In this document: positions 1-64,000 of the stretch, piece by piece
Layout: the number at the start of each line of letters is the position of its first letter
How positions within the stretch are numbered: position 1 is the stretch's first letter
Source of the DNA: Erysipelotrichaceae bacterium
Lineage (GTDB): Bacteria; Bacillota_I; Bacilli_A; Erysipelotrichales; Erysipelotrichaceae
Direction of reading: 5' to 3'
NCBI GenBank assembly: GCA_030528645.1
Contig: JAUMYM010000001.1
Coordinates: 122,257-186,256, forward strand
DNA: 64,000 bases
Program-made: the position numbers and the translations under genes
The notes under the pieces: model-generated
Databases searched by the model: none
Told to the model about the DNA's origin: nothing
Seen by the model: the letters and a program-made list of their open reading frames with translations, nothing else

Positions 1-2961
1 TCTTACTTTTGTTAACGCTAATGAATGTGCCGGTGTATCAATTTCAGGAACAATATCTACTCCATAAACACGTGAATCTTGAATCAATTGTCTAAATTCA
101 TCTTTGGTATACCAAACATCTTTACTTGTTAAATCCGCTTTATACAAGCCTCCTTGTCCACCCTCTTTAATATCAGACTCTAAACGGAATCCTGAATATG
201 CACTCATTGGATCTTTATTTGCCTTAGAGTAATTCTCAAGTGGAATCAAGTTATCATTTAAATGAATATGGAAATCATTTAATTTATACCAAGCCATTAA
301 CTTCACGACTTGTTTTAAATACTCCATTGTAAATGTCTTACGTCCAACATCCAAGATAAAACCACGCACTTCATATAACGGATAATCACGCACAATACCC
401 TTTGGTAAATGTTGATCGTGCATCAAACTTTGTAAGATGGTTCTTGTTGCCCAAAAAGCACCCGTTTCTTCATAAGCACGTACAAGCACTTTATCATTGA
501 TTTCTAAAATATATCCCTCTTTTTGTAAACCCAGTGATACATCATCTGTAAGAGTAAAGACAATATCACCGGCACTTGCTTGTGATGCAAACGCCAATGT
601 CTTACCTGTCATATCTTGATAATCACTTACAAAAGCCTGTGCCACTTTTTCTAAACGTGGATCTAATACAACGACTTTTGTCGTATCACTTACTTGATAG
701 ATTCCTTCATGCCCTACCCACTCACTTACTTCAGGCAATACCTTTGGAGCTTTATTACTTCCAATTTGATCACGATACTTACCTAAAACTGTAACCGGGA
801 TTTCTTTAAACATGTATTCTTTCGTTACTTTATCGGTAATCTTAAAAGAAACACGAACGGTTACATCTACAAAAGGTTGATAGATTTCTAATTGATCTCC
901 AATAATTTGTTCAATATCCGTACCATTATAAACCACATCATAGGCATCGGATTCCGGTAGATGAACCACTAATTTCTTACTATCTAATGTTAAAGCTTCC
1001 ACTTGAATGGCATTTGCTACATCATCCATCGTTTCTTGCCCAACACCACCATAAATTTCCACTTCATAAAGGGAAACATTTTGCCAACTAATCCCTGAAT
1101 CTGGATCCAATGGTGTAAATTCATTCACTAAGATACGTACATAACGTGCACGTTCTACTTGATCTAAAATTACTTTTTGGAATTTTGAAGAAGTAACTTG
1201 ATTGTATGTTTTTACGCTTCTCCAGTCATTTGCCGCTGGATCATTTGAAACTTGAATGGCATAAGAAGTTGCCTTACGACCTTCCCAATACAAATGAAGA
1301 CTCTTAACATTCTTAACAGAACCTAAATCGATATATGCCCAATGTGGTGCACCACTTGTACCACTTGCCCAGCGACTTGATCGAGACGTACGATCACCAT
1401 CAACTAACTTACTACCTTGTAAATTAGGATCTTCATTACTAGATGTTACCACCACTTTTCCTAAAGCTACGTTTTCCGCATCATCTTGTATGGCTTCACC
1501 CTTTACTACACCAAGTACTTCAAATTCTCTTAATGAAACACTTGGATAAGCATTCTTCTTTAATTTTTCAATCGTTACCTTAATATAACGATACTCTTTT
1601 GATACATCAACCGCTACTGATAAATCTTGTGGATAGCCTTCTTCAAACTTATCTTCCGATTGATAAATTACATCATAATCTACTTGGTTATTAGAACCTT
1701 CTATTTTAAATAATGCAATACGTTGTGAAGTATCATTTTCAGAAACCAAACGGAATCCTTTCACTTCACTGTTGCCTTGTAAATCGACTTCCAACCATTG
1801 TGCAGGTGCAGCCTCAGCAGACCAGCGATCTCTACGTTGCGCATTTACAATGCCATCGACTGCCTTATCTGCTCCCATACCATATTGAGCAGCTTGTTGG
1901 CTCGCTCTTACCGGTTTGCCTTGCGCAATATTTGTTGGAAGTGGAGTTGTTTGCCCTGTTTCACTACCTAAAATACCACGTACTTCAAACTCTCTTAAAG
2001 AGACACTTGGATAAGCACCATCTTTTAACTTTTCAATGGTAAGTTTTACATAGCGATATCTAGGACTTCCATTGACTGTAAATTGATAATCTTGTGGAAA
2101 GCCCTGTGAAGCATTATCTTCCGATTGATAAATAACTTCATAGGCTTGATCATCATTGGATCCTTCAATCTTAAACTTACCGATACGTTGATCCGTATCA
2201 TTTTCACTTACAATACGGAAACCTTTTAACTCACTTATCGTTTCTAAATCAACACGAATAAACTGTGGCGTCGCTCTTTCATATGCCCAGCGATCTTTAT
2301 TTTCATTATTCACAACACCATCAACCGCCTTACTTGCAGCAAAGCCATGTTGTAAATCTTCTCCACTGGCAACAACTTGTTTATTTAATGCTAAGTTATC
2401 AAACTGACTTAAATCCATTGGTGCTGCTTCTTCAACCTTATATCCATGTACTTCAAATTCTCTTAAAGAAACACTTGGATAAGCACCATTTTTTAACTTT
2501 TCAATCGTTAATTTTACATAACGATAATGATGTATGCCATCGACTTGAAAGCTATAATCTCTTATAAAGCCTTCTGTAGTATTGTCTTCTGATTGATAAA
2601 TCAAATGATATGTCTGATCATCATTTGATCCTTCAATCTTGAATTGACCAATACGTTGCGCACCATCATTTTCACTAACAATACGAAACCCCTTAATCTC
2701 ACTTTTTTCTTCAAGGTCAACTCGAATAAATTGTGGTGGCTGCATTTCATAAGCCCAACGATCGGACTTCTCCTCATTGACTACACCATCCACAGCCTTG
2801 CTTGCTAAAAAACCATATGCTGCATCTTCCCCACTTGCAACGATTGGCTTATGCAACGCAAGATTGATAACTTCCTTGGCATACACTGACCACTTTGGAA
2901 CATACAAAGTCGTCAATAACAATGCCAAAACAAGTATGCATTTGAATTGTTTTCTTCCCAT
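1..2961 (-). CDS. Secreted GH20 beta-N-acetylhexosaminidase with tandem F5/8C domains (partial, 3' end outside window)
   Basis: The minus-strand frame is open from the ATG at 2961 to the left edge (987 codons). A strong Shine-Dalgarno (AGAGGTGAG) lies just upstream. Residues 1-28 form a signal peptide. Four discoidin (F5/8C) domains follow, roughly at residues 30-150, 185-300, 340-465 and 485-620; the first three are close copies, the fourth diverges. Next comes a GH20b-like domain and the start of the GH20 barrel (YEVRGFILDVGRKTF, then NDFHIHLNDN near residue 885). The catalytic Asp-Glu pair should lie beyond the left edge and is not visible. GH20 enzymes remove terminal GlcNAc or GalNAc from glycans, and F5/8C modules bind galactose-type sugars. 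The enzyme is probably exported and acts on host mucins. A cre-like box lies upstream. The family call is firm; the exact substrate is inferred. Confidence 0.9.
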   Translation of the reverse strand, partial: MGRKQFKCILVLALLLTTLYVPKWSVYAKEVINLALHKPIVASGEDAAYGFLASKAVDGVVNEEKSDRWAYEMQPPQFIRVDLEEKSEIKGFRIVSENDGAQRIGQFKIEGSNDDQTYHLIYQSEDNTTEGFIRDYSFQVDGIHHYRYVKLTIEKLKNGAYPSVSLREFEVHGYKVEEAAPMDLSQFDNLALNKQVVASGEDLQHGFAASKAVDGVVNNENKDRWAYERATPQFIRVDLETISELKGFRIVSENDTDQRIGKFKIEGSNDDQAYEVIYQSEDNASQGFPQDYQFTVNGSPRYRYVKLTIEKLKDGAYPSVSLREFEVRGILGSETGQTTPLPTNIAQGKPVRASQQAAQYGMGADKAVDGIVNAQRRDRWSAEAAPAQWLEVDLQGNSEVKGFRLVSENDTSQRIALFKIEGSNNQVDYDVIYQSEDKFEEGYPQDLSVAVDVSKEYRYIKVTIEKLKKNAYPSVSLREFEVLGVVKGEAIQDDAENVALGKVVVTSSNEDPNLQGSKLVDGDRTSRSSRWASGTSGAPHWAYIDLGSVKNVKSLHLYWEGRKATSYAIQVSNDPAANDWRSVKTYNQVTSSKFQKVILDQVERARYVRILVNEFTPLDPDSGISWQNVSLYEVEIYGGVGQETMDDVANAIQVEALTLDSKKLVVHLPESDAYDVVYNGTDIEQIIGDQLEIYQPFVDVTVRVSFKITDKVTKEYMFKEIPVTVLGKYRDQIGSNKAPKVLPEVSEWVGHEGIYQVSDTTKVVVLDPRLEKVAQAFVSDYQDMTGKTLAFASQASAGDIVFTLTDDVSLGLQKEGYILEINDKVLVRAYEETGAFWATRTILQSLMHDQHLPKGIVRDYPLYEVRGFILDVGRKTFTMEYLKQVVKLMAWYKLNDFHIHLNDNLIPLENYSKANKDPMSAYSGFRLESDIKEGGQGGLYKADLTSKDVWYTKDEFRQLIQDSRVYGVDIVPEIDTPAHSLALTKVR
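1516..2870 (-). repeat. Tandem ~466-bp repeats encoding three F5/8C domains
   Basis: The motif encoding YPSVSLREFEV recurs with minus-strand-sense copies beginning at forward positions 1516, 1981 and 2449, a period of 465 and 468 bp (155 and 156 codons). Long stretches are nearly identical in DNA, pointing to recent in-frame duplication or gene conversion within the GH20 gene. Confidence 0.85.
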
Positions 2962-3006
2962 ATGCTCACCTCTTTGCCTACCATTTTACACAGAAACAAA
3001 AAAGAA

Positions 3007-3020
3007 TAAAAGCGTTTACA
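3007..3020 (-). promoter_or_regulatory. cre-like catabolite-response box upstream of the GH20 gene
   Basis: On the minus strand the site reads TGTAAACGCTTTTA, matching 13 of 14 positions of the CcpA consensus TGWAARCGYTWNCW. It lies 46-59 bases before the GH20 start codon, near where promoter elements are expected (a TGTAAAAT -10-like sequence lies at 2983-2990). CcpA with HPr-Ser-P binding here would repress the gene when preferred sugar is present. Recognised from sequence only. Confidence 0.65.
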
Positions 3021-3106
3021 TTATTTTTTGTTAAATTTTATAAATATGTCGGTTTAAAATACAAATTGATGTTAAAAACTCATGTTTTTTCACAAAATAA
3101 ATCATT

Positions 3107-3133
3107 AAAAAAAGACATCTTTTTATGTCTTTT
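3107..3133 (-). terminator. Rho-independent terminator after the GGCT-like gene
   Basis: A 9-bp stem (AAAAGACAT with ATGTCTTTT, loop of 6) is followed on the minus strand by a run of T. It overlaps the stop codon of the gene ending at 3132. Confidence 0.7.
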
Positions 3134-3524
3134 ACTTGAAGAAATCATTGCTTTCAATAAGCGTTAAATTTCTTTCAATATCTTCTGGTTCAATTCGATA
3201 AAAATAACAATAACCCTTTCCAATTCTTTCGTGCTGTTGATTATATAGCTCTACTTCTTTTCGATCATAAAGATTATCAGGATCATCCTTACCGTAATAG
3301 CCTTCATATTGATCTAAATTGTAAAAATCAAAGTCCTCGTTCACTTCAAATACATCTCCTACAATGTAGCGATCTCCCTTTAACAAAGCAGGATAACTGG
3401 CTCCCTTAACTTGATATAAACAACCCTTTACATACCCTTTAAAACGATGTACTACATAATCCTTTAGATAATAATCATACGCACTTGCACCTTTTCTAAG
3501 TGTTCCATATACAAATAAATACAT
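3132..3524 (-). CDS. Gamma-glutamylcyclotransferase (GGCT/AIG2)-like protein
   Basis: The protein starts MYLFVYGTLRKG, the signature YGTLxxG glycine loop of the gamma-glutamylcyclotransferase-like fold. It also has a conserved EGYYG segment after an acidic stretch in the middle. I place the start at 3524, about 17 codons inside the longest frame. A GGGGG Shine-Dalgarno lies just before that ATG, and the upstream extension adds nothing family-like. The length of 130 residues fits the family. Members cyclise gamma-glutamyl amines or peptides to 5-oxoproline, but many bacterial ones have unknown substrates, so the reaction here is uncertain. It is cytoplasmic, a single gene transcribed divergently from the sensor kinase and closed by a terminator. 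Confidence 0.8.
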   Translation of the reverse strand: MYLFVYGTLRKGASAYDYYLKDYVVHRFKGYVKGCLYQVKGASYPALLKGDRYIVGDVFEVNEDFDFYNLDQYEGYYGKDDPDNLYDRKEVELYNQQHERIGKGYCYFYRIEPEDIERNLTLIESNDFFK

Positions 3525-3585
3525 ACTTACCCCCAATCTTAACCCTAGTCTATACCTTTTTCCTAGAATCTTCAATACACAAACG

Positions 3586-3594
3586 TGCTATAAT
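3586..3594 (+). promoter_or_regulatory. Extended -10 promoter of the sensor kinase gene
   Basis: TGCTATAAT is a perfect extended -10 element and no good -35 is visible. Its 3' end is only 6 bases before the kinase ATG at 3601, so the predicted transcription start coincides with the start codon. No Shine-Dalgarno lies between, which suggests a leaderless mRNA. Confidence 0.55.
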
Positions 3595-3600
3595 CAAGAT

Positions 3601-5223
3601 ATGAAACTAAGCTCACAAGAACGACTACGTAAACGTATTTTATACATTGGTTTTTTAATTGTGATTGCAGTCATTGTAATCCTTTATTTTTTTAGTGCCT
3701 ACTATGATCATTTTAATTTAAACAAAAAGATTACAACCAACCAACTCATCATCAAACAACAATTTCAAGAAGTCTTTACAAACCTACAAGAAAGTACCTT
3801 ACGCTTTCAAAATGATACACGTTTGCATCAATACTTCTTAAAACAAGATGATGCCTATCATTTATATCAAGAGTTATCCCGTTTAAATACAACCAATCTA
3901 AAACATCAAATGGTTGTTTTTGATGAAGATAAAACATTAATCTTTAGTAGCTTCCAAAATGCATTTGATACCATTGATCATAGCTACCAAATGATTTTCC
4001 TAAAAAATCTAGATCAACACGTTATTGATACCTATCACTCCAACATTGAAAACTCAAACAATCACTATCTTGTTTATACCGGTAAAGTAAAGAACTTAGG
4101 CTATGTGATGTATTACATAAAAGATGTAGATCTGCTTTCTTTTTTACAAACAAAAATGCTGGATAACTTTCTCATTATCGATGAAAAAGACAACATTATT
4201 ATTTCAAGTAACAGCTTTTTAAATCAAAGTATACATCAAGTAAAACAGAATACCTTACGCATGAATCATTCGACTTACTTAGTAAAACAAACAGCAATCT
4301 TACCGCAACTACAATTAATTACCCTTGTACGCAAAGATACATTATTTAATGTCGAATCCCTAGTCTTTATTGCATTATTTTCCTTTTTATTATCTGCTGT
4401 TTTAATTCATTATTACTCTAAGAAAATATCCATTAACACAACAACCTCTTTAGAGTTATTCTTACAACAACTCCAACAGATTAAAACCCAAAATGTAACA
4501 CACTTAACGATGCATACCGACGATGAATTTGAAACCATCGCCAATAGTATCAATGAATTATTAGAAGAAATAAAAACCTTAGCCGATAATAATCAAAAAC
4601 TACTAATCCTTGGACAACAAATTGAATTAAAACAACTACAAGCTCAATTTAATCCACATTTCTTATATAACACCCTAGAAACACTACGTTGTTTACTCTT
4701 TGTAGATGTACATGCAGCAAATGATTTAATCTTAAAACTAACCAAGATCTTACGTTACTCCATTACTCAAACAAATCAACAAGTATTATTCATTGATGAT
4801 TTTAACTACATTCAAAATTTCCTAGATATTATGAAACTACGTTTTGAAGATCGTTTTAACTACTACATCAAGATTGATGAACGATGTCATCAAGTAAAAA
4901 TACCAAAACTCATTCTGCAACCACTCATTGAAAATAGTATTAAGCATAACTTTAAAACCAAAGATCATTTAACTATTTGGATTAGTGCAGATATGATTGA
5001 TGAAGACTTAGTCATTGAACTGGAAGATAATGGAGAAGGTATGAGTCCAAAACAACTTCATCATCTTTTAAGTAACTTAGATAAAGATACCAACCACATC
5101 GGCTTATCCAATGTCTATAAACGCCTACAACTCATCTATAAAGAAGATGCTGAACTAACCATCCATTCATATCAAACCATTGGAACAAAGATTTCCATTA
5201 GAATTAGGAGTCACCATGTATAA
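3601..5223 (+). CDS. Sensor histidine kinase, LytS/YesM type
   Basis: This 540-residue membrane kinase has a transmembrane helix near residues 14-34, an extracytoplasmic sensor domain to about residue 255, a second helix (about 255-275) and a HAMP-like linker. The His_kinase domain follows with the phospho-acceptor motif QFNPHFLYNTLE (His near residue 354), an N box (PLIENSIKHNF) and an ATP-binding DNGEGM motif. This is the architecture of YesM-type kinases, which pair with AraC-type regulators and usually control a neighbouring sugar or solute transporter. Its 3' end overlaps the regulator start by 8 bases, so the two are translationally coupled. No other Met near the N-terminus fits. The signal sensed is unknown; the importer downstream suggests its substrate or a related ligand. 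Confidence 0.93.
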   Translation: MKLSSQERLRKRILYIGFLIVIAVIVILYFFSAYYDHFNLNKKITTNQLIIKQQFQEVFTNLQESTLRFQNDTRLHQYFLKQDDAYHLYQELSRLNTTNLKHQMVVFDEDKTLIFSSFQNAFDTIDHSYQMIFLKNLDQHVIDTYHSNIENSNNHYLVYTGKVKNLGYVMYYIKDVDLLSFLQTKMLDNFLIIDEKDNIIISSNSFLNQSIHQVKQNTLRMNHSTYLVKQTAILPQLQLITLVRKDTLFNVESLVFIALFSFLLSAVLIHYYSKKISINTTTSLELFLQQLQQIKTQNVTHLTMHTDDEFETIANSINELLEEIKTLADNNQKLLILGQQIELKQLQAQFNPHFLYNTLETLRCLLFVDVHAANDLILKLTKILRYSITQTNQQVLFIDDFNYIQNFLDIMKLRFEDRFNYYIKIDERCHQVKIPKLILQPLIENSIKHNFKTKDHLTIWISADMIDEDLVIELEDNGEGMSPKQLHHLLSNLDKDTNHIGLSNVYKRLQLIYKEDAELTIHSYQTIGTKISIRIRSHHV

Positions 5224-5992
5224 AGTACTAATTGTTGAAGATGAAAGTTTAATCCGTAAAGCATTGATGTATCGTTTTAACTGGCAAAGTTTAAATTGTA
5301 ATGTGATTGCTGAGGCACCTGATGGAATAAAAGGAGAACAATGCATCAAAGAACTACAACCTGATATTGTAATTACCGATGTAACAATGCCCTTACAAAA
5401 CGGTATTGATATGTTAAAAGCAACATCTCACTTAAAATACAAAGCAATCATTATTTCAGGCTACAGTGAATTTGAATATGCCAAAGAAGCTATGAAATGT
5501 GGTACAATTGCCTATCTGTTAAAACCCATTGATTACAATGAATTGCATCAAGCTTTACTGCAAGCCATACAGCACATTGAAATGCAAAAAGCGTATGATT
5601 GTAAAACCGATGAACGCCAACACCTAAAAACGACATCTCTTTTAAAACACCATCAAACGTCGTTGGATAATAAATCCTTAGAAATTGCCAAAACCCTTGA
5701 ATACATCCATACCCATTACCATGAAAAAGTCGTAATTGAAGATGTAGTGCAACGATTAAATTGTAGTGCCAGCTTCTTAAATTATAAGTTTAAAGAAGAA
5801 ATTGGTACTACCTTTGCTGACTATTTAAATCGTTTTCGTATTGTAAAAGCCTTAGAACTTATAAAAGATAATGAATATCCTCTTTATAAAATCGCTACCA
5901 TGTATGGCTTTAAAGACTATAAATATTTCAATCATGTCTTTCATAAATATGTAGGATATTCGATTAAAACCTTCCAACAGCTAGTCCTTTAG
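5216..5992 (+). CDS. Response regulator, YesN/AraC type
   Basis: The 258-residue protein has an N-terminal receiver domain (MYKVLIVEDES, phospho-acceptor Asp55 in ITDVTMP, Lys in LLKPID) and a C-terminal AraC/XylS double helix-turn-helix (about residues 155-258, ending HKYVGYSIKTFQQL). I start it at 5216, since the family consensus begins MYKVLIVEDE; a 12-residue upstream extension is not family-like. It overlaps the kinase gene and is the partner of that kinase. It most likely activates the ABC importer genes that begin 93 bases downstream. A terminator whose stem starts inside the last codons separates the two transcription units, so the importer is driven by its own promoter. Confidence 0.93.
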   Translation: MYKVLIVEDESLIRKALMYRFNWQSLNCNVIAEAPDGIKGEQCIKELQPDIVITDVTMPLQNGIDMLKATSHLKYKAIIISGYSEFEYAKEAMKCGTIAYLLKPIDYNELHQALLQAIQHIEMQKAYDCKTDERQHLKTTSLLKHHQTSLDNKSLEIAKTLEYIHTHYHEKVVIEDVVQRLNCSASFLNYKFKEEIGTTFADYLNRFRIVKALELIKDNEYPLYKIATMYGFKDYKYFNHVFHKYVGYSIKTFQQLVL

Positions 5993-6001
5993 CTGTTTTT
6001 T
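5976..6001 (+). terminator. Rho-independent terminator of the two-component operon
   Basis: An 8-bp stem (AACAGCTA with TAGCTGTT, loop of 6) is followed by TTTT. The left arm lies within the last codons of the regulator and the stop TAG is inside the stem-loop. Confidence 0.75.
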
Positions 6002-6037
6002 GTTGGATTTTCCCCAATATTGTTGTATTTTAGTATT

Positions 6038-6064
6038 TAAAAGCGCTTACATTCTTTTTATAAT
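6038..6064 (+). promoter_or_regulatory. Promoter of the AfuABC-type operon with overlapping cre-like box
   Basis: A consensus -10 (TATAAT, 6059-6064) is preceded by TAAAAGCGCTTACA (6038-6051), which fits the cre consensus at 13 of 14 positions and covers the -35 region. A CcpA dimer there would block RNA polymerase. The -35 itself is weak (TTAAAA), consistent with a promoter needing an activator such as the upstream AraC-type regulator. Confidence 0.65.
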
Positions 6065-6085
6065 CAAAGAAAGAAGGAGGAAATT

Positions 6086-7126
6086 ATGAAACATATTATG
6101 AAATTGATCGTATGTGCCTTAACTGTTTGTTCTTTAGTGGCATGTACAAGCGAACCAAAAAAGGAGGATAACGGTAGTAATACCCCTACTGCAAGTGATA
6201 AACTGGTGATTTATTCTCCAAATAGTGAAGGCTTAATGAATTCTGTAGTACCTTTATTTGAAAAAACATACGGAGTAAAGGTAGAAGTCATTCAAGCTGG
6301 TACAGGAGAGTTAATCAAACGTTTACAATCAGAAAAGGATGATCCATACGCAGATGTATTATTCGGTGGTGCTCACTCACAATACATCTCAAATCCAGAC
6401 TTGTGGGAAAACTATGTATCAACACACGATGCAACGCTTCCGGAAGCATATCAAAATAAATCAGGCTTTACAACAAGTTATGTTCTTGATGGAAGTGTAT
6501 TAATCGTAAATAAAGAATTAGCAAAAGACATTAAAATTGAAAGTTATGAAGACTTATTAAACCCTGCATTAAAAGGAAAAATCGCTATGGGTGATCCGGC
6601 AAACTCTTCAAGTGCCTTTGCTCAACTTACAAACATCTTACTTGCCAAAGGTGGTTATGAATCTGAAGAAGCATGGGACTATGTAGCAAAATTAATTGAA
6701 CAACTCGATGGTAAAGTGGCATCAGGTTCAAGTGCTGTTTATAAATCGGTTGCTGATGGAGAAATGGTAGTCGGATTATCTTATGAAGATCCATGTGCAC
6801 AATTAGTACGTGATGGCGCTAATGTTGAAGTTGTTTATCCAAGTGAAGGTGTTGTATATCTTCCAGCTACTTCAGGAATTGTAAAAAATGCAAAGAACTT
6901 AGAAAACGCTAAGAAATTTATCGACTTCTTACAAACACCGGAAGTACAAGATATTTTTGGTACAACATTAACAAACAGACCTGTACTAGAAGCTGCAAAA
7001 ACAGGAGACTACATGACTCCAATTGCTCAAATTAAAGTATTAGAAGAAGACCGTGAATGGGTCAATGCACACAAGGGAGAACTTAGCAGCAAATATACAG
7101 ATTTATTCGCATCGCTTCAAAAATAA
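6086..7126 (+). CDS. ABC importer solute-binding lipoprotein (AfuA/FbpA-like)
   Basis: The 346-residue precursor has a lipoprotein signal ending LVACTS, so Cys20 should be lipidated and the mature protein anchored outside the membrane. The body is a class of binding protein often labelled iron(III) or 2-aminoethylphosphonate binding (LVIYSPNSEGLMNSVVPLFE, then DPYADVLFGG and NSSSAFAQLT). Homologues in the AfuA group bind hexose phosphates rather than iron. A GGAGG Shine-Dalgarno precedes the ATG. It is the first gene of a three-gene importer operon (ATPase 12 bases downstream). The cre-like box and YesMN-type system upstream make an organic, carbon-containing ligand more likely than ferric iron, but the ligand cannot be read from sequence. 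Confidence 0.88.
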   Translation: MKHIMKLIVCALTVCSLVACTSEPKKEDNGSNTPTASDKLVIYSPNSEGLMNSVVPLFEKTYGVKVEVIQAGTGELIKRLQSEKDDPYADVLFGGAHSQYISNPDLWENYVSTHDATLPEAYQNKSGFTTSYVLDGSVLIVNKELAKDIKIESYEDLLNPALKGKIAMGDPANSSSAFAQLTNILLAKGGYESEEAWDYVAKLIEQLDGKVASGSSAVYKSVADGEMVVGLSYEDPCAQLVRDGANVEVVYPSEGVVYLPATSGIVKNAKNLENAKKFIDFLQTPEVQDIFGTTLTNRPVLEAAKTGDYMTPIAQIKVLEEDREWVNAHKGELSSKYTDLFASLQK

Positions 7127-7138
7127 TAGAGGATTGTT

Positions 7139-8245
7139 ATGAGTGTTAATATTAAAATAAGAAATGCTGTTAAAAAATACGGCAATAACACTATAATCCA
7201 AGATTTATCATTAGACATTAAGAAGGGTGAGTTATTCACCCTTCTTGGTCCTAGTGGTTGTGGTAAAACCACACTACTACGTATGATAGCCGGATTTAAT
7301 AGTATTGAAGGGGGCGATTTCTACTTTGAAACAACTAGAATCAATGACATCGACCCTGGAAAAAGAAACATTGGGATGGTATTTCAAAACTATGCCATCT
7401 TCCCACATTTAAGTGTAAAAGACAATGTCGCTTTTGGTTTAAAAAATCGTAAACTACCAAAAGATAAAATTATAAAGGATACCGATGAATTTCTAAAACT
7501 CATGCAGATTGATGTCTTTAAAGACCGTATGCCAGATCGTTTGTCCGGTGGTCAACAACAACGTGTGGCATTGGCTCGTGCTTTAGTCATTAAACCAGAT
7601 GTCCTTTTAATGGATGAACCATTAAGTAATTTAGATGCTAAGTTAAGAGTAGAAATGCGCACCGCAATTAAAGACATTCAAAAAGAAGTAGGTATTACAA
7701 CCGTTTATGTTACTCATGATCAAGAAGAAGCCATGGCGATTTCCGATCGCATTGCGGTTATGAAACTTGGTGTAATTCAACATATCGGCACACCTAAAAA
7801 CCTCTATCAAAGACCGGCAAACTTATTTGTCGCAACCTTCATTGGACGTACTAATGTATTGGATGCTACATTGATTTATGAAAATCAAACACACTATGTA
7901 AAATTAACAGATACCTATCAAATGGAACTTGATACCATTGAAAAAAACATCACTACAAATCAAGATGTTAAGGTATCTATACGTCCGGAAGAATTTTACA
8001 TCAGTGATGAAGGTCTTGAAGCCATTGTAGATTCTAGTGTCTTTTTAGGTTTAAATACTCACTACTTCATCCATTTAAAAGAAACCAATCAAAAAATAGA
8101 AGTCATACAAGAATCTTCTATTGATAATATTATTGAACGTGGTACAACGATTAAACTTGCGATTAAAAAAGAAAAAATAAATGTTTTTGACTCAATTGAT
8201 GAACACAGTTTAACCATTGGTGTAGAAAATGAAAAACAATCATAA
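7139..8245 (+). CDS. ABC importer ATPase (AfuC/FbpC/PotA-like)
   Basis: The 368-residue ATPase has Walker A (GPSGCGKTT, near residue 38), a Q-loop (VFQNYAIFP), the ABC signature LSGGQQQR, Walker B (VLLMDEP) and the switch His (VTHDQEEA). A C-terminal TOBE-type regulatory domain occupies about residues 240-360. Such C-terminal domains are typical of iron, polyamine and sugar importers of this subfamily. It energises transport by the fused permease encoded next. The end overlaps the permease start by 17 bases, indicating coupled translation. No key motif is missing. Confidence 0.93.
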   Translation: MSVNIKIRNAVKKYGNNTIIQDLSLDIKKGELFTLLGPSGCGKTTLLRMIAGFNSIEGGDFYFETTRINDIDPGKRNIGMVFQNYAIFPHLSVKDNVAFGLKNRKLPKDKIIKDTDEFLKLMQIDVFKDRMPDRLSGGQQQRVALARALVIKPDVLLMDEPLSNLDAKLRVEMRTAIKDIQKEVGITTVYVTHDQEEAMAISDRIAVMKLGVIQHIGTPKNLYQRPANLFVATFIGRTNVLDATLIYENQTHYVKLTDTYQMELDTIEKNITTNQDVKVSIRPEEFYISDEGLEAIVDSSVFLGLNTHYFIHLKETNQKIEVIQESSIDNIIERGTTIKLAIKKEKINVFDSIDEHSLTIGVENEKQS

Positions 8246-9881
8246 ATTTAAACTGGATATTTGGGGTTTTACAACACTAGGTATTTTATTTCTTTATGCA
8301 TTATTCTTTGTATTACCTCTATGTAATATCCTATATCAAGCTGTTATCGATAAAACAACAGGTCAATTAACACTTGCTTATTTCTCAAAATTCTTTAGTA
8401 AGCAATATTATTTTTCTACCTTAATCAACAGTTTTAAAGTTAGTTTCTTTACGATGGTACTAGCCATTTGTATCGGTACCCCACTTGCCTACTTTTTTAC
8501 CATGTATAAAATCAAAGGTAAAAGAATCTTACAAATCATGATTATTCTAGCCAGTATGTCAGCCCCATTTATTGGAGCTTACTCTTGGATCTTATTACTT
8601 GGAAGAAATGGTGTCGTTACAAACTTCTTTAAAGGTTTAGGTATCAGTACTCCACCTATTTATGGCTTTGCAGGTATCTTACTTGTCTTTGTCTGTCAGT
8701 TATTTCCACTTATCTTCCTTTATGTACAAGGAGCTTTAAAAAATGTAGATAACTCCCTAATTGAAGCAAGTAAAAATCTAGGTTGTGAAGGTATTTCCCT
8801 ATTCTTTAAAATCATTGTTCCATTAGTAGTACCAACCATTTTGGCAGGTGGATTACTTGTCTTTATGCGTGCGATTTCAGACTTTGGTACACCAATGTTA
8901 ATTGGAGAAGGCTATCGTACATTTCCGGTGTTAATCTTTGGAGAGTTTATGAGTGAAGTAAAAGGTGATGACGGATTTGCCTCAGCCATCGCCATTGTGG
9001 CAATCCTTATTACAGCTGTGTTCTTCTTACTTCAAAAATATGTAAGTAATCGCTTCTCATTTACAATGAATGCCCTACATCCAATTGAAAGTAAACCATT
9101 AAAAGGATTAAAAAATATCTTAATTCACAGTTTTTGCTACATTGTAGTTGGCATTGCCTTTATTCCACAAATGTATGTGGTATATACATCCTTTAAAAAT
9201 ACCCAAGGCTTACTATTTGTTGAAGGACATTCTTTCAGAAGCTATGAATTAGCTTTCCAACGCTTAGGAAACACGATTGTAAATACCTTTAAAATACCGG
9301 GTATTGCCTTAGTATTGATCCTATTGTTTGCGATTTTAATTGCTTATCTTGTGGTAAGAAGAAAAAATGCTTTGACAAATACCTTAGATATTACAAGTAT
9401 GATTCCTTATATCATACCAGGATCAGTGGTAGGGATTGCCTTTGGAATTACCTTTAAAAATAAATTCTTCTCGATCAGTGGTTTATTATTAATGGTCATC
9501 GCCTTAGTCGTACGTCGTTTACCATATACGATACGTTCCAGTGTAGCCATCCTACAACAAATTCCACTTTCAATCGAAGAAGCAAGTATTTCATTAGGTG
9601 CAAGTAAATTAAAGACTTTCTTTAAGATTACTGTACCAATGATGGCTTCCGGTATTATTGCCGGAGCAATCCTTAGCTGGGTCACTTTAATTAGTGAACT
9701 ATCAACAGCTATCATTCTATACACAACAAAAACAAAAACATTGACCATTTCTATCTATACGGAAGTATTAAGAGGAAACTATGGTATTGCAGCGGCATTA
9801 AGTACCATCTTAACCGTATTAACCATTATTTCTTTATTGTTATTTATGAAGTTCTCAAAGAACAAAGAAATAACAATGTAA
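8229..9881 (+). CDS. ABC importer permease, fused two-domain (AfuB/FbpB-like)
   Basis: This 550-residue membrane protein has about twelve transmembrane helices in two homologous halves. Each half carries an EAA-type coupling loop: EASKNLGCEGISLFFKIIVP near residue 180 and EEASISLGASKLKTFFKITVP near residue 455. Two-copy permeases are the norm in the AfuB/FbpB family, so one polypeptide forms the entire channel. It completes the binding protein-ATPase-permease set. A strong terminator follows immediately, ending the operon. Confidence 0.92.
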   Translation: MKNNHKFKLDIWGFTTLGILFLYALFFVLPLCNILYQAVIDKTTGQLTLAYFSKFFSKQYYFSTLINSFKVSFFTMVLAICIGTPLAYFFTMYKIKGKRILQIMIILASMSAPFIGAYSWILLLGRNGVVTNFFKGLGISTPPIYGFAGILLVFVCQLFPLIFLYVQGALKNVDNSLIEASKNLGCEGISLFFKIIVPLVVPTILAGGLLVFMRAISDFGTPMLIGEGYRTFPVLIFGEFMSEVKGDDGFASAIAIVAILITAVFFLLQKYVSNRFSFTMNALHPIESKPLKGLKNILIHSFCYIVVGIAFIPQMYVVYTSFKNTQGLLFVEGHSFRSYELAFQRLGNTIVNTFKIPGIALVLILLFAILIAYLVVRRKNALTNTLDITSMIPYIIPGSVVGIAFGITFKNKFFSISGLLLMVIALVVRRLPYTIRSSVAILQQIPLSIEEASISLGASKLKTFFKITVPMMASGIIAGAILSWVTLISELSTAIILYTTKTKTLTISIYTEVLRGNYGIAAALSTILTVLTIISLLLFMKFSKNKEITM

Positions 9882-9884
9882 ATC

Positions 9885-9910
9885 AAAAGGGTGCATGCAC
9901 CCTTTTATTT
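9885..9910. terminator. Bidirectional terminator between the importer operon and the flavin oxidoreductase
   Basis: A perfect 22-bp palindrome (9885-9906, centre GCATGC) has A-rich and T-rich flanks on both sides. It overlaps the stop codon of the convergent gene, so both transcripts can end here. Confidence 0.8.
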
Positions 9911-10942
9911 TGTTTCAAAATGTTTACGTACAATTGGAGCTACTTCTAATCCAAATAAACGAATGCACTGCATCACTTGCTCATGTTTCATAGATCCAAT
10001 GGGAATATGTAACATAAAACGATCCATTTGTAAGGCTTCCATAATCTCAATGATTTTTTTCGCCACCGTTTTTGGACTACCTACAAACATAGCCCCTTGA
10101 TGAATTTCATATTGATATTGTTCCATTGTTAATGGTTTCCAATGTGGACGATCTTTACTAATGGTATCTACCAATGTTTTTGTAGGATAAAAATACTCTT
10201 GAATTGCTTCTTCATCACTACCAGCTACATAGCCCCAAGAATGCATCGCTACTTTTAATTGTTCATCTGTATAACCTTGGGCATAGCCAACTGTTTTATA
10301 AAGTTCAACACGCTCTTTAAATGCCAAAGGATTTCCACCAATAATGGCATAAGTAATCGGTAAACCAAGACGAGCAATTTTAACACTTGATTCTAAACTA
10401 CCACCACTTGCCACCCAAATAGGTAATTGATGCTTCGATCTTGGATAAACCCCTTTATGATCTACATCGTGCGTATGACTTCCCTTCCAATCTAAATACT
10501 CATGTTCATTAATCTTTAATAACATTTCTAACTTTTCATCAAATAAGGCTTGATAATCATGTAAAGAATATCCAAACAGATCAAAACCTTCTGTAAAAGA
10601 AGAACGACCAACCATAATTTCCGCCCTACCATTTGACACAGCATCTAAGGTCGCAAAATTTTGATAAACACGAATTGGATTATGCGTCGATATATTCGTA
10701 GTCGCACTTGATAATTTAATATGTTTCGTATTTCTTGCTCCTGCAGCTAAAACCATTTCAGGAACCGATACGGCAAAATCTTTGCGATGATGCTCCCCAA
10801 TTGCATAAATATCTAAACCCACTTCATCTGCCAACTCTATTTCTTCCACCAATTCTAAAATACGTTGTGCATGACTCACTATTTCACCAGTATGTGCAAT
10901 CGGTGTTGTTTCACCAAATGTAGAAATACCTAATTCAACCAT
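9905..10942 (-). CDS. LLM-class flavin-dependent oxidoreductase (luciferase-like)
   Basis: The 345-residue protein is a bacterial luciferase-like TIM barrel: MVELGISTFGE at the start, GLDIYAIGEHHRKDFAVS, then an IKLSSATTNISTHNP segment and GRAEIMVGRSSFTEGF, which match the flavin-binding strands of the family. These enzymes use F420 or FMN to oxidise aldehydes, alkanes or other small molecules. In Firmicutes the FMN form is usual but physiological substrates are rarely known. It is a single gene with a GGAGGG Shine-Dalgarno, convergent with the importer operon. Confidence 0.88.
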   Translation of the reverse strand: MVELGISTFGETTPIAHTGEIVSHAQRILELVEEIELADEVGLDIYAIGEHHRKDFAVSVPEMVLAAGARNTKHIKLSSATTNISTHNPIRVYQNFATLDAVSNGRAEIMVGRSSFTEGFDLFGYSLHDYQALFDEKLEMLLKINEHEYLDWKGSHTHDVDHKGVYPRSKHQLPIWVASGGSLESSVKIARLGLPITYAIIGGNPLAFKERVELYKTVGYAQGYTDEQLKVAMHSWGYVAGSDEEAIQEYFYPTKTLVDTISKDRPHWKPLTMEQYQYEIHQGAMFVGSPKTVAKKIIEIMEALQMDRFMLHIPIGSMKHEQVMQCIRLFGLEVAPIVRKHFETK

Positions 10943-11010
10943 AACTTACCCTCCATTCACTTCTATATCTCTATACTATCAAGAACCAATATCCTACGCA
11001 TGTACAATGC

Positions 11011-11044
11011 TTAAAAAAAGATTAGAATGAACTCTAATCTTTTT
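11011..11044 (-). terminator. Terminator downstream of the metG operon
   Basis: A 12-bp stem (AAAAAGATTAGA with TCTAATCTTTTT, loop of 6) is followed on the minus strand by a T-run. It closes the metG plus 126-residue-gene unit. Confidence 0.8.
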
Positions 11045-11084
11045 CTATAAAATATATAAGATATTATACTTATATCTATAACTA

Positions 11085-11465
11085 TTACTTTATCAATCGA
11101 TGAATCGTTTTTGCACGATGTATCTCTCGATTTGTAGAAACTGCACTTCTTACAAATCCCTTAATCCCCTTAGCACTAGGATCATGTTGATACACCTCTT
11201 TAATTAAACGATAGAAAATAAAATACTTCGTAAGTTTAACGAATAAGTTAATCTTTGGCTTTAACTTTCTTTCTACAATCTTCTCTTTTTCTTCCATAAC
11301 CAACAAATTGGCTTGGATGGTTGAAACCCCAGATTGTAATCCATTTACAAAATTCATCATCGTTTTTAACTTCTTTAAAAATAACACGATTACAACAAGT
11401 AAAGCACCGCCTACAACAAGATATGCCCAGTAACTATACTGACTTATGAAACGCAATACTTCCAT
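11085..11465 (-). CDS. Small single-pass membrane protein of unknown function
   Basis: The 126-residue protein has one hydrophobic helix at about residues 14-31 followed by a basic cytoplasmic region rich in Lys and Arg (KKLKTMMNFVNGL, ERKLKPKINLFVKL). I recognise no family. The ATG follows the metG stop codon without any gap (TAGATGG), so it is probably translated by reinitiation and co-transcribed with metG. It resembles small DUF948-like or accessory membrane proteins only in shape. Function is not assigned. Confidence 0.7.
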   Translation of the reverse strand: MEVLRFISQYSYWAYLVVGGALLVVIVLFLKKLKTMMNFVNGLQSGVSTIQANLLVMEEKEKIVERKLKPKINLFVKLTKYFIFYRLIKEVYQHDPSAKGIKGFVRSAVSTNREIHRAKTIHRLIK

Positions 11466-13376
11466 CTATCGAATCACACTTCCTACCGGTAAATCCTGTA
11501 CAAAGACAACTTCCATCTTGTCTTCTTTTACCCCTGCAAGAATCATACCCTCAGATACTTCCTTCTTTAATACTGCAGGCTTTAAGTTAATCACGACAAC
11601 TACTTTTTTATGAATTAAATCTTCTGGTTGATAACTTTGAGCAATACCTGAAACCACTTGACGAATTTCTCCCCCAATATCAATTTTAGAAATTAATAGT
11701 TTATCTGCCTTTGGATGTTTTCTGCATTCTATGATTTCTCCAACTACCATCTCAACTTTATTAAAGTCTTCAATCGTAATCTCTTCTTTTTGACTCACTT
11801 TTACTACTTCTTTTTGTAAATCGGCTTCAATCTTTTCCATCATCTCTTTTTCATCCATACGAGCAAATAAAATCTCCGGTTGCCTTGTTACTTCAAAGTG
11901 ATTATGAACTCCAAATTTACAATCTTCATATTGAATTGCCTCTGTCTGCAATTGCTTAAATATACGCGATGCTGTTTCTGGTAAAAAACTACTTAATAAA
12001 ATACTTGCCACACGAATCGCTTCTAATAGGTTAAATAACACCGTTTCTAAGCGATCTTTTTGCGCTTCCTCTTTTGCTAAAGACCAAGGTAGTGTTTCAT
12101 CAATAAACTTATTACATCTACGATATAAGTTATTAATATGTTCTAGTGTATCTTGTACCTTTAACTCATCCATACTATCACTACATAAAGTGATTGTATT
12201 GTTAACACATTGAATCAAATCTTCATCAAAGGAAGTAAGTACTTGTTTGTTACTTACATTACCATTGAAGTATTTATTCGTCATGGAAATCGTACGATTT
12301 ACAAGATTACCAAGCGTATTTGCTAAATCTGAATTAATACGTTCAATCATTGATTCATACGTTACTTTACCATCCGTTGCAAATGGCATTTCATGAAGCA
12401 TGATGTATCTTACCGCATCCGTTGTAAAATAACGCACTAAATCATCGGCATAAATAACATTCCCCTTCGATTTACTCATCTTACCATCACCAGCCAATAA
12501 CCAAGGATGACCAAAGATTTGCTTTGGTAATGGTATATCCAACGCCATTAACATAATTGGCCAATAAATGGTATGGAAACGTAAAATATCCTTCCCAATT
12601 AAATGCACATCCGCAGGCCAGTACTTCTTAAATAACTCACCATGATTTCCATCTGGATCATATCCTAAAGAAGAAATATAATTACTCAGTGCATCAATCC
12701 ATACATAAACAACATGTTCAGGATTAAAAGACACTGGAATTCCCCACTTAAACGATGTACGAGATACACATAAATCTTGTAATCCCGGTTTTAAAAAATT
12801 ATTAATCATTTCATTCTTACGACTTTCCGGTTGAATGAAATGCGGATGATCCTCAATATGCTTCATTAAACGATCTGCATACTTACTCATATTCATAAAA
12901 TACGCATCTTCGCTAGTAACCATAACCTCACGATTACAATCCGGACATTTCCCATCCACCAATTGACTCGATGTATAAAAAGACTCACAGTATTTACAAT
13001 ATAATCCTTCATACTTCCCTAAGTAAATATCACCTTGATCATAAAGTTTCTTAAAAATCTTAGATACGGTCTGTTTATGATTTACATCGGTAGTACGAAT
13101 AAAATAATCATAAGACGCATTCATTAAATCAAATTGCCCTTTAATTACACCTGCCACTTCATCTACAAAAGCCTGCGGTGTTTTATTCGCTTTTAACGCC
13201 TTCTCTTCTATCTTTTGCCCATGCTCATCCGTACCCGTTTGAAAAAACACATCATATCCACGCAAACGCTTATAACGAGCAATCGCATCCGCTAATACAA
13301 TCTCATAAACATTTCCAAAATGAGGCTTACCTGAAGTATACGCAATCGCCGTGGTAATATAAAACTTCTCTTTCAT
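11466..13376 (-). CDS. metG: Methionine--tRNA ligase
   Basis: This class I synthetase charges tRNA-Met. It shows the HIGH-equivalent PHFGN (residues ~15-19), a four-Cys zinc knuckle (CKYC and CPDC near residues 126-147), the KMSKS loop (DGKMSKSKGN near residue 300), an anticodon-binding helical domain, and a C-terminal EMAP/TRBD tRNA-binding domain (about residues 540-636). I start at 13376, where an AAGGAGGATAAC Shine-Dalgarno precedes MKEKFYITTAIAYTSG; an upstream 15-residue extension is not family-like. A TATAAT element at 13479-13484 drives it and leaves a leader of about 95 bases. No canonical T-box sequence is visible in that leader. Confidence 0.97.
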   Translation of the reverse strand: MKEKFYITTAIAYTSGKPHFGNVYEIVLADAIARYKRLRGYDVFFQTGTDEHGQKIEEKALKANKTPQAFVDEVAGVIKGQFDLMNASYDYFIRTTDVNHKQTVSKIFKKLYDQGDIYLGKYEGLYCKYCESFYTSSQLVDGKCPDCNREVMVTSEDAYFMNMSKYADRLMKHIEDHPHFIQPESRKNEMINNFLKPGLQDLCVSRTSFKWGIPVSFNPEHVVYVWIDALSNYISSLGYDPDGNHGELFKKYWPADVHLIGKDILRFHTIYWPIMLMALDIPLPKQIFGHPWLLAGDGKMSKSKGNVIYADDLVRYFTTDAVRYIMLHEMPFATDGKVTYESMIERINSDLANTLGNLVNRTISMTNKYFNGNVSNKQVLTSFDEDLIQCVNNTITLCSDSMDELKVQDTLEHINNLYRRCNKFIDETLPWSLAKEEAQKDRLETVLFNLLEAIRVASILLSSFLPETASRIFKQLQTEAIQYEDCKFGVHNHFEVTRQPEILFARMDEKEMMEKIEADLQKEVVKVSQKEEITIEDFNKVEMVVGEIIECRKHPKADKLLISKIDIGGEIRQVVSGIAQSYQPEDLIHKKVVVVINLKPAVLKKEVSEGMILAGVKEDKMEVVFVQDLPVGSVIR

Positions 13377-13478
13377 GTTATCCTCCTTAATACAAAAAAT
13401 GTAACAAAGAACACAATGCACGGTTTTCCACTACATTAAATGCAAAGTTACATCTCATACTCAACTTTATTTTTACTC

Positions 13479-13484
13479 ATTATA
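13479..13484 (-). promoter_or_regulatory. -10 element of the metG promoter
   Basis: A consensus TATAAT on the minus strand sits about 95 bases upstream of the metG ATG, in the gap after rsmI. The -35 is poor. Confidence 0.5.
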
Positions 13485-13525
13485 TCACAAAAAAGAAACG
13501 CAAAAATACAATTGTTAAAAATTTC

Positions 13526-14377
13526 TTAACTACGATTAAAATAACGCTGATAGACTTCATTTTTTGACAAACCAAAATCCTTTGCCACTGTTTTAATCGC
13601 AATACTTGTACTCATCCCTAAGGCAATATACTCCTCTACTTTGATATGAACATCCTTTAACAAAACATCTTTTTCATCTTCCTTGTTGTAACCCTCTACT
13701 ACTAAAACAAGCTCTCCCTTAACCTCTTGTAAATTATCTAATACTTCACTTACGGTTCCACGAATAAACTCTTCATGCTTCTTCGTTAATTCTCTGGCAA
13801 CACAAAGATAACGATCTCCTAGTGTTTCCTGCATTAATCTTAATGTTTTTAACAAACGATGCGGAGCTTCATAAAAAAGTAGAGTACAAGGATAATATTG
13901 AACCTGCTTTAACTCCTTCATCGCCTCATTCGTATTTGAACTTAAAAACCCCCAAAATAGATAAGGTTGACAACTTAATCCAGATGCAACCAAGGCATTG
14001 ATAGCTGCATTAGCCCCTGAAATAGGTACAACATTAAACCCCTCTTGAATGGCAAGCGCAACTACATTTAAACCCGGGTCACTAATCAAAGGATAACCGG
14101 CATCACTAATTATCGCTACATGTTTTCCTTGCTTTAATAAATTCACAATTCCTTTGCTGGATTGCTTCTCATTAAAATTATGATGACTGATTAAGTGCGT
14201 TGTAATGTCAAAATGTTGCAACAACTTCATAGAAGTGCGTGTATCTTCTGCAGCAATCACATCAACTTCATGTAAGATTTCAATAGCTCTTGGTGTTAAT
14301 TCATCTAAATTTCCAATCGGTGTCGCTACTAAATACAAAGTTGGAAGTTCATTCATAAAACTCTTTTGAATCTTCAT
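13526..14377 (-). CDS. rsmI: 16S rRNA (cytidine-1402-2'-O)-methyltransferase
   Basis: The 283-residue protein has the tetrapyrrole-methylase-like fold of RsmI: LYLVATPIGNLDELTPRA at the start, AAEDTRTSMKLLQHF, and the SAM-binding region AIISDAGYPLISDPG. A short C-terminal helix-turn-helix-like tail (LSKNEVYQRYFNRS) completes the family's usual length. The enzyme methylates the ribose of C1402 in the ribosomal decoding centre. It overlaps the upstream ricT stop by 4 bases (ATGA). An internal start (MNELPTLY at 14356) is possible, because the sequence before the first ATG has only a weak Shine-Dalgarno. The tmk-holB-ricT-rsmI order is common in Firmicutes. Confidence 0.95.
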   Translation of the reverse strand: MKIQKSFMNELPTLYLVATPIGNLDELTPRAIEILHEVDVIAAEDTRTSMKLLQHFDITTHLISHHNFNEKQSSKGIVNLLKQGKHVAIISDAGYPLISDPGLNVVALAIQEGFNVVPISGANAAINALVASGLSCQPYLFWGFLSSNTNEAMKELKQVQYYPCTLLFYEAPHRLLKTLRLMQETLGDRYLCVARELTKKHEEFIRGTVSEVLDNLQEVKGELVLVVEGYNKEDEKDVLLKDVHIKVEEYIALGMSTSIAIKTVAKDFGLSKNEVYQRYFNRS

Positions 14378-15213
14378 TGCTTTTTATCCGCCTTTTTAAA
14401 GATGCCATTGCTCATTAACTCATCAATCGTAATAAACTGTGCCATTTCACGATTTTCAAGCTTACATGTACCACCAATCACATTCATACTGGTAATACGA
14501 TACAAATTCCCTTCATATTCTACCTGACTATTTAACTTAGGAAGTCCTTTTCTTAACTCCTTATACGCTTCATCTTCAAACTTTAAACAACACTTTAACT
14601 TACCACATTGACCAGATAACTTGGGTATATTTAAAGCCAATAATTGATTCTTCGCGTGATTAATCGAAACGACATCAAAATTATCCATAAACTTTGAACA
14701 ACACATTTCGCGACCACAAACACCAATACCGCCAACCATCTTGGCCTTATCACGAGATCCAATTTGACGTAAATCAATACGCACATGAAAAATCGCTGCT
14801 AACTCTTTTAAAAGCTCACGGAAATCGACACGTTCATCAGCAATATACACAAAAGTAATCTTACTGCGATCTAAGGTATATTCTGCACTAATCAAATGCA
14901 TATCTAAATGCAATTTAGCAATCTCTTGAGCACAAATCTTCATTGCCTCTTTAGCATCTTCTAAATTCTTTTGATAATCACGACGATCTTGTTCATTGGC
15001 AATACGTAAAATAGGTTTTAAAGGAATATGATTCGTATGACTTTCTATATCACGTAAATCTGAAATCACTTCTCCTATTTCAAGTCCTCTTAATGTCTCT
15101 ACGACAACAAAATCACCATAGGTGATAGCTTCATCATTGGTACAAAAATTATACGCCTTGTTGGCACTTTTAAATTTAATTGATACAAAATACTTATATA
15201 CAATCTCTTCCAT
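14374..15213 (-). CDS. ricT: RicT/YaaT PSP1-domain protein
   Basis: The 279-residue protein has the PSP1 domain and the Cys pairs that ligate an iron-sulphur cluster in the B. subtilis RicAFT complex: CGREMCCSKF near residue 166 and CGKLKCCLKFE near residue 203. RicT partners with RNase Y to direct mRNA processing. The original name refers to a sporulation phenotype, but the gene occurs widely in non-sporing Firmicutes, so it does not imply sporulation here. It overlaps holB upstream by 20 bases and rsmI downstream by 4. No ricA or ricF gene is visible in this window. Confidence 0.93.
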   Translation of the reverse strand: MEEIVYKYFVSIKFKSANKAYNFCTNDEAITYGDFVVVETLRGLEIGEVISDLRDIESHTNHIPLKPILRIANEQDRRDYQKNLEDAKEAMKICAQEIAKLHLDMHLISAEYTLDRSKITFVYIADERVDFRELLKELAAIFHVRIDLRQIGSRDKAKMVGGIGVCGREMCCSKFMDNFDVVSINHAKNQLLALNIPKLSGQCGKLKCCLKFEDEAYKELRKGLPKLNSQVEYEGNLYRITSMNVIGGTCKLENREMAQFITIDELMSNGIFKKADKKQ

Positions 15214-16168
15214 TTTGTACTCCTTTCAATTTATAAATCATTTGATCAAATACCAAACGATAATCATAGACTTTATTTAACAAATCCTTGGTTTCTAATA
15301 ACACTAATATGGTATCGGAAACATTGGATACCTGTATTGGTTTACACATATCATTATACCACCCCAAAGAAGGATTCTTATCACTAGATATATCCTTTAG
15401 ACAAAGAATTGTAACATCTAAAAACCAACGAATGGCCTTAAGATCGATCTCTTTTTGTTTTTCATTACGATCTAAGATTTCATGGAAGGTAATTACTTCA
15501 AAATAATCCAGTTGTTCAAAGCCACACTCCATAAAACGCTTAAACATCATAAGACCAATTTGATAACTTTCTTCTTCCAATATACGTAAATCAAAATCAT
15601 GGGTGATATGAGCCAATACATAGGCATCAAAGGCATCCACCTTGGCATCGATATACTGTTGGTAAATCTCCTTTGCAGAAGCATGGAAAAATGGAATTAA
15701 TTGGCAACGAGACACAATCGTATTTAACAATTTATCAATCGAATCCACAATCAAAATAGCAGTTACATCACTACTTGGTTCTTCTAAAAATTTTAATAAA
15801 CTATTTAAACCTGAAAGCGAAGTATATTCTACCCCTTCAATGATATATACTTTTTGACCATAACGCTCTAAAGCCGTTAATGTAAATTGTTCAATAATAT
15901 GTTGAATATCTTCTTTCTTAATGGTTTGATCTCGACCATTTAAGTAAATCAAATCATTATACTTCCCTTGTTCAATACGCAAGGTATCCGTCGTTTCTTT
16001 TACATCTAGGGTTTTGCTACCAACAATAATCGCCTTAGCTAAAGCAATGGCATACGCATACTTTACAGCAGCACTACCACCATAAAACAAATAACTATGT
16101 GATACACGTTTATTTGATAAGCCATTGTTCAATGTCTGATAAGCAACGTGTTGATTACTTAGCTTCAT
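15194..16168 (-). CDS. holB: DNA polymerase III delta' subunit
   Basis: The roughly 324-residue protein has the clamp-loader fold: VSHSYLFYGG near the N-terminus (a degenerate Walker A, as in delta'), the segment YIIEGVEYTSLSGLNSLLKFLEEPS, and the SRC motif (IVSRCQLIPF). Delta' is the stator of the clamp loader that loads the beta clamp. I start at 16168 (MKLSNQHVAYQ), where a GGGGAT Shine-Dalgarno lies inside the tmk tail. The longest frame adds eight unlikely residues. It overlaps tmk by 14 bases and ricT by 20. Confidence 0.92.
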   Translation of the reverse strand: MKLSNQHVAYQTLNNGLSNKRVSHSYLFYGGSAAVKYAYAIALAKAIIVGSKTLDVKETTDTLRIEQGKYNDLIYLNGRDQTIKKEDIQHIIEQFTLTALERYGQKVYIIEGVEYTSLSGLNSLLKFLEEPSSDVTAILIVDSIDKLLNTIVSRCQLIPFFHASAKEIYQQYIDAKVDAFDAYVLAHITHDFDLRILEEESYQIGLMMFKRFMECGFEQLDYFEVITFHEILDRNEKQKEIDLKAIRWFLDVTILCLKDISSDKNPSLGWYNDMCKPIQVSNVSDTILVLLETKDLLNKVYDYRLVFDQMIYKLKGVQNGRDCI

Positions 16169-16787
16169 GAAGAATCCCCATAACCGCATCAAATGCCTGT
16201 TGGATCACTGCTTGAAGTTCTAATGAGGCATCAATACAAATCATACGATCTTGATACTTATCACAAATAATACGATAACCTTCATTTACCAATTGATAAA
16301 AGCTAAGACTTTCGGCATCTAAACGATCTTTATTTCCTCGATCATTGACACGATTTAAGCCTAAATCTTCACGTATATCTAAAAAAATCGTTTTGTCAGG
16401 AAAATACTGACCGATTGCAAAACGATTAATTTGATACACTTCTTCAATCCCTAACCCTCTTGCATACCCCTGATAGACAAGTGAAGAATCTACAAAACGA
16501 TCACAAATAATAATTTTACCTGCATGTAACGCCGGAATAATCTTTTCCGCTAAATGTTGTGCACGACTTGCCGCATAAAGCAAAGCTTCAGTACGATAAT
16601 CCATCGCTGTATTTTTCGGATTTAAAATAATATCACGGATTTCTTCCGCAATTTCAATTCCACCTGGTTCTCTTGTATAAATACAATCATATCCTAAGGA
16701 TACTAATGCTTCATAAACGGCTTTACTAACCGTTGTTTTCCCACTACCATCCGGCCCCTCAAATGTTATAAATATTCCCTTGTTCAT
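16155..16787 (-). CDS. tmk: Thymidylate kinase
   Basis: The 210-residue kinase phosphorylates dTMP to dTDP. It has the P-loop GPDGSGKTT (residues 11-19), the DRF/DRY-type motif CDRFVDSSLVYQG, REPGG near residue 40, and a LID region RGNKDRLDAES. Length and motifs are normal. It is first in the tmk-holB-ricT-rsmI unit, with an AGAGGT Shine-Dalgarno and a TAAAAT -10-like element in the short gap after the upstream terminator. Confidence 0.95.
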   Translation of the reverse strand: MNKGIFITFEGPDGSGKTTVSKAVYEALVSLGYDCIYTREPGGIEIAEEIRDIILNPKNTAMDYRTEALLYAASRAQHLAEKIIPALHAGKIIICDRFVDSSLVYQGYARGLGIEEVYQINRFAIGQYFPDKTIFLDIREDLGLNRVNDRGNKDRLDAESLSFYQLVNEGYRIICDKYQDRMICIDASLELQAVIQQAFDAVMGILHEAK

Positions 16788-16829
16788 ATAATACCTCTTT
16801 AAAACTTAACCCTATTTTATCATAAGTTA

Positions 16830-16858
16830 AATAAAAATAGCCAATGAACTTGGCTATT
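16830..16858 (-). terminator. Terminator of the queT unit
   Basis: A 9-bp stem (AATAGCCAA with TTGGCTATT, loop of 5) is followed on the minus strand by TTTTATTT. It overlaps the stop codon of the 105-residue gene. Confidence 0.8.
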
Positions 16859-17174
16859 AAGATAGTGATCCTTTATTTATTTTTGGCATTAATTTTGCTT
16901 CAATCGCTTCAATCAAACGATTTCTTAATTCTTCAAATTCCTCTTGAGTTAATTCAAGATTTTCAGCACCAATGACATTAATCTCTTCAGGATTTATAGG
17001 AAAACGTTCCGCAACTACTTGATCAAATATAGCATTCTCCATATGCAAATATTGATCATAAGCCATAATAACATAAGACTCTAATTCATCTTCATCTGTA
17101 ACAATCAATGGCTTACCAAATTCAATTTTTTTGACATCTTCTTTGAAGTTTAAATCCTTGATCTTAATTTTCAT
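16857..17174 (-). CDS. Small acidic protein, antitoxin-like N-terminal half (hypothetical)
   Basis: The 105-residue protein is acidic and lacks membrane helices. The section KPLIVTDEDELESYVIMAYDQYLHME resembles the core of Phd/YefM antitoxins (a strand, a turn, then a Y-x-x-L/M helix). No toxin gene is adjacent and the match is only visual. The C-terminal half is a Glu-rich helix. It starts 14 bases after queT with a GAGGAGAG Shine-Dalgarno, so it is co-transcribed and should share control by the preQ1 riboswitch. Function unknown. Confidence 0.65.
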   Translation of the reverse strand: MKIKIKDLNFKEDVKKIEFGKPLIVTDEDELESYVIMAYDQYLHMENAIFDQVVAERFPINPEEINVIGAENLELTQEEFEELRNRLIEAIEAKLMPKINKGSLS

Positions 17175-17188
17175 TGTATTCTCTCCTC

Positions 17189-17710
17189 TTACATTATTTT
17201 ATGTAAAATCTTACTTTTATCAATATAGTTTAATAATGGTACCCCTATTATAACACAAGCTATAAATTGACCAACAAAAACTGCACTACCAAATGTAATA
17301 AAACCTACAAATAAACTTTGAGGCATAATTACATAAGCCAATTCAGCACCAATAATCAACGCATTGATGACTACCGGCATCATAACAGAAATAACAGGCA
17401 CTCCCTTTACTTTATGATTTCTATAATAAATAGACAATAAGCATGCCACAAAGGTTGCGGCTGTTCCGATAAAGACATCGGCATACCCCAATGGATTGAT
17501 GCCTAACATCGCTCCAAATAGATTGGTTAAACCACATCCCAATGTGATACCCACAATGGTAGATGGGGCTAGTATTGGTAACAACGTCAATGCTTCCGCA
17601 AAACGAATTTGGATGTTACCAAAGGTCAATGGCGCAATTGCCAATGAAACGGCAGTATATAATGCGGCAATAATCGCACTATATACCATAGTTTTAACAT
17701 TAATTTTCAT
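17189..17710 (-). CDS. queT: QueT-family queuosine-precursor transporter
   Basis: The 173-residue protein has five or six transmembrane helices and the QueT family pattern (AIIAALYTAVSLAIAPLTFG, then IQIRFAEALTLLPIL). QueT is the substrate-specificity subunit of an ECF-type importer for queuosine precursors such as preQ1 and works with shared EcfAA'T energising components. None of those is in this window. The preQ1-I riboswitch immediately upstream supports the assignment. Queuosine is made in tRNA anticodons, and salvage would spare the cell de novo synthesis. Confidence 0.92.
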   Translation of the reverse strand: MKINVKTMVYSAIIAALYTAVSLAIAPLTFGNIQIRFAEALTLLPILAPSTIVGITLGCGLTNLFGAMLGINPLGYADVFIGTAATFVACLLSIYYRNHKVKGVPVISVMMPVVINALIIGAELAYVIMPQSLFVGFITFGSAVFVGQFIACVIIGVPLLNYIDKSKILHKIM

Positions 17711-17715
17711 AACTT

Positions 17716-17756
17716 CTCCTTGTTTTGTTTATAGTCAGGTAGTTGCGACTGACTCT
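17716..17756 (-). ncRNA. PreQ1-I riboswitch
   Basis: On the minus strand the leader has a P1 stem AGTCAG with CTGACT around TCGCAACTAC, then ATAAACAAAACAAGGAG. The stem, the C-rich loop and the A-rich tail that forms the pseudoknot match the preQ1 class I aptamer, including the type with GUCGCA in the loop. The tail runs into the AAGGAG Shine-Dalgarno of queT, so ligand binding likely hides it and blocks translation. A TATACT -10 element sits at 17761-17766, inside the gap after the NUDIX gene. Confidence 0.88.
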
Positions 17757-17775
17757 GTAAAGTATAACACACTTT

Positions 17776-18303
17776 TTACTTCATAACATTAGAATATAAG
17801 TGATACGCCAAAATAATTGTTTTTGCATCCTTAATCAAACCACTTTTAATCGCATCCATAATTTCACTTAACGTTAATTTACAAACTTCTAACTGTTCAT
17901 CCTGATCAAGAGCTTGCTTCGTATAAGAATCTACCTTAGCACTATACATATAAATCTTTTCATTACAATAACCACAGGTAGGAATCATATAACCATACTC
18001 TTTTACATCTTTAACAATGACTCCAACTTCCTCATGACTTTCACGAACAATCGCATCCAACGGACTTTCATTTAACTCTAACTTACCAGCAGGAAACTCT
18101 AATAACTCTTCCCCTACTGCATAACGATATTGTTTTACCATGAAATACGTACCATCAAAATCTTCAATGGCAATGGTAGCACCCCCATGGTGATTCACCA
18201 CTTCTCGACTACCCACTCTACCACTATCAAGCAACACATCATCTTGATAGACATCAATAATTTTACCCTCAAAAACCGTATTGCGTTTTATTAATTTTTC
18301 CAT
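17776..18303 (-). CDS. NUDIX hydrolase, ADP-ribose pyrophosphatase-like
   Basis: A complete NUDIX box is present: GKLELNESPLDAIVRE through EEVGV, fitting GX5EX7REUXEEXGU (about residues 81-103). The segment preceding it (EELLEFPAG) is typical of ADP-ribose pyrophosphatases, which hydrolyse ADP-ribose to AMP and ribose 5-phosphate. I start at 18303 (MEKLIKRNTVFEG) because AGAGGG lies seven bases ahead. A TATAAT -10 element on the minus strand at 18320-18325 overlaps the alternative upstream start, favouring the shorter protein. It sits between queT and the restriction-modification pair. Confidence 0.9.
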   Translation of the reverse strand: MEKLIKRNTVFEGKIIDVYQDDVLLDSGRVGSREVVNHHGGATIAIEDFDGTYFMVKQYRYAVGEELLEFPAGKLELNESPLDAIVRESHEEVGVIVKDVKEYGYMIPTCGYCNEKIYMYSAKVDSYTKQALDQDEQLEVCKLTLSEIMDAIKSGLIKDAKTIILAYHLYSNVMK

Positions 18304-18363
18304 ATTATCCCTCTTATCCATTATAACATTGCAACAAAAGAATCTAATGATTACCAGTAGATA

Positions 18364-19749
18364 TTATTCTTTCTCAAAAATATTTGATAATTGTTTTTCC
18401 ATTTGACTAATTAAATTAACCACTAACGCATTACCCATCATAAAACGTCTTTTATTTAAAGGAACCTCAATAATCTTTCCATCAACAATTGCTTCTTTAG
18501 TCCAATCACTTGGAAATCCTTGAATACGCTCCATTTCTATGGGTGTTAAAAGTCTGATTTCACCTGTTTTTTTATCTTTAACAATATGGGTTGATCTACT
18601 AAACCCACCCTCATTTGTAAGCATTGTTCTTGCTGGCTTATTATATGCATCAATCATTGATATTGCCCCTTCGGAATAGATATAACTATGACCTTCTTTA
18701 CTTTTTCTTGGCAATTTTTTCCCACCTTTTATATACTGCCATGTTTTCCTTTTTTCTATAGGCAATCTTTCTTTTGTCTCATCACTACGTGTAATATTTT
18801 TATCTGTATAGTATAACTTATTCTTAGGAATAAAAAATGTTTCTGAAACATATCCATCTTCCAAAATGTCACCTAAAGTAATTTGATTATCTCCATAATT
18901 AGGTTCTGTTTTTGATGTATAGATAATTCCATCTTTCATAAACCCACTATTTTCAAATTTAAAATGAAAATGGCTTGACACTTCTCCAATTTCATTTGGC
19001 AATATAGCTGTTTTTATTTTAGGATTTTCTAAGTCAACAATAGGAAAACTATTTACAAAAAAACCTGCTGAAAAAATTATTTTTTGAGCACTTAATAAAC
19101 GTAGATTTTCTTCATCTGATAAGCGATATTTAGTATTCTTACTAATTCTTTTTGCATATTTAGTATCGTTTCGATAAGCAAAGATGAATATTCTCTTACG
19201 TCTTTGTTGATAACCATATTCAGCAGCATTAATAACACGCCACTCTACGGAATAACCTAAATCTTGAAAACACGCAAGAATAACACCGAAATCTCTTCCT
19301 CTTTGTCTAGCTGGACTTTTAATCAATCTATCTACATTCTCAAGTAATACAAAAGCTGGTTTTTTAGTTTCCAGAATATCTCTAATGTCCCACCATAAAA
19401 CACCTTTTTTGCCTTCTAATCCCTTTGACGTTGCTAAAGAAGAGGCTACAGAATAATCTTGACAAGGAAATCCACCAACCAATAAATTATGATCTGGTAC
19501 ATCTTTTTTATTAACTGAGTTTATATCAACATTTGTTGTATCATTTCCTTGTAAATCCAAACAAGTTTCAAATCTATTTACATAACAACTATGTGCCCAC
19601 TGCGTAGTTTTCTCTAGTGGTTCCCATTGACTAAACCAAGTTGTTTTCCACTTTTCATTCTTGTTTTTATCTTCAATGCTCATAATGTGATTTAAACCAC
19701 ATCGAAATCCACCAACACCTGCAAATAATTCGCAAACAGTTTTTTTCAT
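18364..19749 (-). CDS. DNA (cytosine-5) methyltransferase, type II R-M partner
   Basis: The 461-residue enzyme has all main C5-methyltransferase motifs: motif I (ELFAGVGGFRCG, residues 7-18), motif IV with the catalytic Cys (GGFPCQDYSVA), motif VI (LLENVDRL), motif VIII (QQRRKRIFIF), and motifs IX-X (GFPSDW, then GNALVV). The variable region between VIII and IX gives sequence specificity. It most likely protects GATC, given the Sau3AI-like nuclease encoded 105 bases upstream. Protection of host DNA is its expected role. The gene has an AGGAG Shine-Dalgarno. The pair lies between housekeeping genes, suggesting insertion by transfer. Confidence 0.93.
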   Translation of the reverse strand: MKKTVCELFAGVGGFRCGLNHIMSIEDKNKNEKWKTTWFSQWEPLEKTTQWAHSCYVNRFETCLDLQGNDTTNVDINSVNKKDVPDHNLLVGGFPCQDYSVASSLATSKGLEGKKGVLWWDIRDILETKKPAFVLLENVDRLIKSPARQRGRDFGVILACFQDLGYSVEWRVINAAEYGYQQRRKRIFIFAYRNDTKYAKRISKNTKYRLSDEENLRLLSAQKIIFSAGFFVNSFPIVDLENPKIKTAILPNEIGEVSSHFHFKFENSGFMKDGIIYTSKTEPNYGDNQITLGDILEDGYVSETFFIPKNKLYYTDKNITRSDETKERLPIEKRKTWQYIKGGKKLPRKSKEGHSYIYSEGAISMIDAYNKPARTMLTNEGGFSRSTHIVKDKKTGEIRLLTPIEMERIQGFPSDWTKEAIVDGKIIEVPLNKRRFMMGNALVVNLISQMEKQLSNIFEKE

Positions 19750-19854
19750 GTAATATACTCCTAAAATTCTACTTATTAACTCTTTAATAGATTATACCAT
19801 TGAGATAAAATTCGATCAACTACTTTAATCCATTTCTATTAAGAAATTTATACT

Positions 19855-21291
19855 TTATACATCCTTTTTCAAATCATCACTAATTTGACTATAAATATAG
19901 CTATTATTTAACCAAAAACACTGCTTTGTATAATATCTTCCATCCGGCAACACATAGGTATCTTTTGCATTTTGACCATGCGGTCTGACGTGACTCACTT
20001 TATTTTCAGATTGTTTTGGAAGATTGTTATGGCTTTTTCCATGTTTATCTACGGTAATTATTAACCCATCCTGAATAACTTGTTTTGTTTTTTTCCAAAC
20101 TTTCTTTACATCTCCTTCAAGATCTGTATACGGAATATTCCAAAACTGCGCTCCCATCAATTCTAAAACGTCATCCTTGTTAAATTTATAGACAACAAAC
20201 AAGAAACGTGTTTCTCTAAGATAATTACCAAACGTAGAATCTTCCCATACTTCTTGAATAAGTTCTACAAACTTGAAATTTGGAAATGACATATTCTCTT
20301 TAATTCTATTGTTTTTTCCTATACGAATAGATTTCACTACAATATTGGCTTTTACGAATTCTTCTGCATGATTGCCCTTTATTCCTAACATACGATAAGC
20401 GATTATTGCTTCAAGATTTTTAGGTTTTTTTGATCCATTCACTTGAAAAAGTGCACATAACTTTTCTAATGTATATCCTCGATATTGATTAATTTGTTTT
20501 ACAACATAATCTTCAAATGAATCAACTCTTTGATTTGTAATAATGGATTCATACGTTTCTTTCCCAGGAACAATATATGTATTCAATACATATGTCATGT
20601 ATGACGTTTTAAATGTAAAAGCTCTAGGTTTGGCAAGTTCTTCGCTAAAAGGTTGTCCTCTTCTATCTTCAGAAGAGGCAGCTTTAGGCGCAGCACCTAA
20701 ATATAAGGTGTCTCCTTCTGACAATTCATGGGCTTTTCCCGCTTTTATTTTGTCTACAATAACTTCAAAGTCATGACGAATGATATCAATGTCCTGTTTT
20801 GGAGGAGTAAATAAACTTGCATATCCTATACGATAATCTAAATTAGACACCACTTCTTTTTGATATAGATAATAAATTAATAAAATTAGTTTAGATTTGC
20901 TCCAAAGATGACTCGTTTCAAAATTTTCATTTACAACAGAAAAATAATCAATCATAGATAAAACTAATCTTTCTTTCGCTGATAAACTACCGTTTTGATT
21001 TTTTTTATAAGGTGTTACTTTTAATTCGACTCCTGCTTCATAGAAATCAGCTCTAGATTCACTGTTACAAGCATAATTAAAAAATTTTTCTTCTATAATT
21101 TGACCTAAACCACCTTTATTTCTGTGATTTAATGAGATAGATGTTGCATTGTAAGTGGAAGGTTCATCCAATAATATACCTGAATTTCCTTCTTCATATT
21201 CCTGTACTACATCTCTAAATGTTTTTCCTATTAATTTTTTTGCATATGCTTCAATCGATGAAGGATTTTTTTTATCATAATTATTATTCAT
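19855..21291 (-). CDS. Type II restriction endonuclease, Sau3AI family (MutH-like)
   Basis: The 478-residue protein matches Sau3AI in length and plan: an N-terminal MutH-like nuclease and a C-terminal regulatory copy. The catalytic triad is Asp82, Glu89 and Lys91 (DFYEAGVELK), with the same spacing as MutH (D, +7 E, +2 K) and Glu67/68 as a further candidate ligand. The conserved GKAHELSEGDTLYLGA motif is also present. Family members cut GATC when its cytosine is unmethylated. The gene sits upstream of the C5-methyltransferase in the same direction and has an AAGGGTG Shine-Dalgarno. The specificity GATC is inferred from family membership. Confidence 0.92.
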   Translation of the reverse strand: MNNNYDKKNPSSIEAYAKKLIGKTFRDVVQEYEEGNSGILLDEPSTYNATSISLNHRNKGGLGQIIEEKFFNYACNSESRADFYEAGVELKVTPYKKNQNGSLSAKERLVLSMIDYFSVVNENFETSHLWSKSKLILLIYYLYQKEVVSNLDYRIGYASLFTPPKQDIDIIRHDFEVIVDKIKAGKAHELSEGDTLYLGAAPKAASSEDRRGQPFSEELAKPRAFTFKTSYMTYVLNTYIVPGKETYESIITNQRVDSFEDYVVKQINQYRGYTLEKLCALFQVNGSKKPKNLEAIIAYRMLGIKGNHAEEFVKANIVVKSIRIGKNNRIKENMSFPNFKFVELIQEVWEDSTFGNYLRETRFLFVVYKFNKDDVLELMGAQFWNIPYTDLEGDVKKVWKKTKQVIQDGLIITVDKHGKSHNNLPKQSENKVSHVRPHGQNAKDTYVLPDGRYYTKQCFWLNNSYIYSQISDDLKKDV

Positions 21292-21372
21292 ACATTTACA
21301 CCCTTACTTTTATTATTATAGTAGCAAAATCTATGTAGATTTTATCATATACACAAACAATTTCAATGAATA

Positions 21373-21408
21373 GGAATAATTTACGTGGTTAGCCACCTTT
21401 TTTATTCC
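21373..21408. other. Isolated hairpin between the R-M pair and the metal-transport operon
   Basis: GGAATAA pairs with TTATTCC, and inside it GTGG pairs with CCAC around TTAG, with symmetrical 5-base internal loops (36 bases overall). There is a weak T-run on the + strand. It could be a terminator for the metal operon, an insertion remnant or a boundary of the R-M insertion. The rest of 21292-21543 shows no gene. Confidence 0.4.
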
Positions 21409-21543
21409 ATCTTTCTGTTTTCATATTGACTATCACTTATTAAACAAGAAAAAGCGTTCAAATCTCTAACTTGTCCCAAAATACTGAAATGAATTTAAAA
21501 CAGTTATAAAAAGGAACATTTACTATGTTAAACAAAAAACTCG

Positions 21544-22176
21544 TTATGACTCTACATAAATCAAACGAGCTATTGATGTTGGTACTTGTATTTCTTTCCC
21601 CTTTACAACAATGATATAGACATCTTCGTTGCGATTAATATCAATAATTTCTAAAGCATCTTGTAAATGTAAATCATGTTGATCCATAAAGTCTAGAATT
21701 TCTTCTTCATCACTGACTGCCATAATCGTAAGTTTTTCTTTAATCGACTTACTGTTTAATGCTGCATAAGTAATTTCATTGGCATTTTCATAAATAATAG
21801 CTCCATGTGGACACGTTTTAGGATGACTTAAAAAGGCATTTAAACGCTCTTTTAACAACGGTGTTGTCGCATGTTCCAACAGTTCTGCTTGCGCATGCAC
21901 CTCTTGCCAAGAAAAGCCTAAATGCTTCACTAAAAAGAACTCCCATAAACGATGTTTTGATATTAAGTCTTTACTTAATGCTAGTCCTACCTTAGTCAAA
22001 AGGATTTCATTGTCTATGATCTCAATGAAACCCTCTTTTTTTAATTTTCTTAACATTTCACTTACAGAACTCGCTTTGATGTTGAAATGCTCAGAAATCA
22101 TTTTATTCGTTACTTTACCATGTCTTAAGTAAAGCTCATGTATTAATTTAATGTAATCTTCTTGATTTTTTGTCAT
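21544..22176 (-). CDS. DtxR/MntR-family metal-dependent transcriptional regulator
   Basis: The roughly 210-residue protein has an N-terminal winged helix (QEDYIKLIHELYLRHGKVTNKMISEHF, then ASSVSEMLRKLKKEGFIE), a dimerisation/metal domain with the EVH-type and HATTP/H motifs seen in MntR (WQEVHAQAELLEHATT), and a C-terminal SH3-like FeoA domain (about 140-210). This matches DtxR-family repressors that bind Mn or Fe and shut off metal uptake. I start at 22176; the GTG six bases upstream is less likely. It is the last gene of the metal ABC operon and overlaps the permease gene. It probably binds the inverted repeat upstream of the operon. Confidence 0.92.
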   Translation of the reverse strand: MTKNQEDYIKLIHELYLRHGKVTNKMISEHFNIKASSVSEMLRKLKKEGFIEIIDNEILLTKVGLALSKDLISKHRLWEFFLVKHLGFSWQEVHAQAELLEHATTPLLKERLNAFLSHPKTCPHGAIIYENANEITYAALNSKSIKEKLTIMAVSDEEEILDFMDQHDLHLQDALEIIDINRNEDVYIIVVKGKEIQVPTSIARLIYVES

Positions 22177-23254
22177 ATCCACTACCCAATACTTCTTTTA
22201 TACGCAAAAATCCTTGATCTGTCAATTGGTAGATAGAAAGTTCATCGTTGTTCTCTACATAATTATGTTGATATGCTTGATGTAAATAGGCTTGAAATTT
22301 CTTCGTTGTCCAATTTAAATGCGTATGAATTGTTTGATAACCCAATTCTTTTGTATTGTCTTGGTGCTTATACAAATGCATCAACAATAAGTTTAGATTC
22401 AATTCTTTTAAATGTTGATACTTACGATATTTATGAGCCAACAACCCTTGTGGATTAATGATTAACATAACAATCAACATCACCATTAAGACAAAAGCTA
22501 AGCTTCCTGATAAAGATACATTGTATGTAATCCCAATATGGAAACCCAACACACTACCAATCACACTAAATAACATTGTAAAAAACATCAAAGACTTCAA
22601 CGTTTTAGTAATCATTAAAGCAATACACACCGGTGTAACAAAATAACAGATAACCAAAATTGCCCCAACACTATCAAAAGCAATTACAGTTGTCATAGCG
22701 GTAAGCACCATTAAACCATTAAAGATACCTTTACTCTTAATGCCTTGTAATTTAGCATAATCTTCATCAAAAATCGCTACTTTTAATGGACGATAGAAAA
22801 TCATAATATAAATCACATTAACAAGAAACATCATTGCCAATAACACAAATGATTTTGGTAAATGAAACATACGAATAAACGGTGTAAATAAGGCATTCCC
22901 CATTAACACAATATCCACATCAATATGAGCATTCTTTAAAAACTTAGTAATGATAATAACCGCTATCGAAAAGAACAACGGAAAGACAACCGCTAAAGCT
23001 TGATCTTTGCTCACTAACTTTTTATTAGCCAGCAATTCGGTAAGCCATACCGTAAATAAACCAAAGATACTTGCCCCTGCAATTAATAAAACCGTATTAA
23101 ACTCTCCGATTAACATAAAGGCTAAAACAATCCCCAATAAAATCGAATGACTTAACGCATCAATGGTCATCGATAAATTTCTCAAGACTAAAAATGGAGC
23201 TAAAATCCCTGTGGCTAATGAAGCCATCACTAATACCATTAAGACCTCACGCAT
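22148..23254 (-). CDS. Metal ABC importer permease with C-terminal winged-helix-like extension
   Basis: The 368-residue permease has about eight helices of the ABC-3 (ZnuB/MntC) family, with the coupling segment DEDYAKLQGIKSKGIFN. Beyond residue ~275 an extra cytoplasmic domain of about 90 residues looks like a winged helix (LNLNLLLMHLYKHQDN, then YVENNDELSIYQLTDQGFLRI). Some MntC-type permeases in Bacilli also carry such a tail. It overlaps the other permease by 8 bases and the regulator by 29. The two permeases probably form a heterodimeric channel. Confidence 0.92.
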   Translation of the reverse strand: MREVLMVLVMASLATGILAPFLVLRNLSMTIDALSHSILLGIVLAFMLIGEFNTVLLIAGASIFGLFTVWLTELLANKKLVSKDQALAVVFPLFFSIAVIIITKFLKNAHIDVDIVLMGNALFTPFIRMFHLPKSFVLLAMMFLVNVIYIMIFYRPLKVAIFDEDYAKLQGIKSKGIFNGLMVLTAMTTVIAFDSVGAILVICYFVTPVCIALMITKTLKSLMFFTMLFSVIGSVLGFHIGITYNVSLSGSLAFVLMVMLIVMLIINPQGLLAHKYRKYQHLKELNLNLLLMHLYKHQDNTKELGYQTIHTHLNWTTKKFQAYLHQAYQHNYVENNDELSIYQLTDQGFLRIKEVLGSGYDKKSRRLH

Positions 23255-24104
23255 GTTTTCTACCTCTCAATCCATATTTACCAAACACCATTGATAGTAA
23301 ACACATAAAGGCTAAAACAACAATGATGGTTGGCCCTGTTGAAAGTCCACTATTTGTCGCACTTAAATATACTCCAATACATGTCGCTACACTAGAAGAA
23401 ACACTGGCAATGATTAAGACATTTGATAATTTCTTACTATGTTGATTCGCTAATAAGCATGGTAATGTCAAAAACGAAGAAATTAAAATAGCACCAATCG
23501 TCTTTAATCCAATCGTAATAATTAACACCATCATAACCAATAATACAAGATTAATAAAACGTGTATTTACACCCGAAGTAAACGCATAATCTTGATCAAA
23601 AATAACCATCTTAATTTGTCGATAAAAGAGAATCAATAATAATAAAATTACAATAGACACTCCTAAAATAATATACACATCTTCTTTACGAATAAATGCC
23701 GCTAATCCAAATACATAATTCTTTAAACCGGCTGAAGTTACCTTCTTTAAGATTTCACTTCCTTGAATGTATGTCTTTAACATTAACCCCAAGCCAAAAA
23801 AGCCACTTAACACAATTGCCAAAGCAGCATCCATTGTAATTCTTTTATTTGTTGTAATTAAATTAATCGTAAAATACGCTAAAATACCACTAATAAAAAC
23901 ACCAATCAATAGGAAAAACGGATTACGACTCTGCGTCAAAATAAACGCCAAACACACTCCAGGATATGTCGCATGTCCAATCGCATCCCCAACTAAACTT
24001 TGTCCTTTATAAACACTAAAACAGCCAACAATACTTGATACAATCGCTAAAAGTAAAACACCCGCTAAAACAACAAGAAAATCATACGATAAAAGAATCT
24101 TCAT
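23247..24104 (-). CDS. Metal ABC importer permease
   Basis: The roughly 285-residue protein has seven or eight helices of the ABC-3 family: the start MKILLSYDFLVVLAGVLLLAIVSSIVGCFSVYKGQSLVGDAIGHATYPG is typical of the ZnuB/MntC permeases, with DQDYAFTSGVNTRFIN as the coupling loop. I start at 24104, where an AAGGTG lies ten bases upstream, rather than at the TTG nine bases earlier. It overlaps the ATPase gene end, so translation is coupled. Confidence 0.92.
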   Translation of the reverse strand: MKILLSYDFLVVLAGVLLLAIVSSIVGCFSVYKGQSLVGDAIGHATYPGVCLAFILTQSRNPFFLLIGVFISGILAYFTINLITTNKRITMDAALAIVLSGFFGLGLMLKTYIQGSEILKKVTSAGLKNYVFGLAAFIRKEDVYIILGVSIVILLLLILFYRQIKMVIFDQDYAFTSGVNTRFINLVLLVMMVLIITIGLKTIGAILISSFLTLPCLLANQHSKKLSNVLIIASVSSSVATCIGVYLSATNSGLSTGPTIIVVLAFMCLLSMVFGKYGLRGRKHA

Positions 24105-24807
24105 TGATCTCAAACACCTTATTTATATTTTCTTTGGTAAAAACGTCGTTTAATGCTCCATGTATCGCGATGTATCGATTGATAAGAATCACATGATCAA
24201 AATACTTTTCAACCGTATTTAAATCATGATGCACACAAATAATTGTCTTTCCTTCTTTTTGTAACTGTTTTACTTTATCCATAATGATTTTTTCGCTGAC
24301 TTTATCTACTCCGGCTAAAGGCTCATCCATAATTAGAACATCCGTATCTTGTACTAAGCAACGTGCAATAAAGACACGCTGTTTTTGTCCACCACTTAAC
24401 TGCATAATATGACGATCCTTTAAATCCAATAGATTCATCTGTCTTAAGGCATCAATCGCCTTTTCTTTTTCTTCTTTACTAACCTTTTTAAAAGGTCCCA
24501 AATTTTGATAACGTCCCATTAACACAACTTCAAATACAGTAATTGGAAATTGCCAATTCACACTATTGTGTTGAGGAACATAAGCAATCTTACTCAACTG
24601 CTTACTTACAGGCAAGTCAAAGAGTGTTATACGACCCGATAGCGGCTTAATAAATCCTAAAATACTCTTTAGTAACGTGGATTTTCCTGCCCCATTTGGA
24701 CCAATGATCGCTGTAATACTATTCTCTACTACATCGACATCAATATCCCATAAAACAGGCTTATCTCCATAGCTGACACTTAAGTCTTCTACATGTATAA
24801 CACTCAT
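24082..24807 (-). CDS. Metal ABC importer ATPase (ZnuC/MntB-like)
   Basis: The 241-residue ATPase has Walker A (GPNGAGKST near residue 36), a Q-loop (VPQHNSVNW), the signature LSGGQKQR, Walker B (VLIMDEP) and the switch His (CVHHDLN). This is the compact form of the zinc/manganese importers. It is second in the operon, 20 bases after the binding-protein gene. Manganese or zinc is the usual cargo; the DtxR-type regulator points more to manganese. Confidence 0.93.
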   Translation of the reverse strand: MSVIHVEDLSVSYGDKPVLWDIDVDVVENSITAIIGPNGAGKSTLLKSILGFIKPLSGRITLFDLPVSKQLSKIAYVPQHNSVNWQFPITVFEVVLMGRYQNLGPFKKVSKEEKEKAIDALRQMNLLDLKDRHIMQLSGGQKQRVFIARCLVQDTDVLIMDEPLAGVDKVSEKIIMDKVKQLQKEGKTIICVHHDLNTVEKYFDHVILINRYIAIHGALNDVFTKENINKVFEINEDSFIV

Positions 24808-24827
24808 AACTACCTCCTTGGTAACAA

Positions 24828-25781
24828 TTATTTTAAGTTTGTCACCATTAAATCAATATTATGTTTAACCATATCTATATAGTTATCTCCAAATACACCC
24901 TTAGGTGCTAAAGAGTCACTATATAATTCTTGATGTTCTCCTGATACTACTTTAACCTCAAAGCCCTTCGCTTTGCAAGACTCTTTTAATTTTTCCATAC
25001 GAGCTGGATCTGTTGTTGTTTCTGCAAAGATTGCTTTTACTTGGTTTTCAACGATGAAATCTGCTGTTTTTGTTAAGTCTTCAATTGATAATTCAGCATC
25101 TGTACTAACTCCTTGAGGAGCAGCTACTTGAATATCATATTGACGAGCAAAATAACCAAATGCATCGTGTGGAGTAATTAAAATACGTTGACTCTTTTCA
25201 ATCGAACCAATTTGTTGAATACCGTATTCTTTTAATTCATCTAACTTTGTAGCATATGCATCTAAATTTGTTTTTAATACTTCATCTTGTGTAGGTAATA
25301 CTGTCTTTAATGCTTCATATGCATTTGTTGTTGCTTGTTTGTATAATTCAATATCAAACCAGAAATGTGGGTCAACGATTTCATGACCATCTTCTTCCAT
25401 AACTAAAAGGTTTGCTTTATCAAAATTAGCTGTTAAATCAACACCATTTTTCGCTTCTAAAAACTCCAAAATCTTACCTTCAAAATGTAAACCATGATAA
25501 AGGATTAAATCTGCACGATCAAGTTTATTGAAATCTTCAGGCTTAGCTTCATATGTATGTGGATCTTCATTAGCAGGAATAATTACTTCTACTTCTACTA
25601 AATCTTTCGCTAAAACATTTACAATATCTTCTAAGAAACTTGTTGTAACAACGACCACAGGCTTTTTATCTTGCGCTTGTGATTCACTTGCTGTTGAAGG
25701 AGCAGTTGTACTTTCACTCACCTTACTAGTACAACCAACTAAAAAAAGTGCTGCTAATAACGTAATAATAATTTTCTTCAT
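24828..25781 (-). CDS. Metal ABC importer substrate-binding lipoprotein (MntA/ZnuA, cluster A-I)
   Basis: The 317-residue precursor has a lipobox ending LVGCTSK, so Cys17 is lipidated. The mature protein has cluster A-I metal ligands: the His of NEDPHTYEAKP (near residue 76), the His of DPHFWFD (near 140), an Asp/Glu pair in the C-terminal lobe (IFAETTTDP) and a terminal Asp. There is no His-rich loop of the kind found in zinc-specific ZnuA, which mildly favours manganese. The promoter and operator lie directly upstream. It delivers the ion to the permease pair. Confidence 0.92.
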   Translation of the reverse strand: MKKIIITLLAALFLVGCTSKVSESTTAPSTASESQAQDKKPVVVVTTSFLEDIVNVLAKDLVEVEVIIPANEDPHTYEAKPEDFNKLDRADLILYHGLHFEGKILEFLEAKNGVDLTANFDKANLLVMEEDGHEIVDPHFWFDIELYKQATTNAYEALKTVLPTQDEVLKTNLDAYATKLDELKEYGIQQIGSIEKSQRILITPHDAFGYFARQYDIQVAAPQGVSTDAELSIEDLTKTADFIVENQVKAIFAETTTDPARMEKLKESCKAKGFEVKVVSGEHQELYSDSLAPKGVFGDNYIDMVKHNIDLMVTNLK

Positions 25782-25793
25782 ATCTTTCTCCTG

Positions 25794-25840
25794 TTAGGTT
25801 AACCTTACTATATTGTTACACTTACCTAACTTTTTGTCAA
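25794..25840 (-). promoter_or_regulatory. Promoter and DtxR/MntR-type operator of the metal importer
   Basis: On the minus strand TTGACA (25835-25840) and AACAAT (25812-25817) are spaced 17 bases apart. A near-perfect palindrome TAAGGTTAACCTAA (25794-25807) covers the predicted start site. A second half-site GTTAGGTAAG lies in the promoter spacer at 25821-25830. The TTAGG/CCTAA arms are those of DtxR-type boxes. The operon-encoded regulator is the obvious ligand. Confidence 0.7.
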
Positions 25841-25841
25841 C

Positions 25842-25872
25842 AAAAAAGTAGTAGAACAACATTCTACTACTT
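25842..25872 (-). terminator. Terminator of the GH101 gene
   Basis: A stem of 9-11 bp (AAGTAGTAGAA with TTCTACTACTT, loop CAACA) is followed on the minus strand by TTTTTT, just before the metal operon promoter. Confidence 0.85.
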
Positions 25873-25878
25873 ATAAAC

Positions 25879-28800
25879 TTATCTTTGATACTTTTTCTTT
25901 AAGACAAATGCCACCGCAACAAGAGAAACTAGACCCATAACAACGTATAACATAGTATTTGTTGTATCTCCAGTCTTAGGAATTGATGTGCTTTGTTTTA
26001 CTACACACATCTTTTTAACATCATCCCATACTTTACCCTGTTGTTCACATTCTCCAAGTTTCTTTTCTACTTGTACCGATGCAGAAGGAGCATTTGGTTT
26101 TAAAGGAGCTGCTTTATATACCAATGCATACATAGATAAGTGTGTTGTTTTAAATGTAACACTTTGTTCATCCTGCGCTACAATTGGATACTTGCCATCT
26201 TCCACTTGTCCTAAATCATTAATATAATGCACAGAAGCTACATGACCACTACGATTCTTCTTAACCGTAACAGTAATATCGGTATCTACAACCTCAACCT
26301 TAACACCAGACTTCAATAATTCAATGTCATATACTTCAATGTCTGACGATAAGACCGTCTTAATATCACGCAATAAAGCATCATCCACTAAAACACTCTT
26401 AATTGTATATACATCACTTAAATTTGATGTATTTCCTTGAATTTGAAGAGGCTTCTTCTTCAATTGTTTCATCGCATCTTCTAAGTTTACTAACGCCAAT
26501 AACACATCAAATTTCTTTGCATTTGTTGCTAAAGAGACTTCTTGTGCCTTAGCTATCTTAGCTTCCAGATTTGCATAAGAATCCTTGCTATACAATTCTT
26601 TCCACTCATCAAGACGACTTGCTTCTTCAACCTTCTTATCAAGGGCAGTTTTATCTACCGGATTACTTGGTGCTTCTTGATACGTTGTTAAACGAATTTC
26701 AGATGCAGAAGAAAATTGATTTTGAGCACGTTCCCCACTTGTTAATGTAGGTACTAATTTAACATCTACAACATTTTGAATTTCAGGAAGTGGTAACAAT
26801 GTCCATCCCTTTTCTTTTAATGTAAATGGTCCATATTCCACATAATCCCCATCACCATCCGTTTTCACTAAAACCTTGGCTTTTAAAATACGTCCATTTC
26901 TACTTTGATCTACACGTTGTAAAACCCTTACTCCATTTACAAGTGTCGGTTCACTTAAGTGCATATTTACCCAATGCGTAGAAATGTCACTAGCTGTCCA
27001 GTTTGTATGCCATTTACTTGATGTATCATTATCAAAGGCAAATTTAATGACACCTTCCTTATAGGATTGTGCTACACTACTTTTTTCTTCATTACCGGCG
27101 GTTGCTGTAATTTTACTTAACGGAATATCGTTAGCAGGGTTGCTGTCAATATCCTGACGCTCTGTTTCCATTCTTAATAATAACGCCACTAATGTGTTAT
27201 ATGCTTTTTTATATGCTTCCGGATTTTTTACATCTTTTTCCAATAATAAACGTGCATAATCACGAGCATCTTCAAATTTTTTATACAACGCACGATCGTA
27301 CAACGAAGGATCTTGATTCATTACTTCCGGTGAAGCTAATAACTCTCTTAGTTTTTGTTCATCAACAACTTCATCCATACGTTCAATTACAACGTTATCA
27401 ATAACTAAATCTTTATAACCACTAAAATTAATGCGATTTCCATCATAACGTGGATTTAACCCACGAATATTTTCTCTTACATTTGTAGAATAAATACCAA
27501 ACCATGTTTGACCGGTTTCATCCCCAATAATTTCAACTTCAAATTTGCCATCTTGATCTTTTCCCATATGCGTTTGTAATGGATAAATCTTTTTGGCTTG
27601 ACTGAATTCACCGCTACCTACTATTACAGCATATGTATTATCACTACCTGCTTGATAATCAAAAGTTACACGATATTTTTCGCCTACTTCAAAGCGGAAT
27701 GTTTGAGGAATTGTTTGGAACGCTAATCGTGAACGTCCTGTTAATCCATTTACTTTTACAGACCAATTACCATCTAATACATCATCCATCTCTTTTACAT
27801 CCCAACCGGCTTGTGTGTATGGAGCATGTAATTCCGATAAGTGGATACGATTGTCTTCAACATTTTCGATTGAACCTATTACAAACGGATAAATTCCCTG
27901 TACATTATGCTCAAAGTCTTGTGTAAATTTCACAATTTCCCCTTGTTCATTGTACTCAATATTCTTAGCTTCATTTTCAACAATACGAATATCATCAAAA
28001 TATGTATCACCATCCCCGGCTGCACGACTCAATTGCAATGTCGCTTTCCCGCTTGCATCTGTTGTAAAGTAAACATACATATTTTGGAAATAACTTGTAC
28101 CATCAACCGTTGCACTATTTGTACTATGAGTATAAGCCTTAACATAGTTTTTCGCAATAGAACGTGTTGTGTAATTAGAATTTACTTCTTTCCCATCTAC
28201 AAAAACACTTAACTTAGCCACTTGATCACTACGATTATCTACACCAATCAATACGGCATATTGTGTATTTGGCTTTAAGTCCGTTAATTCTTGCATCAAT
28301 GTTGCTTCTCCGCTTAATTTCAACATCGGATTACTATGTTGACTTTTCGCAATCGAAGCGTGTTGTGGGTTGGTAATCTTCCAATGATCTAAATTGCCAC
28401 TATTAAATCCGGCATCTACAATATGCATACCTTCACTCCAACGGAATTCCAGTTGCCCTTGTTCTTCTTTATAAAGTACATAAGGAACCTCAGATTCTGC
28501 ATCCAAGATGACTAAACCATTGTTTACTACAACATCTTTGACAAATTCTTTACCAAGTGAAGTTAATTTATAAAGTTTTACTTTGCTTACCGATTTCCAG
28601 CTTTCCGGAAGTTCCCATTGAGATTCGCCACCTCGTGTATTCCAGTGATATAATTTTTCATTTCTATCTTCAACCAATTGACCATCTACGCGATCCCAAT
28701 TCCAAGGAATTAAGTATTTTTCAGTTCCCAATTCCTCTTTATTTTGAATTTGTTGGTTGTTACGTGCTCCTGAAGAAGGAGCTCCTTCCGCAATCACTTT

Positions 28801-31800
28801 ACCATTTAAAATCATTGTTCTGTGACGATAATCTTCACTTGTTGGATCATCACTCTTACGAATCAACTCTAAAGTATTTCCATAATCATCTTTTAAAACC
28901 ACACGCATTTCCGGTGTCCATGCATAAGGAATCATGTCATATCGATTTGCACTATTATTCCAGATACGTAAATAACTTTGGAATGTTTGCCCTTCTTGCC
29001 ACTCTACCACTTTAAAGTGTTGTATAAATTTTGTTGTTACATTATGAGTATAAAGATTTGTAATATAGCTATCGTAATCGTTACGTCCTTGCCAACCTTC
29101 AAAATCTTTCATATTATATCCACCCAATAACGGTGCCATCGCCGCACCACCATAAGCCGGATAATCTCCTACCCATGAATCCTTTTGATGGTTACGTAAG
29201 AAACGCATAACAGTGCTATTTTCCCCTTTTAAGGCATAACCACCATATGTTAAATCGGTAGCCCAGTGTTGGAATGTAGAATCATATTCATTGGCAGATC
29301 CCCATTCCGTTGTCATGCGCCAACCGTTGTCATTTATTTCTTTTGATAGTTTACGTGTTTGCCAAGAGTCATCGCTACCACCTGTTTGATTCCCCCAAAT
29401 ATCCACATAAACAAAATCCATGTTATCGCCTACTTTTTCCTTTAAGGCATCAAAACGTTCCTTACGATTTCCGGTAGCAAGATCATATACACTATCCAAC
29501 CCTACCCCTTGATCAATCCAGTTCCAACCATAACGAAGATTCCCACGAGCATCTCTACGTACAGAATCATCTGTAAAGGCTTGTGCTTCCGGATACATTT
29601 CACCCGCATTAACATGGATACCAAAACGAGCTCCTAATGATTTTCCATTTTCCATCAAGAAATTCATATCCTTGGCACCACCAATACGCATACCGATATT
29701 GGCATAATCAGGGTGACCGGAATCATGACCTTCACTACCATATCCTTTTAATAAGACAGATTGACCTAACCCATCTGTATGTAAAGCTACACGTTTTACA
29801 TTATCTAGAGTTACTAAGAATGGATTTTGTGCTTGTCCTCCAAAGTTCATTGCAATACGCCATGCCACCAATTCGGGAACCTCTTCACTTTTATAAGGAT
29901 TATTCATAATCTTTCTAAAAGCAATAGCTCCATCTTGCCAGTTAATTACGGGATCATCATTGCGATTACCGGTAATAATTATTTTTGTTTTCGGCATTTC
30001 TGTTTCGGGAATTACAAAACGACGATTGTGAGAATCCGTTACCACACGATGATAATACCACTTTGCACTTGATAGCCCCAAAGTAGTATACTCTGCTTTT
30101 TTCGTCGTATTTGCAACAACTCGAGTATTATGGCTTCCACCACTTACTCCTGCATACTTCGCACGACCTTCATGTTCGGAATTACTCCATAAACTTGCAC
30201 TTAATTCATGATTGGAAATAAAGGCATACATATAATCAAGTTGATTCAACGATGAGTCAAGTTCAAGCTCATAATATTCATCCCCACTTGTAATGGTTTT
30301 TGATGACATCGTTGCCCCTTTTAAATTCGCTTGTTGTTGATTGCTACGAATCGAAATTAAATAATGATTAGGAATTTCAATGGTTTGTATCGGATAACCG
30401 TCTACACCATTATCCAAATGATTTACAATATCTACAATTTCAAATGACAAAACATCTTTATCTACAGCCAATTGTGCTTTAATCGTTGCATCAACATGAG
30501 TTCCTGCAACCTTCATAGTATAAAGAGCAGTATTTTCTTTTAAATCTAATGTAACATCTTGCGGTTGCAATGTAATATCTTGATCATTGATACGAATGAC
30601 ACGTATCACATCTTCTTGCCCATAGAAGACCTTATCTTTTAAGTCGCCTTCTTTTAACTCATATTTGATAACCCTTGGGAAATCATTGGCAATTTCAACA
30701 TCCATAAAAGAACTATGAAGTTTACTTGTCTGTGACACAGCTTCTTTCTGCAACACAACCACTTCATTCAATATTAGATCTTCATCAAGTACATGAAAAC
30801 TCTTTGTTAAAGGTACATAACCATCTTTTCGAAACGTTACTTCATGTTCACGGTTAGCCGGTAAACTTAAACTGAACTCTCCTTGATTACTTGTTGTCAC
30901 CTTAGTAGATTGCACTGAAACCTCAACAAGCTCTAAAGGCTCTTGCTGTTCATTTACAACCTTACCACTTAACATATGTGTTTCTTCAGCTACAGCTTCT
31001 TCTTTTAAATATACATCCGTAACCTCAGAACCCCATGAACCTGCCTTCATAGCAATTTGATTTGTTAATTCTGCAATTTCTGAGAAATCTTCATTCTCAA
31101 ACACCACTTCATCATCCAACTTTAAAGTAGCTTGTTTTTCAGCATTCCAAGAAATTGTAATTTTTACCTCTGTATTTGCAACAGGTTTCTCTTTACGATC
31201 TTGTGTATAGTACGGATTTCCCGGTGCTCCATACTTTTGCCAATACCATCCTGCAGCATCGTAACCAAAAAAAATCCCACTTCCGGGATTTTTATACCCT
31301 AAATAAAATCCAAAGCGATTTCCATTCTCTTGTAATGTTTTAAAAATAACCTCGAATGATCCGGGCTCATTAAAATTAAATTCTTTATTTGACACAAAAA
31401 CTGCCGGATACTCACTTGCATTACTTTCGCTATTTCCATTTCTTGAAGAAGATTTAAAATGAATCCATGAATCCTGTTTTTCTAATATTTCTTCTCCTTT
31501 TTGTGTTATAGCATCTATCATCCAACTCCCTATCGCTATCGGTTGATTTTCCACTGTTGCCTCAGAAGAATCTTCTTCAATAGGTAAACTATCTTCAGGA
31601 TTGACTGTTGTTTCGGTATTCGCAATTTCTTCATTAGTTGTTTCTACTTCCACTACAGTAGTTTCTTCCTTGTTTATTTCTACTGTTGTTTCTTCGTCCG
31701 TTGTGTTTTCGGCGTGCGTATTATTTCCTTCTTCAGCATACGCAACATAGCCATAATGATGCACTATGCTCAATGTTAAAAATGCCGACAACATCAAAGA

Positions 31801-31827
31801 AACTACTTTTTTTATTGTCTTTTTCAT
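25879..31827 (-). CDS. Cell-wall-anchored GH101 endo-alpha-N-acetylgalactosaminidase
   Basis: The 1982-residue protein begins with a signal peptide (residues 1-32) and a Thr/Glu-rich linker (32-90). A carbohydrate-binding-like region, a carboxypeptidase regulatory-like domain (about 285-350) and the GH101 core follow. The nucleophile Asp lies in FVYVDIWGN near residue 808 and the acid/base Glu in MTTEWGSANEYD near residue 840, a separation of 32 as in pneumococcal SpGH101. Downstream come discoidin/CBM domains, a FIVAR-like helical segment (about 1770-1830) and a sorting signal SIPKTGD, a hydrophobic helix and KKKYQR. GH101 enzymes remove the intact core-1 disaccharide from O-glycosylated mucins. 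A cre-like box precedes the gene. Function is strongly supported; exact domain borders are approximate. Confidence 0.95.
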   Translation of the reverse strand: MKKTIKKVVSLMLSAFLTLSIVHHYGYVAYAEEGNNTHAENTTDEETTVEINKEETTVVEVETTNEEIANTETTVNPEDSLPIEEDSSEATVENQPIAIGSWMIDAITQKGEEILEKQDSWIHFKSSSRNGNSESNASEYPAVFVSNKEFNFNEPGSFEVIFKTLQENGNRFGFYLGYKNPGSGIFFGYDAAGWYWQKYGAPGNPYYTQDRKEKPVANTEVKITISWNAEKQATLKLDDEVVFENEDFSEIAELTNQIAMKAGSWGSEVTDVYLKEEAVAEETHMLSGKVVNEQQEPLELVEVSVQSTKVTTSNQGEFSLSLPANREHEVTFRKDGYVPLTKSFHVLDEDLILNEVVVLQKEAVSQTSKLHSSFMDVEIANDFPRVIKYELKEGDLKDKVFYGQEDVIRVIRINDQDITLQPQDVTLDLKENTALYTMKVAGTHVDATIKAQLAVDKDVLSFEIVDIVNHLDNGVDGYPIQTIEIPNHYLISIRSNQQQANLKGATMSSKTITSGDEYYELELDSSLNQLDYMYAFISNHELSASLWSNSEHEGRAKYAGVSGGSHNTRVVANTTKKAEYTTLGLSSAKWYYHRVVTDSHNRRFVIPETEMPKTKIIITGNRNDDPVINWQDGAIAFRKIMNNPYKSEEVPELVAWRIAMNFGGQAQNPFLVTLDNVKRVALHTDGLGQSVLLKGYGSEGHDSGHPDYANIGMRIGGAKDMNFLMENGKSLGARFGIHVNAGEMYPEAQAFTDDSVRRDARGNLRYGWNWIDQGVGLDSVYDLATGNRKERFDALKEKVGDNMDFVYVDIWGNQTGGSDDSWQTRKLSKEINDNGWRMTTEWGSANEYDSTFQHWATDLTYGGYALKGENSTVMRFLRNHQKDSWVGDYPAYGGAAMAPLLGGYNMKDFEGWQGRNDYDSYITNLYTHNVTTKFIQHFKVVEWQEGQTFQSYLRIWNNSANRYDMIPYAWTPEMRVVLKDDYGNTLELIRKSDDPTSEDYRHRTMILNGKVIAEGAPSSGARNNQQIQNKEELGTEKYLIPWNWDRVDGQLVEDRNEKLYHWNTRGGESQWELPESWKSVSKVKLYKLTSLGKEFVKDVVVNNGLVILDAESEVPYVLYKEEQGQLEFRWSEGMHIVDAGFNSGNLDHWKITNPQHASIAKSQHSNPMLKLSGEATLMQELTDLKPNTQYAVLIGVDNRSDQVAKLSVFVDGKEVNSNYTTRSIAKNYVKAYTHSTNSATVDGTSYFQNMYVYFTTDASGKATLQLSRAAGDGDTYFDDIRIVENEAKNIEYNEQGEIVKFTQDFEHNVQGIYPFVIGSIENVEDNRIHLSELHAPYTQAGWDVKEMDDVLDGNWSVKVNGLTGRSRLAFQTIPQTFRFEVGEKYRVTFDYQAGSDNTYAVIVGSGEFSQAKKIYPLQTHMGKDQDGKFEVEIIGDETGQTWFGIYSTNVRENIRGLNPRYDGNRINFSGYKDLVIDNVVIERMDEVVDEQKLRELLASPEVMNQDPSLYDRALYKKFEDARDYARLLLEKDVKNPEAYKKAYNTLVALLLRMETERQDIDSNPANDIPLSKITATAGNEEKSSVAQSYKEGVIKFAFDNDTSSKWHTNWTASDISTHWVNMHLSEPTLVNGVRVLQRVDQSRNGRILKAKVLVKTDGDGDYVEYGPFTLKEKGWTLLPLPEIQNVVDVKLVPTLTSGERAQNQFSSASEIRLTTYQEAPSNPVDKTALDKKVEEASRLDEWKELYSKDSYANLEAKIAKAQEVSLATNAKKFDVLLALVNLEDAMKQLKKKPLQIQGNTSNLSDVYTIKSVLVDDALLRDIKTVLSSDIEVYDIELLKSGVKVEVVDTDITVTVKKNRSGHVASVHYINDLGQVEDGKYPIVAQDEQSVTFKTTHLSMYALVYKAAPLKPNAPSASVQVEKKLGECEQQGKVWDDVKKMCVVKQSTSIPKTGDTTNTMLYVVMGLVSLVAVAFVLKKKYQR

Positions 31828-31843
31828 CTACTTTCCCTTTCTT

Positions 31844-31857
31844 TTAAACCGCTTACA
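31844..31857 (-). promoter_or_regulatory. cre-like box upstream of the GH101 gene
   Basis: On the minus strand TGTAAGCGGTTTAA fits the cre consensus at 12 of 14 positions. It lies only 17-30 bases before the start codon, between any promoter and the Shine-Dalgarno, where CcpA would act as a roadblock. A possible TTGAAA/TAATAA promoter lies further upstream. Confidence 0.5.
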
Positions 31858-32181
31858 TTTTGTTCGATTCATTTCATTTTTATTTTTTTATTATTATCAC
31901 TCCTTGCATACTTTCAAGCACTACTATTGTATACCAAATAAACTAATAAAATTAGTAAAAAAGTGTTTTTTATTTTAGAGATATTGCTATTGTTTTAAAA
32001 ATTTATTTTAAAATAAAACTATACTTTAAAATCATTAAATTAGAATCGAATCCCTCATAATGACCAAGCAACCACATATATTTTTTTGATTTGTTGTGTT
32101 TTTTACTATTTTTTGTTCTACAATGGAAGTAACAACATGTTTCATACAATTTACAATGATAATAAAAAGAAAGGGGTTTTT
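31858..32181. other. AT-rich intergenic region between GH101 and the ankyrin genes
   Basis: Very AT-rich, with no coding frame I trust. It should hold the divergent promoters of the GH101 gene and of the ankyrin pair. I see no further clear repeat or RNA. Confidence 0.5.
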
Positions 32182-33612
32182 ATGTCCTACAAAGAAATTA
32201 AAAACAAGTATCTTAACAACGACACTCAAGATTTACCCAATCTCTACAATCAAGCAACCATGGAAGATATTGATGACTATAGCGAAGATACTTTGCTACA
32301 TCTAGCAGCTAGCTATGGAGATGCTAGAGCCATTCAACAATTAATTGAAAAAGGCTTTGATGTGAATGCTACAAACTACCAACAAGAACGTCCACTACAC
32401 ACGTTACTAAATCATGCCGATGATTTATCAAAAGAAGCGCTTATGGATTGCTTGAATCAATTGCTTGACCATAAAGCTAGTATTTTACGTAAGAATCGAG
32501 AAGGAAAAACACCAGCTCATATTGCTGCAGAACATTTACAAGCCGACGTACTACAAGCATTTATCGATCGTGGGTTAAAACTAAATCTTACCGATGGTTA
32601 TGAAAACAATTTACTTTGTAGTATTAGCTACAACTATCGTGAAGATCAAAAGGATTTAGATTTGCTTAAAGTGGTTGCTTCTTTAATGGAAGCTGGACTT
32701 GACCCAAAAGAATATAATAGGTTAAGTAAAAATGCCATTGATATCGCAAATGATCGACAAAGTCATTCTTTGTTAGCTGTCTATAATGGTACTTTTAACT
32801 TTGATCAACCGGAAGATAAAACAAGCATATACGCTGGTATGTCTTTGCATAACGCCATTATCAATAAAGACTATAAAGCATTGGAAGAAATTTTAAATGC
32901 TGGTGCCAATGTCAATGAAATTTCACAAGAACCGGATGCTAGTAATAAATTAACACCGTTACAAACTGCTGTTTATTATATCGATTTAAAAGCGGTTGAA
33001 CTATTACTGAAACATCAGGCGGATTGTAACTATAAAAATGAAGAAGGACAAAATTGTCTAGCTGTTTGGCCACGTCACAACGGAGATTTACACGTTCACT
33101 TTGATAACATGAAAGATGTTATAAAAATCTTACAGCTTTTGTATCAATCCGGTTTAAATATTGATGATACCATTGATGAGTTAGGAAACACCGCTTTAAT
33201 TTCTGCATGTAAATACATCAATCGAGCAACCGGCTACAATGGTACAACAATACCAAATCTTTTAATTCAATTCTTAATAAGCAAACATTGTGATGTTAAC
33301 AAAACAAATCTGGAAGGTACAAGTGCTTTGATGCATCTTTGTCAATTTGGCTCATTTTCTCACCAAGAACAAATATTAGAACTTTTAGAAAACGATGCTA
33401 ACGTTTCTTTAGTTGATACATTTGGAAATACAGCTCTTATTTATGCATGTAAAAATAAAGATGCAAAAGCTGCTCGAGAATTTGCATCCTTACTATTTGA
33501 TTTTGATGATCCAAAATTAGAACATCGAAATAACGAAGGACAAAGTGCTTTAGAGATCGCCGTTGCTAACAACAATGAAGCATTAGTAAACTTACTAATT
33601 ATGAAAGGATAA
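32182..33612 (+). CDS. Ankyrin-repeat protein (first of a pair)
   Basis: The 476-residue cytoplasmic protein has no signal peptide or membrane helix. It contains about eight ankyrin repeats, some degenerate: DTLLHLAASYGDARAIQQLIEKGFDVNAT, EGKTPAHIAAEHLQADVLQAFIDRG, TPLQTAVYYIDLKAVELLLKHQADCN, NTALIYACKNKDAKAAREFAS. These repeats mediate protein-protein binding, so partner and function are unknown. I start at 32182, where a Shine-Dalgarno (AAAGGGG) precedes MSYKEIKNKYLNN; the longer frame adds 32 residues that do not look native. The second ankyrin gene starts 3 bases after the stop, so they are co-transcribed. No enzymatic domain is visible in either gene. Confidence 0.88.
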   Translation: MSYKEIKNKYLNNDTQDLPNLYNQATMEDIDDYSEDTLLHLAASYGDARAIQQLIEKGFDVNATNYQQERPLHTLLNHADDLSKEALMDCLNQLLDHKASILRKNREGKTPAHIAAEHLQADVLQAFIDRGLKLNLTDGYENNLLCSISYNYREDQKDLDLLKVVASLMEAGLDPKEYNRLSKNAIDIANDRQSHSLLAVYNGTFNFDQPEDKTSIYAGMSLHNAIINKDYKALEEILNAGANVNEISQEPDASNKLTPLQTAVYYIDLKAVELLLKHQADCNYKNEEGQNCLAVWPRHNGDLHVHFDNMKDVIKILQLLYQSGLNIDDTIDELGNTALISACKYINRATGYNGTTIPNLLIQFLISKHCDVNKTNLEGTSALMHLCQFGSFSHQEQILELLENDANVSLVDTFGNTALIYACKNKDAKAAREFASLLFDFDDPKLEHRNNEGQSALEIAVANNNEALVNLLIMKG

Positions 33613-33615
33613 GAT

Positions 33616-34584
33616 ATGGATAATAATTCAATTTTCTTAAACGCATGTAAAAACGGACAGAAAGGTGTTGTACTTGCCTTTATAAAAAAAGGCGGTATCG
33701 ACTTTAACAAAAAAGACCCTCAAGGTAATACGGCATTGCATTATGCTTGCTTAAAAGGGTTTAAAGACATTGCTGTCACTTTAATTCAATGTGGCAGTGA
33801 TGTTACTTCGACAAACAACGTCAGCATTACCCCTTTACACTATAGTGCAACTAACGGAAATAAAGATATTTTAGCTTTGCTTTTAGAAAAAGGAGCAGAT
33901 ATCAATGCATTAGATGTGGACGGATGCACACCCCTAATGTATGCCATTGATGCTAAAAAGACGGAAAGTGCACGTTTCTTAATCAACCAAAACGCTGATC
34001 TTACTATTCAAGATAACAAAGGACATAAAGCCCTTGATTATGCCTCTGCAAATGGCTTGCGTGATTTATTAGATCTTTTACCTCACTCCAATGATAAAAG
34101 CACCCATGGAAACACCTTATTGCATCAGGCATGCTACAACGAACAAAGTGAAGTTTTAAAGAACCTAGTACAAAAAGAAGATATAGATAAAAATGCTTTA
34201 AATGATGAAGGTTATTCCCCTTTAAACATCGCATGCTTAAAGAACAATCTCTTGATGACAACCATTCTATTAGAAGCAAAAGCAGATCCTAATTTAAAAA
34301 CCCTTCACGGAAATAGCACCTTACACTTTGCTTGCTTCTACGGAAATCCATACATCGTAAAAGCGCTATTAGAACATCAAGCGGATATCAACAGTCAAAA
34401 CGAAAACGGAGAAACTCCATTGATTCTTGCAGCAAGCAAAGGATACAATGACATTGTAAGAATGTTGTTAGAAAACAATGCCAATGCAACTCTAGTTGAT
34501 AACTATCAACAAAATGCCTTATATTATGCTTCTGAAAATGGCTTTACTGAAATTGTAGAACTTTTAATTCCTTATTCGTTATAG
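33616..34584 (+). CDS. Ankyrin-repeat protein (second of a pair)
   Basis: The 322-residue protein is almost entirely ankyrin repeats, about nine: GNTALHYACLKGFKDIAVTLI, TPLHYSATNGNKDILALLLEKG, TPLMYAIDAKKTESARFLI, NTLLHQACYNEQSEVLKNLV, STLHFACFYGNPYIVKALLE, TPLILAASKGYNDIVRMLLE and others. Repeats are more canonical than in the preceding gene. It has a GAAAGGATAAG Shine-Dalgarno region and is followed by a terminator. No signal or membrane sequence is present. A partner protein or a shared cytoplasmic complex with the first ankyrin gene is an inference. Confidence 0.88.
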   Translation: MDNNSIFLNACKNGQKGVVLAFIKKGGIDFNKKDPQGNTALHYACLKGFKDIAVTLIQCGSDVTSTNNVSITPLHYSATNGNKDILALLLEKGADINALDVDGCTPLMYAIDAKKTESARFLINQNADLTIQDNKGHKALDYASANGLRDLLDLLPHSNDKSTHGNTLLHQACYNEQSEVLKNLVQKEDIDKNALNDEGYSPLNIACLKNNLLMTTILLEAKADPNLKTLHGNSTLHFACFYGNPYIVKALLEHQADINSQNENGETPLILAASKGYNDIVRMLLENNANATLVDNYQQNALYYASENGFTEIVELLIPYSL

Positions 34585-34591
34585 AAACAAA

Positions 34592-34621
34592 AAAAGAGCT
34601 GCTATGAAAAGCAGTTCTTTT
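34592..34621 (+). terminator. Terminator of the ankyrin operon
   Basis: An 11-bp stem (AAAAGAGCTGC with GCAGTTCTTTT) is followed by a T-rich tail, directly after the second ankyrin stop codon. Confidence 0.8.
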
Positions 34622-34639
34622 CTATTTTTATTCTTTTCT

Positions 34640-35073
34640 CTATACTCCAAATACACAGAATCGAATTACATCCACCAAAGCGTGTGAACCTATAGCCGAT
34701 AACACATTAATACTACCTAAAAGACCACCCACGATAACAATCAATAATAACGCAATTGCAAAAGAATGTTCCTTTCTTTTATAAAACGATATCCTTTTAG
34801 CACTATGTTTAAAGACGGTCATAGAAGCGATCAATGGTAGTATAGTAAAACAACCCACCATTACATTGGATAACATACAAAGACTTCCTAATACAACTCC
34901 AATAAAGATATGTTGTTTATCTATTGTTCTATAAATCCACAACAACACTATCGTTATTGCATTTAAGACGATAACCCAAGTAAATACTTGATACATCAAC
35001 ATAGATATAGTCCACAGTGCCATAAAAAAAATAACATACTTAAGCGATAGGTATTCTTCTTTGCCATTTGCAT
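34640..35073 (-). CDS. Membrane protein of unknown function, apparent frameshift in a T8 tract
   Basis: The open frame 34640-35140 encodes several hydrophobic helices (LSLKYVIFFMALWTISMLMYQVF onward) but begins at a TTG without a Shine-Dalgarno. A strong AAGGAAG and ATG (35073) lie in another frame, giving MQMAKKNTYRLSMLFF and then a stop. The two frames meet at a run of eight T on the minus strand (A8 at 35024-35031). One extra T would join them into a natural-looking protein of about 145 residues with MALWTISMLMYQ following the N-terminus. The gene is therefore either frameshifted, phase variable or affected by a sequence error. I recognise no family. Confidence 0.6.
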
Positions 35074-35240
35074 GATACTTCCTTTCAAATTTATTTTTTG
35101 TAAAATAAACTTGTATGGTATTATCGATGATAATACCCAACTTTCTCTTCTTTTATTTTATCACTTATAAACAACAAATAAAAGACTACTATTATTTACA
35201 AATATCCCTTATAGTAAAGGTGAACAAAGGAGTGGTATCA

Positions 35241-35412
35241 ATGAAATTTAACATCTCTAAAATTAAGAATGGAGACAGAGTAGCTTAAGATAATAACTTG
35301 TTATCTTATATTAATGGTGCATTTGATATTCTGTATTCCAATACAAGTGATTTTCGATAATTTGACAATACCTATTGAGCAAATACAGGATATTAGTATA
35401 ATAAGAATTTAA
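35241..35412 (+). pseudogene. Decayed small gene, possibly PH-like
   Basis: A good Shine-Dalgarno (AAAGGAG) and ATG at 35241 give MKFNISKIKNGDRVA and then a stop (TAA, 35286-35288). The same frame continues DNNLLSYINGAFDILYSNTSDF to a second stop (35358-35360). A +1 frame then gives DNLTIPIEQIQDISIIRI. The pieces read as one protein broken by a nonsense mutation and a frameshift, and the last segment resembles a strand of a bacterial PH domain. Alternatively the 15-codon ORF is a real mini-ORF, since an 8-bp stem-loop covers its stop codon (35286-35308). The rest of 35141-35478 shows nothing else besides a terminator. Confidence 0.4.
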
Positions 35413-35452
35413 TTGATTTGTTAATCATTAGATAAATATCCTCTTATTAAAC

Positions 35453-35475
35453 AAGGGAAGCCTAAAGCTTCCCTT
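35453..35475 (-). terminator. Terminator after the DUF2339 gene
   Basis: A 9-bp stem (AAGGGAAGC with GCTTCCCTT, loop CTAAA) lies just past the stop codon at 35479, on the minus strand. The T-run is short. Confidence 0.65.
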
Positions 35476-35478
35476 TCA

Positions 35479-37557
35479 TTATTCCTCTTTGCTAAGACGA
35501 TTATAGATAATACTAATGATAAAGCACAAGATTCCACCAATTGTAAACGCCACAACACGCGTAATAGAGTTTTCACCTTGAAGATCTACAAAGATAAACT
35601 TTACAACCATCAACATCGTAAGCCCTAAACCATATTGTCGAATAATCTTAATACCAAGTTTAAAGCCAACATAGATAGTACCTATCGCTAATAGTAAACC
35701 AACCACACTATAAGATACTGAATCAAACGGCAACCTCCAGAAAGCATGTATCATTGTCCACACAAAGATAAAATACTTCGTAACAAACCAAATACCAATG
35801 TGATTTGGCATTTCTTGATAATCCTTGATTAACACATAACTTTTAAACACCAAAACACTAAAAGTAGTAATTGTAATAATGAAACGAATGATTCCATCTT
35901 CCACCAACACCATTTCTTTTAAACCAAAGACATACAACAAGATAGAAAACAAATACACTCCAAAGTGTGGATGAAAACGTAGGACATCTTTTTCTTTTGG
36001 CTCTAAATAACCTATACAATACACCACAATTAACGTAATAACACTTAATACATACGCAATTAAATTTTGCATATCATACAGATATACATTCCAACCTGCC
36101 AACACACTAAGATCATAAGATACTTTAAAATAACTTACAAACAACATCGCCAACGCAATATTTTTATAAAGAAGGGATTGTACTTGTTCTTGATAAAAGA
36201 TATAAAACAACAATGCCATATTTACAATTGTAAATATCATCGTCAACATAGAGGTTTGCTGTAACCCAACGATGAAATCCAACAGAATAAACACCATCGT
36301 ATACGGACCCAAACCACCTTTTGCCCAAAAGTGTTTGCGTACAATCACATACAACAAGATCGCCACTGCACCCATTGCACCTTCAGAAAATACTAAGCTA
36401 TTGATTTCTACCATTAAAAAATATAACGGAAATACATACACTTTGGTTAATGAAGATTCAATATTTGGATATACTTTTTGATTTATGATACATTGTACAA
36501 AAATCAAGATGAAGCCAATCATCGCTACCTGTAAAGAACTTAAACCCAAAACATCAGGACCTCTAAGTGTATCAGTGACTGTAAATAATAAACAATAGAT
36601 AGATATAACTGTAAGTACAAGATAACTTTTATGAAGATTCTCTTTGTTTGCTAAATAATACATCCAATTTACAATCAACAATAATATAACTGTAACAATG
36701 ACTTGTGCCCATGCATAATCCAAGGATGCAACATCATGCATCCATTTAAAAAGTAAAGCAAAGTTAAAGAACACAAACGCAATACTAATAGCGTTACGCA
36801 CTTTATCAAGCGTATTACTTACATACAACAACATAATAGATACAAGACTTGTATAACCAATAATAAATAACATATCTTGTAAATTAGAAACATATGTAAT
36901 CTCAAATGCTAAATTAATAAAACTACCAATAGAAGCTACTACAATTGTAAAATATAACTTGGTATAACGATGCGAATATAAAATCAATAGGGTCCATGCT
37001 ACACAAAGTAATGCTGAAACCTCATGACTAACCAAGGAAAACACTAAATTCGCTGATACAATGGCAATATATACCAAGCCAATCCCTGTTCCAAACACAA
37101 TGGAACTGACATTGCTTGGTTTTTTTAGGGTCATGGTAAAGCCAACACCACTTAACAGTAAACCGATAAGACTTACAACCCCTAACTTAATTTGTGAACT
37201 GATATCATTCCAAACCATTGCCACAAATGAAATTGCCGCAATAAAAATTAAAAGTGATGCCAAAGCCCCAATGAAATACTTACCAATCAGTGATTCTTTA
37301 TCTTTCAATTTCCCAATCCAATCCGGCATTTCTTTTTCAAACAATGGACGTAAACGTAAGTCTCCATCCCCTTCCACCTTTTCTTTACGATCAACAGATA
37401 CAGGATTCGTTTTTTTCTTGAAGAAATAATCTTGATTCTCCAAATACGTTACCCCTCGTTTTAACTCCTTTGGTGGTTGATGCATACTTTGAAGTTTTTC
37501 TTCCAATTCTTGTACACGAAGCTCTAATTGATCGATACGCTGTTTTAACTGCTCCAT
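35479..37557 (-). CDS. DUF2339-type polytopic membrane protein
   Basis: The 692-residue protein starts with a short coiled coil (MEQLKQRIDQLELRVQELEEKLQ) and a linker to about residue 90. About eighteen to twenty transmembrane helices then fill the remainder. This coiled coil plus many-helix layout is that of DUF2339 proteins, whose function is unknown, although some are thought to act in the envelope. GGGAGAAC upstream is an adequate Shine-Dalgarno. It is transcribed alone. I infer membrane location only. Confidence 0.8.
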   Translation of the reverse strand: MEQLKQRIDQLELRVQELEEKLQSMHQPPKELKRGVTYLENQDYFFKKKTNPVSVDRKEKVEGDGDLRLRPLFEKEMPDWIGKLKDKESLIGKYFIGALASLLIFIAAISFVAMVWNDISSQIKLGVVSLIGLLLSGVGFTMTLKKPSNVSSIVFGTGIGLVYIAIVSANLVFSLVSHEVSALLCVAWTLLILYSHRYTKLYFTIVVASIGSFINLAFEITYVSNLQDMLFIIGYTSLVSIMLLYVSNTLDKVRNAISIAFVFFNFALLFKWMHDVASLDYAWAQVIVTVILLLIVNWMYYLANKENLHKSYLVLTVISIYCLLFTVTDTLRGPDVLGLSSLQVAMIGFILIFVQCIINQKVYPNIESSLTKVYVFPLYFLMVEINSLVFSEGAMGAVAILLYVIVRKHFWAKGGLGPYTMVFILLDFIVGLQQTSMLTMIFTIVNMALLFYIFYQEQVQSLLYKNIALAMLFVSYFKVSYDLSVLAGWNVYLYDMQNLIAYVLSVITLIVVYCIGYLEPKEKDVLRFHPHFGVYLFSILLYVFGLKEMVLVEDGIIRFIITITTFSVLVFKSYVLIKDYQEMPNHIGIWFVTKYFIFVWTMIHAFWRLPFDSVSYSVVGLLLAIGTIYVGFKLGIKIIRQYGLGLTMLMVVKFIFVDLQGENSITRVVAFTIGGILCFIISIIYNRLSKEE

Positions 37558-37659
37558 CTTGTTCTCCCTTTATCTAATCAAACTATGTTATATAGATTTC
37601 CCTAATTTTCATATTGTCCATTATATCACATTCATTTTTGTTGTGTTAGCATAATGATT

Positions 37660-37682
37660 AAAAGAAGCTTTACGCTTCTTTT
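37660..37682 (-). terminator. Terminator of the BceAB-type operon
   Basis: A 9-bp stem (AAAAGAAGC with GCTTCTTTT, loop TTTAC) lies at the end of the permease gene and overlaps its stop codon. Confidence 0.7.
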
Positions 37683-39657
37683 AGTGTTTTACAATACCAT
37701 AATAAACCTTTGATGTAATGATATAAACAATCGTATAAATAATCGCAAACACAATAACGGTTGCCATAACACACAAGACAAATAATACTTTATCAACCAA
37801 ACCGAACAACATTAATAATTTAGAAGTCATTGGAAAAGCAAAGGCAACATGAACCATCGCAAGAAGTAACGGTAAGAAAAACATAATCAAGACTTGTTTA
37901 TTAATCGAATGCTTAATTGTTTGATGATCCATACCAACTTGCTGCATGATTTCAAAACGCTTTTGATCTTCAAAGCCTTCTTGAATTTGTTTATAGTAGA
38001 TAATTAACACGGTAGCCATCATAAAGATCGTACCAAGTGAAATCCCTAAGAAGAACAATCCACCATATAAACTATTAAATTCATCACGCGAATTTTCAAT
38101 TCCATCGGCATACATATCCAATTCTTTTTCATCAAATGCAGCATTCAAGCTATTTACTACGGCTATCTTTTCTTCTTTACTACCCTCGATGTTAAATTGA
38201 TAATGAAATTCTGCCTTCGTTGATACATGAGAGTCTTCTACATTTTTTGGTTGTTTGACTAAACTTGCAAAACTATAAACATCCTTTACCACAACACCAA
38301 CCGTTGAACCTAAAATAACTTCTAAATCTCCCTTTTTACCAAATGATTGAATTTCCTGTTTAATAGAAAATGGTTTTCCCATAATAATGAGTTCCGATTG
38401 GTTAAATAAGTTATCTTTATCAAAAATTAACAATTCATTATCTTCCAATTCATACGTTGTTTGATGAAGTGCATTGTAATAATCCAATGGTATTACGCCA
38501 CCAAAGACATTATTTTCAAACCCCGTATACTCATCAATTAACTGATTCCCATCTTGTCTTAAATAAAAACTTGTTTTAACAACTTCATCAATTTCTAAGG
38601 TTTCTACCCCAACTTCCTCCAATACGAAATGCAATGACTCTTTACTTTTTAGCATCTCTTGTTCATCTTGTACCATTGAAACCACCACAACATCAAATGG
38701 ATAACGACTCTTTAACACCGAATCTACACCAACATATAAACTAATCGTTGTTGATAATACAACAAGAACCATCGTTGATAAAATACAGATGTTTGATAAA
38801 CCAACCGCATTTTGTTTCATACGATACATCAAAGAAGAAATGGATGTAAAGTTTTCAATGCGATAATAAAAGTTTTTATTCTTCTTTAATAACTTTAAGA
38901 TAAAAATGGACACTGCAATAAATAATGCATAGGTACCAAAGATAACCAATATCACTGCAATAAAGAACGTTGTAAAAGCTTGTAAAGGCGATTGAATGGT
39001 TAAAGCTAAATAATACCCACTTGCTAATGAGAGCAATCCAAAGATAAAATACACCCAACGAACTTTAGGTTCCTTCTCTCCAACACTAGAGCCCTTTAAT
39101 AAATCAATCGGCTTGCTGCGATACACTTTAATCACAGTATATAGATAAGTCAAAAAGAAAATAAAACCAAACAATACCACTGTAAAGAAAATCCCATGCA
39201 TAGAAATTTCAAAGCGAAATCCGGCAATATTCCCAATGATTTTCGCAAGTAAAAGCTTCATAAACTTACTTAGTAAAAAGCCTGTAACCAAACCACCTAC
39301 TAAAGATACAAACAAAGAAATAATGGCTTCAAAAAACATAATGATACTAATATGTTTCTTTTCTAACCCTAAAATATTATATAAACCAAATTCTTTAATA
39401 CGACGCTTCACCAAGAAACTATTGGTATAGAAAATAAAGACTAACGCAAAGATACTGACAATCACAATCCCTAGTGATAACACCAGCCCTAAATGTGTAC
39501 CACCACGAATAGACTTTAAAGCCGGATCAAAGGCAATCGCACATAAATCATAAAACATCGCTACCATACCAATGGTTGCTAAAAGAAATGGAAGATAGGT
39601 TTTAGTGTTATTTTTAATGTTATCAATCGCTAATTTTGGAAAGAATGCTTTACTCAT
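37681..39657 (-). CDS. BceB-type FtsX-like ABC permease (antimicrobial peptide resistance)
   Basis: The roughly 658-residue permease has ten predicted helices: one near the N-terminus, groups at about 55-160 and 200-300, a large extracytoplasmic domain at about 310-520 between helices 7 and 8, and three C-terminal helices (FtsX). This is the BceB plan: the large outer loop binds peptide antibiotics or their lipid II complex. I start at 39657 (MSKAFFPKLAIDNIKNN), where AAAGGGTGAAG gives a Shine-Dalgarno; the GTG at 39666 is less likely. It overlaps the ATPase by 8 bases and works with the adjoining kinase and regulator. The peptide target is unknown. Confidence 0.92.
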   Translation of the reverse strand: MSKAFFPKLAIDNIKNNTKTYLPFLLATIGMVAMFYDLCAIAFDPALKSIRGGTHLGLVLSLGIVIVSIFALVFIFYTNSFLVKRRIKEFGLYNILGLEKKHISIIMFFEAIISLFVSLVGGLVTGFLLSKFMKLLLAKIIGNIAGFRFEISMHGIFFTVVLFGFIFFLTYLYTVIKVYRSKPIDLLKGSSVGEKEPKVRWVYFIFGLLSLASGYYLALTIQSPLQAFTTFFIAVILVIFGTYALFIAVSIFILKLLKKNKNFYYRIENFTSISSLMYRMKQNAVGLSNICILSTMVLVVLSTTISLYVGVDSVLKSRYPFDVVVVSMVQDEQEMLKSKESLHFVLEEVGVETLEIDEVVKTSFYLRQDGNQLIDEYTGFENNVFGGVIPLDYYNALHQTTYELEDNELLIFDKDNLFNQSELIIMGKPFSIKQEIQSFGKKGDLEVILGSTVGVVVKDVYSFASLVKQPKNVEDSHVSTKAEFHYQFNIEGSKEEKIAVVNSLNAAFDEKELDMYADGIENSRDEFNSLYGGLFFLGISLGTIFMMATVLIIYYKQIQEGFEDQKRFEIMQQVGMDHQTIKHSINKQVLIMFFLPLLLAMVHVAFAFPMTSKLLMLFGLVDKVLFVLCVMATVIVFAIIYTIVYIITSKVYYGIVKH

Positions 39658-40414
39658 ATACTTCACCCTTTAACATATTTGTAAGTGTTAATGAAATGGT
39701 TTCAAACATCTCTTCATCACTATGATTCCCACGATACAATTGATGAAACACTTCACCATCTTTAATAAACAAAACACGAGAAGCGGTTGAAGCTGCCTTA
39801 ACACTATGTGTCACCATAAGAATAGTTTGCCCTTCTTGATTAATCGTTTTAAATAAATCCAATAGTTGATCAGCACTACGAGAATCCAATGCTCCAGTTG
39901 GTTCATCTGCCAAAATCAAACGAGGATGACTAATCAAAGCACGAGCAATCGCCACTCTTTGTTTTTGTCCACCACTTACTTCATAAGGATATTTTTCTAA
40001 TAAATCACGAATCTTTAACTTGTCAGCAATGCCTTTTAAACGCTCTTCCATTTCACGATGTTTCTTACCGCTTAACACCAAAGGCAAAAAAATATTATCC
40101 TTTAAATTAAACGTATCCAATAAATTAAAATCCTGAAACACAAACCCTAGATTTTCTCTACGAAACGCTGAAATATCTTTCTCCTTAATCTTAACGATGT
40201 TATTCCCTTGTAAAAGTACCGAACCACTTGTAGGCTTATCCAAAGAAGCCAAGATATTTAGTAAGGTTGTTTTTCCACTACCACTTTCTCCCATAATCGC
40301 AACATACTCCCCTTCTTCCACTGAAAAGGTTACATTCGATAATGCTGTTACATTATTTAAACCAAAACGTGTTGTATATACTTTTTTAAGATTGTTTACT
40401 TCTAAAATTGTCAT
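39650..40414 (-). CDS. BceA-type ABC transporter ATPase
   Basis: The 254-residue ATPase has Walker A (GESGSGKTT), a Q-loop (VFQDFNLLD), the signature VSGGQKQR, Walker B (LILADEP) followed by TGALDSRS, and the switch His (VTHSVKAAS). The pattern matches BceA/MacB-type ATPases that pair with FtsX-like permeases. It is the first gene of the two-gene transporter unit. Its promoter and a BceR-type site lie in the 100-base gap after the kinase gene. Confidence 0.93.
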   Translation of the reverse strand: MTILEVNNLKKVYTTRFGLNNVTALSNVTFSVEEGEYVAIMGESGSGKTTLLNILASLDKPTSGSVLLQGNNIVKIKEKDISAFRRENLGFVFQDFNLLDTFNLKDNIFLPLVLSGKKHREMEERLKGIADKLKIRDLLEKYPYEVSGGQKQRVAIARALISHPRLILADEPTGALDSRSADQLLDLFKTINQEGQTILMVTHSVKAASTASRVLFIKDGEVFHQLYRGNHSDEEMFETISLTLTNMLKGEVYE

Positions 40415-40498
40415 AATTATTCCTTCTTTCTATACTTCTATCTTACAAATAAAAAATAACGTAAACCATAACTTTAGCTTACATTATCTTTTGAATCC

Positions 40499-40512
40499 TT
40501 ACATTTATGTAA
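40499..40512 (-). promoter_or_regulatory. BceR-type operator upstream of the ABC genes
   Basis: The inverted repeat TTACA-N4-TGTAA matches the BceR-type binding consensus TnACA-N4-TGTAA. It ends 3 bases before the end of the kinase gene and lies about 85-98 bases upstream of the ATPase start. The regulator encoded in the same locus is the expected ligand. Confidence 0.7.
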
Positions 40513-40514
40513 CC

Positions 40515-41456
40515 TTAGAAACGAATCTTAAATACACTACCTTCTTTTAACTTTGAAGTAACGACAATTTCATGATTAAGCTTGGATAAGATCTTCTTAA
40601 CTAAATACAAACCAATCCCCGTCGATTTTTTATGATTACGCCCATTATAACCTGTATATCCTTTTTCAAAGATACGCTGTAAATCCTCTTCAATGATGCC
40701 TATTCCACTATCTTCAATGATTAAACCATCTTCATAATAAATCTTAATGTGACCTTCTTTGGTATATTTTAAAGCATTGCTGATGAGCTGTTCTAAGACA
40801 AAAGATAGCCACTTGGCATCACTAATTACCACTTGATGAGTTTCTTTAAACTCAAAAGCCAAACCACTTTGAATAAACGCATCCGCATACTTCTTTAAGA
40901 CAGCCTTTACTATTGAATCTAATTCATATTCTTTAATCAATAAATCACTATTCATAAAATCCACACGTAAATACTGTAACGCCATATCTACATATTGTTC
41001 TACTTTAAAGATCTGTTGATTCATTTGACTATCTTTACTAAGCAAACGCAATGCTTGCAAAGGAATCTTAACTTGATGTACCCACAAGGTATAGTAATCT
41101 AATACATCTTGATATTTTAAATCATACTCTGACTTTAAATCACAATTTCTATGATATAAATTTTCAATTACAGAATGATAATAAGCATCGTATAACCCCT
41201 TTGTTTTAGGCAAACGATCTAAAGCATATACATCCTGCTGCATATAGTAAGAAAAAATCGCTACTTTCTTTTTAAATGCCAGAAAGGATACGAAAAACTC
41301 CACCAACACAAATACACTGCACAAGACAACAACATAACCAGCACTCTTTAAAGAATCATTGTATAGATAACTTACCAAAAGAAACAATAATACAAACGAA
41401 AGATAAAACAGTAAAAAGGATAGACGTAATCTTACATACGTTTTTAATAATTTCAT
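40515..41456 (-). CDS. BceS-type intramembrane-sensing histidine kinase
   Basis: The 313-residue kinase has two N-terminal helices with a very short outer loop (about residues 12-60), so it cannot sense a peptide directly. In Bce systems the transporter permease signals to it. The H box lies in WVHQVKIPLQALR near residue 127 and the ATP-binding domain is complete (N box LISNALKYT, then IEDSGIGI and KSTGIGLYLVKK). The gene overlaps the regulator by 4 bases (ATGA) and is followed by the transporter genes. The assignment rests on architecture and neighbourhood. Confidence 0.93.
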   Translation of the reverse strand: MKLLKTYVRLRLSFLLFYLSFVLLFLLVSYLYNDSLKSAGYVVVLCSVFVLVEFFVSFLAFKKKVAIFSYYMQQDVYALDRLPKTKGLYDAYYHSVIENLYHRNCDLKSEYDLKYQDVLDYYTLWVHQVKIPLQALRLLSKDSQMNQQIFKVEQYVDMALQYLRVDFMNSDLLIKEYELDSIVKAVLKKYADAFIQSGLAFEFKETHQVVISDAKWLSFVLEQLISNALKYTKEGHIKIYYEDGLIIEDSGIGIIEEDLQRIFEKGYTGYNGRNHKKSTGIGLYLVKKILSKLNHEIVVTSKLKEGSVFKIRF

Positions 41457-42124
41457 GCGATGTAATACCCAATTCCTTTTTTCGTCTTAATAAACTCCTT
41501 GAGTCCAATATCCTCTAACTTCTTCTTTAAACGTGTTACATTCACAGTTAATGTATTATCATCAATAAATTCATCGGTTTGCCAACAAGCCTTCATAATA
41601 CTATCTCTTGAAACAATCTCTTTGGCATGTTCTAACAGTAACATCATAATCTTATATTCATTTTTAGTCAGCTCTACTTTTTGTTGTTGATAGGACAAAG
41701 AAGCATCATTGACATTTAAAACCACACCTTCATACTCCAACAAAGACACTTCATTCTTCAAGCTATAACAACGACGTATCATCGCATTCACCTTAGCAAT
41801 TAACACATTGAAATCAAAAGGCTTAGGTAAAAAATCATCCCCACCCATATTCATTGCCATTACAATATTCATATTATCACTCGCACTGGAAATAAAGATA
41901 ATTGGGACATTAGATACCTTACGTATTTCATTGCACCAATGATAGCCATTAAAAAAGGGTAAATGAATATCCAACAACACAAGATCCGGATGAAAAGCCA
42001 AAAACTCTTTTGTAACTTCTGTAAAATCACAAATTCCGATTGCTTGATAATTCCAACTGTTTAAATGCTCCTGAATTAACTTAGAAATTAAAGCATCATC
42101 TTCTACGACTAATATCTTATACAT
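41453..42124 (-). CDS. BceR-type OmpR-family response regulator
   Basis: The 223-residue regulator has a receiver domain (MYKILVVEDDALIS, Asp52 in VLLDIHLPF, and the KPFDF switch Lys) and an OmpR/PhoB winged helix (about residues 130-223, ending TKKGIGYYIA). It should be phosphorylated by the adjacent kinase and activate the ABC genes through the TTACA-N4-TGTAA site. It is translationally coupled to the kinase gene by ATGA. Confidence 0.94.
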   Translation of the reverse strand: MYKILVVEDDALISKLIQEHLNSWNYQAIGICDFTEVTKEFLAFHPDLVLLDIHLPFFNGYHWCNEIRKVSNVPIIFISSASDNMNIVMAMNMGGDDFLPKPFDFNVLIAKVNAMIRRCYSLKNEVSLLEYEGVVLNVNDASLSYQQQKVELTKNEYKIMMLLLEHAKEIVSRDSIMKACWQTDEFIDDNTLTVNVTRLKKKLEDIGLKEFIKTKKGIGYYIA

Positions 42125-42130
42125 AACAAT

Positions 42131-42153
42131 AAAAAAGTAGGATAACTCCTACT
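42131..42153 (-). terminator. Terminator of the telA gene
   Basis: A 7-bp stem (AGTAGGA with TCCTACT, loop of 4) is followed on the minus strand by TTTTTT. The stop codon of telA is inside the stem. Confidence 0.75.
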
Positions 42154-43318
42154 AATTCACTCCTTGTCGAACAGAAAGTAACTTCTCATTAATTTCTTTT
42201 TCAATACGACGTAATTCCACTTGGGCATTTGCACGTCTTGTACGTCCTTCACTTTGAATACGAGCAACTTCATCAAGAGTCTCAATTAATTTTTGGTTTG
42301 TATTTGTTAATGTTTCAATATCAACAATACCACGTTCACTTTCTTTTGCCGTTTCAATTGTCGCAGTCTTTAACATTTCAGCATTCTTCTTCAATAAACT
42401 ATTTGTCATATTTGTAACTTCACGCTGTGCTTGCATCGCTTGTTTTGAATGCGTTAAACCTAATGCAATTAACATTTGAGACTTCCATAATGGAATGGTA
42501 TTCACTAATGTTGATTGAATCTTCTCCGCAATTAATGTGTCATTGTTTTGAACCAAACGAATTTGTGGAGCCATTTGAATGGAAATAATACGAGTTAACT
42601 CTAAATCATGCAGTTTCTTTTCAAAACGATCAATCGCATTTGCTAAATCGTTGGCAGCCTGTGCATCCTCTGGCAAACCACTCTCTTGCGCCTTTTGACG
42701 TAACTTCGGTAAATCGTTTGCCTTAATTTCTTCAAGACGCTTATTACCTGCTAAGATATACATCGTTAATTCTTTAAAATTCACTAAGTTTTTATCATAT
42801 AAACCATCCAATAACGCAATATCCTTTAATAACACTACTTGATGATCTTCTAAAATCTTACTAATCTTATTAACATTTACTTCTGCTTTATCATATTTTG
42901 TTTTTAAATTGCTTAACTTAACACCCTGTTTCTTAAAGAAACCAAAAATTCCTTTTTCTTCTTCATCTACTTTAAAACCCTTTAACTCACCAATTAAGTT
43001 GGTCATCATATCTCCAACTTCATCCAAGTCTTTTGTACGAACTTTCCCTAAAGCTGTTTCTGAAAATTTTGCAATCTTAGCCTGTGCACTTGCACCATAT
43101 TGTAAAATGGTATCACTTGATGTAATATCAATTTTTTCGGCAAAATCCGCTACCATTTTACGTTCTTCATCCGTTAAAGCTGAATCATCAAACTTAATCA
43201 TATTTTCTTCTGTTAATGGAACAGGCTTTACTTCTTCTAGCTTCACTTCTTGTTCTTGCACTTCTTCTGCTTCATTATTATTTTCTAACGTTAAAACAAT
43301 TTTATTCTCGTTTTCCAT
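42152..43318 (-). CDS. TelA-family toxic anion resistance protein
   Basis: The roughly 388-residue soluble protein is almost all helix after an acidic N-terminal leader (about residues 1-40). It shows the TelA pattern: VRTKDLDEVGDMMTNLIGEL, then IPLWKSQMLIALGLTHSKQAMQAQREVTNMTNSLLKKNAEML. TelA-family proteins are linked to resistance to tellurite and cell-envelope stress such as nisin and bacitracin, with an unknown mechanism. I start at 43318 (MENENK) because GAGGTG precedes it; the GTG nine bases earlier is part of the Shine-Dalgarno. It lies next to the Bce-type module, which may be relevant to envelope-stress defence. Confidence 0.9.
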   Translation of the reverse strand: MENENKIVLTLENNNEAEEVQEQEVKLEEVKPVPLTEENMIKFDDSALTDEERKMVADFAEKIDITSSDTILQYGASAQAKIAKFSETALGKVRTKDLDEVGDMMTNLIGELKGFKVDEEEKGIFGFFKKQGVKLSNLKTKYDKAEVNVNKISKILEDHQVVLLKDIALLDGLYDKNLVNFKELTMYILAGNKRLEEIKANDLPKLRQKAQESGLPEDAQAANDLANAIDRFEKKLHDLELTRIISIQMAPQIRLVQNNDTLIAEKIQSTLVNTIPLWKSQMLIALGLTHSKQAMQAQREVTNMTNSLLKKNAEMLKTATIETAKESERGIVDIETLTNTNQKLIETLDEVARIQSEGRTRRANAQVELRRIEKEINEKLLSVRQGVN

Positions 43319-43456
43319 TACAATCACCTCTAGTATATTCTATCATTATTAATCTAAGAGATAAACAGTATTTATCCAAATTCTATTTATAAAAAATTAA
43401 TCATCCAATTTCCATAAAGTTTAGTATAATGAATAGGTATGTTTAAGGAGGATTCT

Positions 43457-44218
43457 ATGTTAAGTCCACAAGAAATCATGAATAAAACCATTGAAATCGG
43501 ACATCAAAAAGTATTAAAACCATTCCATAGCAAATTAATTCTAGGCTTTATAGGAGGAGCAATGATTTCCCTTGGCTATCTTGCTTATATACGAGTGATT
43601 GCTTCGATCGCACATGAGTGGGGATCATTTGCCAGTTTCATTGGCGCATGTGTATTTCCCGTTGGTTTAATTGTCATCTTACTAGCTGGAGGAGAACTTG
43701 CCACAGGGAATATGATGGCAGTAGCAAGTGCCGTTTTTGGCAAAAAAATCAGCATGATGGATTATGTTAAAAACCTTGCGGTTATTACCTTTGCAAACTT
43801 CTTAGGAGCCCTGTTTGTCGCTTACTTTTTCGGACACCTCGTTGGTTTAACCGCAAGTGGTAGTTACCTGGAAGAAACGATACTTGTCGCAACCGCTAAA
43901 ACAAACGCAACCTTTTTACAAGCTTTTCTATCAGGTATTGGCTGTAACTGGTTTGTAGGCATTGCATTATGGCTCTGTTATGGTGCCAAAGATGGAGCTG
44001 GTAAAATCTTAGCCATTTGGTTTCCGGTAATGACTTTTGTAGCCATTGGTTTTCAACACAGTGTTGCAAATATCTTTGTCATTACTGCAGCTATTTTTGA
44101 ACAAGCATCTACATGGCTTGCCTTTATCCAAAACTTCATTCCCGTCTTTTTAGGTAATGTAGTAGGTGGCGCTATCTTTGTAGCTGGATTTTATTTCTAT
44201 AGTTTTCATCATAAATAA
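43457..44218 (+). CDS. Formate/nitrite transporter (FNT) family channel
   Basis: The 253-residue protein has six helices and FNT motifs: LGFIGGAMISLGYLAY, GGELATGNMMAVAS, and the repeat elements around residues 160-185 (GIGCNWFVGIALWL). FNT channels move formate, nitrite or lactate with protons, as homopentamers in the membrane. I start at 43457, where AAGGAGGATTCT precedes MLSPQEIMNKT; the earlier in-frame ATG has no good Shine-Dalgarno. A TATAAT lies at 43425-43430. In fermenters, formate export or uptake is the usual role. Confidence 0.92.
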   Translation: MLSPQEIMNKTIEIGHQKVLKPFHSKLILGFIGGAMISLGYLAYIRVIASIAHEWGSFASFIGACVFPVGLIVILLAGGELATGNMMAVASAVFGKKISMMDYVKNLAVITFANFLGALFVAYFFGHLVGLTASGSYLEETILVATAKTNATFLQAFLSGIGCNWFVGIALWLCYGAKDGAGKILAIWFPVMTFVAIGFQHSVANIFVITAAIFEQASTWLAFIQNFIPVFLGNVVGGAIFVAGFYFYSFHHK

Positions 44219-44243
44219 AAGTGAGGAAGTTCCTCACTTTTTT
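44218..44243. terminator. Bidirectional terminator after the FNT gene
   Basis: A long stem of AAAGTGAGGA and TCCTCACTTT around AGT is followed by TTT on the + strand and A/T-rich sequence on the other. It separates the FNT gene from the convergent ABC exporter. Confidence 0.85.
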
Positions 44244-44269
44244 AAATACATGATTTTTAAATTACTTCC

Positions 44270-45988
44270 TTATGCTTGATTTAACATCTTTCGATATAAT
44301 GCAGAAGTCTCTTTTAACTCTTCATTTGTACCAATCGCTTCTACTTTACCATCCTTTAATACCACAATCTTATGAGCACCTTGAATGGTTCTCATACGAT
44401 GAGCAATCACAATAACCGTTTTATCTTTAATTAACTCTGACAAGGCTTCTTGAATTAAACTTTCATTTTCCACATCCAAAGAAGCAGTTGCTTCATCTAA
44501 AAGAATAATCGGTGCATCTTTTAAGATGGCTCTAGCAATGGAAATACGCTGGCGTTGTCCGCCCGATAAACGTTGACCATTTTCACCAATCATCGTATCA
44601 ATACCCATTGGTAACTTATCAAAAAACTCATCACAACGAGCAATACGAGCTGCTTGTAAGACCTCCTTGTCACTTGCTCCCTTTTTACCAACACGAATAT
44701 TCTCTTTAATGCTTGAATTAAACAAGATGACATCTTGAAATACAATCGAAAATGACTTTAATAATGTTTCCGGATCAATCGTACTAATATCCTGATTCCC
44801 TATCAAAATCTGTCCTTGTTGCACATCCCAAAATCGAGCAGCTAACTTTGTTAATGTTGTTTTACCACTACCGGAAGGACCAATCAAGGCGGTAATTTCA
44901 CCCTGCTTAGCTGTAAAACTAACCCCATTAATTACAGAATACTCTTGATAACCAAAAACAACATCTTTAAATTCAATGTCATAATTATCAATTGTAACCT
45001 CTGTTTTCCCTTCTTGAATTGGCATTGTTTTAATCTCTTTAATACGCTTAACAACTTCTTCCATCATCATAATCATCGTTAACATACCCAATAAACCTTC
45101 AATTGGCGCATACACACTTGCCGTAATCATTAAGTATGCAATGTACATAATGACATCTATTTGACCTTGGAGTAATAAATGCGCCCCATAGATAGCGGTT
45201 AATACAATACCAAACTTCAAGATAATAGTGGAAATACCAATCCCTAAAGAAGTTGAAAACTCTGTTTTAATTTTAAGCTTAGATAAATGATTCACTTTAT
45301 CATTAAATTCACTCACAAACACATCTTCTAAATTATAAGACTTAATCTCTTGAATCTGATCAATCTTTTCTTGTACATCATCATACACCTCACGAACAGA
45401 TCCCATTGCTTCTTTAAAAATCCTTTTTTGTTTCTTTCTTGAAGTAACATACAATAAAAACGCAACTGGAATGACGCCTAAAATTGCAATTGCCATCTTC
45501 CAATTATGCACAAACAACATTATCGCAATCATACTCGTAGAGATCGTAGTAGCATAAAGTTGTGGTATGGAATGTGAAAAAATCGTTTCATATAACTCAA
45601 TATCCGACATGATGGTTGCGGATAAATCCGATAAATCACGCTTTGCAAAATAAGACAAAGGTAACTTCTTTAATCGATTCGCAACATCTACCCTTGTACG
45701 CGCACTTTCATTGTAGACATTTTCATATAAATTAACATAGTCCCATCTAGCTACAAGAAACATCACCACAAACATTACAACAATCATGACAAAATAATAC
45801 ATCATCGGAAGATTTGGATACTTCGATAAACCAAAGGCTTGCCCTAACGATTGTGAGATGAATAAAAATCCAATTACAGCAGGAAAAATCTTAGTTAAGT
45901 TTACAATGGTATGCGAAAAAATAGACTTCGTTAAATGCTTAGCACCTATTTCCGACATGCCATATTTCTCTTTAAAATACTTATGCAT
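44270..45988 (-). CDS. ABC exporter half-transporter (second of a heterodimer)
   Basis: The 572-residue half-transporter has six helices (about residues 20-310) and a nucleotide-binding domain with Walker A (GPSGSGKTT), signature LSGGQRQRIS, Walker B (IILLDEAT) and the switch His (VIAHRMR). I start at 45988 (MHKYFKEKYGM), which has a GGGAGGTC Shine-Dalgarno; the longest frame adds 32 residues that overlap the upstream gene and are unlikely. It overlaps the first half-transporter by 8 bases. The two should form a heterodimer. The canonical Walker B Glu is present, so this site is catalytically competent. The substrate is unknown. Confidence 0.9.
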   Translation of the reverse strand: MHKYFKEKYGMSEIGAKHLTKSIFSHTIVNLTKIFPAVIGFLFISQSLGQAFGLSKYPNLPMMYYFVMIVVMFVVMFLVARWDYVNLYENVYNESARTRVDVANRLKKLPLSYFAKRDLSDLSATIMSDIELYETIFSHSIPQLYATTISTSMIAIMLFVHNWKMAIAILGVIPVAFLLYVTSRKKQKRIFKEAMGSVREVYDDVQEKIDQIQEIKSYNLEDVFVSEFNDKVNHLSKLKIKTEFSTSLGIGISTIILKFGIVLTAIYGAHLLLQGQIDVIMYIAYLMITASVYAPIEGLLGMLTMIMMMEEVVKRIKEIKTMPIQEGKTEVTIDNYDIEFKDVVFGYQEYSVINGVSFTAKQGEITALIGPSGSGKTTLTKLAARFWDVQQGQILIGNQDISTIDPETLLKSFSIVFQDVILFNSSIKENIRVGKKGASDKEVLQAARIARCDEFFDKLPMGIDTMIGENGQRLSGGQRQRISIARAILKDAPIILLDEATASLDVENESLIQEALSELIKDKTVIVIAHRMRTIQGAHKIVVLKDGKVEAIGTNEELKETSALYRKMLNQA

Positions 45989-47750
45989 ATTGACCTCCCA
46001 CACTCCATGTAGCCGCCTTTTGATATTCCTTCCAAAGCTCTTTATATACACCATTGAATGCCAACAACTCTTCATGACTTCCACACTCTACAATACGACC
46101 TGCATCCACCACCAAAATCTTATCTGCTTCTACAATCGTAGATAAGCGATGGGCAATCATTAATGTTGTTTTATCTTTCGCCAACTTTTTAAATGAAGCT
46201 TGAATTACTTTTTCATTTTCCGGATCTGCAAATGCGGTTGCTTCATCTAAAATAATAATATCCGCATTCTTCAACAATGCACGTGCAATGGATAAACGCT
46301 GCACTTCTCCACCTGAAAAATACGTTCCCTTACTACCATATACGGTATCTAATCCATCTTTTAAACGTTCCACAATCTCCATAGATCCGGAATCAATTAA
46401 AGCCTGCGTGATCTCCTGTTCACTGGCATGTGGATTTCCTAATAATAAATTCTCTTTTAAACTCATTTTAAATAAACGTGAATTTTGAAATACAAAAGCA
46501 ATCTTCTTCATTAAAGCTTCCTTAGAAAATTCTTTAATATTTGTATCACCAATACAAACTTCACCCTCATCGACATCATAGAAACGACAAGCCAAACGAG
46601 CAATCGTTGTTTTTCCTCCACCTGATGGTCCTACAATCGCCACTGTTTCTCCTTTTTGAATCGTAAAAGAAACATCTTCCAGAACCTTTTCTTGATTATA
46701 AGAAAATGAAACCTGTTTAAAAGTAACACTAGCATCTGCTTCAACTTGATTTCCATACATTAAGATTGGATAACTTAATTCTTCATCAATCTTATTTAAA
46801 GCCAATTCTGCAAAATACATATATTGACGAATTTGTGCACTACGCATGATAAAAATGGTAAAGGTTGGCACAATTAAAATATAAATAATCGAGTTTGCGA
46901 TTACCTGTTGAATATTACCACCCTTACTAATCATAAGCATCGCTACCGGAACAATGAAAAACGAAGAAGAAGGGGCAAGCGCTTCAAATAAAGACATCTT
47001 ATTTTTCCATTGTAAAGTTAACTTTAAGACCATGGCTTGTACTTTTTGAATTAAACCATGAAACTGTTCAAACGACTCTAAACTTTGGGCAAATGTTTTT
47101 ACAACAGGAATTCCTCTGACATACTCTACGGATTGTGAGGAAAGCTGTGCCATCGAATCAAAATATTGATTACGCAAAGCAATCCCTTTTTTACCCATCA
47201 TGGTTGCCATAAAAACCATTCCTAACATAACCGGTATTAAACCAACAATCCCAATACGCCAGTCAAACATAACAAAAAATACCATTAATACCAACGGTGA
47301 GATCATCGTAGAAGCAAAATCAGGTAATTGATGAGCCAAAAAAGTATGGGTTTGACCTGCTCCATCAATAATAATCTTACGTAACTTTCCACTTTCACGA
47401 TTTGAGAAAAAACCAAGAGGCATCTCCATCATTTTCTTCATACTCAACTTAACGATGTTATGTTCCACCTCAAAAGCAAATATATGAGATACAATCAAAG
47501 CACCCATATACATCACAAAACCACCAATCGCAAATGCAAACGCAACTATCGCATTTTGATAAATAAAGGACGTATCCGTTACTCCATGTAAAATAATTTC
47601 TTTGACAATGCGATGAATAAACACCATAGGCATCAACATACAAATACCTGATAATGCAGATAAAACCATTGCCACTTGAAGCATATAAGCTTTCTTTCCA
47701 CTATATGGAAGCAAACGCTTTAACACAGAAGCTTGTTTCTTTTGTTGCAT
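45981..47750 (-). CDS. ABC exporter half-transporter (first of a heterodimer)
   Basis: The 589-residue protein has six helices and a nucleotide-binding domain with Walker A (GPSGGGKTT), signature FSGGEVQRLS, Walker B (IIILDEAT) followed by AFADPENE, and switch His (MIAHRLS). The AFADPENE feature is typical of the YbtPQ/IrtAB group, exporter-fold ABCs that in several bacteria handle iron-siderophore complexes. That link is only suggestive here. It is the first gene of the pair, with AAAGGAG upstream. A dyad and TATAAT lie in the promoter. Confidence 0.9.
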   Translation of the reverse strand: MQQKKQASVLKRLLPYSGKKAYMLQVAMVLSALSGICMLMPMVFIHRIVKEIILHGVTDTSFIYQNAIVAFAFAIGGFVMYMGALIVSHIFAFEVEHNIVKLSMKKMMEMPLGFFSNRESGKLRKIIIDGAGQTHTFLAHQLPDFASTMISPLVLMVFFVMFDWRIGIVGLIPVMLGMVFMATMMGKKGIALRNQYFDSMAQLSSQSVEYVRGIPVVKTFAQSLESFEQFHGLIQKVQAMVLKLTLQWKNKMSLFEALAPSSSFFIVPVAMLMISKGGNIQQVIANSIIYILIVPTFTIFIMRSAQIRQYMYFAELALNKIDEELSYPILMYGNQVEADASVTFKQVSFSYNQEKVLEDVSFTIQKGETVAIVGPSGGGKTTIARLACRFYDVDEGEVCIGDTNIKEFSKEALMKKIAFVFQNSRLFKMSLKENLLLGNPHASEQEITQALIDSGSMEIVERLKDGLDTVYGSKGTYFSGGEVQRLSIARALLKNADIIILDEATAFADPENEKVIQASFKKLAKDKTTLMIAHRLSTIVEADKILVVDAGRIVECGSHEELLAFNGVYKELWKEYQKAATWSVGGQYA

Positions 47751-47767
47751 AGTTTAACTCCTTTCCT

Positions 47768-47792
47768 ATTATAAGTTAGGGAAATCTAACTT
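47768..47792 (-). promoter_or_regulatory. Promoter -10 with a dyad operator upstream of the ABC exporter
   Basis: On the minus strand a TATAAT (47768-47773) is immediately preceded by the inverted repeat AAGTTAG-N6-CTAACTT (47773-47792), which occupies the usual spacer. A dyad there suggests a repressor or MerR-like regulator. The half-site TTAG resembles those upstream of the metal importer. No regulator gene is adjacent, and the rest of 47793-48000 shows no gene. Confidence 0.5.
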
Positions 47793-48000
47793 GATTTGTA
47801 AAAAATATACCGAATCATCGGTGTACTCTTTTTATTATATGCCTATCTGTTTATCCTCGCAAGATGTGAAGAAAAATATATCTATATTAAAAATCTGTAT
47901 TTTATACTTATTGAATTTAATGACAATTAAAACAGCAAACCTTTTGATTTACTGTTTCCAATGGTTATACTCAATTAAACATACTGGAATTTGCCAGAAA

Positions 48001-48471
48001 CTAAAGCTTACAAATCATGACATAGTCATCTTCATTTTCACGAACAACTTCAAAACCTACTTTTTTATACATACTCACTGCATAGTTTGTCTTTTGAACC
48101 GATAATGAAACTTGCTTATATTTTCTCTCTTTCAAGGTCAAAAGAATTTGCTTCATAAGTTCTGTTCCAATTCCCAAGTTTCTATATTCCTTGAAAAGTG
48201 AAATAGAAAGAGAGGGTGTTGTGTCATCAACATGACCATAATCATTGATGATACGAGTCCATACAGCTCCTACTACCTTCCCATCAAAATCCGCAACATA
48301 ACATACATCATCTTTCTTCCCAAAATCTGCAACATATATTTGTAAATCGGGATGTTCTATAATATCTTTGGACGGAGCTTGTACTCCTTCAGGAATAAAA
48401 ATAGCCTCATATAGAAAAGTATCCAATAAATTGATTTCATTCTGCTTTAATTCTCTAATTACATAATCCAT
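48001..48471 (-). CDS. GNAT-family N-acetyltransferase
   Basis: The roughly 156-residue protein has GNAT motifs: VVGAVWTRI as strand 4, SLSISLFKEYRNLGIGTELMKQIL with the acetyl-CoA loop (a QxxGxA-like RNLGIG), and YKKVGFEVV at the C-terminus. It transfers acetyl from acetyl-CoA to an unknown amine. I start at 48471 (MDYVIRELKQNE), where TTGGAGGC gives a Shine-Dalgarno; the longer form adds only four residues. It is a single gene. Confidence 0.9.
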   Translation of the reverse strand: MDYVIRELKQNEINLLDTFLYEAIFIPEGVQAPSKDIIEHPDLQIYVADFGKKDDVCYVADFDGKVVGAVWTRIINDYGHVDDTTPSLSISLFKEYRNLGIGTELMKQILLTLKERKYKQVSLSVQKTNYAVSMYKKVGFEVVRENEDDYVMICKL

Positions 48472-48616
48472 AATTGCCTCCAATCTATATTCTGTAAATT
48501 TATTATTTTATAAATCGGTAGAGATTCCACACATACTATGCCTCCATACTTTTTTGAGTTAATTCTACTCCTTCTAATTCTCCGTTAGATTAATCATCTC
48601 GTCAAATTCTAATTTG

Positions 48617-48805
48617 TTAATCTAATTTATCAACAACTACATTCCCGTATTCATCTAGTAACGGTGTAATTCCAGAAGGTGCTGCTCCTGTCATTACTAC
48701 TAAATAATTCACACCTGTTACTGTATCTACAACAATTTGAATTTCTCCAAATCCAAGCCCTTCCACTGATTTTTTCTTAAATCTTTTCTCTTTCTTGCCA
48801 AACAT
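48617..48805 (-). CDS. DUF6440-family small protein
   Basis: The 62-residue protein has a basic N-terminus (MFGKKEKRFKKK) and a small beta domain with VVDTVTGVNYLVV and GITPLLDEYGNVV. I recall this TGVNYL and TPLLD pattern from the DUF6440 family, of unknown function. AGGAGG upstream is an excellent Shine-Dalgarno. It is a single gene and not linked to its neighbours by spacing. Confidence 0.75.
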   Translation of the reverse strand: MFGKKEKRFKKKSVEGLGFGEIQIVVDTVTGVNYLVVMTGAAPSGITPLLDEYGNVVVDKLD

Positions 48806-48993
48806 TATTCATTTCCTCCTATTTATTTGTTTCATTCTATATTTGTGAAATTATATCATATTTCAATTTAATTTTATAAGTTTAAATTTTACTTCTTTAC
48901 TGGTATTCTTCTCTGTTTGCTTGTTGTAACTATTATTCAATTTTTGAACGTTTTCTAAAAACATCTCTTTTAAATAGCATGAATAACTTGCAC

Positions 48994-49024
48994 AAAAAAA
49001 GATAAGCTAACAAACTTATCTTTT
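48994..49024 (-). terminator. Terminator of the hflX-cysK-isochorismatase operon
   Basis: A 10-bp stem (AAAAGATAAG with CTTATCTTTT, loop of 8) is followed on the minus strand by a T-run. Confidence 0.8.
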
Positions 49025-49685
49025 ATACGATTTCTTTTACTACCATCACACCATTATTGATCATACTATGCACAAACATCACATTGTATAAATCACTATC
49101 ATGCCCAACAGCATCAAACGTATCGATAACATTCAATGGTACAATGACTCTTGCTTGTCGTTTGATTTGATTTAAATACGTTACCAATGTTAAGGCAAAT
49201 TGATAAATACAAATATCCGTACAATCTCCCGTTACAATAAACGTATCGACTTCTGAATTGACCAATTCTAATGGATTCTTGGCATGAAATCCATTGGTTG
49301 ACTCTTTCCCGATCACTTGATGTAAATATGGCTTAATTTCATCGACAACTTTTGACTCTTCCTCTTCCTTTAGACAATGAATCGGATACGACTTAAACTC
49401 TAAAGCATCTTTACTATGACTATCTGTATAGGCAAACATCTTAATGCCTACTTGTTGAGCCTTTTTAAATAACGTTACGGTATCTTCAATTAAATCATAA
49501 ATACGTGGACTACACATTGCACCCTCTTTTGCAAAGCCATTATTTAAATCCACCGAAAAAATAACGGTCTTATTCGCATTAAACGAACTTAATTGTAATA
49601 CTTCCAACTTATCTAAGGCATCATACATACTTGATAAAGAAGCCAATGCCTTTGTTTCAAACTCTTGTTTACTCACTAATTTCAT
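49023..49685 (-). CDS. Isochorismatase-fold cysteine hydrolase (nicotinamidase-like)
   Basis: The roughly 220-residue protein has the cysteine hydrolase triad: Asp in VDLNNGF (near residue 45), Lys in GKESTNGF (near 135) and the nucleophilic Cys in GDCTDICIY (near 164). It also has an N-terminal extension of about 35 residues. Nicotinamidases (PncA) convert nicotinamide to nicotinate, but this fold includes other amidases. I start at 49685, where GGAGAG precedes MKLVSKQEF; the TTG 12 bases earlier is less likely. It follows cysK by one base, the last gene of that operon. Confidence 0.85.
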   Translation of the reverse strand: MKLVSKQEFETKALASLSSMYDALDKLEVLQLSSFNANKTVIFSVDLNNGFAKEGAMCSPRIYDLIEDTVTLFKKAQQVGIKMFAYTDSHSKDALEFKSYPIHCLKEEEESKVVDEIKPYLHQVIGKESTNGFHAKNPLELVNSEVDTFIVTGDCTDICIYQFALTLVTYLNQIKRQARVIVPLNVIDTFDAVGHDSDLYNVMFVHSMINNGVMVVKEIV

Positions 49686-49686
49686 A

Positions 49687-50610
49687 TTACTCTCCAAATA
49701 ATACTGTACTTAAATAGCGCTCAGCTGTATCAGGTAATAATACCACAATGTCTTTGTCTTTGAATTCTTCTTGTAGTGCCAACTGAATTCCAGCTTCTAA
49801 AGCCGCTCCGGATGAGATACCAGCCATAATGCCCTCTGTTTGCATTAACTGCTTACTACGAGAAATCGCCTGTTCACTACTTACTTGTATAATATCATCA
49901 ATAAGCTCCTTTTTCAAAACTTCCGGCACAAATCCTGCACCAATTCCTTGAATTTTATGCGGACCAGGTTGCTTTCCACTTAAAACCGCTGACTCTACAG
50001 GCTCTACTGCATAAATCTTTACGTCACTCTTTTTTGACTTTAAATAACTTCCTACTCCAGTAATGGTTCCACCGGTTCCAACTCCTGCCACAAAAACATC
50101 TACACTAGGTAAATCATTTAAAATTTCAATCCCGGTATGCAATAAATGTGCCTTTGGATTTGAAGGATTTTCAAACTGTAACATCATCTTCGCGTTCTGA
50201 TCTTCTTTTAAAATCTCTTGCGCCTTAGCAATTGCACCCTTCATACCTAAACTACCATCGGTTAGAACTAATGCTGCCCCATAGCCCTTGATTAACTTTT
50301 GACGCTCAATAGACATCGTCGATGGCATAACAATTGTTAACTTCAATCCAAATGCCGATGCAACCATCGCCAAACCAACACCTGTATTTCCACTTGTTGC
50401 CTCTACTAAATGCGTTGTTTCATTGATTTCTTTCTTATCTAAGGCATCTTTAATCATTTGATACGCGATGCGATCTTTTACAGAACCCCCCGGATTAAAC
50501 GCCTCTACTTTTACATATACATTACCTTTTAACTGTAATTGTTCTTTCAAACGATTCAGTTTAATTAAGGGTGTTAACCCTATAGTCTCTACAACATTTT
50601 GATATAACAT
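49687..50610 (-). CDS. cysK: Cysteine synthase (O-acetylserine sulfhydrylase)
   Basis: The 307-residue PLP enzyme makes L-cysteine from O-acetylserine and sulphide. It has the PLP Lys in GGSVKDRIAYQM (near residue 43), the substrate loop VEATSGNTGVGLA, the glycine-rich phosphate cradle VGTGGTITGVG, and the C-terminal ISSGAA segment. Length is normal. It follows hflX by 12 bases. The transcript begins with a short Cys-rich leader ORF, and cysE, which makes the substrate, is transcribed divergently. Confidence 0.96.
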   Translation of the reverse strand: MLYQNVVETIGLTPLIKLNRLKEQLQLKGNVYVKVEAFNPGGSVKDRIAYQMIKDALDKKEINETTHLVEATSGNTGVGLAMVASAFGLKLTIVMPSTMSIERQKLIKGYGAALVLTDGSLGMKGAIAKAQEILKEDQNAKMMLQFENPSNPKAHLLHTGIEILNDLPSVDVFVAGVGTGGTITGVGSYLKSKKSDVKIYAVEPVESAVLSGKQPGPHKIQGIGAGFVPEVLKKELIDDIIQVSSEQAISRSKQLMQTEGIMAGISSGAALEAGIQLALQEEFKDKDIVVLLPDTAERYLSTVLFGE

Positions 50611-50622
50611 TCTTCTTCCTCC

Positions 50623-51891
50623 TTAATGATATTCTTGATGTATATTCTCTTCTTTACAACGATAAGGATACAAGCCCTTTACCACTTGAAAACTCCCTGA
50701 AACATGATACTGAATGCCATCTTCCTTTTCCGCAAGCTTTACAATTCTACACACCTTACGATAAAACTGAAGAATACTTAACTCTTTATACGGAATCAAA
50801 CACTCAAAATCAAACTCATTGGGATAAAGGATCTTAGACACTTGATCCAATAACGCATCAATCCCTTGTTGATACATGGCAGAGATACATAAACCATCAA
50901 ACAAAGATGCATCTTTTACTAAATCCATTTTGTTATAAACATGAATTATTGGAATATGATCTGCCTGAATTTGTCTTAATGTCTCCATGGTTACCTCTCT
51001 TTGTAATTCCAACTGACTATTACTAGCATCCATGACATGAATCAACACATCGGCATCACACGCTGCCTTTAACGTCGATTGAAACGCCTCAATCAACAAA
51101 TGTGGTAAATTTGAAACAAAACCAACCGTATCAAACAACAATGCCTCTTGATGATGCCCTAATTGAATGTTACGCACTGTAGTATCCAATGTGGCAAACA
51201 ACATATCCTTTTGAAACACCATCTTTTCCTTTGGACGTTGATCTTTCTTTAAAATCGCATTCATCAAACTCGACTTTCCGGCATTGGTATACCCCACTAA
51301 CGCAATCTTCTTCAATGGATTACGCTTACGAGATTGCTCCTGCAATGCTTGATGCTTCTTCAAAGCTTGAAGCTGTTTCTTTAAATCGGTAAGTTGAAAA
51401 CGAATATTACGCTTTACTAACTCCAAACGACTTTCTCCGGCACCTTTGTTATTGGCACTACCACCACGTTGATTTCCAACATCATACTCCTGTTTTAAAA
51501 TCCTTGGCAAACTATATTTAATCCGTGCCATTTCTGTTTGAAGCTTCGCTATCTTTGTCTTAGCACGTGAAGAAAAAATATCTAAAATTAAATTGGTACG
51601 ATCAATAACCGGACACTGGCACTCTTGTTGAATACGCTCTAATTGCACAATCGATAACTCATTATAGAAAATAATGCAATCTACTTCTAATTCTCTTGCC
51701 CTATCTGCAAGTTCCATTAACTTTCCATAACGAAAAACACTCTTTGGATCCAGGCTACGTCCTTTTTGTATCATCACATCTATTACATCTATATGATTTG
51801 CCTTTGCCAACTGAATGCACTCTTCGATATATTGTTGAAATTCTACATCATATTTTGATAGGTTAAATCCCGCTAAAATTGCTTTTCTCAT
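50623..51891 (-). CDS. hflX: GTPase HflX
   Basis: The 422-residue GTPase has the HflX N-terminal domain (DPKSVFRYGKLMELADRARELEVDCIIFYNELSIVQLERIQ) and a G domain with G1 GYTNAGKSS, G3 DTVGF and G4 NKMD. HflX splits stalled or hibernating ribosomes during stress. It sits between the Cys-rich leader ORF and cysK. The start ATG (51891) has AAGGG ahead. Its place in a cysteine operon is unusual, and may link translation rescue to cysteine supply. Confidence 0.95.
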   Translation of the reverse strand: MRKAILAGFNLSKYDVEFQQYIEECIQLAKANHIDVIDVMIQKGRSLDPKSVFRYGKLMELADRARELEVDCIIFYNELSIVQLERIQQECQCPVIDRTNLILDIFSSRAKTKIAKLQTEMARIKYSLPRILKQEYDVGNQRGGSANNKGAGESRLELVKRNIRFQLTDLKKQLQALKKHQALQEQSRKRNPLKKIALVGYTNAGKSSLMNAILKKDQRPKEKMVFQKDMLFATLDTTVRNIQLGHHQEALLFDTVGFVSNLPHLLIEAFQSTLKAACDADVLIHVMDASNSQLELQREVTMETLRQIQADHIPIIHVYNKMDLVKDASLFDGLCISAMYQQGIDALLDQVSKILYPNEFDFECLIPYKELSILQFYRKVCRIVKLAEKEDGIQYHVSGSFQVVKGLYPYRCKEENIHQEYH

Positions 51892-51907
51892 TTCATCATT
51901 CCCTTCT

Positions 51908-51951
51908 ATAAGAAAGTAATGACTTAAAACTTCTAAGACACTCTTTCTTAT
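51908..51951 (-). promoter_or_regulatory. Leader hairpin between the Cys ORF and hflX
   Basis: ATAAGAAAG pairs with CTTTCTTAT (9 bp) across a 26-base loop. The 3' arm ends two bases before the AAGGG of hflX. No T-run follows, so if it acts it would affect translation rather than termination. Confidence 0.45.
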
Positions 51952-51954
51952 TTA

Positions 51955-51984
51955 TTATTTACGTCCTAGACAACAACAGCTCAT
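51955..51984 (-). CDS. Cys-rich leader peptide MSCCCLGRK upstream of hflX-cysK
   Basis: The nine-codon ORF encodes MSCCCLGRK, with three consecutive Cys codons (all TGT), and is not among long ORFs. Its Shine-Dalgarno GGAGG lies seven bases before the ATG, and a strong promoter (TTGCAT-N17-TATAAT) puts the predicted start of transcription about 19 bases further upstream. It is in the leader of hflX-cysK and opposite cysE. Runs of the regulated amino acid in a short leader ORF are the hallmark of attenuation, so I infer a cysteine-sensing leader. Translation of the peptide is not proven. Confidence 0.65.
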   Translation of the reverse strand: MSCCCLGRK

Positions 51985-52009
51985 GATCTAACCTCCATTC
52001 AATAAAATA

Positions 52010-52038
52010 ATTATATTTTTATTTTATAGGTAATGCAA
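52010..52038 (-). promoter_or_regulatory. Promoter of the leader-hflX-cysK operon
   Basis: On the minus strand TTGCAT (52033-52038) and TATAAT (52010-52015) are spaced exactly 17 bases apart. Transcription would start near 52003. Confidence 0.75.
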
Positions 52039-52141
52039 ATACTTTGACTAAATCAACTGGTCTTTTCTTTAAAATATAAAAGAAATATAGTAAAATGTAA
52101 GTACTGGAAGTCTTCTCTACCGCAAATTTTAATAGATAGTG

Positions 52142-52147
52142 TATAAT
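52142..52147 (+). promoter_or_regulatory. -10 element of cysE
   Basis: TATAAT lies 26 bases before the cysE ATG. The -35 region is weak (ACCGCA), so activation or another control is possible. Confidence 0.5.
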
Positions 52148-52172
52148 GATAGAATAAATTTGAGGTAAGTTT

Positions 52173-52709
52173 ATGTTTAAAGATTTAAAAGCACAAATTA
52201 AACACATTAAAGAAAGTGATCCTGCCGCAAGCAGTATCTTTGAAATTCTTTTCTTATATCCATCCATACATGCCATAGGCTTTTATCGTCTTGCCCATGT
52301 ACTCTATAAGATCAAACTAAAATTTCTAGCACGCATGATTTCTCAATTGGCTCGTTTTCTAACAGGCATTGAAATCCATCCGGGTGCTCAAATTGGCATT
52401 GGATTATTCATTGACCATGGTATGGGCGTTGTTATTGGAGAAACCGCAATTATTAAAGACTATGTCAAACTTTATCACAATGTAACCTTAGGAGGCGTAA
52501 AACCAACCCATGGTAAACGTCATCCAACGATTGAAGATCACGTCGTCATTGGTACAGGTGCTAAAGTTTTAGGCAACATTACCGTTGGAAAACACGCTCG
52601 CATTGGAGCCAATGCCGTGGTCTTAAAAGATGTTCCGGAACACTGCACAGCCGTTGGTATTCCGGCACGCTTAGTCTGTGAAACAAACCAAGATTGGATT
52701 GCAAAATAA
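52173..52709 (+). CDS. cysE: Serine O-acetyltransferase
   Basis: The 178-residue enzyme acetylates serine for cysteine synthesis. It is a left-handed beta helix with hexapeptide repeats ([38 protein letters not shown]) and the catalytic His in FIDHG plus HNVTLGG. The length is short for the family, as is usual in Firmicutes. A GAGGTAAG Shine-Dalgarno precedes the ATG. It is divergent from hflX-cysK, so the intergenic region controls both steps. Confidence 0.95.
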
Positions 52710-52723
52710 AAAGGGGTGATGAC

Positions 52724-53365
52724 ATGAACGTAAATTACAATGAAGAACTCATTATGCGTATGATACAACGTGAAGTCATATATGGTCTTTTAAAAAGACA
52801 AGAAGACTTCCATCCAAATACCTTAATGCAAGGAACAATTACACGCTATAATTGCACATCGTTTTTACGTTATCTTTTCCTTTTACATAATCCGCATGGT
52901 TTATTATTAGTCATTATGAATTATACTGACCCTAAAAAACCGGCATCCTTTACCTTCTTAAAATACGATGACATTCAAGGCATTAAAATTACCAAACAAA
53001 TCTTTGTAACCTTAATTACCATTCAATGTTTTAACGGTAATCGTTTTTTCCTACGCATCAACAATCGAAATAACCGTAATTTCTTGGATCAACAATCACG
53101 CCTTGAAACACTCATCGATACCTTAAAACAAAAAGGCTTGACCAACATGAAAAACCGACACTATCAAAAACTATATCGTCGTTACTTAATTGTAAGTACC
53201 ATTACTTATATGTTGATTTTTGCGATTGCTTTAGGAATTATCATCTTTGTCTTCCCTTATGTATCAACCTTTATGTTTTATCTTATTTCTTTCTTATCCA
53301 TTATCTTCTTGATGTTGGTGGCAAATGTATTAATTGATCGCTTCTCAAGAGAACGTAAAGTATAA
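52724..53365 (+). CDS. Hypothetical membrane protein
   Basis: The roughly 213-residue protein has a soluble N-terminal domain with a PH-like beta pattern (FLRYLFLLHNPHGLLLVIMNY, then SFTFLKYDDIQGIKIT) and two C-terminal helices (about 155-205). I recognise no family. The start at 52724 (MNVNYNEELIMRMIQ) has GGGGTGATG upstream; an upstream extension of 10 residues would overlap cysE. It is likely co-transcribed with cysE (14-base gap) and closed by a terminator. Confidence 0.8.
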   Translation: MNVNYNEELIMRMIQREVIYGLLKRQEDFHPNTLMQGTITRYNCTSFLRYLFLLHNPHGLLLVIMNYTDPKKPASFTFLKYDDIQGIKITKQIFVTLITIQCFNGNRFFLRINNRNNRNFLDQQSRLETLIDTLKQKGLTNMKNRHYQKLYRRYLIVSTITYMLIFAIALGIIIFVFPYVSTFMFYLISFLSIIFLMLVANVLIDRFSRERKV

Positions 53366-53392
53366 AAAACGATTACCTAGGTAATCGTTTTT
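53365..53392. terminator. Bidirectional terminator after the hypothetical gene
   Basis: A 28-bp perfect palindrome (centre ACCTAGGT) with AAAAA and TTTTT ends. It serves both the + gene and the convergent HPr gene. Confidence 0.85.
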
Positions 53393-53394
53393 AC

Positions 53395-53721
53395 TTATAG
53401 AATTTCTTTTTTAAATGTAGTATCAATACCGGCACTTGAAATACGATCTTTCGCTACTTCAATAATACCTTCATGAATTAATGTTTTTCTAATTGTTTCG
53501 CAAGCTAACTCTTCATCTTCCCCTACACATTCGACTTCAATTTCAACATGTGTTGGAATACCTAAAGAAATTAAATTCATAATTGACTTAACATCTGCTT
53601 GTTTCCCATTATATTTAATTAAAATTTGACTTTGAAAACAATTAGCCGCATTAACAACAACCACTGCCGGTCTTGAGTGCATACCCACAGGATCTGTTAC
53701 GACTGCTGTAAAACCTTTCAT
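53395..53721 (-). CDS. ptsH: Phosphocarrier protein HPr
   Basis: HPr carries phosphate in the sugar PTS and, as P-Ser-HPr, is corepressor of CcpA. Starting at the third of three tandem ATGs (53721, with AGGAGG spaced seven bases) puts the phospho-His exactly at position 15 (DPVGMHSRPA) and the regulatory Ser at position 46 (ADVKSIMNL), as in other HPr proteins. That confirms the start. At 108 residues it has about 20 more at the C-terminus than usual HPr (85-88). It is encoded alone, without ptsI. The cre-like boxes in this window are its likely indirect targets. Confidence 0.95.
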   Translation of the reverse strand: MKGFTAVVTDPVGMHSRPAVVVVNAANCFQSQILIKYNGKQADVKSIMNLISLGIPTHVEIEVECVGEDEELACETIRKTLIHEGIIEVAKDRISSAGIDTTFKKEIL

Positions 53722-53744
53722 CATCATACCTCCTACTCCACTAG

Positions 53745-53753
53745 ATTATAACA
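53745..53753 (-). promoter_or_regulatory. Extended -10 promoter of the HPr gene
   Basis: The minus strand reads TGTTATAAT, an extended -10. No clear -35 is seen. It gives a short leader to the HPr gene. Confidence 0.55.
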
Positions 53754-53834
53754 TAAGAATCTTCAATATACGAACCCCATTTGTATTCTTTTGACAAAAT
53801 AATAAGATAAATACCCTTATTTTTATAAAATGAA

Positions 53835-53863
53835 TTGACATCGTATCTTATAGAGTTTATGAT
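53835..53863 (+). promoter_or_regulatory. Promoter of the cold-shock gene
   Basis: TTGACA (53835-53840) and TATGAT (53858-53863) are spaced 17 bases apart, a strong sigma-A promoter. It gives a leader of about 93 bases before the csp ATG. Confidence 0.85.
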
Positions 53864-53888
53864 ATATAAGTGTAAAGCTTATACGATT

Positions 53889-53930
53889 CACATCAATGAT
53901 ATGCGTGTATAGTTTCATTGATGTGTTTTT
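53889..53930 (+). promoter_or_regulatory. Terminator-like hairpin in the csp 5' leader
   Basis: An 11-bp perfect stem (CACATCAATGA with TCATTGATGTG, loop of 15) is followed directly by TTTTT, exactly as in a rho-independent terminator, but it lies inside the csp leader. It may attenuate transcription or act as a temperature-sensitive structure. Confidence 0.65.
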
Positions 53931-53962
53931 ATTAGGTCGTACAATGGTTATGGAGGAAGTAG

Positions 53963-54163
53963 ATGAGCACAGGTAAAGTAAAATGGTTCAATCCTGAAAA
54001 AGGATATGGCTTCATTACTGCTGAAGACGGACAAGATGTATTCGTACACTATTCAGCAATTAACACTGAAGGTTTCAAATCTTTAGATGAAGGCCAAGCT
54101 GTATCATTTGATGTAACAGAAGGTTCACGTGGACCACAAGCTACAAATGTTACAAAACTATAA
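53963..54163 (+). CDS. Cold-shock protein, CspA family
   Basis: The 66-residue protein is a single OB-fold cold-shock domain: [30 protein letters not shown] has both RNA-binding motifs (RNP1 KGYGFI, RNP2 VFVHYSA). It binds single-stranded RNA and DNA and acts as an RNA chaperone. Strong GGAGGAAG Shine-Dalgarno. The gene has its own promoter, a structured leader and a terminator after it. Such leaders often give temperature control. Confidence 0.96.
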
Positions 54164-54204
54164 TAGCACTCAGGTATTGTCATACAAGTAATAAAGCTAT
54201 TAAG

Positions 54205-54236
54205 AAAGAAGAAGAGAAACCTCTTCTTCTTTTTTG
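54205..54236 (+). terminator. Terminator of the cold-shock gene
   Basis: A 12-bp stem (AAAGAAGAAGAG with CTCTTCTTCTTT, loop AAAC) is followed by a T-run. Confidence 0.85.
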
Positions 54237-54288
54237 TTTGCCACTAACAATTTAAAAGGAAGTTTGCTATGATAAAAAAGAGGTAACT

Positions 54289-55428
54289 ATGATCACTCTA
54301 CCAGAATACATTAAAAAAATACTAACAACATTAAATACTCATAACTATGAAGCCTTTGTTGTAGGAGGTTCTATTCGTAATGCGTTATTAAACCTACCTA
54401 TTGTAGATTACGACATCACAACCAACGCCAAACCGCATGAACTATTAGGGTTGTTTAAAGAGTATCCATGTTTAACACATGGAATGAAACATGGTACCAT
54501 TACGATTATCGTAGAAAACCATCCTGTTGAAGTTACAACCTATCGCATTGAAGGTAACTATATTAACCATCGTTTTCCATCCACCGTTGAATTTACAACC
54601 TCTTTACAAGAAGACTGTAGACGAAGAGACTTTACCATCAATGCATTATGTTATCATCCGAATACCGGTATTCTTGATTACTTCAATGGATTAAAAGATT
54701 TACATCACCAATGCATCCGTTGTATTGATGATCCATTTGCACGCTTTGAAGAAGATGCCCTAAGAATTCTTAGAGCCATCCGCTTTGCAAGTCAACTGCA
54801 CTTTACGATTGAAGATACAACCAAACAAGCCATTTTTGAAAAACAAGGCTTGCTTAACCACATATCAAATGCTCGTTTACTACAAGAAGCCAACCATATT
54901 CTATGTAGTCAACATCCGGATATCTTTTTAGATTATCCAAAGATTTTATACTTTTTATTTCAAGTCCATACGATAGATGAAACCATGAACCACCTACCAA
55001 AGAGCTTGCCATTACGTTTAGCCCATTTACTAAAAGATCATAAAGACTATAAAACGATTTTAAAACAACGACAATACGATAAGAAAACCATAAAACAAGT
55101 TGATGCCATCATCCATCAACAACATAATCCCTTAGATCAACAAGGAGCCCTCATGCTTTTACAAAACTATCCCAAGGAGTATCCACTCATCCTACAATAT
55201 CTATGTAGTCTGCGTGGTTTAAACTATCAAAATGAATTAGATAAACTACATACCATTTCCATATACGATGTAAAACACTTAGCCATTACCGGTAAGGATT
55301 TACCTACCAGTATTGATCCAAAACAACGTAGTTTCGTTTTAAAAACTCTTTTGGAATTTGTCATAAATAAAAAAATCAACAATACAAAAGAAGACTTGCT
55401 AGACTATATAAAAAACAATATCCAATGA
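54289..55428 (+). CDS. cca: CCA tRNA nucleotidyltransferase
   Basis: The 379-residue enzyme adds or repairs the 3' CCA of tRNAs. It has the class II signature GGSIRNALL and the metal-binding DxD (DYDITTN, near residue 42), the RRDFTINAL motif (near residue 117) and the neck region ERFEEDALRILRAIRFA-like (ARFEEDALRILRAIRF). The C-terminal domain is shorter than in some homologues but the catalytic part is complete. A short GAGGTAAC Shine-Dalgarno precedes the ATG. Its end overlaps a terminator. Confidence 0.95.
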   Translation: MITLPEYIKKILTTLNTHNYEAFVVGGSIRNALLNLPIVDYDITTNAKPHELLGLFKEYPCLTHGMKHGTITIIVENHPVEVTTYRIEGNYINHRFPSTVEFTTSLQEDCRRRDFTINALCYHPNTGILDYFNGLKDLHHQCIRCIDDPFARFEEDALRILRAIRFASQLHFTIEDTTKQAIFEKQGLLNHISNARLLQEANHILCSQHPDIFLDYPKILYFLFQVHTIDETMNHLPKSLPLRLAHLLKDHKDYKTILKQRQYDKKTIKQVDAIIHQQHNPLDQQGALMLLQNYPKEYPLILQYLCSLRGLNYQNELDKLHTISIYDVKHLAITGKDLPTSIDPKQRSFVLKTLLEFVINKKINNTKEDLLDYIKNNIQ

Positions 55429-55437
55429 TATTGTTTT

Positions 55438-55440
<3 letters not shown>
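55411..55440. terminator. Bidirectional terminator between cca and gdhA
   Basis: A 12-bp stem (AAAAACAATATC with GATATTGTTTTT, loop CAAT) includes the cca stop codon and lies next to the gdhA stop. Confidence 0.85.
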
Positions 55441-56790
<1,350 letters not shown>

Positions 56791-56816
56791 TTACCATTAT
56801 TATCATACACTATCTT

Positions 56817-57623
56817 TTATCTTTTTGATAAAAATTCTTTCGCACGTTGTACCATAAATAATGCTTCGTTTTCTTTTTCTAACAACGCACAACAATCATA
56901 CGCTTTTTTTCTTTGATCACTACTTAACGCATGTAGAAAACGATAATACGTATAACGTAATTCATCAAAACGATGATCTCCTTTTACCCTATCAAAATAC
57001 GTTTCTTTCTCTGTTGCCGACAACGTCTTTAGTGCACGTAACTCCTCAGCAACTTTTTCTCTTAACGCAAAATTCTTCTTATATAAAATTAACTTCTCCA
57101 TTTGTTGTTGACATTGTGCTATACCATCATAATCCTTTAACTCAAAGGATACCAAACCATAATAATGATAATACATAATCTTTAATACATCATACTGTAA
57201 CACATTAGAATCCATCACCTTCAATTGTTGAAGTGCTTCATTAAAATTTCCTAGGGAATAACGATACATAATGAAACACAACTGATACAAGTGTTTTGTC
57301 TGATTTGACAGAAAGATACCATTTCCCTTTTGTATACGTTGATAAAAAGATAAGGGATCTACCCCTTCATACAAACGATAAACAATTGAAAGATGATGCC
57401 AAAAACGAATGTTTCTTATAATAGAAAACACTTTATCAATCACAAAATAACCACAAAAATGAACAAGTAATCGCAACCACTTATTCTCTATCAACGTAGA
57501 AATATGCCCAATTACAAGCAAAATCCCAAAACCAATAGAAAAGACAACCGCATTCATAAGCCACATAATAAGTGGATGACTACCACGATTATAAGAATAC
57601 AACTTCTTAGCAGAACTTAACAT
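56817..57623 (-). CDS. Hypothetical membrane protein with helical C-terminal domain
   Basis: The roughly 268-residue protein has two or three N-terminal helices (about residues 18-75) and a cytoplasmic helical domain. The C-terminal region is TPR-like in look (FNEALQQLKVMDSNVLQYDVLKIMYYHYYGLVSFELKDYDGIAQCQQQMEK), but I do not claim repeats. I start at 57623 (MLSSAKKLYSYNRG), with GGAAGG seven bases ahead; the longest frame adds about 20 residues. No function is assigned. Confidence 0.75.
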   Translation of the reverse strand: MLSSAKKLYSYNRGSHPLIMWLMNAVVFSIGFGILLVIGHISTLIENKWLRLLVHFCGYFVIDKVFSIIRNIRFWHHLSIVYRLYEGVDPLSFYQRIQKGNGIFLSNQTKHLYQLCFIMYRYSLGNFNEALQQLKVMDSNVLQYDVLKIMYYHYYGLVSFELKDYDGIAQCQQQMEKLILYKKNFALREKVAEELRALKTLSATEKETYFDRVKGDHRFDELRYTYYRFLHALSSDQRKKAYDCCALLEKENEALFMVQRAKEFLSKR

Positions 57624-57685
57624 ATACATCCTTCCCTTTCTTATTTTCTTTATTGTATCACAGAATATTTCTTTCTTTACCATAG

Positions 57686-57710
57686 AAAAAAGGCTAGTAA
57701 ACTAGCCTTT
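57686..57710 (-). terminator. Terminator of the rpoBC unit
   Basis: A 9-bp stem (AAAGGCTAG with CTAGCCTTT, loop TAAA) is followed on the minus strand by TTTTTT, right after the rpoC stop codon. Confidence 0.9.
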
Positions 57711-57713
57711 CTC

Positions 57714-60700
57714 TTATTCAAAATATGCTTCTTTCGGTAATACTTCTTCCGGAAGTTGATGTTCTTCTTCCATCATATTTCTTACTTCACGATCTTCAAC
57801 CAATTCTAATGCACGTGCATGAATCATTTCTGTTGTTTCACGCTCAAATTTTGAACCTGTACCAGCCGGAATTAATTTACCAATAATAACATTTTCTTTT
57901 AATCCAACTAATTTATCAACCTTACCATTTACTGCTGCATCCGTTAAGACTTTTGTTGTTTCTTGGAATGATGCCGCTGATAAGAAAGAATCTGTTTCCA
58001 CGGAAGCCTTTGAAATACCTAATAATGTAGGACCAAACTTCGCAGGTTTTTTACCACTTAACAACGTATTTAAGTTAATTTCTTTCATACGTGTTAAAGA
58101 TAATGTTTGACCGGCTGATAATCCTGTATCTCCTCCATCAAGCACGATGATTTTCTTTAACATTTGACGAATCATAACTTCAATATGTTTATCTGAAATA
58201 TCAATCCCTTGAGAAGCATATACACGTTTTACTTCTTTTAAGATGTAATTTTGTACTGCCAATACCCCTGCAACTTCAATTAATTCTTTCGGATTTACTT
58301 GACCTTCAGTTAGCTTATCACCAGCTTTCACTTTGGTACCAACCTTAATCCAAGAACGAATCGTTTGTGTTAAATCACACTTATGCTCAATTGATTCCTT
58401 ATCATTTGATACGGTAATGCGCATACCCGTTGTACCATCTGCTTCTACGATTTCTGTAATTTCTCCATCAATCTTAGATAAAACAGCTACATACTTTGGA
58501 CAACGTGCTTCAAATAACTCTTCAACACGAGGTAACCCTTGTGTAATATCTCCATCGTTACCTGAGGCAACCCCTCCTGTATGGAAGGTACGCATTGTTA
58601 ACTGAGTACCAGGTTCACCGATTGATTGAGCAGCCATAATACCAATTGCTTCTCCATTTTCAACCAATTTACCTGTTGCCATATTACGACCATAACACTT
58701 ACGACATACACCTGTTGTACTATCACAAGTGAAAGTATTACGAATTAAGACTTCTTTTACACCGGCTTTTGTAATCTTTACCGCAAGCTCTTCATCCATA
58801 TACGTATCTGCCGGACAGATTTCTTCTTTTGTCTCCGGATGAATTACCGCATCTTTTGTATAACGACCAACTAAACGATCAAATAATTTTTCAATTTCTG
58901 TATTTGTTTTACGATCACGAATTTCACTTACTAAGTAACCACGATCTGTACCACAATCCTCTTCAATAACAATCACATCTTGAGCAACATCCACTAGACG
59001 TCTTGTTAAATATCCAGATTCTGCTGTCTTTAACGCCGTATCCGTTAACCCTTTACGCACCCCATGGGTAGAAATAAAGAACTCAGACACGTTTAATCCT
59101 TCACGGAATGACGAATAAATTGGAACCTCAATAATCGAAGGTTGATATTCCTTACGACTCTTTGACTGTGTTGGACGAGCCATTAATCCACGCATACCCG
59201 CTAACTGTGTAAAGTGTGACTTATTCCCACGGGCACCAGATACCGCCATCATATTGATTGGTGATTTACGAGGTAAGTTACTCATAACTTCATCCCCAAT
59301 CACATCTTTTGTATCTGCCCAAAGCTTAGAGAAATGACGTTCCCACTCAGCAGGTGTTAATTGACCTCTTTGTAATAACTGTTGTAAAACAGCCGCTTTT
59401 TCTTTTGCTTTATCAACATACACTTGTTTATTTGGAGCAACGTTAATATCCGCTAAAGATACTGTCATACCCGCTACCGTTGAATACTCAAACCCTAAAT
59501 CTTTAATACTATCAAGGATAACACTAGTACCTTCGGTACGATAACGTTTAAAGACTTCCGCAATCACAAGAGATAAATCTTTTTTCTTAAACTCAGGATT
59601 CAATGGCATATTCGCTACTGCTTCCTTAAGATTACTTCCTACCGGTAAGAAATACTCATCCAATGTATTCTTTAAACTTTCATGCGTTACTTTATTAATA
59701 TAAGGGAAATCTTTCGGGAACATTTCATTAAAGATAACCTTACCAACTGTTGTAATTAAATATGAATTATTTTGATAATCACTAAAACATGTTTTCTTTA
59801 ATGAAGAACCTAATAATGCAATACGAGTATGTAAGTGAACAATCTTTTGATCATACGCCATTAATACTTCATTGACATCTTTAAAGGCATGTCCTTCATT
59901 ATCTCCAAAACGACGCCACATATCTGCTTCCGTTTCACCAATTGTCTTCGCTACTACTTCCGCTTTTTCATAGAACTCCTGAGCTGTTTCTTCCATATTT
60001 AAATAGAAGTTACCAAGCACCATATCTTGTGATGGCGTAACGATTGGCTTACCATCTTTTGGACCTAAGATATTGTTAGAACCCAACATTAAGATTTCAG
60101 CTTCCGCACGAGCCTTTTCTGACAATGGTAAATGCACCGCCATTTGATCACCATCAAAGTCAGCATTAAACGCTGTACATACTAATGGATGAAGACGAAT
60201 CGCACGTCCTTCTACTAACTTAGGCTTAAACGCTTGAATCCCTAAACGGTGAAGCGTAGGAGCACGGTTTAGGAATACCGGATGATGATCAATTACCTGT
60301 TCTACAATATCCCAAACACGAGCATCCAAACGATCAATTAAACGCTCAGCTGTTTTCGGATTGGATGCAATTCCTGCATTTACAATTTCATTAATAATGA
60401 ACGGTTTATACAATTGAATTGCCATTTCACGTGGAATACCACATTGATACATTTTTAAATCCGGTCCAACCGCAATAACGGAACGCCCTGAAAAGTCAAC
60501 ACGTTTCCCTAATAAGTTTTGACGGAAACGACCTTGTTTCCCCTTTAAACTATGCGACAATGACTTTAATGCACGTCCCCCAGCACCGGTAACCGGCTTA
60601 GAACGACGACCATTATCAATTAAAGCATCCACTGCTTCTTGCAACATACGCTTTTCATTTTGCACAATGATAGCCGGAGTACCAAGCTCCAATAATTTCT

Positions 60701-61505
60701 TTAAACGATTATTACGTGTAATCACACGACGATATAAATCATTCAAATCACTTGTAGCAAAACGACCACCATCCAACTGCAACATCGGTCTTAAATCCGG
60801 TGGAATTACCGGAAGCATAGTAAGTACCATCCACTCCGGTTGATTTTCCGAGTTTACAAACGCATTGATTGTCTCTAAACGCTTAATTAACTTCTTACGC
60901 TTATCGCCTTGTGCACCTTCCAACTCTTTTACCACTTCCGCTTGTTCCGCCTTAACATCACACTTTTCAAGCAATGTACGAACCGCTTCCGCACCAGTTT
61001 GTGCAACAAACTTACCGGTACCATAAATCGCTACATTTTCACGATACTCACGTTCCGATAAGATTTGTTTAAATTGTAATTTTGTTTCCCCTGGATCAGT
61101 AACCACCCAAGATACGAAATAAACAACTTCCTCTAACGCCTTTGGCGTAATATTTAACAACAATGACATACGTGAAGGGATTCCACGCAAATACCAAATG
61201 TGAGCCACCGGAGCTGCAAGTTCAATATGCCCCATACGTTCACGACGCACATTTGACTTTGTGATTTCAACTCCACAACGATCACAAATAACCCCTTTAT
61301 ATCTTACTTTCTTATATTTACCGCAGTAACATTCCCAGTCTTTCGATGGACCAAAAATTCTTTCACAAAATAAACCGTCACGTTCCGGCTTTTGTGAACG
61401 GTAGTTGATTGTTTCCGGTTTTTTAACTTCACCATAAGACCATTCTTTAATACGTTCTGGTGATGCAATACCTACTTGTAAGGCTGCAAAATTATTAACA
61501 CTCAT
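57714..61505 (-). CDS. rpoC: RNA polymerase beta' subunit
   Basis: The 1263-residue subunit has the zinc ribbon ([20 protein letters not shown], near residue 60), the active-site [14 protein letters not shown] with three Asp that bind Mg (near residue 450), the bridge/trigger region and a second Cys-rich zinc site ([13 protein letters not shown]). No large lineage insertion is seen. I start at 61505 (ATG, with GGAGGTAGCG ahead); a GTG three bases earlier is possible. It is 11 bases downstream of rpoB and co-transcribed with it. Confidence 0.97.
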
Positions 61506-61516
61506 CACGCTACCTC

Positions 61517-64000
61517 CTACATTTCTTCATCGATACCGACAATTGCGGCTTCTTGTAATTCTTCTTCACTTCTAATTGATAAGCCATCTTCATTGAAATC
61601 CATTGGCGCAACTACTTTTTCACTAGTACCATCGCCTTCTTCAATCTTTTCAATGCTTACTTCACTTCCATCTTCATTTAACATCTTTACATCAATCGCT
61701 AAGGCTTGAAGTTCATGTTTTAATACTCTAAATGACTCTGGAATACCTGGAGCAGGAATATTTTTGCCCTTAATAATCGCTTCATACGTCTTTGTACGAC
61801 CATTAATATCATCTGACTTAACCGTCAAGATTTCAGCAAGTGTATGCGCAGCCCCATAAGCCTCTAACGCCCAAACTTCCATTTCCCCAAAACGTTGACC
61901 ACCATTTTGAGCCTTACCACCCAATGGTTGTTGTGTTACTAACGAATAAGGACCAGTCGCACGAGCATGTAGTTTATCATCAACCATGTGAGCCAACTTA
62001 ATGTAATACATAACCCCTACTGAGATACGCTCATCATAAGCTTCTCCGGTTTGACCATCATGTAAGACAATCTTACCATCAGCAGACACTTGTGCCTCTT
62101 CCATGATTGCTTTTAATTCTTCATTAGAAATACCATCAAATACCGGTGTTGCAAACTTAACACCTAACTTCTTAGCAGCCATCCCTAAATGAATTTCTAA
62201 GACTTGTCCAATATTCATACGTGAAGGAACCCCAAATGGATTTAACATGATATCCACCGGCGTACCATCCGCCATAAACGGCATATCTTCTACCGGTAAA
62301 ATTTTAGAGATAACCCCTTTATTACCATGACGACCCGCCATCTTATCTCCTTCTGAGATCTTACGCTTTTGAACAATATATACTTTTACAACTTCATTTA
62401 CCCCAGGAGGAAGTTCATGCCCTTCGCTACGCTTAAAGATACGAATCGATTGAACAATACCAGCCCCACCATGAGGAACCTTTAACGAATTATCACGCAC
62501 TTCACGTGATTTTTCACCAAAGATTGCTAATAATAATTTTTCTTCCGGCGATACTTCCGATTGACCCTTTGGTGTAACCTTACCAACTAAGATGTCACCC
62601 TCTTTTACTTCCGCACCAACCATAACAATACCACGACCATCTAAATGACGACATGCATTTTCACTTACGTTTGGAATATCACGCGTAATTTCTTCAGGAC
62701 CAAGCTTTGTATCACGACATTCAATGTCATACTCTTCAATATGAATTGACGTATACATATCCTCTTTTACAAGACGCTCTGAAAGAATAATCGCATCTTC
62801 ATAGTTATACCCATGCCATGTCATAAAGGCAATCGTAACGTTTTGTCCTAGCGCCAACTCTCCATTTTCCATTGAAGGACCATCCGCTAAGATATCCCCA
62901 CGTTCAACACGCTCACCACGTTTTACAATTGGACGTTGATTTAAACATGTACCAGAGTTTGAACGTCTAAATTTTGTTAATTCATATTCTTTATCCCCAG
63001 TTTCTTCACTAACGATAATTTTATCCGCATCCACATAACTTACTACACCACTACCAGTAGCAACCAAACCACTACCGGCATCACGAGCAATGCGATGTTC
63101 AATACCGGTTCCTACATAAGGTGAACTAGGCTTTAATAAAGGAACTGCTTGACGTTGCATGTTGGCACCCATTAAGGCACGAGAAGCATCGTCATTTTCT
63201 AAGAATGGAATACAAGCAGCCGCAACGGAAACAATTTGTTTTGGCGAAACGTCCGCCAACTCCACTTCTTCACGAGGCACTTGTACCGTTTCCCCTGCCA
63301 CACGAACGACAACTTGATCATTGATCAACTTACCATCCACACATTCGTTGGCTTGGGCAATAACATAATCCGCCTCTTCATCCGCAGATAAATACTTATA
63401 TTCTTCACTTACCACACCATTTTTCTTAACAACACGATATGGTGTTTGAATAAATCCATACTCATTAATACGAGCATACGTTGTTAAATTTGAAATCAAC
63501 CCGATATTTGGACCTTCCGGTGTTTCAATTGGACAAATACGACCATAGTGTGAATTATGAACGTCACGCACTTCAAAACCGGCACGCTCACGCGTCAATC
63601 CACCTGGACCCAATGCCGAAATACGACGCTTATTTGTTAATTCTGCTAAAGGATTTAATTGATCCATGAATTGAGACAATTGTGAAGACGAGAAGAACTC
63701 TTTAATTGCCGCAGTTAATGGACGAATATTTGTCAATGACTTTGGTGTTAAACTAGCAATGTCTGTAATAGACATACGCTCTTTTACCACACGCTCCATA
63801 CGAGCCAAACCGACACGGAATTGGTTTTGAATTAACTCACCAACCGTACGAATACGACGATTTCCTAATTGGTCAATGTCATCATCATTACCAATACCAT
63901 CCAACATGTTTAATTCATACGAATAAAACGCAATCATATCCGACATAGTAATCGTACGCTTCTTCATAAGTGGGTCAATCCCAATCACACGCACTTCAAA
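61517..64000 (-). CDS. rpoB: RNA polymerase beta subunit (5' end outside window)
   Basis: The frame is open to the right edge, so the N-terminal part of the subunit lies outside. The visible 828 codons include the rifampicin-binding region ([27 protein letters not shown]) near the right edge, then [15 protein letters not shown], the [13 protein letters not shown] segment, the catalytic Lys region ([17 protein letters not shown]) and the C-terminal clamp ([18 protein letters not shown]). The C-terminal tail is acidic. The residue at the position of E. coli His526 is Asn (codon 63632-63634), a change linked with rifampicin resistance. Confidence 0.97.

Follow-up and report, generated by a model that had tools for sequence, protein, structure and literature searches.

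A candidate cysteine-responsive translational attenuator ahead of hflX-cysK in an Erysipelotrichaceae genome

The window analyzed here, a 64-kb stretch of DNA (64,000 nucleotides) from an Erysipelotrichaceae genome of 1.38 Mb that is 97.5% complete, carries a cluster of cysteine genes and a very short, cysteine-rich open reading frame (ORF). The first gene of the operon under study is hflX, encoding a ribosome-splitting GTPase (minus strand, 50623..51891, start ATG at 51891; TIGR03156, 350 bits), and the genome has no second copy of it. It is followed after 12 nt by cysK, encoding cysteine synthase A (minus strand, 49687..50610; TIGR01139, 419 bits). A gene for an isochorismatase-fold hydrolase (minus strand, 49023..49697; PF00857) overlaps the end of cysK and is probably the third gene of the operon. 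The serine O-acetyltransferase gene cysE (plus strand, 52173..52709; NF041874/TIGR01172) is divergent and lies outside leader control. The curated models confirm the gene order given in the original prediction, with hflX and cysK downstream of the leader and cysE pointing the other way.

The leader region lies between cysE and hflX and is read on the minus strand. Its promoter consists of a -35 element, TTGCAT (52038-52033), a 17-nt spacer, and a -10 element, TATAAT (52015-52010); a promoter scan scored the overlapping version TTTGCA-N18-TATAAT at 10/12. The Shine-Dalgarno (SD) sequence GGAGG (51996-51992) precedes the leader ORF (51984-51955), whose codons, ATG AGC TGT TGT TGT CTA GGA CGT AAA TAA, specify the peptide MSCCCLGRK with three consecutive TGT codons. 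The leader stop codon is separated from the hflX ATG by 63 nt, largely occupied by a hairpin. Promoter, SD, and nine-codon ORF thus stand in the order originally described, and only 1 of 20,000 dinucleotide shuffles of the cysE-hflX intergenic region yields an SD-preceded ORF with a run of three cysteines (CCC). MSCCCLGRK is likewise the sole SD-preceded short CCC ORF within the 64-kb window. Across the genome there are 103 strings of the form ATG...TGYTGYTGY, at least some of which are out-of-frame readings within other genes, and among the matches listed 12 further short ORFs with CCC in frame with an ATG all lacked an SD. Judged from their sequences, the CCC mini-ORFs checked offered no sign of a Cys-leader regulon elsewhere in this genome.

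Directly after the leader stop codon, the RNA is predicted to fold into a hairpin (51951-51908, minus strand) that we call the anti-sequestor. Its 9-bp outer helix pairs AUAAGAAAG (51951-51943) with CUUUCUUAU (51916-51908), and helices of 4 and 6 bp extend it. The whole structure has an energy of -15.8 kcal/mol and directly abuts the hflX SD, AGAAGGGA (51907-51900, minus strand). The 9-bp hairpin of the original prediction is therefore real, its energy being matched in only 5/2000 shuffles, but it is larger than described (9+4+6 bp) and ends directly before the hflX SD. A second hairpin, the sequestor, has the form UCAUUaCUUUCU-UAU-AGAAGGgAAUGA (51922-51896, minus strand; -7.6 kcal/mol alone) and pairs the hflX SD itself, with CUUUCU opposite AGAAGG of the SD and UCAUU opposite AAUGA beside the start codon. 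The two hairpins are mutually exclusive, as the CUUUCU stretch is common to both.

The effect of a translating ribosome was modeled by representing it as an unpaired footprint on the leader RNA and reading out the unpaired probability of the hflX SD core. When any of the three UGU codons occupied the ribosomal A site, the anti-sequestor formed and the SD core was free (mean, 0.95). When the stop codon did so, the footprint covered the base of the anti-sequestor, the sequestor formed, and the SD core was closed (0.21). The observed stalled-minus-stop difference of +0.74 was reached by none of 300 shuffles of the stop-to-SD stretch, for which the mean was -0.07. Exposure was greater in the stalled than in the stop position whichever of three footprint sizes or five 3' ends was used; the contrast was small with a 40-nt 3' extension. 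Without a ribosome on the leader, the SD was already partly closed, at 0.29 to 0.63 unpaired depending on the 3' end. In the model, then, the leader has the mutually exclusive, ribosome-position-dependent RNA structures by which an amino acid attenuator is recognized, and its sequence provides the apparently translatable ORF with a codon run for the amino acid made by the operon (cysK). The original claim that the leader responds to cysteine through stalled ribosomes gains support from this modeled contrast between stalled and terminating ribosomes.

Other modes of control were considered for the same region. The leader contains no intrinsic terminator, which a classical transcription attenuator of the trp/his type would have, and this supports the original preference for translational control over termination. 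Rho-dependent attenuation was rejected, since the genome, at 97.5% completeness, gave only sub-threshold matches to the Rho model (45.9 bits; cut-off, 509). With neither Rho in the genome nor a terminator in the leader, versions based on transcription termination are unlikely at hflX-cysK. A Cys T-box was likewise rejected, as no T-box occurs at the hflX-cysK locus. The genome has 12 T-boxes, all on other contigs, and the seven for which the next gene was read precede tRNA synthetase genes; these, named by sequence, are ileS, valS, argS, serS, leuS, alaS, and trpS-like genes. Apparently, this organism uses T-boxes for synthetases and a leader peptide for hflX-cysK. The window leader had no Rfam match apart from a sub-threshold microRNA model, taken as chance. 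Elsewhere in the window, a cspA thermoregulator model matched at 53895-54235 (plus strand) over a cold-shock protein gene, at a sub-threshold 48.7 bits (cut-off, 78), and this match probably reflects coding similarity.

Cysteine-rich leaders proved to be common before cysK across the family. In 106 cysK loci of the family, the 350 nt upstream were scanned for SD-preceded short ORFs. A run of two cysteines was found at 31 loci, compared with a mean of 0.88 and a maximum of 3 in dinucleotide shuffles, and a run of three or more was found at 19 loci from 8 genera (shuffles: mean, 0.02; maximum, 1). Runs of three of any other amino acid occurred at no more than 3 of the 106 loci. Examples of the Cys-leader peptides are MKQFRNTCCCCMCNNTRICRLGLF, MMNYNVKPCCCCCCSNDCTRNSH, MFENIKHNMVCCCCCCICHSPDGSPGSF, MCCKIWYRCCQPLVETPTFFTVENVKN, and VTIRQMCCCWCMCTR. 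An intrinsic terminator follows the Cys leader at 22 of 30 cysK loci, and most of these 22 also have, immediately behind the Cys codons, a segment that is complementary to the terminator's 5' arm and could act as an antiterminator. The terminator alone is not specific, because 23 of 76 cysK loci without a Cys leader pass the identical test. Leaders of this terminator type, with covarying arms, lie upstream of cysK at L102, L122, L133, L171, L174, L176, L184, L189, and other loci. For covariation, three 7-nt segments were extracted by hand from each of 15 leaders of the CCGG type. Standard pairs made up 91% of the antiterminator and 97% of the terminator, with both-side changes in 3/7 and 4/7 pairs, respectively. 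Covariation in both helices exceeded all 500 shuffles, a comparison in which related species count repeatedly, so that the values are not probabilities. In L184 all three segments have changed together (CCTGGAT / ATCCAGG / CCTGGAT).

Genus g37 (L134, L144, L145, L148, and L156) has a second design unrelated to the CCGG type, in which the terminator reads ACTAAGG...CCTTAGTTTTTT. Three of these leaders (L144, L148, and L156) also carry a stretch, CCACCTTT, that is complementary to the leader's own SD. An Rfam scan of 20 relatives' cysK loci, including both designs, returned no family matches, and the terminator-type Cys leaders before cysK may merit description as a new RNA family. Six other terminator-less leaders of the family showed no consistent effect in the SD-switch test. 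In genus g27 (L163 and L178), leaders ending ...SMTCCC(S/P)DR lie some 280 nt ahead of cysK, and the stretch separating leader and gene is long and structured.

The leader before hflX has a much narrower distribution. A Cys-codon ORF before hflX-cysK, which the original prediction proposed to look for in related genomes, is present in congener G037, the only one compared, and thus in two species, but is absent from the sister genus g18, which has the same order of hflX-cysK and divergent cysE with a short intergenic region lacking the leader. G037 has the identical leader ORF and retains its SD; its anti-sequestor differs by one A-to-G change in the 5' arm that keeps the pair as G-U, and its modeled SD core is 0.93 unpaired with a stalled ribosome versus 0.21 with a ribosome at the stop. 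Because the two species share about 97% identity over the entire intergenic region, this conservation is weak evidence and no independent test. A search of 196 family genomes with the leader DNA found only short chance matches beyond the genome itself and G037, and no leader was seen before hflX in the other family genera read.

Outside the family, Cys leaders were found at none of 18 cysK loci from another family of the same order, and other families of the class gave one doubtful case among 20. These sequence surveys suggest that Cys leaders before cysK occur mainly in one family. Among the matches listed, the best named one for CysK is from Traorella (Erysipelotrichaceae), which points to a member of Bacillota resembling Erysipelotrichales. 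Of 80 cysK loci sampled broadly from the matches listed, among which the genome studied here was absent, at least three had convincing leaders: L209, L219, and L233. The L219 peptide is identical to that of the family genome G148. L233, from [Clostridium] aerotolerans, and L209, from a Bacilli metagenome-assembled genome, have Cys-run leaders (MKYNTNVISNRIYFNNKCCCQAVCMESDTVLL; MERKIARTNLSLTCACCCCGSFSYLQE) upstream of cysK, each followed by a hairpin.

The interpretation is supported by two independent computations, the SD switch and the family-wide occurrence of Cys leaders before cysK. On the basis of the modeling, we consider it likely that the leader is a cysteine-responsive translational attenuator of hflX-cysK. 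The hflX-cysK transcript would start just upstream of the leader ORF with its three UGU codons, which we infer to be transcribed and translated. With ample Cys-tRNA(Cys), the ribosome would get to the leader stop codon, where its footprint would mask the 5' arm of the anti-sequestor; the freed CUUUCU would then pair with AGAAGG of the hflX SD, and hflX translation would be low. Under Cys-tRNA(Cys) shortage, it would stall on UGU codons 3 to 5, the anti-sequestor would form and keep CUUUCU in its 3' arm, and the hflX SD would stay free, raising hflX translation. Expression of cysK and the third gene would presumably rise along with that of hflX by coupling or mRNA protection. The model thus predicts that hflX-cysK is on in low cysteine, with the output on translation; cysteine shortage would be the signal. 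The window leader may be the translational counterpart, moved before hflX, of the terminator-type Cys leaders that stand directly before cysK in relatives. It is possible, though on balance doubtful, that HflX, as a housekeeping ribosome-splitting GTPase, is itself under amino acid starvation control through a leader peptide, such that ribosomes starved of Cys-tRNA(Cys) induce a ribosome-splitting factor together with a cysteine enzyme in a rescue-and-resupply operon.

Several other explanations can be offered for the same features. The leader might work by mRNA stability or translational coupling, with a stalled ribosome shielding the 5' end from nucleases, and not by SD sequestration. Several family Cys leaders have neither a terminator nor a predicted SD switch, so that for these a simpler mode is present or has to be assumed; in the window, however, the stop-to-SD stretch appears fitted to a switch in which the ribosome governs SD exposure (0/300 shuffles), and we consider this mode unlikely. 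The position of hflX raises a further question, namely, whether the leader senses antibiotics or stalling in general ahead of an HflX-type resistance gene, with ribosomes stalled by macrolides or lincosamides opening the hflX SD as in rli80. Listeria hflXr is indeed controlled by a 14-amino-acid leader ORF and alternative RNA structures (PMC6310831), and a stall anywhere on the first leader codons should likewise open the switch modeled here. Yet MSCCCLGRK lacks the RLR motif expected of a macrolide-sensing HflXr-type leader, the operon carries cysK with cysE next door, and the family's Cys-run leaders precede cysK without hflX. The single hflX of this genome is, moreover, more likely a housekeeping copy. 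An antibiotic-sensing role is quite improbable on this evidence.

Chance could also have placed the ORF next to an unrelated hairpin, and the restriction of the leader at hflX to one genus would fit such an origin. The results of the shuffles (1/20,000, 5/2000, and 0/300) and the family-wide pattern both oppose it, leaving it very improbable. Finally, the cell might produce MSCCCLGRK for the peptide itself, as a small binder of metals or thiols, since a run of cysteines could bind metal. What the family leaders have in common, however, is their Cys runs, position, and downstream RNA structures, not the flanking peptide sequence, and we give such a function hardly any credence.

In Bacillota, control of cysteine genes is usually ascribed to CymR-type repressors, T-boxes, or SAM riboswitches. 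If the interpretation is correct, the Cys-codon leader attenuators would add a further RNA mode for cysteine in this phylum. Terminator-type and SD-sequestering versions at the same gene in related genera would represent one sensing principle with two outputs and offer a natural comparison, and the version in the window would tie a ribosome-rescue GTPase to an amino acid signal. Searches of mainly open-access papers turned up no description of Cys-leader attenuators in Bacillota. As modeled, the window leader belongs with the amino acid leader-peptide attenuators and would be new in being cysteine specific, SD sequestering, in Bacillota, and followed first by hflX.

Cys-run leaders without terminators have been described for actinobacterial cys operons (PMC1262725), which bears out the original statement that such ORFs are reported upstream of actinobacterial sulfur genes. 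Polycysteine leader ORFs of mycobacteria are reported to be cysteine responsive (Canestrari et al. 2020, cited in PMC9094748 and PMC13236596). These leaders share with the window leader a short Cys-run ORF before sulfur or cysteine genes, no terminator, and a proposed action on translation. The mycobacterial ORFs are reported to be leaderless, whereas the window ORF, in Bacillota, has an SD, a defined SD-sequestering switch, and hflX as the first gene; the Rho-based mode suggested there for mycobacterial cys genes is ruled out at the window locus by the absence of Rho. Within Bacillota, His-leader attenuators are known from Erysipelotrichales, Peptostreptococcaceae, and the Bacillus cereus group (PMC9413887) and from bacillar hisS/hisZ (PMC2965389). 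They represent classical leader-peptide attenuation with the same build as the relatives' terminator-type Cys leaders, but they sense histidine, whereas the window leader would sense cysteine and has no terminator.

The original prediction called HflX unexpected as the first controlled gene. It does lead the operon; however, there is a precedent in Listeria monocytogenes hflXr, where the RLR leader rli80 senses lincomycin and erythromycin (PMC6310831). At both loci, a gene of the hflX family is preceded by a leader ORF and by alternative RNA structures, but rli80-hflXr combines an antibiotic-sensing RLR peptide with a transcription terminator, whereas the window leader combines Cys codons with SD sequestration. 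In ermC-type translational attenuation, which PMC2965389 mentions, stalling of a ribosome on the leader makes one hairpin replace another and so exposes the SD of the following gene. The window leader would likewise expose the downstream SD in this way upon stalling, with the shortage of an aminoacyl-tRNA, not a drug, as its signal, and, unlike in ermC-type systems, it is a ribosome at the stop codon, and not the free RNA alone, that is predicted to favor the closed form.
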